Shown piece after piece: positions 1-64,000 of a stretch of 64,000 nt of DNA. Within the stretch, counting starts at the first letter, position 1; each line of letters begins with the position of its first letter. Origin of the DNA: Micromussa lordhowensis (lineage: Eukaryota > Cnidaria > Anthozoa > Scleractinia > Lobophylliidae). The stretch spans positions 32,374,348-32,438,347 of the forward strand of contig OZ026601.1 in assembly GCA_964020085.1 (NCBI GenBank), in the 5' to 3' direction. The position numbers and the translations under genes were made by a program. The notes beneath the pieces are model-generated. The model did not search any database and was not told the origin of the DNA. It worked only from the letters and a program-made list of their open reading frames with translations.

Positions 1-10345: not shown

Positions 10346-13300
10346 TTTACTAAATACTCTGACCGGATAGTTCGCATCTTATGCCTCATAGTATTACATT
10401 TTTGTAAAGTATTGAGATAATCAGAGAGAGATAATTCACTCTTAATGACATTCTTTTTGACACCCTTAGCAGTCTTGTTTTCCTTGTTTTCTGTCTTGTA
10501 TGAATACATTTTACTTTTTAGACCAACAAATTCTGTAATAGTATCACCAGCTGTTTCATCTTTGAATTTACCAATTACTTTTTTATTTCCTGCAAAATGG
10601 AAATCTGACGATTTGGGATAATCACTATTGTCAAATAGGTCCTTGTCTTTATAGAAGTCACTATATATGTCTTCTGCTTTTATATGGTAAAATAAAGAGT
10701 CAGTATCAGTAAAAAGTAACTTTGCATCAGGGTATTTTTTTCTGATATAGTTGTAATGGAACTCATACATTAATGTTTTACTCATGTCCAAAATAGAGAA
10801 ACCAACATAAGATGGTTTATCTAAGAATAAACAGGCCTTTTTCATCTGTACACCAACTAAATTTTCATCAAATATTTTACTGGAAACGTAGGTTGGTTGT
10901 CTAGTCAATTTCAATAAATGTTTCGGATCAGTTTCTAATTGAATATTAGATCTTTTTCTCAGGTTTTCCATAGTTTTACCAAACACAGAGTTATTCATCA
11001 GCTTAAAGAAGTCTTTCTCAAAACTATTCTTAGCCATTGTTCTCTTTTCAGTGTTAAAATCAATGTATCGTTTCATCCAAGGTCGCTGAGTAAATTCCAA
11101 TACTCTATGAATCTTCTTTAACTTCATACCAAGAGATAAATAAAGCTGCAAATTTCTGTAATGTAATACATATTTTTCTTTATTCCTTAGATTAGGAACC
11201 AACTTGTGAACTCTACCACTGCTAATATTTTCTGAATCTTTTAAATCTTTGCAATACTTTGACAACATATCATCAGTGATTAAAATCTTTTCTGGTGCTA
11301 ATGGATAATCATTATGCAAATCGTGTAGCTCTTCCGGATATTCTAAATCTACCTCTAAAACGACACCTTTTCTAGTATCATTTGTGTAATTTTCTAAGAT
11401 GAAATCTTCAGGATCCTCAAAATCTTCAGAGGGAATCCATTTGAAATCTCCAGTTGGAAGTGACTGTGACATAGCCCATCCATAAAGGTTATTTGCATCC
11501 AAATACATTAAATAGGTACTCGCCTCATCCGGATTGTAATCCTTCATATACTTGTTGTTTGCAACAGCATGTCTGTGTGTAATGGTACTAATCCCACCTC
11601 TCATACCTTTTTCAATGAATAGTTGTTGATCTAGGTCTGCGATTAAGTCTAGATTTATCCCTGTCATTCTCAGTAATGCATCCCATGATAACCCAGGTGC
11701 AGAGTAATAATGACAAGGATCCAACCTATAATACTCCAGACAAGTGCTTCTAAAACTTTCAAATACATCAGCTAAGAGTAGAACATCTGTCCGCAAATAT
11801 AAATCATGATACTCACCTAAGTCTCTGATTTGGAAAGTACTCCAGACCTCCTTTGCGTGTGAGTAGTCACTCTCTGAAATATTTGTATCATTTAAAATGC
11901 TATAAAAATCTTCTATCCTTGGTAAAGACTTCTCACTGAATCGCTGGAATGAGTCCATGTAATCATAAGGGTAAACACCTTTTCGCTTTATTAATCTAAA
12001 TTGATCATCATTTGGAAAAGCTTCTCGTGAATAAAAGAATGCATCATCAGTTAAATTACTGCTTAATCTGTCTAAACTCTGACTCATAAATGAAAAACTG
12101 TCAATGAAAGTCAAATGATTACCTAGTCTAAAACCCATATATTTCTCAAAAGTACTTGCTATAACACTAATATTAAAACGATCTTTTATTTCATGAACCT
12201 TACCATTACGATCTTTAAATTCTGTAATATCATAGACTACACGATCATTTATCAGTTTTCCTAATTTTTGCATGATAAAATGACAGTCATAGCCTTTAAG
12301 ATTGTGAAAGACAACAGGAATTTTTAAATTTTTTGCACTGATAGCCCATTTTAGATTGCAATTTATATGTGCAGCGCCGCGATATTTGCCTGTTATATGG
12401 CAATGATCTCTGACTTTATTATTCATATCACCATCATCATGTATTACAAGATCTTCAGGTTTAAAACGACGCTCACAAATATGGCATACTGTACTATTTT
12501 GGAAATCTCTTTCATTTTCATCTGTCATAATTAATGGTTTCTGAAATTGTTCTCGCACTATTCTTCGACAATCTTCTAATTCTCTCATCATCTGTACAAT
12601 AAATTTATCTATAGCATCTTCTCCACGGTAAATTTCTACTGGTTTGGAATATTTATTATCATAAATACAGACTAATTTATATCCATAACCACAAGCCTTG
12701 TGACTCTGATAAGTACTCGTGTAAGATTTTTCATCAGATGGCTGGCAACCGTCTATTTTCTCTGTAATTGCTTCAAAATCAGCGTAAATGACAAAAGGCG
12801 CAGGTAACATTTTCTTGTGATTTTTGAAATAAATTGTTGACCCTTCCTCAGGCATCTTGATCACTTGGTTTTCGTTAAGAAGCAGGCAATCCTCTCTATG
12901 AATTTTGTATGTTCTCTCAGAAGAGCAACAATGGAGACAACGCAAACAAAAATATTTCCTAGCTTTATGTTTTGTGAATGAACTCATAAATCGATCGAAA
13001 TCCTTAATAAGCACATAGTGGCTGTTTCCATGCTCATCATCATCAATCCATAGTAATTCCATATGGTCTGGAAAATTAGCTTTTGATAATCTGATAGGAT
13101 AAGGAAAACCACTGATACCTTTTTTTTTATCTTCGGGCTTATAGCCAAATACACTAACATTAATCTTATTTTTCTTTTCAATCCGATTCATATCAGAAAA
13201 AGTGACAGGAAAAGAGACACCAGTGTAATCCAACCGTTTCACTGATTCCCTATCTGCCTTAGTTATTCTTTGAGGGTCTTTTTTTAATGGATTTAGGTGC

Positions 13301-13962
13301 CTGTTATGACACCATAGGAAACATTTATTGTCTGTATTTTTGGGATTGATTAAACCCTTCATAGGGTTACCTAGTTCCTTAGGTAGTTCAATATATGATG
13401 ATCCTCTTAATGGAAAGTAAGAGACAATATTAATGATATGTAATTTTACTGATTCAAAGACCCAACCAGAACCTTCAGATAGCCAAACAGCTATTAACTC
13501 TAAAATTCTTTCAATACCATTATGGAGAGACTCTTCTATATCTACTCTATTGGTCACCGTAAAAGGGCCAGCGTTAAAATAAGGTTCTCTGTAAATGACA
13601 CCATCCTCAGTACTCTTTGATAATCGAACCCTTAGTGTAGTATTGTATTTAAAACCCCTTCTATCTGATAATGATCGCATTAAAAGATCAAATATTTTTC
13701 GTTTAGTACTACTTAACTGTATTGATGGGTCATTTCTATTGACAATTGGCACTTCATAAGATTTGACATTACCTCTTAATGCATTAGATCGCTCAGTAAT
13801 AGTGATGTCTTTAGGGATAAATTTCAAATTTCTTCTAAATTCTCTTATAGTTTCAGGCCTATAATATGGAGCGATTTGATCAATCACATTTTTAACCTTA
13901 CTTTGAAGGCTTGTAGGTACAGGTTTTATAGGTCTTATTATTTTTAGCCTCGGTAAAGGCAC
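10297..13962 (-). pseudogene. Protein-primed family B DNA polymerase (PolB), 3'-truncated
   Basis: Open for 1,221 codons from a GTG at 13962; the frame extends upstream to about 14060 without an ATG. Visible parts: Pro/Arg-rich N-terminus; Cys2His2-type finger at about 338-359; Exo I YADFEA (about 394); an endonuclease VII-like Cys/His module with CHICERRF and RDHCHITGKYRG (about 493-537); Exo II FHNLKGYDCHF; Exo III YLRTDVLLLADVF (about 722); motif A YLDANNLYG (about 819); motif B KLMNNSVFGKTMEN (about 987); motif C FTDTDSLFYH (about 1084). It copies the viral genome using a protein primer. The last codons are foreign foldback sequence and the true tail lies at 8763-8880. The first ATG is about residue 95, so the N-terminus must come from elsewhere (see 14018). 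All catalytic motifs remain. Confidence 0.93.
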
Positions 13963-14017
13963 TGGAGCTGCTGGTGGTTTTGTGCGTGGTTTTGGTACTG
14001 GTGGGGCTGGTCTATAT

Positions 14018-14380
14018 TCAGTAGGTTTTAATGGTTCTGGTAAATTGACTGAGGGGCGCGCTTATCGGATCATCTATTAAAGTACCTCCAAGGTATGAGT
14101 CTCTTAGTCTCCTAGCTGCAATCGATCGGATTAGTCGATTTTCAACATAATCTCCATGTTTCTTAGATCTTCGTGGTTGTGGGTTGGCAGGTGGAGGTAT
14201 CAGTGGACCTTTTTTTGCTTCATTAAGCTTATGAAAATCTGTCTTTAAATGCTGATATTTTCCCCCTTTTGAATATTTTTTCTTGCATATATTACAATAC
14301 CAATGAGATGGTTTTGGTATTGTGTCCACAGATATCTTTTTGTATTTAATTTTGGGTTTAATTTTAACTTTAAAATCCAT
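14018..14380 (-). CDS. Zinc-finger ORF, probably the detached N-terminus of PolB
   Basis: Predicted 120 aa, read leftward, with a TATATATAG box directly before its ATG. It has one Cys2His2-like finger (WYCNICKKKYSKGGKYQHLKTDFH, of which C-x2-C and H-x4-H are visible) and a basic stretch with RSIAARRLRDS. It runs into the PolB frame region at 14018-14063 in a frame one base off. Because PolB has no ATG start and this ORF has the promoter-like box, the two were probably one gene split by a one-base indel, or are joined by frameshifting. An independent DNA-binding protein is the alternative. Confidence 0.7.
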   Translation of the reverse strand: MDFKVKIKPKIKYKKISVDTIPKPSHWYCNICKKKYSKGGKYQHLKTDFHKLNEAKKGPLIPPPANPQPRRSKKHGDYVENRLIRSIAARRLRDSYLGGTLIDDPISAPLSQFTRTIKTY

Positions 14381-14436
14381 CTATATATAATAATATATGT
14401 CTAATTTTTTTTTAAAATTCTTAATTTTTTTATTTA

Positions 14437-14646
14437 TTATAAATCAATTAGTGTACCAGTAACTGGATTAGTGTATTTTAGAATGTTACGCTCATGTTTC
14501 TTTGTCTTTAGATGCATATATTTTCCTCTATAAGTGTAATTTTTTCCATTTCCACATACATCACAGTACCATTCAGTATTTTTCAGTCTTTCATTGGTAA
14601 TTTTGTTCCATTTTTCTCGTTTCAATTGTTCTTCTGTTTTTTCCAT
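14437..14646 (-). CDS. Small Cys2His2 zinc-finger protein
   Basis: Predicted 69 aa, with ATTATATAA directly before the ATG. The single finger spans C29-x2-C32 and the HLKTKKH histidines. The spacing and the HLKT signature match the finger in the ORF just to the left (14018), so the two are paralogous modules. Likely nucleic-acid binding; the role in the virus is unknown. Confidence 0.65.
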   Translation of the reverse strand: MEKTEEQLKREKWNKITNERLKNTEWYCDVCGNGKNYTYRGKYMHLKTKKHERNILKYTNPVTGTLIDL

Positions 14647-14677
14647 TTATATAATTATTTATAATATTCTAATTTTT

Positions 14678-16390
14678 TTAAATAATTTTTTTTAAATCCC
14701 CAGCTGGCACCCAACTGTTAAATTCGTCTGGGTAACCTTTCCATTTGACTAATGCTTTTCCTTTTGACTTTCTGATAATTTTCTCTATTCTATAGACCTC
14801 TTGATCTGTCTTTTGTAACTCTTCTCTGTAGAAAGTACCCTTAATCACTTCACCATTTAAGTCTTTTATCTTATAAGTAATAGGATTAGTGAATCTAATT
14901 TCGTCTATGATGAAAACTTCTTCAGTCCAATTAGGAGTATAGCCTTTATCAAAGGTCACCCTTTTGTATTTGCTTATTCGGACTCTATCACCTACTCTAA
15001 ATTCGGGTTTTCGATTTGTTTTTGTTTTTTTGATTTCTCTCGCTAAATCACCATATAAATTAAAATAAACTTTTCCATAGTTTTCAGGTTTTCTAGCTTG
15101 GATAGGCGTCATTCCTATTGATCTATGTTGGCTGTTGTTGTAAGAGGCGAGTATTTTAGGAAGGATGTCAACGTAGACTGTATTGTTTTGCATAGTGAAT
15201 CTCTTATACATTTTATCTTTGATAGTTCTATTCCATCTCTCACAAACTGCTGATTTCTCTTCGTTTTCAGTGGAATAGACCTTTATCTTATCCTTAGCTA
15301 AGAGATCCAACACATTTTTGTTATAATATTCTTTTCCTTTGTCTACCCATAACATTTTAGGCTTATTTTTCACTAATAAGCTTTCAAACGCTTTAGCGAC
15401 TTCTAAACCTGTTTTTGTCTTTAGAGGTACTATCCAACCATATTTACTGAAAAGGTCTAAGACCATTAGTAGATATTTATAACCTCGATTCCATTTGCTA
15501 AGCTTTTGCATATCAACTAAGTCTGAACACCAGATATCATCTACATTATGTGCAATGACTCTTCGCTTGGTAAAATTTCGTTTTATAGGTTTGTGTAACT
15601 CATTAGCTAGCGCTTCCCATGTGTCTAAATTTTTAGCGTTTTTTTTTTTTTTTTTTACTCCTAAACCAAGTTTTTGTTTTGTATTAATAGTGTTTCTAGC
15701 CAGCCAATGACCCCACTGTCTCTCATTCCAGGGAATTGCATCTAAAGCTTGGACCATTTTCTTGTCAGCCACATTTTTACATGATTTTACATTTACTCCC
15801 TTATCAGCACATACTGAGTAATCAACATCGTGTTGCATGGCTATAGCATCTGTCTTACCTGTTGGCTGATCATAGATTTCATAGATTTGGCCAGTATCAC
15901 GATCCCATTTTACTTGTTTTTCTAAATCATTGTAAGGACCAGTATATTTGTGTCCTGGAAGAGTCCAACCAGCTTTCGGTTTAGGTAACTTACCTATTGC
16001 TTTATGAATATCGAGACCCCTTCCCCTTCCCCTTCCCCTTCCACTGATTTTTTTAGAAATATCATCAGCCAGAGAGTCAATTGCTCTATTCAAATACCTT
16101 TTACCAATGCCTTTAACTTTGTCTTTTACATAGTCAGATTTTATTGCTCGACTAGCTCCCCTTTTACCTAGGTTGTACAATCCTTTTGCACCAGCAGCTA
16201 ACCCTTTGACAATTAGTTCATCAAAACCGCTTCCTTGCATTTCCGCTTTAGATATAAAACGAAATTTTGTAATTCCACATTCAGCACAAATACATCGCAT
16301 TGCATTTCTACCATTTTTTGTAATTACAAAAGTTTCAGAATTAGGTACACATTCTGTCCTTTTTCTTTGTCGAACGCAATAAGATAACAT
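14678..16390 (-). CDS. Fused DUF5679-like / PLA2-like / integrase-chromodomain protein
   Basis: Predicted 570 aa in one frame. Residues 1-46 are a DUF5679-like zinc module (YCVRQRK ... NGRNA ... CAECGITK), a paralogue of the gene at 16465. Residues 145-235 resemble the parvovirus-type phospholipase A2 domain: calcium loop YTGPYN (149-154) and HD dyad in QHDVDY (187-188). A poly-lysine run (246-250), encoded by an A18 tract at 15639-15656, leads into an RVE integrase with catalytic D290, D350 and E384. A chromodomain follows (about 527-570, VKWKGYPDEFNSW). PLA2 domains help virions breach membranes; the integrase inserts the element. In other Polintons these are usually separate genes, so the fusion is unusual and depends on tract length. 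Confidence 0.9.
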   Translation of the reverse strand: MLSYCVRQRKRTECVPNSETFVITKNGRNAMRCICAECGITKFRFISKAEMQGSGFDELIVKGLAAGAKGLYNLGKRGASRAIKSDYVKDKVKGIGKRYLNRAIDSLADDISKKISGRGRGRGRGLDIHKAIGKLPKPKAGWTLPGHKYTGPYNDLEKQVKWDRDTGQIYEIYDQPTGKTDAIAMQHDVDYSVCADKGVNVKSCKNVADKKMVQALDAIPWNERQWGHWLARNTINTKQKLGLGVKKKKKNAKNLDTWEALANELHKPIKRNFTKRRVIAHNVDDIWCSDLVDMQKLSKWNRGYKYLLMVLDLFSKYGWIVPLKTKTGLEVAKAFESLLVKNKPKMLWVDKGKEYYNKNVLDLLAKDKIKVYSTENEEKSAVCERWNRTIKDKMYKRFTMQNNTVYVDILPKILASYNNSQHRSIGMTPIQARKPENYGKVYFNLYGDLAREIKKTKTNRKPEFRVGDRVRISKYKRVTFDKGYTPNWTEEVFIIDEIRFTNPITYKIKDLNGEVIKGTFYREELQKTDQEVYRIEKIIRKSKGKALVKWKGYPDEFNSWVPAGDLKKII

Positions 16391-16464
16391 ATATTAATTA
16401 ATATTATAATAAATATATGTTAATCTATTGTTAATCTATTGTTAACTATTGTAAAGTTCCTTTA

Positions 16465-16701
16465 CTATAATATAGCTCCTATGAGGGGAATTCCCTTAAA
16501 TGGACTGTTTTTACCCAGTAATAGCCCTTTTCCTTTTCTACCTCTTCCTACCGTACCTGACTTAACAAATTTAGTTTTTGTTATCCCACATTCTGCGCAT
16601 TTACATTTCATCATGGCACGACCATTTCTTGTCTGTACAACCCTTTCTGAACCAGGAACGCACTCTGTCTGTTTTCGTTGTTTTACACAATAGCTTTTCA
16701 T
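16465..16701 (-). CDS. DUF5679-like small zinc-binding protein
   Basis: Predicted 78 aa; ATAATATAG precedes the ATG. The pattern YCVKQRK ... TRNGRAMMKCKCAECGITK is shared with the N-terminus of the neighbouring 570-aa protein. A glycine/lysine-rich stretch and a short hydrophobic end (PLIGAIL) follow. The first CxxC position is C-x-x-x-K, so the zinc site may be partial. Such basic peptides with NGR-CxxCG signatures occur in several virus groups. A virion core role like that of small basic adenovirus peptides is possible but unproven. Confidence 0.65.
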   Translation of the reverse strand: MKSYCVKQRKQTECVPGSERVVQTRNGRAMMKCKCAECGITKTKFVKSGTVGRGRKGKGLLLGKNSPFKGIPLIGAIL

Positions 16702-16734
16702 CTATATTATAATTATTTTTTTTATTATTATATA

Positions 16735-16968
16735 ATGGAAGAAATTGAAATTGACAATGAAATACGTAGAATAGAAGCGATGTATAAACATTACAAACTT
16801 CTTTATAGAAAAATTGCCTTTTTATGTTGTTCTGGAGAAACTAAAAGAGTGAGAAATCTGAGAAATAGTTTGAAAAAAGATTTAAAAAAAATCCGACAAA
16901 TCAAACAAATCCAACAAAATATAACTCCTTTCACGCACCTGACGTTGCAGAAGTCCTCAAAGCAATAG
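16735..16968 (+). CDS. Small helical basic protein, unknown function
   Basis: Predicted 77 aa, starting at MEEIEIDNEI directly after a TATTATATA box. Highly charged and helical (KKDLKKIRQIKQIQQN), probably a coiled coil. It is the only rightward gene within the leftward block and is transcribed divergently from 16465-16701, with start codons 33 bp apart. Its end overlaps the end of the protease gene by 12 bp. No family recognised. Confidence 0.55.
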   Translation: MEEIEIDNEIRRIEAMYKHYKLLYRKIAFLCCSGETKRVRNLRNSLKKDLKKIRQIKQIQQNITPFTHLTLQKSSKQ

Positions 16969-17454
16969 TTTAAAATAGTTTTCTATGAATTTTTCATTCT
17001 CTTCTGTGTCAAAGCTAAAAACTTGCAATAAATCGAAATAATCTACTCCTTTATGCATTTCATTCAAGAAATACAAGCAAAAATAGCCACAGGTTGTAGT
17101 ATAGAGATTCTGTATTTGCTGGTTTTGGTGTAATAAATTTAAGTTTTTCTCTTTTGCATGGTTTACCAACTCTTGAAAAGGTGGCATACCAAAAGAGTCA
17201 AAGTAATTTATTGTACCATCACGAACATAGGTTGTAACCCAATGACTACCACTCATATAATGAGGTTCTAAATTATAAATAAAAAGCGCTAACTTATGAT
17301 TATGAGGTACAGTCTGATCTCTACTTAAAACATTCTCTATAGGTATCTTCAAGTATTTACACCAATCTAAAAGATCAAAATTACTCATTGGGATATCTTT
17401 ATGGAATTTAGGCTTTTTTACCTTTTTTTTTTTTTTTTTCCTCCCCTGCCCCAT
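16957..17454 (-). CDS. Adenain-like cysteine protease (C5)
   Basis: Predicted 165 aa from the ATG at 17454; the core begins about residue 23. Catalytic residues visible: H71 in GSHWVTTY, D86 in YFDSFG, Q113/Q115 before NLYTT, C122 in TTCGYFCLYFL. This is the order of adenovirus protease, which matures capsid proteins. Unlike its neighbours it has no TATATA box at its start. It begins inside the upstream gene at an A17 tract, in the -1 frame. It may therefore be made largely as a frameshift fusion to the upstream virion protein. Length is near that of other Polinton proteases. Confidence 0.92.
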   Translation of the reverse strand: MGQGRKKKKKKVKKPKFHKDIPMSNFDLLDWCKYLKIPIENVLSRDQTVPHNHKLALFIYNLEPHYMSGSHWVTTYVRDGTINYFDSFGMPPFQELVNHAKEKNLNLLHQNQQIQNLYTTTCGYFCLYFLNEMHKGVDYFDLLQVFSFDTEENEKFIENYFKLLL

Positions 17455-18131
17455 GTCCCAATAAAAGGTGGTGGAGCCATAGGCATTCCCATACGAGGAC
17501 CTCCTCCTCCATCCGATTTCCCCATTCTAGGACCTCCTCTTCCTTTTATACTTCCTCCTTTTAATGCATCAAGAATCATTGGAATACCAATACTAGCTAT
17601 TAACGTTCCAATACCATTACCTACTTGTCGTTGTGTCAGTCGGAAAAGTAAGTCTTCTCCACCTTTATGAGCTCGGGCTAAATCTCCTATTTGTCCTTTA
17701 GTCAGTAGATCACCCAATTGAGCTAACATAAATAGTTTATTATTTGGTACTTGATACATTTGTCCGCCACTAATTTTCTTAACTATTTGACTAGCACCTT
17801 CAGAAGCTAACCCTGCTAGAGCAGACAATCCTAGTGTTTTACCGATAGTTGGTGCTACATTCTTTAATACTGGCAATATTGAGCTAAAGATACCAGACCC
17901 AGTTTGTCGCCTGATATTATACTTTGATATAGTAATTACCATTCCTCGATTAGCTGTTTTGGCCTTAGCGAGTCTCTTAACAGTATTCATTGGTACCATA
18001 AGAACATCGGAACCACTTAACGCATTTTTACTTAAGCGTAAACTTATTTCTTCTCTGTTTCTGTAAGCATTAGATAGTTTTCGTTTTTGACCTTCAGAAA
18101 GGTTTACAGAAATTTGATGTAGTTCAGTCAT
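17418..18131 (-). CDS. Putative minor virion protein, glycine-rich with membrane-active segment
   Basis: Predicted 237 aa; AATATATA abuts the ATG. The N-terminal part begins MTELHQISVNLSEGQKRK. The middle has amphipathic or hydrophobic stretches (LGLSALAGLASEGAS, LIASIGIPMILDAL). The tail is Gly/Pro/Met-rich, ending in lysines coded by an A17 tract followed at once by a stop. The pattern recurs, as I remember, in cnidarian Polintons, where a core or membrane-lytic role like adenovirus pVI/pX is a reasonable guess. A -1 slip on the A-tract would continue into the protease. Confidence 0.65.
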   Translation of the reverse strand: MTELHQISVNLSEGQKRKLSNAYRNREEISLRLSKNALSGSDVLMVPMNTVKRLAKAKTANRGMVITISKYNIRRQTGSGIFSSILPVLKNVAPTIGKTLGLSALAGLASEGASQIVKKISGGQMYQVPNNKLFMLAQLGDLLTKGQIGDLARAHKGGEDLLFRLTQRQVGNGIGTLIASIGIPMILDALKGGSIKGRGGPRMGKSDGGGGPRMGMPMAPPPFIGTWGRGGKKKKKR

Positions 18132-18210
18132 TATATATTATTTAGGGACTTTTTTAAATTCCTAAATAATATATGTTCTGTGCCTTTGTCACAGTCTATG
18201 ACGTTATTAA

Positions 18211-18921
18211 TCAGATCCAATCATCTTCTTCATCATCATCTAAGATGAAGTCTTTAAAAATATCTTCTCGTTCTCGATATGCTACTTGCATTAATTTTGG
18301 TTTTAGACTAGCTCCAAAAGTTCCAGTTGTAATTGAAAACCAAGCAGCAATAAATTTCACTTCGCTTCTTGGACCAATTTTTACTGATTCATATCCTAAA
18401 TATTCCCGTTCCCATGTAAAAAGTCTTGTAGCTGGTATATCATTTCTAAAAAAGAGATTAAACTCCATCTTTGATGGGTAATCTTGATACACTCTCTCTT
18501 CATCAACAATTTTATACGGTTTTTTACAGATTCTTTTCCAAGAACCACCTTGACCGTATTCATCATAACCTGATACAGCTTCTCTTGGTATTTTTTTTTT
18601 ATTTTTGGTATTTAAAGAATGTATATAATCAATGAAGAATTGATCCAATTCTTTGGCTTTTTCTAGATATTCCCCATCACAACTAATTTGCATGCTAGTA
18701 CCTTGATATTCTCCATTTTTATCATAATTTTCATTTAAACCGAACGGAGTATATCCTTCATATTTAACAAACAATGGCTTTCCATTGTATAATATTCCAA
18801 TCTGTGTTCCATTGTGCTTGTTTGGCTTTGGTTTTGAAAAAGTTATCTTTGAAGGGTTAAGATCTAGAAAATTGACTATTTCTTTGTCTGCTCTTTCGTT
18901 CTGACTCTCTTTAACTCTCAT
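18211..18921 (-). CDS. Unknown 236-aa protein with acidic tail, SSB-like
   Basis: ATAATATAT abuts the ATG. The body is mixed alpha/beta-like (GTQIGILYNGKPLFVKYEGYTPFG, EFNLFFRNDIPATRLF), and it ends in a run of aspartates and glutamates capped by W-I. An acidic tail ending in an aromatic residue is typical of replication-type single-stranded-DNA-binding proteins, and the body resembles an NCLDV family sometimes proposed to bind ssDNA. A protein-primed replicon needs such a protein. The assignment is inference only. Confidence 0.5.
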   Translation of the reverse strand: MRVKESQNERADKEIVNFLDLNPSKITFSKPKPNKHNGTQIGILYNGKPLFVKYEGYTPFGLNENYDKNGEYQGTSMQISCDGEYLEKAKELDQFFIDYIHSLNTKNKKKIPREAVSGYDEYGQGGSWKRICKKPYKIVDEERVYQDYPSKMEFNLFFRNDIPATRLFTWEREYLGYESVKIGPRSEVKFIAAWFSITTGTFGASLKPKLMQVAYREREDIFKDFILDDDEEDDWI

Positions 18922-18961
18922 ATATATTATATTAAAATATTTTTTCTAAATATTAATTTTT

Positions 18962-20621
18962 TTAGACAATAACTAATTGATCTCCCACTTTATCAACAAC
19001 AACATCTTCTTCATAGAGAACAATTGCATGCACTCTAAAATCAGCAGCTGCGGCTTGTGAGAGGCGAAATCTTATGTTCAGTTGCTTTGGATCTCGGCTA
19101 ACCTGTTCTGTTTGATAAGTCAGGTCAAAATATAACATTGGGTAAAGATTCGAAAAATTATTGATATTGAGCTGAGTACCTGTATTATAATCATTCTTTT
19201 TCCATGAATAATTCATTAAATCATAATAGATTCTTGTTTTACTTTCTGTATCATATTCAAGTTCTGGATAGTAGACACCATTACCATATTCAAGACGACA
19301 TGTGCTAAGATGACTATTATTGTTAGCAGCATTAAGTTTAAAAGTATCAAAAATATAAGGATTTGCTGCCATATCATTTGTCTTAAGTCTCTGGAAGTAG
19401 AGGAAAACATGTTGTACTTTATCAATACTAGCTGATATTCTGAAATCACCACTGTTTCTGGTAGTATCTGAAGTTTGGTACATTTCTTTGAGGTATTTCC
19501 ATTTAACGATATTAAATATTAGGTGAAATGTAGACTCGGAAAAAAAAAATTCCGAGTCCCAGATGGGATTTGAACCCACGACCCTCCGTGATCTAGTCGG
19601 ATGCTCTAACCACTGAGCTACTGGAGACTCTATGGTGAGCAAGGGCCAATTTGTGGGTCTTGACTGGAACCGCATCGCGCGGCTACACAGCCAAGTATTG
19701 ACTAGCATATGTGAAACTCACTAACAGCATCACGCTGTCACATTAATGCATATCAAGATGCAGCCAACCAACCTAACCAACCTCAACCAACCAACCAACC
19801 TCAAATCCCATCTGGGACTCGGAATTTTTTTTTTTTTTTTTTTCCGAGTCTACATTTCACCTAATATTTAATATCGTTGTTGTTGTTGTTTCATCTTTAA
19901 CATACTCGTATTTCCATTTACTGGGTTTTTGGTATTCACTGATGAATTTAGTCATCAGAGCATCTTTTGGTTCTAGTCGGGGTACCCATAGATAAAAACG
20001 ATCAATTACTAATCTCAATGTATCAACTGCCCCATATAAGACTTCAGCGTCTGGTGTCAGTTCTATTTCAAATTGGAGATCCATTGGAGGTAACAATCGT
20101 CCTTCTAATTCTTCGAAAAAAGAATACCTATTTAATGGTATACTTGCATTAACATGAGCTCTGTTTTCTGTTAATAAACGCCTACTTTCCAAACCAGTGT
20201 TTGTATCATCTGAAGTCCTATCTGTATCTAAATACCATAAGCTATTTTTGGCTGTACTACGCCCAAAATCATCTGAATATTCTAAAAGATTTTTTGCAAA
20301 AGTTACAAGATGAAGATTATCAGTGTCATAGACGATTTTTCCAGCACTCTTTATTACCATATGCTTAATTAATGAATGCGATCCATTAATAATTGTTGTC
20401 CTGGCGTCTGCATTGTCTCCACCATTTGCTCGAAGGTCTAATTTGAATCGCACTTCAAAAAAGGCGTTAAACCAATCAAGCATAATACCACGATCAGTAA
20501 CATGAAATTTGTATCCTTTCTTATTTTGCTCTTGAGTATTGGCAGGAGCTCTTATAGCGTCTTGAAGACGAAATTGCACTAGTTCGTTTCTCTGAACGTT
20601 CTCTGGTGATCTAAATGCCAT
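18962..20621 (-). pseudogene. Major capsid protein (double jelly roll), split by a SINE-like insert
   Basis: The N-terminal part starts at 20621 (MAFRSPENVQRNELVQF, with AATATATA before the ATG) and reads to a stop inside the insert near 19857. The C-terminal part reads from the insert edge to the stop at 18962 and ends GDQLVIV. The pattern (HVTDRGIMLDWFNAFFEV, YSFFEELEGRLLPPMDLQFEIEL) is that of Polinton hexon-like capsid proteins. The insert (19506-19907) is flanked by a 13-bp duplication. Outside it both halves are in register and free of other stops, so the gene was intact until that event. No capsid protein should be made from this copy. Confidence 0.93.
19506..19907. mobile_element. 402-bp foldback tRNA-SINE-like insert in the capsid gene
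   Basis: Flanked by GTATTTCCATTTA at 19493-19505 and 19908-19920. Both ends are inverted copies of each other over about 70 bp (CGATATTAAATATTAGGTG ... ACTCGG, A/T run, CCGAGTCCCAGATGGGATTT). Inside, the minus strand has a tRNA-like head (19557-19627) with A box TAGCTCAGTGG and B box GGTTCAAATCC. A CCAACC/CAACCAAC microsatellite lies near 19765-19800. A 13-bp duplication fits target-primed (LINE-assisted) insertion. The inverted duplication of the 3' end is unusual for a SINE. Confidence 0.85.
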
Positions 20622-20649
20622 TATATATTTTTTATCAGATTTTTTTTCT

Positions 20650-21048
20650 TTAAGATCGCGCTATAAGATTATTAATCAGTGTATAAACTTCCTCCTGCGT
20701 CCTTGGCTTTGCTCTACCTGGCTTTGACTTTGTTGACTTTGTTGACTTTGTTGACTTTGTTGACTTTGTCGCTTTTTTAGACCCCGAGGACAGCCTTTTT
20801 CGGATAAGCTCACCAGATCGCTCTATAACTTTATCAGCAGCCTTTTTACCAACTCGTTCTCCCGCATGAGAGACACCAGCTTGTATTGCTTTTTTAGCAA
20901 ATGGTTTTAAAACCTGTCCAGTTAAAGCACTAGCTACCTTTTTTAGTGGTTTCATAAGATTGTCTACGATAATTCCATTGCCACGGTGTTTGTAGACATA
21001 TCGTCCCGTTCTTGGGTGATAAATCTTTTTGAACTCTCTTGACTTCAT
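20650..21048 (-). CDS. Small basic virion/core protein with TKS repeats
   Basis: Predicted 132 aa, very basic (about one residue in four is Lys/Arg). It begins MKSREFKKIYHPRTGRYVYKHRGNG. A central amphipathic Ala/Gly/Lys helix (GERVGKKAADKVIERSGELI) precedes about four TKS tripeptides, encoded by an imperfect 9-bp DNA repeat at 20722-20765, and ends RTQEEVYTLINNLIARS. It lies between penton and capsid genes, so a DNA-condensing core or minor capsid role is likely. Confidence 0.6.
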   Translation of the reverse strand: MKSREFKKIYHPRTGRYVYKHRGNGIIVDNLMKPLKKVASALTGQVLKPFAKKAIQAGVSHAGERVGKKAADKVIERSGELIRKRLSSGSKKATKSTKSTKSTKSTKSKPGRAKPRTQEEVYTLINNLIARS

Positions 21049-21054
21049 ATAACA

Positions 21055-21822
21055 TTAATATGGAACTTTTTTTAAGATTAATGAAAATGCTGTGTCAGCA
21101 TGATTTAAATAGACTGGTCTTCTTAAACCATCAGTTACATAGATTCGAACGCTTGAAACTCTTGTTTTATTGATAGGATTAAATATAACACGACGCGGTT
21201 CAAGGGTAAAATTGTAAGAAGGTCTCAGCGTTCCTGTACCAAAACTAAAAACAATATCTGATTCTCTCCCATCTACTAATGAATCAGAGACTAAATCACA
21301 ATGAATATTTAGGACATCTGTATCTTCTGATAGGTTAGGTATCTTAGTACTAACGTTTCTCTCACCTCTTAAGATCACCTTATCGAATCCTATTAGTTTG
21401 CCAAAATTAGATTTACGCAGGTCAAGCTGATAGTTTGCGTCTAAAGTCACTAAGACTCTAAAAGTTGGTTCATCAAAAGTCACCGTAATTGGAAATTCTT
21501 CATCACCATCACCGCGGACTGTTTTAGTCTTTTCCTTAATGTATTTATCAATATCAGTGTAATCCCAAACTCCTTTTGGAAAATCAATATCTGTAAATGT
21601 TTTCCCGCCGTCTTTACTGTAAGCTATCTTTTGATTGTTATAACCAGAATTTATATTTGTCCATGTAAAAGCCATTGAAATAATTTTATTAAAACCAATA
21701 TACCAAATCCCATCACTGTGTTCATAGTCTAAAGTTCTAGAAAACCTTGTAGTAAAATCACCAGGTCGATTACCAGGTTCATCTTTAACTGCAAAACTGC
21801 TTAATGAGATTTCTCTCTCCAT
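21055..21822 (-). CDS. Penton (minor capsid, single jelly roll)
   Basis: Predicted 255 aa. Conserved Polinton-penton features: DFTTRFSR near the N-terminus, YNNQKIAYSKDGGKTF, FPKGVWDYTDIDKYIKE, LDLRKSNFGKLIGFDK, then DVLNIHCDLVSDSLVDGRESDIVFSF and, near the end, VRIYVTDGLRRPVYLN. It forms the pentameric vertices in the family. Six bases separate it from the basic protein downstream. AATTTAT precedes the ATG. It looks intact. Confidence 0.9.
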   Translation of the reverse strand: MEREISLSSFAVKDEPGNRPGDFTTRFSRTLDYEHSDGIWYIGFNKIISMAFTWTNINSGYNNQKIAYSKDGGKTFTDIDFPKGVWDYTDIDKYIKEKTKTVRGDGDEEFPITVTFDEPTFRVLVTLDANYQLDLRKSNFGKLIGFDKVILRGERNVSTKIPNLSEDTDVLNIHCDLVSDSLVDGRESDIVFSFGTGTLRPSYNFTLEPRRVIFNPINKTRVSSVRIYVTDGLRRPVYLNHADTAFSLILKKVPY

Positions 21823-21856
21823 ATAAATTAATGTAAATATAATTTACTAGTGTGTA

Positions 21857-22339
21857 CTAAACCCCAAAATATTTTTTCACTAACTTTTGATATTGCGACT
21901 TATTGATTGATTTTGTTCGTAATAGAGTGTCTAAGATAGTTTGACCCATATTTCTCATCTTGACACTTGTATTGCCTGCTTCCATTTCACCAATAATTAG
22001 TGTTAATTTCTTTAGTAATTCTTTAGCATCATTATAGAAATACACACCACTTCCACTGACTCTTTTGGTCCCGTAACCTTTCGTTGATTTGCTTTTAAAT
22101 TTATATTGCTTAATATAATCATTAAGCTCTCCTCTAAATCGGTCTGAATTTTGATGTATTCTATCTCTTTCTGCTGCATCAATCTCACCTTTATTAAATT
22201 TTTTAGTAGCGTTTGCTTTAAAAGCAATTACTTGTCTTCTTCTCCTTTCAGCATCTTTTACAACTTTATCTAGATAATTTCGTTGTTTTGTTGCAGTCAT
22301 TTCAGGTTCGGCCAGTCTCAGTTCAACATCGATCATCAT
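21857..22339 (-). CDS. Conserved Polinton protein, unknown function (160 aa)
   Basis: Starts near 22339 (or at the inner Met, MTATKQRNYLDK) and overlaps the upstream gene by 17 bp. It has a charged helical N-terminal half (VKDAERRRRQVIAF, KFNKGEIDAAERDRIH) and a compact C-terminal half (GSGVYFYNDAKELLKKL, GNTSVKMRNMGQTILDTLL, KSQYQKLVKKYF). I recall this C-terminal pattern from other cnidarian Polintons, but no function. It lacks the TATATA box, so it probably depends on translation of the upstream gene. Position next to penton suggests a structural or assembly role. Confidence 0.75.
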   Translation of the reverse strand: MMIDVELRLAEPEMTATKQRNYLDKVVKDAERRRRQVIAFKANATKKFNKGEIDAAERDRIHQNSDRFRGELNDYIKQYKFKSKSTKGYGTKRVSGSGVYFYNDAKELLKKLTLIIGEMEAGNTSVKMRNMGQTILDTLLRTKSINKSQYQKLVKKYFGV

Positions 22340-22856
22340 AGTTGGGAAGTTCCAAATGATCTAAAATCTTATTTGCTTCTCTTTCATCTTCTCCCCCCTC
22401 TCGTGGTGCTTCTATAGCTGGAGGATCTTCATCATATTCGGGTGGTAAAGATTCATCTCCTTCTTCTAGATTCCAAAAACTAGAATCCATTTCATATTTT
22501 GGTGGCGGCCCTTCAGGCATCTTAGCTATTTGTTTTTCTGTCTGCGGCGCTACGTAATCTTGGAGATCTAATAATCCTTCCACATCCATATCTTCATATG
22601 GATCTACTTCTGGTGCATAATCAATTTCATCTGCTTTACCCGCTGGGGCAGGACGTATTCTCATTTGTGGTCTATTCTTAGGCTTTTGTGCCCTTAAACC
22701 CTCTATGATTTCATCAAGTCTAAAAGATTTTGTTATCCTTGCGTCAGAGGTCTTACTCTTTATCTTCTCTTCAGTGATCTCATCATATAGCTGATTCTTC
22801 ATCTTTCCAGTCTCTGTCCGCTTCTGAGCTAATCGTTTCCAATTTGACAGACTCAT
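22323..22856 (-). CDS. Acidic proline-rich protein with PPxY late-domain motifs
   Basis: The best start is the ATG at 22856 (MSLSNWKRLAQKR), directly preceded by TATAAATAT; an ATG at 22901 is less likely. Predicted 177 aa. A basic N-terminal third is followed by a long acidic, proline-rich disordered region with two PPxY motifs: PPKY in GPPPKYEMD and PPEY in LPPEYDEDPP. PPxY motifs recruit NEDD4-family ubiquitin ligases and ESCRT machinery, and in adenovirus pVI and penton they serve trafficking. Here they suggest a virion or egress adaptor. Function is inferred from motifs only. Confidence 0.65.
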   Translation of the reverse strand: MSLSNWKRLAQKRTETGKMKNQLYDEITEEKIKSKTSDARITKSFRLDEIIEGLRAQKPKNRPQMRIRPAPAGKADEIDYAPEVDPYEDMDVEGLLDLQDYVAPQTEKQIAKMPEGPPPKYEMDSSFWNLEEGDESLPPEYDEDPPAIEAPREGGEDEREANKILDHLELPNYDDRC

Positions 22857-22927
22857 ATATTTATAGAGATTTTTTATATTATGTGATATATTATGCGACA
22901 TTTATTAAAAAAATATTAATTATATAG
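22857..22927. promoter_or_regulatory. Divergent promoter region between the two gene blocks
   Basis: Only 71 bp separate the start codons of the leftward block (22856) and the rightward packaging ATPase (22928). The region is almost pure A/T, with TATAAATAT against the left start and AATTATATAG against the right start. It must contain both promoters. Confidence 0.6.
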
Positions 22928-23563
22928 ATGAAAATTCCTAATTATGATTCAGCTTCTAATAATGACCGCAATTTCAAACGACTGCTACCTTATATGCCTT
23001 CAGACACTTTTCGAATGTTAATTTGTGGACCAAGCGGTTGTGGTAAAACTAACGTTCTTATGCATATGCTTTATAATCTACTCTACTATGATAAGATTTA
23101 CTTGTTTTCTAAAAATCTCGAGCAACCGAAGTACAGACAACTATTAGAAACATTTCGACCCATTTCAGAAGAGGTTGGTTATGATGTCATAGAAGAGAGT
23201 AATGGTGATGTCATTCCTCTGGAAAGCCTAGACCACGATAATCAAAAAATAGTTATCTTTGATGACTTTGCTTGTGAACGAAACCAAAAACCTCTCATTG
23301 AATATTTTATTGGTGGCCGTCATAAAAATTGCAGTGTAACCTATTTAAGTCAATCTTATTATCTCACTCCCAAAGACATCAGGTTGAATTGCTCTCATTT
23401 TTGTATTTTTAACTCTCCAAGTAATGCAGAGACAGCAAGAATGTGTAAAGAAGTCAATGTACCTAAGAAGCGATTCGAGAGTGCGACTAGTGAGCCTTAT
23501 AGTTTTGCGTACATTGATAAGACTAAAAAGACAATTAGAAAAAATTTCAATGAAAATATATAG
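22928..23563 (+). CDS. Genome-packaging ATPase (FtsK/HerA-like)
   Basis: Predicted 211 aa. Walker A GPSGCGKT (residues 34-41), Walker B KIVIFDDF (about 98-105), and the following conserved segment VTYLSQSYYLTPKDIRLNC. The C-terminus contains FAYIDKTKKTIRKNF. These are the A32-like/FtsK-type ATPases that pump viral DNA into the capsid. It starts the rightward block. Its stop is one base before the next start codon (TAG-G-ATG). Confidence 0.92.
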   Translation: MKIPNYDSASNNDRNFKRLLPYMPSDTFRMLICGPSGCGKTNVLMHMLYNLLYYDKIYLFSKNLEQPKYRQLLETFRPISEEVGYDVIEESNGDVIPLESLDHDNQKIVIFDDFACERNQKPLIEYFIGGRHKNCSVTYLSQSYYLTPKDIRLNCSHFCIFNSPSNAETARMCKEVNVPKKRFESATSEPYSFAYIDKTKKTIRKNFNENI

Positions 23564-23564
23564 G

Positions 23565-23792
23565 ATGGATAGAATTAGTTTGCCGAGAAGATTAACACAC
23601 GAAATATTTAATGTGTTTAATGAGATAAATTTTTTATTAGAGAATCTTACTAGTAAACTAGAATGTTTAAAAGAAGTTGAAAAAAAATACAACGAATCTA
23701 TTTCTGATGAAATATTATTATTAATTAAAAATCTCAAAATGTTAGATTCTGATTACTTAAGAGATAAAGAAGAAGAAGAAGAAGAAATTTAA
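23565..23792 (+). CDS. Small coiled-coil acidic-tailed protein
   Basis: Predicted 75 aa beginning MDRISLPRRLTHEIFNVFNE, helical throughout, with a tail of consecutive glutamates. The ATG at 23565 is one base after the ATPase stop and lacks a TATATA box, so it is probably translated by termination-reinitiation from the ATPase message. No family recognised. Confidence 0.55.
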   Translation: MDRISLPRRLTHEIFNVFNEINFLLENLTSKLECLKEVEKKYNESISDEILLLIKNLKMLDSDYLRDKEEEEEEI

Positions 23793-23807
23793 TTTAGTAT
23801 ATTATAT

Positions 23808-26800
23808 ATGGGTTTTAGCAATGGACAACTTGAATCAACATCAGCAACAGGAAGAGGTGAAAAAGGTGATCCTGGTTTACCTGGAATTGGATTTAGTCTA
23901 ACTGATGATGGTAATTTTGACATTGATAGTAAGCGATTAACTGAAGTAGCCCTTCCTATCGATAATAATGATGCAGCAACAAAAGAGTATGTAGATAATA
24001 ACCTACCAGCTATTGATTTGTCACCTTATCTGAAAAGAGATGGAACAACTTCAATTACTGGTAATTTAAATATGAATAATCATAAGATTAGTGATTTAGA
24101 AGATGCTACTAATGATAATGATGCTGTACCTCTAAAACAATTAAAGGAGATGACAACAGATCATAGGACAAATTATCATTTGCAACCTAGTTTTACTTTT
24201 TATAAAGATTTTGGTGATAAAGCAGAATGTACTAAAGGATCTATACCTATTCCTGGGCACACTGATCATTTTGAACTATTAGAAGCGCCTCGAGAAGGGG
24301 CGCAATCTGGTTATGCTTATTCTACTGTTCGACTAGTGAACAATTTAGAAATAGATCCTAATTATTCTATCGTTTTTGAAATATTTGGATATGATGGAAC
24401 AAATATAGTTACAGATGGTGATTCAGATAGGCTATTATTTACAAATGTCACTGGTAATGCAAACATAATTGATTTTAGTCATGATTGGTTTAGCAATTAC
24501 GCAAAAGCTTACATAATATTTAATAGTTCTAAAAGAGATGTGAACATCCGTTTACAATTTCGATATTATGGTTCCAGTAACTCTAATTTTAAATTTCTAT
24601 TTTTTAGTAGATGTGTCAAAGGAATACAAAGGACTAGTTTTGATCATAGATTATTTAATGTTAAAAGTACTGATTTTTCAGGAACAATATTAAATTTTGA
24701 ACCAATCAATATGAATAATGAAAAGATAATCAATATTGGTAATCCTACTGACCCTAAAGATGCAACAACCAAAGAATATGTTGACGATGAAGACGCTAAA
24801 CAGGATATTGCTATTAATGATTTATCTTCTAGAAAAGCAGATAGGTCAGAAGTATTACTCCTAAACGGAAGCCAAAACATGACTGGTAATCTTTCTATGA
24901 ATGGAAATAGGATTTTTAGCTTACCTATTCCAACTGGGTCGCAGCAACCTGTGACAAAGACTTATTTAGAAAGTCAAATTGCTTCCATACCACAACCTGA
25001 TTTAAGTCTTTATATCAAAGTAGATGGTTCACGCGCTATGACTGGAAGTCTCCAAATGGGTGATAATGCTATCACTGGAATTAGGAGTAGTTCAGCAGAT
25101 AATGCAGCCCTAACAGTTGGTGGCGCAAAATCTACTTATCTACCACTTTTAGGAGATAGAGGTATGGAAGGAGATCTCAATATGGGGGGTAATTCAATTA
25201 TAAATATAAAACCTTTTGTTGAAGATGATTCAAGTCAAGCTGCACAAAATGCTCAATCTAATTATGTTATTAACTTTGGATATTTTCACGGACAAAGAGG
25301 AGATTTAAAAAGAGAAATAAATGATGTCTCTGCAGCAGCGCTTAATAGAAAAAATCCTGATCCGATGGAAGACTCCATTGATATGGCTAATCATAGCATT
25401 ATCCGCTTGAAAGATCCAAAGTCATCAGATAGCTTTCACGCTTCCACTGTTAACTATGTTAATAGGACAATTACTGATAATAACGCTGTAATTAACACTT
25501 TGATTACAGATAAAGTCAATGAATCTGAAGCACTTAATATAAAAGCAAACCGACAAGAGAATGAATTCTCTTTTGTCATGGATGATGATTTGTTTAAGGA
25601 AGATGATGATGATATTGTCAAAGTAAGAAAAGTCGACAAAGATTACTATAATATCAACAAATCTACTTATCAATTTAAAATTAAGTATGACTCTGCTATC
25701 GGCTATTATAGCACCCGATTAACTATTGATTTAAAATCGTTAGATTTAGGCGAGTATACATTAGCTTTTGAAATGTATTATGGTAATCTAGTAGATCGAA
25801 ACGAATTGGTTGTCAACGCAGTATCCGAAACATTAAATGTTTCACGTAATAATACAAATACTTTTACCGATCACAGTAGAACAATAGTGAATTTTCATAA
25901 ATATGGAAACCTTGGGATTATTGATTTAGATATTGATTTAACTTTAAAGTATAAGAATGGTGAAACTTATGATGCAGAAACAAACATCTTTGTAATTGTT
26001 TATGGCGTAAGTGGTCATCAGAATGACGTTGACTCGAGAATTTGGGATAGATTCTATTACATCAGAAACAAAATCGTCTATTTTGAAGCATCTATTAATA
26101 TGTCTAATTATCAAATAAAAGGATTAAATGATGGAAATGAAAACGATGATGCGGTTAATGTGAAACAACTAAATGAATCAGAAGATAATGTTGTAAAATA
26201 TGTTGATGGTGAAATTGCAAAAGTAAATAGTGAAATTGCAAAAGAAAATCCTACTATTAATCAAAATAAAAATTTTCTAGATTTATTAGTAAAATATATA
26301 TTAAGAAATGAATCAAAGTTCACTCTAATAAAAGATTTGTATTTTTCTGATAATGATGAAGCTAGATTACAAAATACATATGCGTTTGCAACTCCTAATA
26401 ATAGAGTGGATTATTACACTTTTTATTATGTATTTCAACATAGCGCAACTACAAATAGTGTAATGTCTATACTTTTTAGATATGGACACTTAGCACTTCT
26501 TAGGTATATTCATATTGATAAAAGCAAAGTCGTACTTTCACGTAATCCTTTAATAGATGAACCATCTTTAAAAACATTTAATATTCCAAATAACGCTTTA
26601 GGAAAGCAAGTCCTATTTTGGATTTGGGAGAAAGACGAAGTTATGAACATAATTTTTAGTGGAATTAGTAATCCAATCGCTTTTAATGATGGTGTTAAAG
26701 GTTATGACCATCTAAGATATATACATGTGGATGATAATCCTTTCACTAGAAAAAGAGGATTAATAACAAGGAATGTTTGGGATAATAATAGTACAGCATT

Positions 26801-26846
26801 TGAAAATGTGAAAGAATTTGAAAAGAGTGAAGGAACTATTATATAA
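23808..26846 (+). CDS. Fiber-like protein 1 (collagen-like plus phage-tail-type repeats)
   Basis: Predicted 1,012 aa; ATTATAT abuts the ATG. The N-terminal tag MGFSNGQ is followed by a short collagen-like GEKGDPGLPG. Four or more degenerate repeats follow, of the type mTGNLsMNgnkI..L..P....DaatKeYVD, known from phage tail fibers and putative Polinton/adintovirus fibers (near residues 60-110, 290-320, 355-390, 420-450, 520-545 and 765-790). Interspersed globular regions may be heads or knobs. Likely a trimeric host-attachment protein. It shares its N-terminus with the next gene. Intact reading frame. Confidence 0.8.
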   Translation: MGFSNGQLESTSATGRGEKGDPGLPGIGFSLTDDGNFDIDSKRLTEVALPIDNNDAATKEYVDNNLPAIDLSPYLKRDGTTSITGNLNMNNHKISDLEDATNDNDAVPLKQLKEMTTDHRTNYHLQPSFTFYKDFGDKAECTKGSIPIPGHTDHFELLEAPREGAQSGYAYSTVRLVNNLEIDPNYSIVFEIFGYDGTNIVTDGDSDRLLFTNVTGNANIIDFSHDWFSNYAKAYIIFNSSKRDVNIRLQFRYYGSSNSNFKFLFFSRCVKGIQRTSFDHRLFNVKSTDFSGTILNFEPINMNNEKIINIGNPTDPKDATTKEYVDDEDAKQDIAINDLSSRKADRSEVLLLNGSQNMTGNLSMNGNRIFSLPIPTGSQQPVTKTYLESQIASIPQPDLSLYIKVDGSRAMTGSLQMGDNAITGIRSSSADNAALTVGGAKSTYLPLLGDRGMEGDLNMGGNSIINIKPFVEDDSSQAAQNAQSNYVINFGYFHGQRGDLKREINDVSAAALNRKNPDPMEDSIDMANHSIIRLKDPKSSDSFHASTVNYVNRTITDNNAVINTLITDKVNESEALNIKANRQENEFSFVMDDDLFKEDDDDIVKVRKVDKDYYNINKSTYQFKIKYDSAIGYYSTRLTIDLKSLDLGEYTLAFEMYYGNLVDRNELVVNAVSETLNVSRNNTNTFTDHSRTIVNFHKYGNLGIIDLDIDLTLKYKNGETYDAETNIFVIVYGVSGHQNDVDSRIWDRFYYIRNKIVYFEASINMSNYQIKGLNDGNENDDAVNVKQLNESEDNVVKYVDGEIAKVNSEIAKENPTINQNKNFLDLLVKYILRNESKFTLIKDLYFSDNDEARLQNTYAFATPNNRVDYYTFYYVFQHSATTNSVMSILFRYGHLALLRYIHIDKSKVVLSRNPLIDEPSLKTFNIPNNALGKQVLFWIWEKDEVMNIIFSGISNPIAFNDGVKGYDHLRYIHVDDNPFTRKRGLITRNVWDNNSTAFENVKEFEKSEGTII

Positions 26847-26866
26847 ATAAATGTATATATATATAT

Positions 26867-27637
26867 ATGGGGTTTACTAATGGACAACATGACAAACCAT
26901 CAACAACAGGAAAAGTAGAAAAGGTTAAAAAAAGAATAGGCTTAAAATTAACTCCAGACAACCATTTCCATTTACAAAACAAGAGATTAACTAACATTTC
27001 CGCTCCAATAAATGATCATGATGCAACCACTAAACGTTTCGTCTCTGATTTATTAAAGACAAAAGCAGCAACTACATACGTTAATAATGAACTAGCTAAA
27101 AAGACTAACTTATCTGCTTTAAAGGATTACGCTTTAATTACTGATTTAGGAACTTTAGCAATCGAATTCAATGATGCATTAAAAAGCAAAGTCGATTACA
27201 ATGATTTAGAGACTAAGACGCAAGATAATAATTTAGCAGCTAATACGCAAAAAACATACCCGTTCATCACCGTCTATGCAGAAGAGAATGGACCACTGAT
27301 TAAAGGTTCTCTCCAATGGAGTTTCGGTAATGGATGTGAGCGAAATAAGCAATATGGTTGGCCTAGTCCTGTAGACGGTAAAGTAGTTCGTGGTAGCATT
27401 TGTGTTTGTGCTGGCAATCATCAAGCATCCGAAGTGATCGTTGGCTTAGTTCTTAATGGCACGGATAAAGATTTAAAAATTGTCAAACCTGTGGATGAAT
27501 GGTCAAAGATGACTATTTTCAGCGATCCGATTACGATACGAGCGGGCGACAGGATCAATTTTCGAAGCAAAACATCGAATTCTTCTGTAACACACGCGAT
27601 GATTAACATTTTGATAGAAATAGACTTTCAACCGTGA
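26867..27637 (+). CDS. Fiber-like protein 2, short paralogue with different head
   Basis: Predicted 256 aa; starts MGFTNGQ after a TATATATATAT stretch. The first 70 residues parallel fiber 1 (tag, KRLTNISAPINDHDATTKRFV). A short coiled-coil shaft follows (YVNNELAKKTNLSALKDYA), then a distinct beta-rich C-terminal domain (about 145-256: ITVYAEENGPLIKGSLQWSF ... DPITIRAGDRINFRSKT). It is probably an alternative attachment fiber. Only 20 bp separate the fiber 1 stop from this start. Confidence 0.7.
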   Translation: MGFTNGQHDKPSTTGKVEKVKKRIGLKLTPDNHFHLQNKRLTNISAPINDHDATTKRFVSDLLKTKAATTYVNNELAKKTNLSALKDYALITDLGTLAIEFNDALKSKVDYNDLETKTQDNNLAANTQKTYPFITVYAEENGPLIKGSLQWSFGNGCERNKQYGWPSPVDGKVVRGSICVCAGNHQASEVIVGLVLNGTDKDLKIVKPVDEWSKMTIFSDPITIRAGDRINFRSKTSNSSVTHAMINILIEIDFQP

Positions 27638-27666
27638 AGCGTGAATGCATAAAATATTAGGAGTCC

Positions 27667-27730
27667 AAACAAAGAAATTGTCTTATGCCATAAGACACTG
27701 CGTGGGTGTTAAACAAAGAAATTGTCTTAT
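27667..27730. repeat. Duplicated 20-bp word upstream of the eIF1-like gene
   Basis: AAACAAAGAAATTGTCTTAT occurs at 27667-27686 and again at 27711-27730, with a small inverted CTTATGCCATAAG at the first copy. It fills the 141-bp gap between fiber 2 and the eIF1-like gene, the only gene in the right block with neither a TATATA box nor an overlap with its neighbour. It may be a promoter, terminator or processing signal. Confidence 0.5.
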
Positions 27731-27778
27731 CATTTTTTGTCACGCATTTTAGAAAAATTTATCTTATCCAAAGAATAG

Positions 27779-28039
27779 ATGGATATTAAAAGTTTATCTT
27801 CTTTGATAGATGAAAGTAGAAAGTTTATTAAAATTTCTCTCGAAAAGAGGGGAAAAAAATCAATCACCTCATTTGAAAAGATTGAAGGTTTTAATTTAAA
27901 AGATTGGAAGAAAAAGTTAGCGTGTAACGGTTTTATTAGAGACCAAACTGTAAACCTACAAGGTGATCAAACTGAAAAAATATATGATGAATTAATCCAA
28001 ATGGGCTATGATAGTGATCAAATTGTTTTTAATTTATAA
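27779..28039 (+). CDS. eIF1/SUI1-like translation initiation factor
   Basis: Predicted 86 aa. After about 17 residues it follows the eukaryotic eIF1 (SUI1) plan: a basic first strand (IKISLEKRGKKSITSFEKIEGF), the helix and strand KKKLACNGFI matching the eIF1 KKxFACNGTV signature, then the VNLQGDQTEKI segment matching eIF1 QLQGDQ, and a last helix/strand ELIQMGYDSDQIVF. Cellular eIF1 binds the 40S subunit and controls scanning and AUG choice. This copy is shorter at the N-terminus. Its place inside the Polinton rules out a simple host gene. It may alter host initiation or favour viral messages with very short leaders (inference). Confidence 0.8.
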   Translation: MDIKSLSSLIDESRKFIKISLEKRGKKSITSFEKIEGFNLKDWKKKLACNGFIRDQTVNLQGDQTEKIYDELIQMGYDSDQIVFNL

Positions 28040-28057
28040 ATATAATAAAATAATATA

Positions 28058-28534
28058 ATGGTGGCTAAAAAGAATATTTTCGATTGGAATCATATTTCAG
28101 ACAAATTATCGACTGATGAAGTAGACGAACTAAAGTCTTATTATCTAAGCTATCATAGGAAATGTTGGGCTTTCAAAAGGGCTTACAAAAGATTCAAATT
28201 GCTCAAATTCATTGGTAATTCACTCTCTGTTCTCACCGCTTCAGGTGGAATTGCTAGCGCTATCGCTACTGGTGGTATCAGTCTAATAGCGATTAGTACA
28301 GTGGCATTATTAGTTAAAGGATATATGGAACACAAAGGTTTAGACTTAAAAATTCAAAATTGTACCTATGCCTATCAAAGTTACCAGCATTTGTTAATAA
28401 TGATTCGAGAAGCGATGCGCTCTGGTGATCTTAACCGAGAAAGTTTAATTAATCAAATGACAAACGTTGACAATTTCGTGATTGACAATAGCCCAATTAT
28501 TGATAAATATTTAAAGATGTATGATGAAAACTAA
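28058..28534 (+). CDS. Two-helix membrane protein, SLATT-like
   Basis: Predicted 158 aa; TAATATA abuts the ATG. A helical N-terminus (YYLSYHRKCWAFKRAYKRFKLL) leads into two adjacent hydrophobic helices around SLSVLTASGGIASAIA and ISLIAISTVALLV. A cytosolic helical domain follows (YAYQSYQHLLIMIREAMRSG) with a tail that may pack on it. The layout resembles SLATT domains and a family I recall next to cnidarian Polinton fibers. It could act in entry, egress or membrane signalling. Unknown. Confidence 0.6.
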   Translation: MVAKKNIFDWNHISDKLSTDEVDELKSYYLSYHRKCWAFKRAYKRFKLLKFIGNSLSVLTASGGIASAIATGGISLIAISTVALLVKGYMEHKGLDLKIQNCTYAYQSYQHLLIMIREAMRSGDLNRESLINQMTNVDNFVIDNSPIIDKYLKMYDEN

Positions 28535-28538
28535 ATAT

Positions 28539-28770
28539 GCGTCAGAACTCGAAATTGGTTTCTGATGAGTCAGAATTCGAAGTTGGTTTCTGATGAGTCA
28601 GAACTCGAAGTTGGTTTCTGATGAGTCAGAACTCGAAGTTGGTTTCTGATGAGTCAGAACTCGATATTGGTTTCTGACGCGTCAGAACTCGATATTGGTT
28701 TCTGATGAGTCATAACTAAAAGTAGTTTCCGACGCGTCAGAACTCGAAATTGGTTTCTGATGCGTCAGAA
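28539..28770. repeat. 28-bp tandem repeat next to the right Polinton end
   Basis: About eight copies of a 28-bp unit containing GTCAGAACTCGAAATTGG and TTTCTGATGA. Unit junctions form 12-bp palindromes (CTGACGCGTCAG) or near-palindromes (CTGATGAGTCAG). It lies between the last gene and the right inverted repeat, and has no counterpart at the left end. Possible roles are replication origin, packaging signal or insulator. No coding potential. Confidence 0.9.
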
Positions 28771-28805
28771 AAAAGCAGCATAATTAGATGGGTTGTTTGT
28801 ACGCT

Positions 28806-29061
28806 AATTACGCATCGTGAGAACAATCTAAATTTTACTATATCCTACGCATCCTACGCATTTTAGGCATTTTTGAGCGTAAAATAGTATGTCTAATTTT
28901 TACGATATCTACGCTACTTACGCTACCTACGCATAACTACGCTGTTTTAGTGTAGTATATCATATATTTTAGACTCAGAGATTTTACACTAACTACGCAT
29001 AACTACGCTGAGATGCGTAAAATCCGGAAATTGCGCCAGATCCCCCAGTTCCTACACTACT
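28806..29061. repeat. Polinton right terminal inverted repeat (256 bp)
   Basis: Reverse complement of 7320-7575, with no mismatch seen by eye. Ends ...CCTACACTACT before the GCAGTT duplication at 29062-29067. Confidence 0.96.
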
Positions 29062-29504
29062 GCAGTTTGCCTGTCTGGGGCACTTTTAACGCGAAACCAC
29101 AACTCGTATCCCTTGGTCAAGGTGTTGTTTATAAGATCTGCTTTGTGAGATCCATTAGTGCAATATTCTTTTACTCTGTCTTTTAACGATGATTCAGGAT
29201 GTACATTGGAGGTGCTTCCAATGTACAGCACGATCTTCGTCTCGTTGCAGTTCTCCGCCTTTCTTGCCTGCCATTCATAAATTCCTCATCCAGATCCCAC
29301 ATCAAAGTAGAGACCGGGAGCAGTTGCCAAAATCTCTTTAGATTCTTGCCTCCATCCATTCGGCCTGTGGGTAGAAAACTGGGACTGTTGGGCAGCCTGA
29401 GGTACCATAGCCTTTACCCAGTCGGACCATCTGTACCGAAGAAGTGGAGATGCCGCTTCCGCAGCATGTTCTCGAGGGAAACCTGAACTTGAGTTCATAT
29501 TCAT
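29062..29504 (-). pseudogene. GIY-YIG gene copy c, 5' part cut off by the Polinton
   Basis: The minus strand reads an N-terminal region similar to copies d and f (RYRWSDWVKAMVP), then GIYEWQARKAEN, IVLYIGST (the YIG strand), KEYCTNGSHKADLIN and YELWFRVKSAPDRQ, ending at the GCAGTT junction. An in-frame TGA just before GIYEW means this copy may have been defective before or after the Polinton arrived. The rest of the domain is at 7227-7319. Confidence 0.8.
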
Positions 29505-31504
29505 GTTTTAACTGGTTAGACAAGCGTAAGTTTGTAGCAAGATCAACGTGATAGCTAAACTACATCTAAAGTGACATCTGTATCACCTCGACATCACGTG
29601 ATTAAGACCAAATTGACAGTTTAACAAACTAAACCAATCAACTACATTTTCCCAGGCTCTTTGCATTTGTTTCGAAGTTTAATTTTTCTTGGAAAGCAGG
29701 TCATTTCGAAGCAAGCTAGATAAAAGAAAGTGGCGGCGAGCAAGCTTTGTTCTTACCTAGTTCTCTGATAGTTCACGTCAGGAACATATTCAATATCGAT
29801 AGTGTCATAATTTGATCATATCTGAAGACAGATTTCTGACTCAAATTTGGTCAAAGTAGTTCTACAATTGCGACTGAGTTCTCGCACTCGCCCACATGGT
29901 CCATGAAATGCTCCCAGAAATCATCATGACTACTTGGTAAGTGGATTCTGAAAGGAAGAGTAAACTGGTTATTACTGATTACTTTTCGGGCTATTTTTCA
30001 AAGACAATGGAAAACATTTGCCAGGCTTTCTCAATTGACATTGCAATCTTGTGCATGCGTAACGCTCATCAAATGAATGTAACAGAACATGATAACACTG
30101 ATGAGTATTATAGACGTCAGCTACATTTAGATCCATCAAGCTTAAAGACATAGATTCTTTAAAAAATTATTTAGCTAACAAAGCACCCGTATTAAATTTT
30201 AATTTTTTTTACTCCTTTTCATATTTCTCGACTGTGTGTGTGCATAAGCTCAGCGCTGTTAGTTGTAATCCCAAGAAAATAAGCCCCACCTGCACCTAAA
30301 GCTCAAAACGTTAACTAAATCTTGTTCACCTGGCATTAATGTATGCGTTATCTTCGGAACCTTAGAAATGGCGAGGGTTGTTCATTTCTGAGGTGTCAGG
30401 TGTTCAGTACGCTGTGCTCATTATTTCTCGCTTACTAATTTTCTGCTTTGGGTTTTCTGTGTTGGTAACTAAGACTATTCACATAAACTGGATTCTTTTC
30501 CAAACGCCCGACTGAAGATTCTTTTGGGAATTTTGATTCGTTACTACGATTATCAGTTTAGTAAGACGCGACGAAAGTTAGGTGACCAGGCTTCCAGTTG
30601 TACCTTGTCGGCCTTTGACGTCTTTGGCAACAAAGCGCGCGAAAATGCTGGCGACAATAATGTTACTACTGGAAACGAGAAAAGCTACAACTTGGCAGCA
30701 CCGAAATTTCAAGTCCCGAAACTTGGTCAACAAAGTTAGTCATACCTGCTCTTACTTTCCCTGTGTTTCCAATTTTTATTGTCTTTATATTTATGTTTTA
30801 TAGTCGCGTCTCCCAGCTACTCTAAAAACTAAATCAGCTCTCATAACGACCTCTTCCAACAGTGATAATGGCTTTGAGGTAAAATTGTCATCAGGGGAAG
30901 GATATAATCAAAGCTCGCTTGGAATAATAATTTGTTAATTTTTCAATGTTTTAGTATAAGTGGGTTTACCGAAGAACTTCTGCTAACGTACAGGGTGCTC
31001 CTTGTTAATAAGGAAAAAAGCTCTGCTTTAGCATGCGGTTAACCATGCTTTGCTTTCATTGAATAGGTATATTATAAAAGCAATTAATTAATACGAACAA
31101 CTGAAGTAATAATTAATACAAAACTTCAGTCAAACATAATCATGAAGTGCGATACGAAAGAAGCTGTATTACAATCCCAAACGAAAATGTTGGGACACTA
31201 AGCACGTTCTTGCTTCCCCCCACTAGTGGATAATCAGGTGATTTTTCCAATCTCAGTGGGAAAAAAAACTCGACATTTTCCTACGCACATTGATTTGGGG
31301 GATGGGGGATACATCATTCAACTCGAGTGTACCAACTACTTTTGTCAGAGATTGTAGCTTGGAAAAAAATCCTATTCAGTTAGGCAGGTAGAGTTTCATT
31401 GCTACAAATTACGCCGCTGTCAGTATTTAAACTTGTCATGAAGACCACCGAGGCTCCTAAAACAGTTCAGCAGCGAATGATATGTTTCTTCGCCTGATGT
31501 CACG
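29505..31504. repeat. Array-derived intergenic DNA
   Basis: AT-rich sequence. Parts match 6830-7200 and 32880-33170 (for example the GTGTCAGGTGTTCAGTA and AATTACGCC... TTTAAACTTGTCATGAAGACCA landmarks near 30405 and 31410). No credible gene. The ORFs at 29941 and 30524-30803 lack recognisable domains. Confidence 0.5.
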
Positions 31505-31987
31505 TCATGGCAGTATACACCTTAATCCGCCATTGCATCTCACATTCCAGGCATAATTGTAGCGATCCAGGAGGTCATTCTCCAGGTCTTCTGCGGTCTC
31601 CCTATCTCCAGCACTCTTGACTCGAACCCAGAGCTCATACCCTCTGCGCAAGGCGTCGTTAATGAGATCATCTTTATGGGATCCGTTTCTGCAGTATTCA
31701 AGGATTCTGCCTCTCAATGACCCTGGCTTACAACTGCATGTGCTCCCAACATAAACGACATGATTGGGTTGATCGGGCAATGTACCTCTAGCTTGCCATT
31801 CATATATTCCACAGTGCTCGGCCTGATCAGGGAAAGCGTTTCTTATGCTTGAGCAAATGAAGCCAGCTTGATTTGGTCCTCGTGGTTCGAGATTATAACC
31901 TACAGTTTGTCGGGGTAGCATGGTCCTCTCCCAATCTGACCATCCCGCCACTGGAAGATGACTTCTTTCTCGCCAAGGTAAGGCCAT
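31505..31987 (-). CDS. Stand-alone GIY-YIG nuclease domain protein, copy d
   Basis: Predicted 160 aa, uninterrupted. N-terminus MALPWRERSHLPVAGWSDWERTM, then CGIYEWQARG, VVYVGST, RILEYCRNGSHKDDLIND, YELWVRVK and ENDLLDRYNYAWN, which are all the core positions of a GIY-YIG nuclease (GIY, YVG, Arg, catalytic Glu, Asn). It is the copy most like the one disrupted by the Polinton and shows what that target looked like. It lies 2.4 kb right of the Polinton. Cytosolic or nuclear; no targeting signal seen. The biological role of these small animal GIY-YIG proteins is unknown. Confidence 0.75.
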   Translation of the reverse strand: MALPWRERSHLPVAGWSDWERTMLPRQTVGYNLEPRGPNQAGFICSSIRNAFPDQAEHCGIYEWQARGTLPDQPNHVVYVGSTCSCKPGSLRGRILEYCRNGSHKDDLINDALRRGYELWVRVKSAGDRETAEDLENDLLDRYNYAWNVRCNGGLRCILP

Positions 31988-34000
31988 TATTCAGCGACTC
32001 GAAGGTTCAAGCCTGGTCGATTTACCTCTTGAACGGAATGAAGTTTCAAACAGATGATCTCTTACTACTGGGATTTTATCTGATGTCACACTCTAGCGGT
32101 CCAACCTTTTACCCAATAAGACATCACCATTTGGCTTGCACACTGAACTAGCCAATCAAAATTTCTTTCTATTCATTTTCCGGTTGAAAGTGATGGAAGC
32201 TTAGACAAGTTTTACATTCGATGATCTTCCTTTATTAGTCATGTTATGACTTATAAAGAGAAATTTGAAATTGGGCTTGCTAAGACTTTTTTTACAATTT
32301 TAAAGCCTGAAATTTCCTTTGAGTGCAACTGAAGGACATTGGTCAAAATATTGAAAGCAATGTTTATTGACTAATAAGAAAAAAACACACACTAACAAAT
32401 CTAATATGTCGCATTTCAACACGATATGAAAACTATCGTCAAAATTTATCATTTTTTTTAAACGGTGATAAGTTTAATTCCACCTTAATAAGGAATATCA
32501 CCCCATAGCGCGTTTCTTGGAAAGACAAATCTGTCTTGTTTTTTTATCATGTTCAGCAGCTGTGTATTTGTTTTCCTTTCAATGGAGACGCTTCTCGAAC
32601 ACACATCCTGAATGTTACACAAAATAACAATGACGAGCGTCATAGACATCTCGTATTTTCAGATTCTTCAAACTAAGATAGAAATTATTGAAATAAATGT
32701 GCAGTAGGTCGCTTAACACCCGTTTCGAATTCCACGTTTTTTTTCCTTATTTCGTATTTCGTTTTTGTATTTTTCGCTCTGCGTATGAACTGGCTCCCTA
32801 CTGTTGATTCTTAATCCCAAGAAAAAGAACCCCACCTAAATGTTAAATCGGGTTAATTTAATATTCTATGTGCCAGATTAATGCTATGCATGATTTATAG
32901 TTCCTTGGAAATTGGGAGAGTTTTTCAATTCTAGGAAAAAGTGTCAGGTGTTCAGTATGTTGTGCTTGTCGCTGCAGTTTTTTTGCCGCTGATTAATTTT
33001 TCTCCTAATTAATTTTCCTGCGATGGTAGCGAAGACTATCCCCATTGCTTTCTTTGAATAGGTATAATAGTGAAGTATAGTTGACAAAAACCACAAACTT
33101 AAAATTGAAGTTCGATTCGAAAGAAGCAGTTCTAGCTTAACTTGGAATAAATTCCTAATACAGCCAGTTCTCTGATAGTTCAGGTCAGGAGCATATCCAA
33201 TATCGACAGAGTCATAATATGATCATGTCTTAAAACAGATTTCTGACACAAATTGCCTAAAAAGGGACACTAACACGGCGATGTTGCCGTATTTTTTGCG
33301 AAGCATTGTTAAACTTATGACTGAATATCTTCACTCTTTCATGAAATATGCTAATTACATTGAGCTGTAATTAGGGATTAGTTTTTTTGCGATTTTTCAA
33401 AGACAACGTGAAAATTTAAAAGCATTTTCCAGGCTTTTTTAATCGACGTTGCAACCTTGTGCAGTTGAAACTAGACCCTTAAAGCCATGCCCATGGTAGT
33501 CAGGTCCTTATACCCTAAAGCACGAATACAATTTTATGTATTATTATTCAAATTTTCCTCCTGTTAGCTCTTATGACAGGTTCCAACTCTCTCTTAGCAT
33601 GAACTTCTCTCGCTGCTTTTCATTCTTTGCACAACAGCTGGTTCTACAAGAAGACGCTAATTTGTATTCCTCGAATCGAAACTCAGACTAAACAAAACAA
33701 AAAACGAAAACCAAGCACACGGTATCTTCATGGAAAATGAGAGGAGAAAAAGTTAGATTAAACCTATTAATAAGATTGAACTTGTGTTGAGCGTATTTAG
33801 TTTAATTTCTTTGTCAAACTTAACATGGAGAAAACAGGTAGGAGTTTAGTCCTTTTCCAACAAGAAACACTTATATAAAGCAACGGTACACAAATGATAA
33901 AAAGATTAATAACCATATATGAAACTTAGCTCATCTCTGATCAATAGAGCTTTTCAGCCGGATAAGCATCTATTCTTAAACATAAAAAAGATTCCAACTT
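31988..34000. repeat. Array-derived DNA, matching the right end of the window
   Basis: From about 32500 to 33950 this matches 62250-63950 closely (landmarks CATAGCGCGTTTCTTGG at 32505 and TGTTAGCTCTTATGACAGG near 33565). The right-hand copy carries a 93-bp tandem duplication that is single here. No credible gene. Confidence 0.7.
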
Positions 34001-34914
34001 GAGTTTTATTCAGCTGGATATCTGTTTGATAGGTTCACAACTGTTTAAAACCCTGGTATCGTGGTATAAGTAAGAAACAGGTGCAAAATGGGAAGAAAAC
34101 AGACACTATTAAAATCATGATATTGCATGATAACGGTTTCTTTGAAATGCCCGGTGTCTCACATTTCCTAGAAATGCTACTGTTAACATTGTGAATATCA
34201 GTTACGAATCTTTGAGCATATATTTCTTTCGATTTCAAGTGGCTGAGGTTCAATGCTAGCAAGAAGACTGTGGAAAGGGCTGACTATTAAAACAAGTCCG
34301 AAACTGATTAAGAGTTTAAGTTTCTAGGGTGGAAAATAGTAGCTTGCCAGTAGCAAATACATAAAGCTACAATGGTTCACATGTCTTTGTAGGGGTTGTC
34401 CCCAGTATAATTTCTATATTTGAAAAGGGAGAAGTTACATCTAACCAAAGGGACTCTGAGATCTAGAATAAACTCAATGTTCCATTGCCGCCCATTAGCT
34501 ATTGTGACGTCATTGTTTTGTGACGTAAGGGAAAGCAGTCCCTTGGGCAATTCAAACGCCTACTCAAAGAAGTACAGTAAAGTACGGAATTCGTGGAAAA
34601 CAGCTTTATATCTAAATCTTTTTCATTATATTAGGTATCAGGTACAAGGTGTTATAAAGCTGACGAATTTTTACCGTGATTATGCTTTAGTTTCTTTTAG
34701 AAAATAACCCAAAGCAAATACGCACATTGATTGGTTTAAAACCGTGTTTCTATAACTCCATAGAAACACAGAACTAGCACGAGCTGTTCACGTAATGATG
34801 GCGCGAACAAAGAGAATTTACATTTTGACGATCGAAGTAAAAAAGTTGTTTTTCTTTTTCTTCGTTGCGGTATTTTCTAAAAGATATAGAAAACATGTTC
34901 TCCGTGTTCCTATC

Positions 34915-34951
34915 GAGTTATAGAAACACTCGTGAAAGTTTGGGAGAACTC

Positions 34952-34982
<31 letters not shown>

Positions 34983-35037
34983 CGTATTCCCACAGCATTT
35001 CTCGTTCTCCCAAACTTTCACTCGTGTTTCTATAACT
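34915..35037. mobile_element. Foldback element (MITE-like)
   Basis: Arms of about 50 bp around AGTTATAGAAACACTCGTGAA and its complement are separated by about 25 bp. It lies in a 2-kb gene-free stretch (34000-35515) that also holds shorter inverted copies of GTGTTTCTATAAC near 34745. No gene seen. Confidence 0.65.
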
Positions 35038-35514
35038 GTTTTCTATTTCCTCAATGAAAAGGCGATTTTCATATAAGTGTCGTTGAACCAGAGCCAAAGT
35101 AATCATTCTAGCCAACCAGAAGGACGAAGCAAACACGTGTAGCTTACGCGAAGGGCGGTAAAGCGTATGCAAGCGAGTCGCGATTGGTTTTGGTTCTGAC
35201 TGGATGAAAAATTGGCGCGAGTATTTTAAGTTTTCTTTCAGCCAAAGGTGTGCCGTACTGAATGCAACAGCAATTACTTTTCGACACTCTATTGAAAACT
35301 GCTGTAGGACGCAGGTGAGATTTCATGCTTTAGTACCATCGAGTTATGATGTACCCAGAAATGTTCAGGAGAGCACGTGAGAAAGGTACGGAGTCCTCTC
35401 ATGCGCTTTTGGTGTTCTTCAGACTTCACAAGTGTAACGTAAATCGACGAGGCACAGCTTGAAGCATGGTTTGTGTTTTTTGGGGAACCTACTTTTCTTT
35501 CAAATTTCTTTTGT

Positions 35515-35655
35515 TAGAATTGCAACCAATGCCATTTTAAGCTCCATAGCTGAACCATTCTAATCCTAATGTACTGTTTGGGCCCACGCTAAACGATACG
35601 TATGACAAGGCTGGGCTCTTCTCGGCTTCTCACGGAAGGAAATCGATATTGATCT
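35515..35655 (-). pseudogene. P450 last-exon relic
   Basis: The minus strand resembles the start and heme region of the P450 exon at 36387-36677 (EAEKSPALSYVSFSVGPKQ, IRIRMVQL), but with a stop after FLP and the heme-ligand cysteine changed to tyrosine (GPKQY). It is a decayed partial duplicate of the neighbouring gene's last exon, 0.75 kb downstream of the true end. Confidence 0.75.
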
Positions 35656-36386
35656 CTTAGCATTGCTTCGCTTGAACAATACTCAGCTAGTGGTGAAGGA
35701 ACTTTTCAAAAAGTCAAATTGTGATCACTAATGAGGACTTGTATATTTCATAAGTGTAGCCTAAATAGCACTCTGGTTACCCTGTGAATGATAAAATAAG
35801 GTGACATTATTCAGTTATGTTTACACAATCAGCCAGTCAATCAATCAACACTTCATTTTAAAAACACGTTTCGCCTATAAAGAGCTAAGAAAGCTCGGTC
35901 AAAATACGAACGGCTTATACCACCAACGTGTGTGCAACAATAAAATAAAATAAATAGCACTATCTACAGTTCACTGTTATTTATCTTTAATTGACTTTAT
36001 TTGAACGAGTATAAGGGTTATAATAGACTACGTTTACTTGCGGCGTTTTTCATTCAACCAAAAATTCCGCAACTCTTGAAACAGGGCCAATTGTTACGCA
36101 AGTTATTCCAGAAAAAATTCCCGGAAAATTATTTAACTTCCAAAATGCGAACCATTCAACCGCAAATTTCGAGAGGAAAGTCAAATGTAATTGAAATCCC
36201 AGAAAACATTTTTGACACTGTGTCACTTCCCAAGGTGGTCCTCGTTTAGGGAAATTCCGCAAAATGCTCTTTCATTCGCCGAGGCGGAAATTCAAACCGT
36301 GTGTTTTGGTCAAATGGAAAGCGCCTTGTGAGTACAGTGTATATCTAGTCAAGTTTCAATTAATCAGAACAGTAAAGTCTGCGGGC

Positions 36387-39300
36387 TCATTCTGGTGCTG
36401 TAGCCATGGATAGAGGTGATCTCGCCACAACCCTAACACAAATAGGTTCACGTGGCACTAAAATGGTGGCAGCGTGCATCTTGATGGTTTCTGTAGTACC
36501 CAATCCCCTCTCAAATTTCATCTTCCGCAGAATTTTAACCAGCGCCAACTTCATTTCAAGTTGAGCCATTCTTATGCCAATGCACTGTTTAGGACCCAGG
36601 CCAAAAGGTAAGTAAGAGAAGGCTGGCCGCTTCTCGGCCACTTCCGGAAGGAAACGATCTGGATCGAACTTCTCAGGCTGCAGAAGAAAGGCACTTTCTA
36701 ATTAGCATGGTTGGCAGTCTTGATTTCATTTCTCTGCTGTAAGCAAAAGAGAACATTTCCGAACTTTTTAACTCTGCGAGGGTTTTGGTTTTTTTCCAGT
36801 TTACGTGGCATCTAGTGATAGTGGTACTGCAGTTTCCCGTCTTGTCTGTGTTATCCCACACAAGAAATCATGACTTTCTGATGGATACTATTCGCCCGCC
36901 ATATCTCTGGTTTTGTAAAAGCAAAGGATCTCATTGAGATCACAGTAGGGTACCTCCGGCAGGAGATCAAACCACTAGATCTAGAGTTCGATCTACGGAT
37001 TATTTTTCCACCGAACCTTCCAGGTTCTGATCTATGGCAACCTTTTTTGAAGTACTGGAGACCAGCCATTGGAAAGGTGTTGACTTGATGGATTAAAATA
37101 TAGTTGTTTGGTACATAGAGATTAATACATGGACGCGATTAGATATGGAATTTCGATTGGAGTGTTCAACTCGATATCTCACGAGAACAAGAGAAAAAAA
37201 ATCCCGTATCTACAAGCAACCATTTATTATTTTTTATTATACTAGTAATAACGACGTGTTTAAAGATTTTCCGAAGACTTTCGACCACTTTCCGAAACTT
37301 TACGGAGATTCCCCAAAAGTTGTACAAAGGCTACACGAACGTTTGCGAACATTTTCCGGATTCCGTCCGCTGTGGCGGGCGGATGAGAAATTAAATTCCG
37401 CCCGCTCCCTGAGCCAATCAGATTGCAGGATTTGTTGAATTCCGCTCGTTCATGAGCTGAGAAAAAATATAAATGGAAAATACGCCACTCAAGTCCCGGA
37501 TATAGTTTCGTATAAATTTTATGAGTGGTGTATTTTTCAGTAAAACACTCGTGTCTATATAATAAAAAAATAATGATGAAAAAATCAAACCTACCTCTGG
37601 CCAGTAATCAGGATCACGGTGAACACAATACGACAGAATATAAACACTGGCTCCAGCAGGGAATTCTACGCCGTTGATTACACAGGTCTCCATGCAATCA
37701 CGAACATTAACATAACCAACCGTGCACAAACGCAGCACCTCGGAAACAACTCGGTCAAGGTACTCAAGACTCTGAACAAACTCGTAGGTTGAAACATCGC
37801 CACGCGACCTTGTAGCGTCGTCAATTTCACGCAGAAGTTTGTCTTGTACCTCAGGGTAATAAGCGAGATAATATGCAATGAAAGCCAATGTAGACCCAGT
37901 TGTTTCACTGCCTGCCACCAAGAAGGTGATGCACTGAGCTATGATTTCTTCATCTGTCAGCGCTTCATCTGTCACTTCGGTGTTGTTCTCTTCTGTGGCC
38001 TCTAACATGAGCTGAACAAGATCTCTCCGTCCAACCGAGCCGCTGCGTCTGAGTTCTAGAATACCTCGGGCCAGTTTCTCGAAGTACGGGACATGCTGAA
38101 TTGGATTTAAGTCGAATATCTTTTTCAGGTGGCGATAGAAAGGAAACATGGTCAAAGCTCGGATGTACACGGGTACTATGAACACGCTCAATGCCTTTTT
38201 CACCAGTTCAGGATCTGCCAGGTTGGTTTGGACGTCTGCTTTAAGACCAAAACCCGCCGATAGGATGATATCAAGAGTGAACTGACCGAACGGTGTGCTG
38301 ACATCGACACTTTTCTCTGAAATATATATATAAAAAAAGCATCACATTAATTAGTATAAGAAATCGTATGAACGCGAGTGCATTTCCTGATTTATGGGCT
38401 CGAGTGATGTTTTGAAAGCTCTCAAAATTGCACGAGCCGTAGGCAAGTGCAATTTGAGAAATGCACGAGCAGGTTCATACGATTTCTTATTTATTATATT
38501 CTCAACAAAATTACTCAAACGCGCTACTTTTTACGCGTTACGTGCTACATTAAACACTTCAATGGTTTCCAATGCGTTCACATAGAATGTTGTGGCAGGC
38601 AAAAATAGCGTGAAGTTTTTGAAGGATTTTGAAAATATTCAGAAAATATCTCAGAAAATATCTCAGAAAATATATAGAAAATGTGGCGCTTCCTCGGTGT
38701 TTCCATAGCAACTTCCGTATTGCACTCTATAACCTGGATTGCACTCTATTGCCGGTTTTCACATGACGTCACTAAAATTCAAACTACAAAACTATTGATC
38801 ATGTTGATATTTTACTTTAACGAGGTTTAAAAGCCGCTAAAATCTAATATTTATGCGAATTTTTGTTCCGAATGGGTGCTTGGTTTTGCGATAGACTACT
38901 CTTGAATTTTCTAAGCTTTTTGGGGTCAGTTTGTCCGGATGTTATTTGATCTATCTTTTATCAGGAGCAACATATCTAGGGCCTAGCTGACCAACCTGCC
39001 GATGCCTCATGCATAGCTTTTGAGTGTGTTAGATTGTGTGGTGAAGGCAAAATGTGTACATTGTTTAACCTGCGTTTTCGCCCAGCGCCATTGTGACACA
39101 ATGTAAATTAACTTAAGTCACGCATTAAAATCAACCCTTGCCTTGCGAACACCGCGAACACCCCACTTTTTAAGGAACGAAGCTACTGATCCCTGAACGA
39201 AGCTGCTATTATATTCATAGAAACATCTCGCACTACTGATTTAAGGAATTGTGGACACTCCAGTCTGCGGTGGGTGGTCCCAAACTAACATTTTTATTGT

Positions 39301-39901
39301 GCGTCCCTCGTGACAACGGACAACTTGGAATACAAGTTTGTACACTATACAACATATCTTGGAATTTATTTCTCCTACCTTCCTTTGTAAGGTTTTCCAT
39401 CTTCGACAGCAATATGTCGGCTGCGTCTTCCATGATAGGTACGATCTCCTTTAATTTAAAGGAGCTGAAGGTCGGGGTTAGAATGGACCGAACACGCTTC
39501 CAATCATCGTCTCTAGCACCAAACAAACCTTTGTTTAAAGGAGCACTCCCAGCTATAAACTCTGGCCTGTTTCTGAATTTGTGAAAGTCCTTGACAAGTA
39601 TGTGTTTCAGTATTTCCGGATCTGCAACAGCAATAATAGCATCTCTCCCCATGTACATTTTGTAAACCTTGCCGTATCTCTTGCCGTATTCCAAGAACGC
39701 TTTGTGCAGACCGCCATATTTAGAGGCATCCAAGAGGTTTCCGAGATAAGGCCAAGGTTTTGGTCCTGGGAGAGAAACATGACTAGTCACGGCATAACCC
39801 GAGATACCGAACCAGTAAATAAGCGCTACTAGGAGAAATAACAGACTTATCCAGCCAAAATAACAGTTCGGTAACCCTGTGACGTTAACCACATCCAACA
39901 T
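36387..39901 (-). CDS. Cytochrome P450, three coding exons
   Basis: Exon 1 is 39379-39901 (start MLDVVNVTG; signal-anchor FGWISLLFLLVALIYWFG; hinge LPGPKPWPYLGN), exon 2 is 37595-38316 and exon 3 is 36387-36677. GT/AG splice sites are visible at all junctions, the phases agree (1 and 0), and the sum is 1,536 bp, i.e. 511 aa plus stop. Signature elements: I-helix AGSETTGS, ExxR in SEVLRL, PDRF, and the heme loop FGLGPKQCIG with the cysteine ligand. ER-anchored monooxygenase; the loop and length fit the animal CYP3-like clan. Substrate unknown. The introns (36678-37594 and 38317-39378) hold repeats, including a foldback at 38358-38490. Confidence 0.88.
38358..38490. mobile_element. Foldback element in P450 intron
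   Basis: Inverted arms AAGAAATCGTATGAAC ... GTTCATACGATTTCTT surround shorter internal inverted words (GCAATTTGAGAAATGCACGAGC). Typical MITE geometry, no coding capacity. Confidence 0.6.
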
Positions 39902-40364
39902 TTCTGTTCGTTTGCCTTACAAAAGTCACCAAAATGATTGGTATTTCGTGTCATGAGCCCAGCGAATATTAAATTACTTTATTGAAAGAAAACGCTTAAG
40001 CCATAAGTAAACATAATATAACATAACATTACAAGCCTTTTGTTCCAGAGAACAAAAAGAAATTGTAATTGACAACGGTCTTGCAGGACTGCCCAATCAT
40101 AAATCTCTGATGCAGCCCTTAAAATTGCTGCTAAGACAAGCATACTGTTCTAAGATGACAAAAGGTTATTTCCATTTTTTCTACAGTCTCTTTATGACTC
40201 GACAATTTGGTTTTGAATTTTTGTTTTCAAAACAAAAGAATACTTATCACCATGAAAAAGAAAGGTTTAGAATCGAAGGCTTGGACTAATTTGCTGTGAG
40301 AACTTTGTAGTCAATCACAAATAAAACATGTTTTAGCGCCTAACTATGGTGACGGTTGTCGCCA

Positions 40365-40714
40365 TGTTATAAAAGAATTGGTTCATGCTTTTAGCTTTGC
40401 GTATATCGAGTTTGGAGAGCACTTAAGAAGAGGCAGGTACAAAAGTCTGACCGGATCAACTAGGAACGCTGATTTGAGTAATTAAGAATAGCACCTATTG
40501 TTGAATGTCTCGTTCTTGAATAGGTGCTATTCTGATTCAAATCAGCGATCCGAGTTGATCCGGTCCGACTTTTGTGCCTGCCTCTTAAGAAGCTAGAGTT
40601 TCTGTCGGCTATCGCCTCGAGAACCTCTTACGCTTCTTTCGTGCTCTCCAAACTTCCCGCGTGCATCCATAACTCGATATACGCACGCTAAGCATGAACC
40701 AATTCTTTAATAAC
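40365..40714. mobile_element. Compound foldback element
   Basis: The outer arms read GTTATAAAAGAATTGGTTCATGC and, inverted, GCATGAACCAATTC...ATAAC. The inner arms run from GAGGCAGG...AAAAGTC to its complement, and the innermost inverted pair is AATAGCACCTATT ... AATAGGTGCTATT. Two nested palindromes, either one elaborate foldback transposon or one inserted in another. No gene. Confidence 0.7.
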
Positions 40715-41705
40715 AACGAAAAAAAAACATCATAGCCATACGAATGCTAATACACCTCCCAAATTGTTTTTGCCACCCTAATGATAACTTTAGAAAATAA
40801 ATGCAGAAGTCACCACGTCATTCATGCATGCATAGTGAATAGAATGATAATTGAAAAAAGGCCAATCCTGTCCATAGATACGCGACAGTTGAAGATACAC
40901 GGCAGTCTACCGAAATTCTCACCAATTTCCACGTGATGTCATGTAATGTAATTCAATTTTTCTGAGAAATAGTCGATTTTTGATTAGAAATGTCAAGCAA
41001 GTTTAAACGCCATTTTGGCTTTGTAGTGGACGAAGTTTGTGAGCTCTGCCTCCTCCACAGGCTTTTCATATTTTTAGGGCGATTGGGCGACTGGGAGTGA
41101 GCAAAAGGGCGGGAGCGGGAGCTGGTAGCTAGTGAGGAGTGCGAGCGCAGGGAGCGATGGGAAGGAGAAAAAGGGGGAAAGAAAAGCCTGCTAAATCCTG
41201 TGTCGAAGATCGGTGACACAGCTCGAAAATATGAAAGTCGTTTTTGTTCCTCGAAAATGGTGGAGTTTCTAAACGATGAAGGCCCCCTTCCACCCTCAAA
41301 ACACTTTTCAATCGACAGAGTCGATGATTTATAAGTTTCCTCGGTGAATTGTCGATCCACGGTAAATGTCTAAATAGGTGCTATGTGTTTAGTGCACATG
41401 GCTTGTTCCATTGAAGTTCAGGTGTAGCAAACGCTGATCTTTTGTAGTTTAGTTTACTTAAAGAAATTCAACGACGCGGATGTAGGAGACGCAGAACGTA
41501 GAGGAGGAAAACATAGTCCCACACCTTCATGAAACTGAGATCGCCATTTTGCCACATGTTACGTTTTGAAGTTGATAAGTGAATCATTCTTCACTTTCAT
41601 CTATGGCCGCAGTTCAAATATATGAATTATTTCATATATACTTACATCATTTCACTCCTCACGGGAAGATATGAACTCAACAAATTGACCTCGCTCCCAA
41701 TGTGT

Positions 41706-41744
41706 GGCTTCATAGTTCAGTTGGTAGAGCATCGCACCGGTATC

Positions 41745-41777
<33 letters not shown>
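41706..41777 (+). tRNA. tRNA-like sequence (Thr-GGT-like), copy 1 of tandem pair
   Basis: 72 nt with a 7-bp acceptor stem GGCTTCA/TGAAGCC, A box TAGTTCAGTTGG and B box GGTTCGAATCC, followed by a T-run (Pol III terminator). Loop bases would give anticodon GGT, but the base 5' to it is C rather than the usual U and the anticodon stem has a mismatch. It is more likely a tRNA-derived repeat than a working tRNA. The same unit recurs 255 bp downstream. Confidence 0.5.
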
Positions 41778-41778
<1 letters not shown>

Positions 41779-41960
41779 TGATTTTTTTTTTCAGGCTTCT
41801 TCTTTCCAGTTGCTTAAATTGGAAAGTTCACTGCGATGATCATTCATAACTTTCATCTACAACCGCAGTTCAAATATGAATTATTTCATATATATTTCAC
41901 ATCATTTCACTCCTCACGGGAAGATATGAACTCAACAAATTGACCTCGCTCCCAATGTGT

Positions 41961-41999
41961 GGCTCCATAGCTCAGTTGGTAGAGCATCGCACCGGTATC

Positions 42000-42032
<33 letters not shown>
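41961..42032 (+). tRNA. tRNA-like sequence, copy 2 of tandem pair
   Basis: Same as copy 1 with A box TAGCTCAGTTGG and one mismatch in the acceptor stem (GGCTCCA/TGAAGCC). Both copies lie in a tandem duplication of about 255 bp (41590-42100) that includes GGGAAGATATGAACTC and the downstream T-run plus CAGGCTTCTTCTTTCCAG. Confidence 0.5.
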
Positions 42033-42033
<1 letters not shown>

Positions 42034-42099
42034 TGATTTTTTTTTTTTCAGGCTTCTTCTTTCCAGTTGCTTGAATTGGAAAATTCACTGCGAGGATCA

Positions 42100-43180
42100 T
42101 TCTTCACCTTCTCTTTGAAACAACTTAAATGCGAATTTTCAATGTCTGTGTGGTTTTGTTCGATTGAAATGTTTTGTTGATTTTCTTGTAACTGTAAACT
42201 GTTGCGAAGTCAAAACAACTATTTTTTTACAATGACTATATATAAAAAACAATAATTTTACATGTGGGCAACTGAAATGGGTGTACACAGGTTGCTGTCC
42301 TGGAAAGTTCTGGAAATCTATTAAGTCATGTAAAAAATATGAAAAGTATGGCAGACAGTAAGGAGGATTAAGGAGGATTTCCCTGTTAAGCGGCCAAACA
42401 AATACACTTAGAATGACTTTGTTTTAGAAGAAATGATGAAAGAAAAGAATTTGACGAGTGATAAAAACATTCAAACACATGTTTATTATGATTGTCTTGG
42501 GGTGATTACATTTTAACCCGGCCGATGGTAAAACTTATTCCACGCATCCGAACCCCTTTATTTAGCGGCCTTCTCCCATTTACCCGAAAGTGGCCGGTTA
42601 ATAGGGGTTCGACTAAATAATGATAACAAAACACAAGACATTACTGGAATGTTTATCTAAAATACAAAAACAACAACTAAACTGCTGAAACTTTCTGAAC
42701 TTGTTCGTAAAAGTTTTATATAACAAGTACCCTGTATGTTAGCACAGAAGTTAGCACAAATAGTACAGTAATTGAACAAGTTGCAAACCATTAAAGGGGA
42801 TTTTACCTGAATTAAGGTGAAATTTTAAAGTGATTGAAAGGAAAAAAGAAAGGTTATGGAACACCACGGGCAGTTCAACGCCCCCAAAATAGCAGCCCAG
42901 GTTGGTGGACAACTGTTCGGTGTGCATCTACCAATTTTTAACTTCAAATTCTATTTTCAAACAACACCAAATCTTTAAAATTTCCCATTTCCATAAATTT
43001 AACTGATCCTTTCAGAAAAACTCTATCTCTAAACATACCAAAAAATCACCAAAATATTTGCTAAACAACCCAGAACATAGATATGTTGGATGAGCAGAGT
43101 GATTCTTGACTGCTTAAAAAATGAACGAGATATTTGCGTCAACACCAAAATACCCAGCCAAAACTGATACGGTTTAGGTA
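42100..43180. other. Gene-free AT-rich stretch
   Basis: No ORF with recognisable domain and no clear repeat structure beyond simple AT-rich sequence. Confidence 0.4.
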
Positions 43181-43189
43181 GAACTCCGC

Positions 43190-43500
43190 CTTATCTTCTT
43201 GGTGTGATCATCAACGAAGATTTAATTATGTAATAGAGTTTCTAAACGTCTCGACCTTTTACGCCATATCAGCCCCTTCTCGAAGAAGACGCAGAGAGAT
43301 GATTTACTACAATGCAGTAATTAAACCACTCATGATGTCATGCAATAAAGAGGCACTTTGAGAGAGTTCTACGTATGCAGAAACGGGCCGCTCGTATTAT
43401 TCTAGAAGCACAACGCACTACTCGAACAGCAACAATGTTTGACAACTTCAACTGGATTCCCTTTTACAATGAAGCGAAAATCAGTCGATAGAAATTGCTA
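43190..43500 (+). pseudogene. Non-LTR retrotransposon (LINE) C-terminal relic
   Basis: Broken reading frames contain YNAVIKPL and, in another frame, VLRMQKRAARIILEAQRTTR followed by MFDNFNWIPFYNEAK. This is the post-reverse-transcriptase region (RMQKRAARIIL ... L.W.P) of CR1/Jockey-like LINEs. Several frameshifts; dead. Confidence 0.65.
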
Positions 43501-44416
43501 TAAATAGATGATTTTTAATATTTCATCTTCATTTTCATTGAACTCCGTTGTGATATATCTGTGACTAATTTTAAAATTTTACCTTTTATCAGTAATTTTA
43601 ATTACTGTTGAGTCAAGTTGTCTATATATGTCCAATAATTTTAAGCTCGTTGGGATGGCAAGACGGATGTAGGAAACCTAACAAGTATGATTACAGACCG
43701 AATTGGACGACATAAAGTCTTATTACCAATTAATCATAAAAATTACAATTTCCGAGAAAAGAAGAATAGCCAAGTTATAAAAGAAAGGAAAACTTTGCAT
43801 TAAAAGACTGACAAAGGAGGCGTAAATTGTTTCATGTCGCTTTCAAAGTGAGATTGGTTGATTTAAAATACAACTTTGAATGCGAGTGGTTGATTTAAAA
43901 TACAACTCTGAATGTGATTGGCTTATTGAACTGTCTGATAACCAACTGTCCGATAACGACTTGGCAAGTGACTGCTCAACCTTCTACGCATCCCTAGCCC
44001 CACTTGGGGGCTCAGGTAATAATGCGGGCTGAAATGGTGGAAAGAACGGCTGACTGTAATATTTCTACTTTGGCAAGCACTATTTTTTTTCTCGGCATTT
44101 CATGTTAAGAAAACAAGGCTTCCCCTGCCTGCTGAGAAACTCTCTTAGTCATATATTCAGTAGTGTGTTTATATGGATGCAAATTTTAAAGAGGGTTTCT
44201 GGAAAAAATTTGTCTTCACACCAAAATTTCTTGTATACCGCGGGAAAATAAAAAAAGGTTCAGAAACCTTCCTTAGGTTAATTTTGTCCTCAAAAAATTT
44301 GAACCCCATGAAAACAATATATACCAAGTTTTCATTAGTGACGTGAAAATATTGCTGCTTACCGGGAAAATTGGCAAAGCATATAAAGTTCGTAAAATTT
44401 TTAGTTTACGCGATCG

Positions 44417-44900
44417 ATGAAATTCCCGACATTTTTCAAACTTGGAGCTATTCTCGTCCCCAGAGGCCGACCTCCTTTTTGTCAGCACCAAGAATCGCCA
44501 CCTCCGGCTGGACGCTATTTTTTGAGCATGCGCATGCGATCTGTTAGAGTTTACGGCCGGGAAGTTCGTAAATCGCAGACTTCCGGTGTTGGACCAGCCC
44601 AGAGGTCAAGATCCTTGGTGCTGACCAAGACGAGCGCGGAATCTGGGCACGAGAATGACTTGGAGCCTGGTGTGCGGCCAAAACTCGCGCATGCTCAATA
44701 CGTTTTACCGCTCTGAAGACTAATGTAGGAAACAATATGCTCACAATAGCTCTTATCGCAGTTATCAGCGGTTTGACATGCAAACGAGGCGAAAGAGTCA
44801 ATACTGCATTGTATTGACCCTTTAGCCTCGTTTGTGTGCCGCTCTAAACAAAGGAATACTTGACAGCGGGCTCAACTCCGATAACAGCTATTGTAAAAAT
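44417..44900. repeat. Repeat cluster with hairpin (MITE-like)
   Basis: GC-rich stretch (44440-44700) with short inverted words (GCACCAAGAATC / GATCCTTGGTGC) followed by a hairpin at 44760-44840 built on TGACATGCAAACGAGGC and GCCTCGTTTGTGTGCC. Open frames on both strands here look like translated repeat, not genes. Confidence 0.45.
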
Positions 44901-45071
44901 GCTCAAAATTATGCTCACTGCGCATTAGTTTCAGCACAGACATGTTATCCAAATAGGAGACTGGCATCTAGCGCTTCGTGTATGCTTCATACTGGGTCTC
45001 CATTCTGCATGTGCTCTCTTATCCCCGTGGTGTCCACGAAATTCTTTTTGACCACTTTCAAAATATCCTTA

Positions 45072-45759
45072 TCACCACGAAAAAGCTTCTGCCAAAAGAA
45101 CTGAAGAAAATTGTGATACAATGAAGCGTTTATTACCGTGGTTGACTGTATAAAACTTGAGGGCAACTTGAGCTGACAACACTAAGAACTTGCAAAGATT
45201 GTCCAAGACGAAAATGGATAACGTGATGCAATAAGCAGCTCTGGAAACAGGTCGAAAATCATTTTGCCTGCAAGGAGGAAAGGTGAAATTCAACTGGTAT
45301 AATAGATATACAGTGCACAGTTTGGAAAGGATCACAAGGCACTCGACATGTTTCCTAGCATTTTCATTGTTAACCATGATTAAAACATCGTAGACGACTA
45401 CAAGAAGTGTGATGGTGTTTAAGGACCAGAAGTAGGGCTTCCGGACCAAACACTTTAATATTGCTTTGTTCCCCACCGGTCTTAGCTCGGGTAGTAGTGT
45501 TCTGTTGAACAGACAAATCCCTATGATCGACGTTGAAATTGAGCAACACAGCCACACAGTCTTCCAGCAGTACGGATCGCATGGTGGAGTATTGTACACT
45601 GTGAAGTTGGTGCAGTCCACACTCGTTGAATTATGATACAAGGTACAGTCAACCACGAATATTGAGAACATCACCAATGACACTAGCCTGAAGAGCTGGA
45701 AAAGGATACAAAGTGCTGGAAAGCCAAACCATATCAGGTTGACCAGTATTCTTCGAAAC
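45072..45759 (-). CDS. Multipass membrane protein, exon of an uncharacterised cnidarian-type family
   Basis: Open from a splice acceptor (CCCTAG before TTTCGAAGAAT, at about 45760) to a stop at 45072, about 228 codons. At least four hydrophobic helices: about WFGFPALCILFQLF, VWLCCSISTSIIGICLF, SLNTITLLVVVYDVLIMV and YCITLSIFVLDNLCKFLVL. A Cys-rich extracellular loop (CTLYHNSTSVDCTNF ... CDPYC) has possible N-glycosylation sites. Upstream exon(s) were not found. I recall similar proteins only from cnidarian gene sets. Function unknown. Confidence 0.6.
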
Positions 45760-45821
45760 TAGGGAAGAAAAAGAAATTTCTCATAAAAGGCGCATAACCC
45801 TCCGTAGGAAACATTTGTCCA

Positions 45822-45989
45822 CAATAGCCCTTTTCACGGTTAGTTTTTCTCATTTGCATTACAATGTAATCCAACGTGCGTGCGAGGCAATTTCGGGCTA
45901 AAACTACAAAATAGCCCGAAATTGCCTCACATACGTGCTAGATTACATTGTGATGCAAATAAGAAAAGAAAACCGTGAAAAGGGCTATT
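45822..45989. mobile_element. Near-perfect foldback (about 80-bp arms)
   Basis: AATAGCCCTTTTCACGGTTAG ... and its complement bracket a very short loop (CTAAAACTACAAAATAG). It includes GAGGCAATTTCGGGCTA inverted. It lies in the presumptive intron upstream of the membrane-protein exon. MITE-type. Confidence 0.75.
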
Positions 45990-46731
45990 CTTAGCGCAAG
46001 AATATTTTAACAACACTTTATCAAAACTTGCAGAAAAGTTTAAATCTTCAACCTAGCATACAACATATCGTTAGAACAGGGACGAACATTGCAAAAATAT
46101 GGCCTTTCTCGTACTTTATGATTTTTGATCCATGATTTTGGCATCAAGTGATAAGAAGTGGTTATAATGACCCATCAAAGTCTACGTCTTGGAAAGTGCT
46201 GGAGACTGTTTTGAGCCACCTTTATTAAACCACGACGACAACGGCAATTAGAACGTAAACAAACAAAAAGAATAGCTGTGCACATGCGTTATAAATCTTT
46301 TAACGTTTCTTTGCCGTCCTCTGCAAACAAGAACGTGAAAAGACCCAGTTCTGCGTAGTCTGGGGAACGCGAACTTCGACGGCTAATATTTTGTATTTCC
46401 ATTGGAATCGAACGCTGCCATTGCACATTTGGCCTGAGCACGTTTGTAGAAGCATTGGCGTACCGTGCAGATCTAGACAATTGCGAATTTCGCTGGTGAT
46501 AGATAAATTAATTTTTGACTAGGCGTCGTCCTCGGCGTCGCCGTAAAGTTACCTAATTAGGAACTTTAAGATACGTTCACTACTGACTACGGACTACTTC
46601 TGGACGTGAGAGTACAAGCGCTGCGTGGACTGGGGCGACTACGCTAAAAGAGCGCGAAAATCAGACTCTAGTTTGACGTTAAGATTGTGACTTCGAGGAT
46701 TTAAGACTACGGCTTCATTTGAGAAAAGAAA

Positions 46732-47775
46732 ATGTCTTTCGAGGATGTTAGAAACGCGCTGGTAATCGCTTATGCCGATGGTTTTCTCGATGATGAAGAA
46801 TTAATGATTCTTTACGATTATTACCAACCAGTCAATCCTTCATTTCCATACTGGAATTTTCAGTGATCCATTCTGTTTGGATGTGTTCGACTCCTGCGAG
46901 TGTGAAGCTCATTTCAGGGTGGCCAAAGATGATCTTCCGATTTTAATGAACGCTTTGCGGATTCCGGCAAGTTTCAAGTGCTCACAGTGAACAGTTTGCA
47001 GTGGATTGGAAGTACTTCGGTTACTGCTAAAACGATTAGCCTACCCATGCCACTATTTCGATTTAGTTTCAACCTTTGCACGTCCGGTACCATGCAGAGC
47101 TCTGCATGATAGCTAACACTGTACTTGACTGGATTTATAATGAACATGGTTTTCGTTTAACTGCTTGGAATCAGCCATTTCTCACCCCTGCTAGCCTTCA
47201 AGATTATGCCCGCGCCATAACTAAACAAGGAAGTCCACTTACCAGTTGTTTTGGTTTCATTGATGGTTCGGTGCGCCCAACATGCCGCCCTGAAGAAAAG
47301 CAGCGTGTTGTATACAATGGGCACAAGCGTGTTCATGCGCTGAAATTTCAATCTGTAGCACTGCCAAATAGTTTGATAGCAAATCTTTATGGTCCGGTGT
47401 AGGGTCGACGCCACGGTGCAGGAATGTTGAGAGACTCTGGCCTTCTGAATAAACTTGAAAGAGAAGCTTACGGTCCAAGAGGGGATGTTCTGTGTCTCTA
47501 TGGAGACCCGGCCTACCCTCTTCGTCCTTATTTAATGGCCCCTTACCGAATAGGGGAGGTCCCAGTTTTTACAGCAGATATCGGGTAGCATTTAATGAAG
47601 CAATGAGTTCTGTTAGGGCGTCGGTCGAATGGCTGTTTGGTGATGTCTCTAATTTCCTCAAGTTCATAGATTTTAAAAAAACTTAAAGTTGGGGTTAAGT
47701 GCAATTGGAAAGCAGTATATAGTTGCGGCACTTTTTAGGAACATTCTAACCTGCCTTTATGGTAGCCCAACATAA
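46732..47775 (+). pseudogene. Harbinger (HARBI1-like) transposase, decayed
   Basis: Starts MSFEDVRNALVIAY. Stops and frameshifts occur near 46866, 46915, 47105, 47400 and 47587. The catalytic landmarks are still readable: first Asp in CFGFIDGSVRPTCRP (about 47250), second Asp in LYGDPAYPLRPY (about 47500) and Glu in RASVEWLFGDV (about 47625). HARBI1-like nucleases cut transposon ends with a partner Myb-like protein. This copy is non-functional. Confidence 0.85.
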
Positions 47776-48892
47776 ACATTTTTTCAACTTGATCCACCAA
47801 CTGTTCAAGACTATTTCGCTTAACGGTGTAGTACACTAAGTAAAGATGTCTGAGATCAATGCCAAGTCACAAAAGGTTAATAAGGTCCTGGTTGTTAAAA
47901 GCCAGCTAATCCAGGATTTAAGGTTTTAATTTTTCTTTTATAAAAGTTCACTGTTAATTGCTGTAGAGTCTTAAGATAGTAGCCAGACAAGATGAAATTA
48001 AAAAATCTAAGCAGCACGCCCCCAAAAAGTTACCTTCAAAGTTTAATAGAATCCTGGATAAAATCAATTGTCCTTTAGAAAACTGGAATAACACTGCTCA
48101 AAGTTATCATCTATGTTATGTGCAACTTGTTTACTATATCAACTAATATATCAACTCAACTCTCAAAGGTACAAGGATGCTAGATCCAAGCTGTCAAACA
48201 AAGTCTTACATTGTAGTTTGCAACCACTTTGTAAACATCATTCAGCTGCTGTATTAAATAAAACATGAACAGTAAACAAGTTATCCTGTTTGCACTTGCA
48301 GCAAAATAGAGCATTTGCTTCACTATTAAATAATATTAAAACTCAAGAGTTTGTGGTGAAAAAAAACTACATACATGTACTCAAATTTGAAATGTTCAGA
48401 ACGCATTGTAGATAGAACTGTTTCCATCTTATTTTAAACAGGAGAGAAAAATCAATATAATAAAAATGCATAACTCTCTTTTACAGAACATTAAAATCAA
48501 AGGGATAGTTTTCATTTTGGTGACACTTCCAAGTACTGACAAAACTGTACAGCAAATGAACATTTAGAAGCCAGTAACACGAGCTGGAGTTTACAATTTT
48601 TGCACTCTCACAACTAAAGAAAATGCCACTTCTCATCAAAATTACTTACACAATTAAGCACTCTTTATAAATTGTTTTGTGAAATCGATTTTTTCAATCC
48701 TTTAACTGGTAGTCAAGAACCTGCATTCAGTGATTCTTAGTGAACAGATACTGGTACACGGATAACTTGCTTATAAAATAATTTCCTTATGAAAAAATAC
48801 AAAAATGTAAAATCACTCTTTAAATGTAAAATCACTCTTAAAAAAGGGATGGCAAAACAACCATACTCTCAAACGACAACACTGCCAGTGGT

Positions 48893-49635
48893 TCACTTTG
48901 TTCCAAATTTCTGTACTAGAGCAAGAATAAGGTTTTGTGTGTTCATCTGAATTTGCATAACTTGCTTCATCTGCTCTTGCTGCAATTTGAATTGCTCTTT
49001 CTGCTGCTCAGCCTGGAGTTGCAGTTGTTGTCTTTGAAGTTCTAGCTCTTCTTTTCTGAGGTCTGTCTCCTTCGCTGTTTTCTCTGCTAAGTACTGGAAG
49101 GGATCAGAACTAGCTCTTCTTTTTCGTCCTCTTCTCTTTACAGTCTTCTTCTCTGTGTCACTTTCATGCCCAGAATCAGAGATGTCACCACTTGCCCCAG
49201 CCTTTGCCCAGGTGGTCATGGCCTTATCCCTGCAGGCAAGGGCCTCCTTCCTCTTCTTGTCATCCTTTTTGCTGTTTGCATTTTCTACACGAAGTGGTGT
49301 GGATTCCATGGCCTCAGCAATATCCTCAAGCATTACTTCATTTTCTGTTGGTGGATCAGGGTTAATACCACTTGCTCGTTCTTCCTTGTTCTTCTTGTTT
49401 CTATAGTCTTTTAACAGCTAGTGAAATTGTTCCCTGACACTGCGCTGATCCCGTAGCAGTTAAGTTTTTCAGTCACTTCTGTCCACTTTTGTCCAGCTTC
49501 TTTGCTTCCAACTTTGTACAGAAATGGCTCTGAGGAATACAGTTCACGAAGGAGCAGAGTGTTTTTTGCTTCAGTCCAGCGGAATGGGACACTATAATTG
49601 GCAAGAAAATTAAAATAGACAGATATTTCAAACAA
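48893..49635 (-). pseudogene. Harbinger Myb/trihelix-like partner protein, decayed
   Basis: The N-terminal part (49411-49635) has the tri-helix DNA-binding pattern RWTEAKNTLLLRELY ... GQKWTEVTEKLN. A one-base shift and a TAG near 49410 break the frame before KDYRNKKNKEER. The C-terminal part (48893-49333) has an acidic/serine patch, a basic KRRGRKRR signal and a long Gln/Glu coiled coil. In active elements this protein brings the transposase to DNA and into the nucleus. Confidence 0.75.
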
Positions 49636-50597
49636 TTAATATTTAGTATTAAAAAAAAATATTCCCTGCATGCCTTGGTCTAAAATTATAATCTAGAAAT
49701 GTTTCATTGCCTGTTGATCAAATTAAAACAATAGAACATAAACAAGCTGTACTCTGGCCCTTGCTCTTATTCATTAAATTATTTCATTTGCCAATCAAGT
49801 CTCAAGTTTAAAAAATACCCATTATATACTCAAAAAAGGAAAACACAATACACAGAATTTGTCCATTGTGCCTGATTTCGATTCACCCTAGCTCTCCATT
49901 AATTACCCTTTGCTAAAAGGCTTCAACTCAGTGCCGACTCCAGCACCCTTTTTAGACACAAATCCTGTGACTACTTCATGACCAAATGATCAGTCTAGTG
50001 CTTACTACAGCTCAGTACAACATACAAAGCTTATATACAAACGCCATTTTCAGAATTAAAAACCTACTTTGTCCGAATAGCTTGGCTACCAGAGCACTCA
50101 CTGAAAAGACAGAATATCAAAAACAAACATGATTTAGGAGAATCTTCAAACCATTTAAAAGCTTATTTCTTGCAAAATAACACGGACAGTCTATTTCGAT
50201 TTTGCAAAAGTACATATCTTGAATAAGGTTCAAAGTTCAACATTGAAGTCGTAAAAGAACTTTTTAACTGTTTTGACCTTTTGTCGACATCCTAAGATCA
50301 GCTGTGATCTCTATGTAAACAATATACAGAATTAAAAGAGCATGAGTAATCAACTCAGAGCCAGCAATACACCAAATTTGCGACTTTTACTTCACTAACA
50401 CTCAAATGTACTCGCCTAAAGACTGTCTGACATAAAAATACAGTTTCGAAATCAAAAGAGGTCAAAATTCATTAAAAAAATACTTACGTAGTCCTCACTA
50501 CGCGAATCAGCCTCACTACTCCCCGAGAAGCCACTAGGGACAGCACGTCTCCCAAGCTCCAAAAGTACTGGGAACTAGCTGTTTTTCCACTACAGTC

Positions 50598-50712
50598 ACT
50601 CCGGTTAGCCTGTTTACTTCACTTCGGTTAGCCTGTTTACTTCACTCCAGTTAGCCTGTTTACTTCACTCCGGTTAGCCTGTTTACTTCACTCCGGTTAG
50701 CCTGTTTACGGT
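50598..50712. repeat. 23-bp tandem repeat within the Harbinger element
   Basis: Five units with TTAGCCTGTTTACTTCACTC starting at 50605, 50628, 50651, 50674 and 50697. Non-coding. Confidence 0.9.
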
Positions 50713-50781
50713 TAGCTATCAGGTATGTAATGGTGACACTATATATACTTAGAAAATTACCTGATTTGGCAGCCAGTGCGC

Positions 50782-50850
50782 TGGTGGTCTAGTGGTTATC
50801 GGACATGCATGTCATGCGGTTGACTCGGGTTCGAATCCGCCTACCCAACT
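50782..50850 (+). tRNA. tRNA-like sequence (Asp-GTC-like), probably a repeat
   Basis: A-box-like TGGTCTAGTGG and B box GGTTCGAATCC at tRNA spacing. The loop ATGTCAT would carry anticodon GTC after U33. Stems are poor (anticodon stem and acceptor mostly mismatched), so it is likely a pseudogene or SINE head. Confidence 0.35.
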
Positions 50851-51878
50851 ATTGTGACTTTATGTTTTTCGTTCTTTTACTTTGTCCGAAAATAATCTAA
50901 GTGTGTGGGTGACGCGCTCTCTCTAGTGGCTTGTTACTCCCCGTAGCAAGCGACGCGACAACGCACTACGAAAACAAGTGCTAATGAGTGTGCGCAGTAA
51001 ACCTCGAACCAGGCCTCCGCCTCGTAGTCACGTCGTCCGTAGTCCGTAGTGAGCCTACCTTAAAGTCCTTAATGGCGTCATGGCGACACCGAAACGTCGA
51101 GCGATTAAACTTTCCTTTATTTTGCATGTCATTGCGTTAGCAAATCTCTTTTGAACAAAACAATAAAGAATGTGTGCGCTATGTCTTCTTCAGTTGGAAT
51201 TTATCTTTATTTCGTTACTCTTTCGTTACTAAAACTTTATTAAGACGAGATCCGATGAATCGAGCAATTTTCAGTTTTTAATGGCAAAACTCTAGTACCA
51301 GAATAACTTTAAGTATATTACAGTTCGTTTTGCATTTTATAAAAGCTTAAGGTATGGTGGTCAGTTGCCTGAACACCAAAAACAATTTCCCATCGGAACT
51401 CGAGAAAATAAGTTTCAAAGTTCAAATAAATTGTGCAAACACAGATCAAATTTCAGCATCAGTTTCATTTCATCGCTACTTCCAAGTGTTTCATATGAGC
51501 TTTAAAATATGTTTTCAACATTTGGTGTTGTTAAATTATTTATTTTGATAAGATATTTAAAACAGTCGCAAAGAAGAGATTAAACAATCTCAGAAGATAT
51601 ATTGAATAAAATACATGTAGGTACCAAGTTTGTCCGCTTGATACTCGAACTTGTGGTGGATTCCTTCTTTATTCGTTGCCGGTCTTGATACTCGGCAACC
51701 GAGAACTTTGTTTTAACAATCTAGATGCCCAGCAATTTGAAATTCTTACAGAATTTTTACGAAATATCTCAATTAATTCTTCTTAGAATAGTAGATCTTT
51801 GTTTAGAAATGTCAAGCCATTTCAAGTATTATTTTGGTTTTTTAGTTGAAGAATATTTCGAGATTGGGCATTTGAGTG

Positions 51879-51945
51879 ATATCGCCGACCCCGGGAATCA
51901 GAGCACAAGTAGTACTTGTGCTCTGATTCCCGGGGTCGGCGATAT
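51879..51945. repeat. 67-bp perfect loopless palindrome
   Basis: Two 33-base arms (starting ATATCGCCGACCCCGGGAAT) are exact complements around a single central G at 51912. It lies in a gene-free region (51072-52800). Short relics of the arm sequence recur near 52462 (GAGTCAGAGCACAA). Confidence 0.95.
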
Positions 51946-52639
51946 TCGTTAAGAAATGCCAAGCGATTCTAAGTAATGTTTTGGTTTCGAAGAGGACAAA
52001 TGCTGCCAGCCTCGGACTACTACAAAAATCGACTCACGGATACTGTTGTTCTAAACAACTAGATACCCGAAAATCCGAAATTGAATCTGAAGTTCGGAAA
52101 TTGTTTGGTATTTAATTCTACAAGAAGATCAAATCTTCTCTGCAGGTTCGAATGGAAATTTTCGTCACACCACGAATTATTCTAGTGTCGAGAAGAAAGC
52201 TGTAACAATTTGTGAATTGCAAAGCCAAAATACTGCCTAAAATCGATGGTGTTTCTGATAAAAGATCAGATACACTCGGGAGGCTCAACTGATATTATTT
52301 TGTGGAAATTGATCATCTCTGAATTTCAGACTATAGTATGCCGAAGGTTGCGGAGAATTCGTCCGCTACAAGACCAAAACATTATAAGAATCACTTGGTA
52401 TTTCTCAACAAATATCGAATACTCTCAGAGGGTTTGTGGATATTATCCTATGGGAATTAACACCGCGAGTCAGAGCACAAATAATTTCTAGAAGCGAAGA
52501 CATCTAGACTTTATAGTGTGCCCAAGCTGGAAAAAATGGTCAACTACAAATTAAAGTCGAAATAATACTCGAAATCGATATCTGCTATTCCAAGAAAAAT
52601 TAAATGAGACATTTCGTAGAAGTTTTTAATATAATTCCA

Positions 52640-52680
52640 TAAGAATTCACGCTGCCGGCTGCCGGCTGCCGGCTGCCGGG
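52640..52680. repeat. GCCGGCT microsatellite
   Basis: Four copies of the 7-bp unit GGCTGCC in tandem. The surrounding 51950-52800 holds no recognisable gene. Confidence 0.7.
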
Positions 52681-52810
52681 TATCTGGACACAACGAAGAT
52701 CTTTATTTGCATCAGCGAGATTTGAATTTCCTCGGCGCTAAAACTGGCGTTTCGTCCATGATAAAGCTATGTGCATCATCAAGTTATAAAACGTAAATAT
52801 CTTACAAATA

Positions 52811-52950
52811 TACCTGAGGCTGGGCATTATTTTGAACAACAAGTGCTCCTTCAAGATTGTCGTTCATGTCGAAACCCACATCCTGTGGCTGTGCTTTGTT
52901 TTGAATAAGCGGTGCTCCTTCAAGGTCGTCGTTCAGGTCGAAACCCACAA
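52811..52950 (-). pseudogene. Possible exon relic with internal duplication
   Basis: The minus strand reads two similar 24-residue segments, VGFDLNDDLEGAPLIQNKAQPQ and VGFDMNDNLEGALVVQNNAQPQ, ending at a plausible splice donor (CAG/GTATAT). Upstream in the same frame is a stop, while the likely continuation (FNRYNAEEPGEPSDQF) is in another frame. It may be a broken host exon. Not recognised. Confidence 0.3.
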
Positions 52951-53449
52951 TTGCGTAACGAATTCACCTCCTTCGGACGGAAACATTTGGTTAACGGAGA
53001 ACTGATCGCTCGGTTCACCTGGCTCTTCAGCGTTATATCGATTAAACTCATCACTAATAGATGAGCTTGCAGAAGGGAGGTATCCATGGCAACCCTGGAA
53101 GTGGACTCTGGAAGATATCAGTGAAAATAACATACCTTGCATAACCGAATACTTACTGAGATACCAGCATACCAAAAGGAAGGGAGGAAAGGGAGAAAGA
53201 ATCCGCAAAGATTCGCTATCACGAGCTGTACAAATGATCCGCAACGATCAGCTTACTGAATCGCACATGTAGTACAGGGAAACGCAGAAGCCCGGCAAAT
53301 CTCCTAAGGGCTTTCCCACAGGTCACGTACAGTCCAGGGAAAGATCGCTGGAGGCATTGGTTCGAGTTTAACTTTGCTTAAATAGTGTTTAATTTTGCCA
53401 CGTTTAAACTCATCACAAATAGATAAGCTTGGGAACTGGTGCCTAAAAG

Positions 53450-53800
53450 TAAGTAAGTATATGTATTTATATACCGCACATCTCACATACTAGTCTCATG
53501 GCGGTTTACAATTCCGCTCTATTGGGTGAGATCGGCAGAAGTCAGCTTGTAAAGGCGCCTCTGGCTGTCGCTATCAGTCTATATTTGATCTCACCCACCC
53601 ACCCAACCTATGCATGAAACTAGAGATGGACCACGAGAACTGCGTGCCCTACTCTTTTCGACAAGTGGGTAGGTTCTTTAACGTCCCCTGCTAACCATGT
53701 AACACTGAAGATATAGAAGACGGGCCCTACGGTTTATAGTCCTTATCCGAGAGGACCTAAACGTCTAACCATTTGTTGATATAATTACAAAGGCAGCACA

Positions 53801-53841
<41 letters not shown>

Positions 53842-53900
53842 TGAGGCTCGAACCCTCGACCTCCCGCACAACTGCCAAATGCCACATACTGAAGGGAGGT
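53450..53900. repeat. Interspersed repeat with tRNA-like B box
   Basis: GC-richer stretch with a GGTTCGAGCC-type B box on the minus strand (about 53845) and a copy-like flank (AGGGAGGTATTCATGGCAACTC near 53893, similar to 53070-53095). Likely SINE or LINE tail; no gene. Confidence 0.4.
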
Positions 53901-54114
53901 ATTCATGGCAACTCCGAAAGCGGGAACCACCCAAAGGAAACCTTTCTCCAGGTGCTTGGAGAATCGATGGACCCGAGAACAGGGTGACCAGGTATCTCCC
54001 ATCTCCAAGAAACACAAAGCACCGACAATCTGATAGCTATAGTGAATATGAACAGCACGCACCTGATGAGGCCGATGGCTAGATATTGCTGCAAGTCTCA
54101 GGAAAGCTGGGGCA

Positions 54115-54475
54115 CCATGCTACAGAAGCTGCAGGTAAGCGCTAAGAGGCACCGCGGAGTGTGTCGCTAATGACGCTAGCGGCGCGGCGGTCCTGATGTA
54201 GAACTGATAGGCATTGCTAGACCAGAGGCCCATAGCTTGTATTAGGCGATCTGAAACTCCATTGCGAGCAGTGACGGTGGCAGCCGCAATGCCGAAAGCT
54301 GTGGCTGGCGAAGTTTTCATCTATGATAGCCGAGGCCATGATCTGCCTGAACCAGTCCGTGAGACAAGTACGAGAAAGAGTCTGCCCATTCTGCAACAGG
54401 AACAGAGTAGACTGTTGCTGGCCGTTGCTGGCCAACGCCAATTTAGATGAAGCAGCCTTCCCTCTTACAGACACC
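54115..54475 (-). pseudogene. DIRS-type tyrosine recombinase C-terminal fragment
   Basis: The minus strand encodes FLLQNGQTLSRTCLTDWF, QIMASAIIDENFASHSFR and, after a one-base shift, ARNGVSDRLIQAMGLWSSNAYQFYIRT. The H-x-x-R box and the tyrosine segment are both present, but the frame is broken between them. It is the longer relative of the remnant found in every array unit and lies at the left edge of the right-hand array. Confidence 0.75.
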
Positions 54476-54504
54476 GTGTTGATCCCCCAAGGATAACTGC
54501 TAAG

Positions 54505-56155
54505 GTCGCGAAATACCCGTATTAAATTCCCACTCTTAATTACTCCTTTTCATATTTCTCGACTCTGTGTGTGCATCACATTGCTGTTAGTTGCAATCGC
54601 AAGAAAACAATTCCTACCTGCACCTAAATTAAAGCTCAAAAAATTAATTAAATCTTCCATTCACCCGATTAATGATGCATGATCTACGGTTCCTTAGAAA
54701 TGGCGAGGGTTTTCAAATTCTAAGAAAAAGTGTCAGGTGTTTTTTTTCTCGTTTATTAATGGTGGTATAAATGATTCGTTTCCCAACGCCCGACCGAGTT
54801 TTCTTTAGAGAAGAGTAAAAAGAAAATGTCTCAATTCATTACTACGATAATCAGTTGAGTAAGGCGCGACGAAACTTTGGTGTTTTCACGAGAGAGGTTT
54901 AATACGGTTACTGCTTACCGAGGTTTCGTAACTAAACCACAATTATTAGAGAAGCTGTTTACACAGAACTTATTACCTAAAGTAGGCAACATACAAAGGA
55001 CACGGTTTAGGTTTCTCGGAAAGCCCAATGTTACATACACAGAAACTGACGGAATACTCAAGTACTGAAGGAAACTCATTGTCCATTTGCAGGCTGTGAT
55101 GTCGAGCCAAACTCTCCTAAATTATAAAGCTCTGTAGATGAACAGCGGAAAGAGTTTTTATATCTCATAGAACCTTTTTCCTTCACAAAAAACCTGAAAC
55201 AGCACTGTGCAGAACCCGGGCTGCGTAGATGTTAAGCAGTACTTCTTCTTATTACGGGCCGCTTCAAATTCTAACATTTGCTTATCCTCTCCATAGACCT
55301 CAATTATATTTTTTTTTTCTCGTTCCTTGTGGCCAACGGGTATTCTTCTTACGTCTGCATATATGCTGCTGCTGAGCTGAGCTCTGACAGAAAAGTAACA
55401 CTTATGGCACTTGACGATGAAAGGAAAACGGCAGTCTGGGATTTCTTTGCCTAAACATTTTGCTTTTTTGGCCCATTGACTTGAAACCTACTTTTATTAG
55501 GAGGAATCTTTGTCTATTTTCATCTTCTTTACGCGCTGAATGCGCGTTTCTTGGAAACGAGGGTTCCCCCATAGCGCGTTTCTTGGAAAGACAAATCTGT
55601 CTTGTTTCCATATCATGTTCAGCAGCTGTGTATTTGTTTTCCCTTGTATTTGTTTTTGAGGTCTTTCAAATTCATTTTCCAACAGCTTCATTGATCTTTG
55701 CAGCTGCGAACTTGTTTTATCAAGTGATATGAGAAAGAACGAAGGATAAAGCTTCAGCCGCTTCGCTTCCAAAGTCAAACTTTGAATTTACTTCATGTAA
55801 GTAGTTGCGGAATGCTTACATTATGTGATGTCTTGCATGAAACAAAACAAAGCAACGCAAACAAACTCTCGACAGTGCGCAGCACAGACTGGAAATCATC
55901 TTTAACAATCGGTATTATTTACAGATTTTTAGAAAAGGCAAAGGGCTTCCCAATTCCAAGAAAAAACATGAGCCGAAAGGTGAAAAACACTCCTTAATTG
56001 AACTTCTGTTGTGCATATTCAACGATACAACGGTTGATTATGTCTACATGAAGCTCTACGGTTGACCACTCTCATTGATTAAAAACAATTACCCCTACAA
56101 TCTTAGAATATTCCGCCCCTCGCACATTTCTTGGAAAGACAGGAACAACAATAAA
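54505..56155. repeat. GIY-YIG array, partial unit (right cluster)
   Basis: Corresponds to the second half of the unit seen at 2230-3714 and 5710-7000, without a GIY-YIG gene. The plus-strand ORF at 55460-55732 recurs at 58802-59074, but in the left units it is truncated, and it has no domain match. Confidence 0.75.
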
Positions 56156-59100
56156 TGACGCAGAACCAATGTGAGAACCTTTTTCTGGAGTAGATAGCTG
56201 TGTGATTACTTTAATATGTGAACGGAGGCGTAAAATAAAATTTACATTCACGACACAAAATGAGGGAGTGAGTGTTAATAACAGTTCATTCACATCGATC
56301 TTGCCATAAAAATCCATGCAGCCACGATCTATTGAGCGTTAAATACAATATCATCTTCAGCAGTTTTTTGCTTATTCTAGACAAATTCATTACAATACTC
56401 ATGAACTATGACACTGCCTTAAGCTTTTCGGCCCATTTATGAAGCGGAAACTTCTCGCACATATAGTAGCTTATAATGCCAAGCGTGTTTTGCGACCGTT
56501 AATTGACCTTAATCAAATTTCCAAAGAAAATGTTAGAAATGCACGGCATAAATAGTCTTGATCAGACATGCATATGAGACATGACTTTGCGAATAGCGAT
56601 GACTGAGCTGGCAGGTCAGTTATGATCGAGTAAAAGCATACGTGATTAATATATGTTGAGCGAAGCGCTTTGCTGTTTACAATACATGGCTGATCAAACA
56701 ACAGGCCAATGTATCCACTCAGTAGAACCCGGCAAAATTCAACACAATTCAACCTCATGTCTAAAATGCACTTACAGCCTGACAGAAAACCTAAACTCGC
56801 CATTCATAAATTACTTAATGTAATGAACCAAGAACTCGTGGCTTAAAAGTAAAGCGTTATACACAGGGCGAAGATTAAGCTGTAAAGTAACTCACATTAC
56901 AGTTATGTTACGATCCTGCTTTTCTCAGGATTGTTGAGATCATGGCAGGACACTTCGTATTGCGTTATTTCTAATGTTCCAAGCATAGTTATACTCAGCT
57001 AAAAGCTCGTTTTCCATCCTATGAGCATCATACTTGGAGTTTCTTGGCTTCGAAATCTTAACGCGAACCCATAGTTCGTACCCTCTTTCTAAGGCGTCAT
57101 TTATGAGACCTTTTTATTGGATCCGTTTCTACATTATTCAATTATTCTGTCTCTTAATGACTCTCGCTTGCACCTGCATGTGCTTCCAACATAAACGACT
57201 CTGATGTTTTGTTCCCCTGGCCATCTAGCTGCCCATTAATAAATTCCACAGTGCTCAGCCTGATCAGGGAAAGCGTCTTTTATGCTTAAGCAGTAGAAAC
57301 CAACTTGATTTCGTCGTCGTTTAAGTTTAGAACCTACGGCGTCGGGGGGTACCATGGCCCTCTCCCAACCTGACCAATCTGCTGTTGGAAGGTGTCACTC
57401 TTTTCTCGCAGACGTGCAGCCATTATTCAGCGACTTGAGGGTTCAGGCCTGGTTATTTTATCACTGTGTGGCTTCCAAACGTTGCCTCTTGAACGTTGTT
57501 GTATGCAAAAAATTAGAGCATGCGTTACATTTTGGAGTTTTACCTGATGTCACACTTCAGGTTCTTACCCAATAAACCGAGCACCTTTTTTATCACATGA
57601 CCAAAACAATATAGTATACACATAACTAGCCAATCAAAATCGGCTACGTACGTTTCTTTGTGTGGTTTTCTAAGAAATCGCGCCACCGTAATTATGTGAT
57701 GGTGTAATAGGAGAATTTATAATTCAATCATTCTCTCGTATTTCGAGGTCTTTTGTGACTGCCTAGCTTGTAGTGATATCTACTTTTTAAGAGGCAGTCT
57801 CTGTAAGAGCGCGCCGGTCGATCTGCTTGAAAAATAGATTTCGCTTATTTCTTGTGTGTTGCAAGACATTCATGTACTCCATTGCGAGCAAGGATGGTGG
57901 CAGCCCCGATGCGAAAGCTGTGGCTGGCGAAGTTTCCAGCTATGATAGCCGAGGCCATAATCTGCCCGTAGAAGAGTAAAAAGAAAAACCAACTTTGAAC
58001 AAACAGTCAGGTTCAATCCCTGCAAAGTTATCTATATAGTATTTTATTATTTTAACACTCACATTTTAGCGCTTGTATTTTATCATTGACATTCTCACGC
58101 CTTAATTTGTACTTATATATGTATATTTCATTCGCTTTTTCTATAACTTGAAAATGATCTTAATAAAAAGAAGATGTCTCAATTTATTACTACGATAATC
58201 AGTCGAGTAAGGCGCGACGAAAGTTTGGTGTTTTCACCAGAGGGTTTACTACGGTTACTGCTTACCGAGGTTTCGTAACTAAACCACAATTATTAGAGAA
58301 GCTGTTTACACAGAACTAATTACCTAAAGTAGGCAACATACAAAGGACAGTTTGAGGTTTCTCGGAAAGCCCTGTGTTGCATGCACAGAAACTGACAGGA
58401 ACTCAAGTACTGAAGGAAATTCATTGTCCATTTGCAGGCTGTGATGTCGAGCCAAACTCTCCTAAATTATAAAGCTCTGTAGATGAACAGCGGAAAGAGT
58501 TTTTATATCTCATAGAACCTTTTTCCTTCACAAAAAACCTGAAACAGCACTGTGCGGAACCCGGGCTGCGTAGATGTTAAGCAGTACTTCTTCTTATTAC
58601 AGGCCGCTTTAAATTCTAACATTTGCTTATCCTCTCCATAGACCTCAATTATATTTTTTTCTCGTTCCTTGTGGCCAACGGGTATTCTTCTTACGTCTGT
58701 ATATATCCTGCTGCTGAGCTGAGCTCTGACAGAAAAGAAACACTTACGGCACTTGACGATGAAAGGGAAACGGCAGTCTGGGATTTCTTTGCCAAAAAAT
58801 TTTGCTTTTTTGGCCCATTGACTTGAAACCTACTTTTATTAGGAGGAATCTTTGTCTATTTTCATCTTCTTTACGCGCTGAATGCGCGTTTCTTGGAAAC
58901 GAGGGTTCCCCCATAGCGCGTTTCTTGGAAAGACAAATCTGTCTTGTTTCTATATCATGTTCAGCAGCTGTGTATTTGTTTTCCCTTGTATTTGTTTTTG
59001 AGGCCTTTCAAATTCATTTTCCAACAGCTTCATTGATCTTTGCAGCTGCGAACTTGTTTTATCAAGTGATATGAGAAAGAACGAAGGATAAAGCTTCAGC

Positions 59101-59496
59101 CGCTTCGCTTCCAAAGTCAAACTTTGAATTTACTTCATGTAAGTAGTTGCGGAATGCTTACATTATGTGATGTCTTGCATGAAACAAAACAAAGCAACGC
59201 AAACAAACTCTCGAGAGTGCGCAGCACAGACTGGAAATCATCTTTAACAATCGGTATTATTTACAGATTTTTAGAAAAGGCAAAGGGCTTCCCAATTCCA
59301 AGAAAAAACATGAGCCGAAAGGTGAAAAACACTCCTTAATTGAACTTCTGTTGTGCATATTCAACGATACAACGGTTGATTATGTCTACATGAAGCTCTA
59401 CGGTTGACCACTCTCATTGATTAAAAACAATTACCCCTACAATCTTAGAATATTCCGCCCCTCGCACATTTCTTGGAAAGACAGGAACAACAATAA
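56156..59496. repeat. GIY-YIG array unit (right cluster, 3.34 kb)
   Basis: A full unit; the next begins at 59497. It holds the damaged GIY-YIG copy e and the recombinase remnant at about 57890-57970. The two right-hand units are more like each other than like the left units, suggesting local duplication. Confidence 0.85.
56935..57420 (-). pseudogene. GIY-YIG gene copy e, decayed
   Basis: Aligns over its length with copy f (60290-60772), but has a stop where the GIY-strand tyrosine codon is followed by TTA (CCATTAATAAATTCC), a changed GSHK helix region (about 57110-57150) with an indel, and other substitutions. Non-functional. Confidence 0.75.
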
Positions 59497-62300
59497 ATGA
59501 CGCAGAACCAATGTGAGAACCATTTTCTGGAGTAAATAGCTGTGTGATTACTTTAATATGTGAACGGAGGCGCAAATCAAATTTACAATCATGACACAAA
59601 ATGAGGAGTGACTGTTAATAACAGTTCATTCACATCGATCTTCCCATAAAAACTGATCCATGCAGCCACGATCTATTGAGCGTTAAATACAATATCATAT
59701 TCAACAGTTTTTTGCTTATTCTAGACAAATTCATTACAATACTCATAAACTATGACACTGCCTTAAGCTTTTCGGCCCATTTATATTATGAAGCGGAAAC
59801 TTCTCGCACATATAGTAGCTTATAATGCCAAGCGTGGTTTGCGACCCTTAATTGACCTTAGTCAAATTTCCAAAGAAAATGTTAGAAATGCACGGCATAA
59901 ATAGTCTTGATCAGACATGCATATGAGACATGACTTTGCGAATAGCGATGACTGAGCTGGCAGGTCAGTTATGATCGAGTAAAAGCATACGTGATTAATA
60001 TATGTTGAGCGAAGCGCTTTGCTGTTTACAATACATGGCTGATCAAACAACAGGCCAATGTATCCATACAGTAGAACCCGGCAAAATTCAACACAATTCA
60101 ACCTCATGTCTAAAATGCACTTACGGCCTGACAGAAAACCTAAACTCGCCATTCATAAATTACTTAATGTAATGAACCAAGAACTCGTGGCTTAAAAGTA
60201 AAGCGTTATACACAGGGCGAAGATTAAGCTGTAAAGTAACTCACATTACAGTTATGTTACGATCCTGCTTTTTCTCAGGATTGTTGAGATCATGGCAGGA
60301 CACTTCGTATTGCGTTATTTCTAATGTTCCAAGCATAGTTATACTCAGCTAAAAGCTCGTTTTCCATCCTTTGAGCATCATCCCTGGAGTTTCTTGGCGT
60401 CGAAATCTTAACGCGAACCCATAGTTCGTACCCTCTTTTTAAGGCGTCATTTATGAGACCTTTTTTATGGGATCCGTTTCTGCAGTATTCAAGGATTCTG
60501 TCTCTTAATGACCCTCGCTTGCACCTGCATGTGCTTCCAACATAAACGACTCTGCTTTTTTGTTTACCTGGCCATCTAGCTGCCCATTCATAAATTCCAC
60601 AGTGCTCGGCCTGGTCAGGAAAAGCGTCTTCTATGCTTAAGCAGTAGAAACCAACTTGATTTCGTCCTCGTTTAACTGTAGAACCTACGGCTTTGGGGGG
60701 TACCATGGCCTTTTCCCAACCTGACCAATCTGCTGTTGGAAGGTGACTCCTTTCTCGCAGACGTGCAGCCATTATTCAGCGACTTGTGGGTTCAGGCCTG
60801 GTTATTTTATCACAGTGTCGCTTCCAAACGTTACCTCTTGAACGTTGTTGAATGCAAAAAAGGAGAACATGCGTTACATTTTGGAGTTTTACCTGATGTC
60901 ACACTTCAGCTTCTTAACCAATAAACGGACCACCTTTTTTATCACGTGACTAAAACAATATAGTAAACACATAACTAGCCAATCAAAATCGGCTACCTAC
61001 GTTTCTTTGTGTGGTTTTCTAAGAAATCGCGCCACCGTAATTATGTGATGGTGTAATAGGAGAATTTATAATTCAATCATTCTCTCGTATTTTGAGGTCT
61101 TTTGTGACTGCCTAGCTTGTAGTGATATCTACTTTTTAAGAGGCAGTCTCTGTAAGAGCGGCCGGTCGATCTGGCTTGAAAAATAGATTTCGCTTATTTC
61201 TTGTGTGTTGCAAGACATTCATGTACTCCATTGCGAGCAAGGATGGTGGCAGCCCCGATGCGAAAGCTGTGGCTGGCGAAGTTTCCAGCTATGATAGCCG
61301 AGGCCATAATCTGCCCGTAGAAGAGTAAAAAGAAAAACCAACTTTGAACAAACAGTCAGGTTCAATCCCTGCAAACTGGTTATCTATATATATTTTATAA
61401 ATTTAACACTCACATTTTAGCGCTTGTATTTTATCATTGACATTCTCACGCCTTAATTTGTACTTATATATGTACTTATATATGTATATTTCATTCGCTT
61501 TTTCTATAACTTGAAAATGATCTCAATAAAAAGAAAATGTCTTAATTTATTACTACGATAATCAGTCGAGTAAGGCGCGAAGAAATTTTGGTGTTTTCAC
61601 CAGAGGGTTTACTTCGGTTACTGCTTACCGAGGTTTCGTAACTAATAAAACCACAATTATTAGAGAAGCTGTTTACACAGAACAAATTACCTAAAGTAGG
61701 CAACATACAAAGGACAGTTTGAGGTTTCTCGGAAAGCCCAGTGTTGCATGCACAGAAACTGACGGAATACTCAAGTACTGAAGGAAACTCATTGTCCATT
61801 TGCAGGCTGTGATGTCGCGCCAAACTCTCCTAAATTATAAAGCTCTGTAGATGAACAGCGGAAAGAGTTTTTAGATCTCATAGAACCTTTTTCCTTCACA
61901 AAAAACCTGAAACAGCACTGTGCGGAACCCGGGCTGCGTAGATGTTAAGCAGTACTTCTTCTTATTAGGGGCCGCTTTAAATTCTAACATTTGCTTATCC
62001 GCTCCATAGACCTCAATTATATTTTTTTTTCTCGTTCCTTGTGGCCAACGGGTATTCTTCTTACGTCTGCATATATCCTGCTGTTGAGCTGAGCTCTGAC
62101 TGAAAAGAAACACGTATGGCACTTGACGATGAAAGAAAAACGGCAGTCTGGGATTTCTTTGCCTAAAAATTTTGCTTTTTTGGCCCATTGACTTGAAACC
62201 TACTTTTATTAGGAGAAATCTTTGTCTATTTTCATCTTCTTTACCCGCTGAATGCGCGTTTCTTGGAAAGACAAATCTGTCTTGTTTCTATATCATGTTC
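59497..62300. repeat. GIY-YIG array unit (right cluster, last copy)
   Basis: Matches the preceding unit for about 2.8 kb. Near 62265 it switches to the sequence found at 32500-33950. Contains GIY-YIG copy f and a recombinase remnant (about 61240-61325). Confidence 0.8.
60290..60772 (-). CDS. Stand-alone GIY-YIG nuclease domain protein, copy f
   Basis: Predicted 160 aa, uninterrupted: N-terminus MAARLRERSHLPTADWSGWEKAMV, CGIYEWAARW (GIY), VVYVGST (YIG), RDRILEYCRNGSHKKG, YELWVRVK and ENELLAEYNYAWN (catalytic Glu, Asn). Together with copy d it is one of two full-length frames of six copies. The KISTPRNSRDD insertion between YELWVRVK and the Glu helix is shared with a, b and e but not c and d, defining two subfamilies. 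Confidence 0.75.
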   Translation of the reverse strand: MAARLRERSHLPTADWSGWEKAMVPPKAVGSTVKRGRNQVGFYCLSIEDAFPDQAEHCGIYEWAARWPGKQKSRVVYVGSTCRCKRGSLRDRILEYCRNGSHKKGLINDALKRGYELWVRVKISTPRNSRDDAQRMENELLAEYNYAWNIRNNAIRSVLP

Positions 62301-64000
62301 AGCAGCTGTGTATTTGTTTGGGTGATGTAGCAGCTCTCCTAAGGTCTCACATGATTGGCTTGCTACCCTTTGAGAGTACAATAGAACAAACAACAGAAAC
62401 AATGCCCCTATCCCTAACACAATTGCAGCTGCTACAATGATAAAACAAAAGCAGCTTTGGACAGCTGCTACACTACTGATTTGTTTTCCTTTCAATGGAG
62501 ACGCTTCTCGAACACATCATGAATGTTACACAAAATAACAATGACCAGCGTCATAGACATCTCGTATTTTCAGATTCTTCAAACTAAGATAGATATTATT
62601 GAAATATATGTTAAGGTCGCTTAACACCCGTTTCGAATTCCACATTTTTTTCCTTATTTCATGTTTTCGTATTTCTCGCCTCTGATTATGCATTGGCTCC
62701 GTTCTGTCGACTCTTAGTACCATGAAAATAAACCCCTCCTCATTTTTTCTTTTTTTCGTATTTCCTTTTCGTATTTGTCGCCTCTGCGTATGAACTGGCT
62801 CCCTACTGTTGATTCTTAATCCCAAGAAAAAGAACCCCACCTAAAGGTTAAATGGTTAATTTAATCTTCTATGTGCCAGATTAATGCTATGCATGATTTA
62901 TAGTTCCTTGTAAATGGTGGGAGTTTTTCAATTCTAGGAAAAAGTGTCAGGTGTTCAGTATGTTGTGCTTGTCGCTGCAGTTTTTTGCCGCTGATTAATT
63001 TTTCTCCTAATTAATTTCCCTGCGATTGTAGCGAAGACTATCCCCCATTGCTTTCTTTGAATAGATATAATAGTGAAGTACAGTTGACAACAAACACAAA
63101 CTTAAAATTGAAGTTCGATTTGAAAGAAGCAGTTCTAGCTTAACTTGGAATAAATTCCTAATACAGCCAGTTCTCTGATAGTTCAGGTGAGGAGCATATC
63201 CAATACCGACAGGGTCATAATATGATCATGTCTTAAGACAGATTTCTGACACAAATTGCCTAAAAAGGGACACTAACTCGGTGATGTTGCTGTATTTTTT
63301 GCGAAACATTGTTAAACTTATGACTGAGTACCTTCACTCTTTCATGAAATATGCTAATTACATTGAGCTGTAATTAGGGATTAGTTTTTTGGGGATTTTT
63401 CAAAGACAACGTGAAAATTTAAAAGCATTGTCCAGGCTATTTTAATCGACGTTGCAACCTTGTGCAGTTGAAACTAGACCCTTAATTAAAGATTTTGACT
63501 TTTCAAAGCCATGCCCATGGTAGTCAGCTCCTTAAACCCTAAAGCACGAATACAATTTTATGTATTATTATTCAAATTTTCCTCCTGTTAGCTCTTATGA
63601 CAGGTTCCAACTCTCTCTTAGCATGAACTTCTCACGCTGCTTTTCATTCTTTGCACAACAGCTGGTTCTACAAGAAGCTGTTAGCTCTTATGACAGGTTC
63701 CAACTCTCTCTTAGCATGAACTTCTCACGCTGCTTTTCATTCTTTGCACAACAGCTGGTTCTACAAGAAGACGCTAATTTGTATTCCTCGAATCGAAACT
63801 CTAAGACTAAACAAAACAAAAAACGAAATCCAAGCGCACAGTATCTTCATTAAAAATAAAAGGAGAAAAAGTTAGAAATAAGATTGAACTTGTGTTGAGC
63901 GTATTTAGTTTAATTTCTTTGTCAGACTTAACATGGAGAAAACAGGTAGGAGTTTAGTCCTTTTCCAACAAGAAACACTTATATGAACAAACGGTACACA
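62280..64000. repeat. Array-derived DNA with 93-bp tandem duplication
   Basis: Homologous to 32500-33950. At 63587-63772 a 93-bp stretch beginning GTTAGCTCTTATGACAGG is present twice in tandem, but only once in the left copy. The insert near 62320-62475 has a minus-strand hydrophobic stretch (FIIVAAAIVLGIGALFLLFVLLY) in an open frame (62241-62495), possibly an exon relic. No other gene seen. Confidence 0.6.

Follow-up and report, generated by a model that had tools for sequence, protein, structure and literature searches.

A Polinton integrated in the genome of the scleractinian Micromussa lordhowensis encodes an 86-aa protein of the SUI1 (eIF1/aIF1) family, which combines the conserved letters of eukaryotic eIF1 with a hairpin of archaeal length that lacks loop 2. 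The window analysed comprises 64,000 nt of contig OZ026601.1 (assembly GCA_964020085.1, nt 32,374,348 – 32,438,347, forward strand), and all positions given here are those of the window. The original prediction, made from the letters of the sequence, had described an eIF1-like frame on the plus strand at nt 27779 – 28039, with the motifs KKKLACNGFI and VNLQGDQ, as part of a Polinton. The frame has the coordinates and length described, both motifs are present as read, and the gene lies between two identical 256-bp inverted repeats with GCAGTT on either side.

Assignment to the family, which had been a matter of motif reading, holds by profile: PF01253 (SUI1) covers residues 16–77 of the protein (3e-10, 40.9 bits, against a curated cut-off of 25.5; Pfam). 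The best match among solved structures is aIF1 (4mo0; 2.9e-08 in a search of PDB chains), with the human and yeast eIF1 chains ranking below it (about 2e-04 to 6e-03), and a profile of eight Polinton SUI1 proteins returns values of 6.3e-11 for aIF1 and about 5e-05 to 1e-04 for the eIF1 chains. Several designed pentatricopeptide chains, ranked between aIF1 and the eIF1 chains among the PDB matches, were set aside as repeat artefacts (single stretches of no more than 1.5 bits in the two alignments shown). Among the NCBIfam models, those of YciH/archaeal type score 41–42 bits, below their curated cut-offs, and the eukaryotic SUI1 model TIGR01160 scores 25.5 bits, which does not reach its cut-off of 143.9. 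When profiles were compared with profiles, the Polinton proteins matched archaeal aIF1 at 97.8% (1.2e-12) and eukaryotic eIF1 at 95.2% (2.6e-08). By this measure the Polinton protein is nearer to archaeal aIF1 than to eukaryotic eIF1, and it has no Pfam match to eIF5. Neither of the two outcomes that would speak against the original prediction, a lack of any significant SUI1 match, or absence from all related Polintons together with signs of a recent host fragment, was observed.

The element displays hallmarks of a Polinton, with terminal inverted repeats, a 6-bp target duplication, and matches to PF00665 and PF04665 above cut-off (Table 1). A long frame on the minus strand (nt 10297 – 13962), which we take to be the polymerase from its motifs, was matched neither by a polymerase model of Pfam nor, at 0.1, by any PDB chain. 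The SUI1 gene begins 141 bp after the end of the second fibre-like frame; a frame of 158 aa follows it after 18 bp, and the right inverted repeat is within 0.8 kb. Between the last gene and this repeat is a tandem array (nt 28537 – 28760) with a 28-bp unit that contains a partial palindrome (TCAGAA...TTCTGA). At the other end, the DNA at nt 7290 – 7319 looks similar, on visual comparison, to part of a GIY-YIG-like frame at nt 31505 – 31987 (and nt 4436 – 4900), and the element may have inserted into a copy of another repeat.

Table 1. Features of the Polinton and its SUI1 gene (positions in the window; scores are those of the Pfam models named)
Feature	Position (nt)	Strand	Details
Target site duplication GCAGTT, left copy	7314–7319		6 bp; flanks inverted repeat
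Whole Polinton	7320–29061		21,742 bp; terminal inverted repeats, target duplication, integrase, A32-type ATPase and VLTF3 matches
Left terminal inverted repeat	7320–7575	+	256 bp; starts AG; identical to right copy
VLTF3-like late transcription factor	7577–8572	-	PF04947, 4.1e-41
Long frame, presumed polymerase by motifs only	10297–13962	-	No Pfam or PDB match
Phospholipase A2-like, integrase core and chromodomain in one frame	14678–16390	-	570 aa; PF08398, PF00665, PF00385, all above cut-off
Adenovirus-type protease, weak	16957–17454	-	PF00770, 0.005, 17.0 bits (cut-off 21.3)
Double-jelly-roll capsid, second piece	18962–19708	-	PF21738, 8.5e-05, 22.3 bits (below cut-off 27)
Capsid gene, putative first piece	19857–20621	-	By position; no Pfam match
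A32-type packaging ATPase	22928–23563	+	PF04665, 2.3e-14
Fibre-like gene	23808–26846	+	1012 aa; PF03906, 3.9e-09; YadA_stalk, 2.9e-08; both above cut-off
Second fibre-like gene	26867–27637	+	256 aa; PF03906, 0.011 (below cut-off)
Direct repeat upstream of SUI1 gene, copy 1	27667–27686	+	20 bp; exact match
Direct repeat upstream of SUI1 gene, copy 2	27711–27730	+	20 bp; exact match
SUI1-domain (eIF1/aIF1-like) gene	27779–28039	+	86 aa; PF01253, aIF1 4mo0, predicted model
Basic loop 1 (EKRGKKSIT), codons 22–30	27842–27868	+	Charge +3
Short beta3-beta4 hairpin at loop 2 site, codons 52–59	27932–27955	+	8 residues, charge 0
Frame adjoining SUI1 gene	28058–28534	+	158 aa; weak SLATT-type PF18181, 0.041, 14.4 bits (cut-off 26.3)
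Right terminal inverted repeat	28806–29061	-	256 bp; identical to left copy
Target site duplication GCAGTT, right copy	29062–29067		6 bp; flanks inverted repeat

No second translation-factor match was found among the 19 frames scanned with Pfam. A tRNA-like sequence (nt 19554 – 19627; ARAGORN, Rfam) does occur between the two capsid-like frames, and was considered as a second translation gene. This was dropped: the stretch splits the capsid-like frames (nt 18962 – 20621, minus strand), has A/T runs and an inverted repeat of some 36 nt on its borders, and was taken as a later insertion. The insertion seems to disrupt the capsid gene in this copy, which is therefore probably not a complete virus.

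The features that set the protein apart are concentrated in loop 1, loop 2 and helix 1. The loop 1 segment is basic, with a charge of +3 in the Polinton protein (P0001) and +4 in all 25 eukaryotic rows of the alignment. At the site of loop 2, where 24 of these 25 rows have 13 residues with a charge of -1 to -3 (the 25th, Hordeum, has a duplication that extends the segment to 37 residues), the Polinton protein has only 8 residues and a charge of 0. Measured from CNG to QGD, the spacing is 9 residues, compared with 14 in 12/12 eukaryotic rows; the corresponding CxG-QGD spacing in archaea is 9 residues in 13 of the 14 rows measured, two of which are identical, and 11 in the other. This hairpin count does not include five rows, one cyanobacterial, in which CxG is missing. 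The five residues absent from the Polinton hairpin are those of loop 2. The helix 1 segment is also short, at 12 residues compared to 16 in 25/25 eukaryotic rows and 17 in one archaeal row; the helix has thus lost about one turn, and none of the cellular rows compared shows such a deletion. In its core the protein carries the letters of eukaryotic eIF1 (ACNG and LQGDQ), where all 11 archaeal rows have GG and QGxH, and with a single cysteine in its whole length it lacks the N-terminal zinc knuckle of aIF1. Taken together, the protein reads as a hybrid, with eukaryotic letters and a basic loop 1 but a hairpin of archaeal length.

Structure prediction from the eight Polinton rows only gave a model with pLDDT 66 and fewer strands. 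A model from 30 rows, 25 of them eukaryotic eIF1, reached pLDDT 85 and the order of elements of SUI1/eIF1 (strands 17–24 and 27–33, helix 40–47, strands 51–54 and 57–61, helix 65–74, strand 82–85), i.e. strand-strand-helix-strand-strand-helix-strand; as it is built mostly on cellular eIF1 rows, this model is dependent on eIF1.

A search of 5.8 billion proteins yielded 7 clusters from 8 candidates that match the Polinton SUI1 protein, with 83 member sequences (cluster sizes 72, 6, 1, 1, 1, 1 and 1). Identity is 79–98% over the aligned part, which represents 44–100% of the query. The representative of the 72-member cluster is full length. Relatives P0002–P0004 are full length and P0005 has a 5-residue deletion; P0006 and P0007 start in another frame of the same DNA, and P0008 has a different N-terminus. 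The contigs behind these clusters are inferred to be Polintons as well. For the ATPase of this element, 1,905 relatives were found at 1e-05, the most distant of the 120 listed having 61% identity. Either the SUI1 gene is confined to one Polinton lineage, or its more distant relatives share too few exact words with it, as the search relies on exact shared words and the query is short. A search with the e/aIF1 profile gave 5,927 matches, and among the 120 listed most are cellular eIF1s. The top match of that search, P0009, is labelled Bacillus amyloliquefaciens and lies on a contig of 548 bases; it is probably a contaminated record. In viral contigs, no relative was found for any of five queries: the SUI1 protein, a pair of e/aIF1 alignments, the ATPase and an ATPase alignment. 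Of two DNA patterns scanned against viral contigs, one found nothing and the other a single contig, in which the frames surrounding the match were by eye not SUI1-like.

Trees were computed from four of the eight Polinton proteins (P0005–P0008 were omitted as shorter or altered), 12 eukaryotic proteins together with P0101 from the 120 listed, and 18 of 28 loci, one of the 18 being cyanobacterial. The four Polinton rows are separated from archaea together with the eukaryotic rows (support 100/97 with all columns, 97/97 with core columns) but do not fall among these 12 (99/97 and 98/97); branches are long, and the bootstrap of the core tree had not settled. Trees constrained to join them with six animal-like rows (AU p 0.186) or with four fungal-like rows (0.225) were not rejected, for groups that were named after the first tree had been seen. 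Identity to the 25 eukaryotic eIF1s is 29–37%, and a recent capture of eIF1 from the host was rejected on that basis, the host's own eIF1 not being among the 25. The phylogeny, which the original prediction had proposed as a check on host capture, leaves an old, fast-evolving host origin compatible with the data. Descent from archaea is not claimed: the profiles favour aIF1, but the CNG/QGDQ letters and the tree favour the eukaryotic line. The simplest reading is an old origin from a eukaryotic eIF1, which would then have lost loop 2.

Start codons of the element were compared at the mechanical starts of the ORF list for 16 ORFs; these ORFs do not include the small unassigned frames, the frame at nt 23424 (which overlaps the ATPase), the polymerase-like frame, which starts with GTG, or the second of the capsid-like frames. 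At position -3 of the AUG there is T in 10/16, A in 5/16 and G in 1/16. Against an assumed 75% of purines at this position the six purines give p 0.0016, but the upstream regions are 56% purine, against which six of 16 is not striking, and the T at -3 may merely mirror AT-rich leaders. TATA occurs within 10 nt of the AUG in 8/16 ORFs, compared with a mean of 2.75 in shuffled sequence, where 8 was reached in 1 of 500 shuffles; this may mean very short leaders under a VLTF3-like factor. TATA directly before the AUG resembles an initiator that overlaps the start codon. The SUI1 gene has no TATA at its AUG. Upstream of it is the 20-bp direct repeat of Table 1, and none of 100 shuffles yielded two such copies, even with up to 3 mismatches allowed. 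The gene seems to stand apart from the others, as if separately controlled.

A plausible role, somewhat short of probable, is that this eIF1 without loop 2 binds the eIF1 site, relaxes the stringency of start-codon selection, and favours the weak-context AUGs of the element. If made, the protein would take the place of host eIF1 on the 40S subunit, the initiator tRNA would settle in the P site even at AUGs skipped by host eIF1, and the loosened stringency would be a gain for the element's own weak-context AUGs. According to the available text of two papers (PMC6412873, PMC6237735), loop 2 is found only in eukaryotes and touches the D-loop of initiator tRNA; in yeast, the acidic loop 2 of eIF1 is reported to clash with this D-loop. 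Substituting acidic or bulky residues of loop 2 in yeast eIF1 is reported to give more UUG initiation (accessible part of PMC6298780), and loop 2 substitutions to give more initiation at weak AUGs (accessible part of PMC7049704). At the start codon eIF1 gives way to the N-terminal domain of eIF5, which stabilises the settled tRNA and which the same portion of PMC6298780 describes as free of the clash, its loop 2 being shorter and more basic. With loop 2 missing at the eIF1 site, the initiator tRNA would be expected to settle more easily. The missing loop is by itself no proof of laxity, because archaeal aIF1, also without loop 2, still takes part in start-codon selection (PMC6237735, as far as its available text goes). 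The shortened helix 1 could weaken binding. More tentative is the larger proposal that the Polinton turned eIF1 into a loosener of start-codon selection that spread with the element, so that the 40S subunit accepts weak AUGs abutting TATA. If true, a translation factor would be documented for the first time in a Polinton, and an eIF1 naturally without loop 2 would be at work in a eukaryote.

Two other roles on the ribosome are each unlikely. The protein might be a competitive inhibitor that occupies the eIF1 site of the 40S subunit without supporting scanning, lowering host translation while the mRNAs of the element, perhaps with very short leaders, escape. Such a role would suit a protein that keeps loop 1 and has a shortened helix 1, and the TATA close to half of the AUGs would fit very short leaders, but in its core the protein matches working factors, and the AUG of the SUI1 gene itself has no TATA. 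It might equally be an ordinary supplement, which acts like cellular eIF1 or aIF1 and provides more factor during expression of the element, leaving stringency unchanged. The function of aIF1 in archaea without loop 2 (available text of PMC6237735) and the profile scores, nearest to aIF1, agree with this; the effects of loop 2 changes on start-codon choice in yeast eIF1 (PMC6298780 and PMC7049704, both in part) do not.

The remaining explanations are all improbable. A re-initiation or recycling factor, with a SUI1 domain acting like that of DENR or eIF2D and unlike eIF1, is a slim prospect: loops 1 and 2 vary in those SUI1 domains too (PMC6237735, from its accessible text), but ACNG and LQGDQ are letters of eIF1, and no DENR-type model was among the NCBIfam matches, a set that may include none. 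A passenger, i.e. a captured gene carried without function or with another use, would explain the altered or replaced N-terminus in 3 of 7 related clusters and the 5-residue deletion in one, yet the 72 members of one cluster with its full-length representative, and an unbroken frame that keeps the conserved columns of the family, make this improbable. That the gene is a piece recently derived from the eIF1 gene of the host is hardly credible; the eukaryotic letters CNG and QGDQ would be expected of such a fragment, but the low identity to the 25 eukaryotic eIF1s (among which the host's own is not included) and the family of close, full-length relatives are not.

Among viruses, translation factors are usually regarded as a hallmark of the giant ones. 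That such factors occur there, as the original prediction had noted, agrees with the sections available of two papers, one reporting SUI1 for mimiviruses (PMC5313130) and the other including it where it tabulates the translation factors of giant viruses (PMC6259494). No report of eIF1/SUI1 in a Polinton or Maverick was found in the literature searched, subscription journals being mostly outside its reach. In the accessible portions of the Polinton literature, 'initiation factor' refers to a transcription factor or unrelated matter, or to giant viruses, and the available parts of some other papers on Polintons, adintoviruses or related viruses contained no eIF1 or SUI1 and, in one of them, no initiation factor. 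A viral SUI1 is thus already known from giant viruses, and what is new is a hybrid without loop 2 in a Polinton of about 22 kb. The natural lack of loop 2 offers a direct way to test whether eukaryotic eIF1 needs this loop to enforce AUG context, and whether a genetic parasite profits from an eIF1 without it.

Compared with known systems, the protein shares with eukaryotic eIF1 (human EIF1, yeast Sui1) the SUI1 domain, basic loop 1, ACNG/LQGDQ and the predicted order of strands and helices, but differs in lacking loop 2, in a helix 1 shorter by about four residues, in its identity of 29–37%, and in lacking the conserved N-terminal (DPFAD) and C-terminal (HGF) stretches. Archaeal aIF1 is its best profile match and has the same 9-residue hairpin without loop 2, whereas the Polinton protein has CNG for CGG, QGDQ for QGDH, a shorter helix 1 and a position on the eukaryotic side in trees, and is without the zinc knuckle, which is present in 64% of 744 aIF1 sequences according to the accessible text of PMC6237735. 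With the N-terminal domain of eIF5 it would share the 40S site and, by analogy of the loop only, a shorter and less acidic loop 2 (PMC6298780, in part). The SUI1 proteins of giant viruses such as mimiviruses, likened here by description and not by sequence, are also virus-encoded, but their genomes hold several translation genes, while here there is a single one in an element of 21.7 kb.
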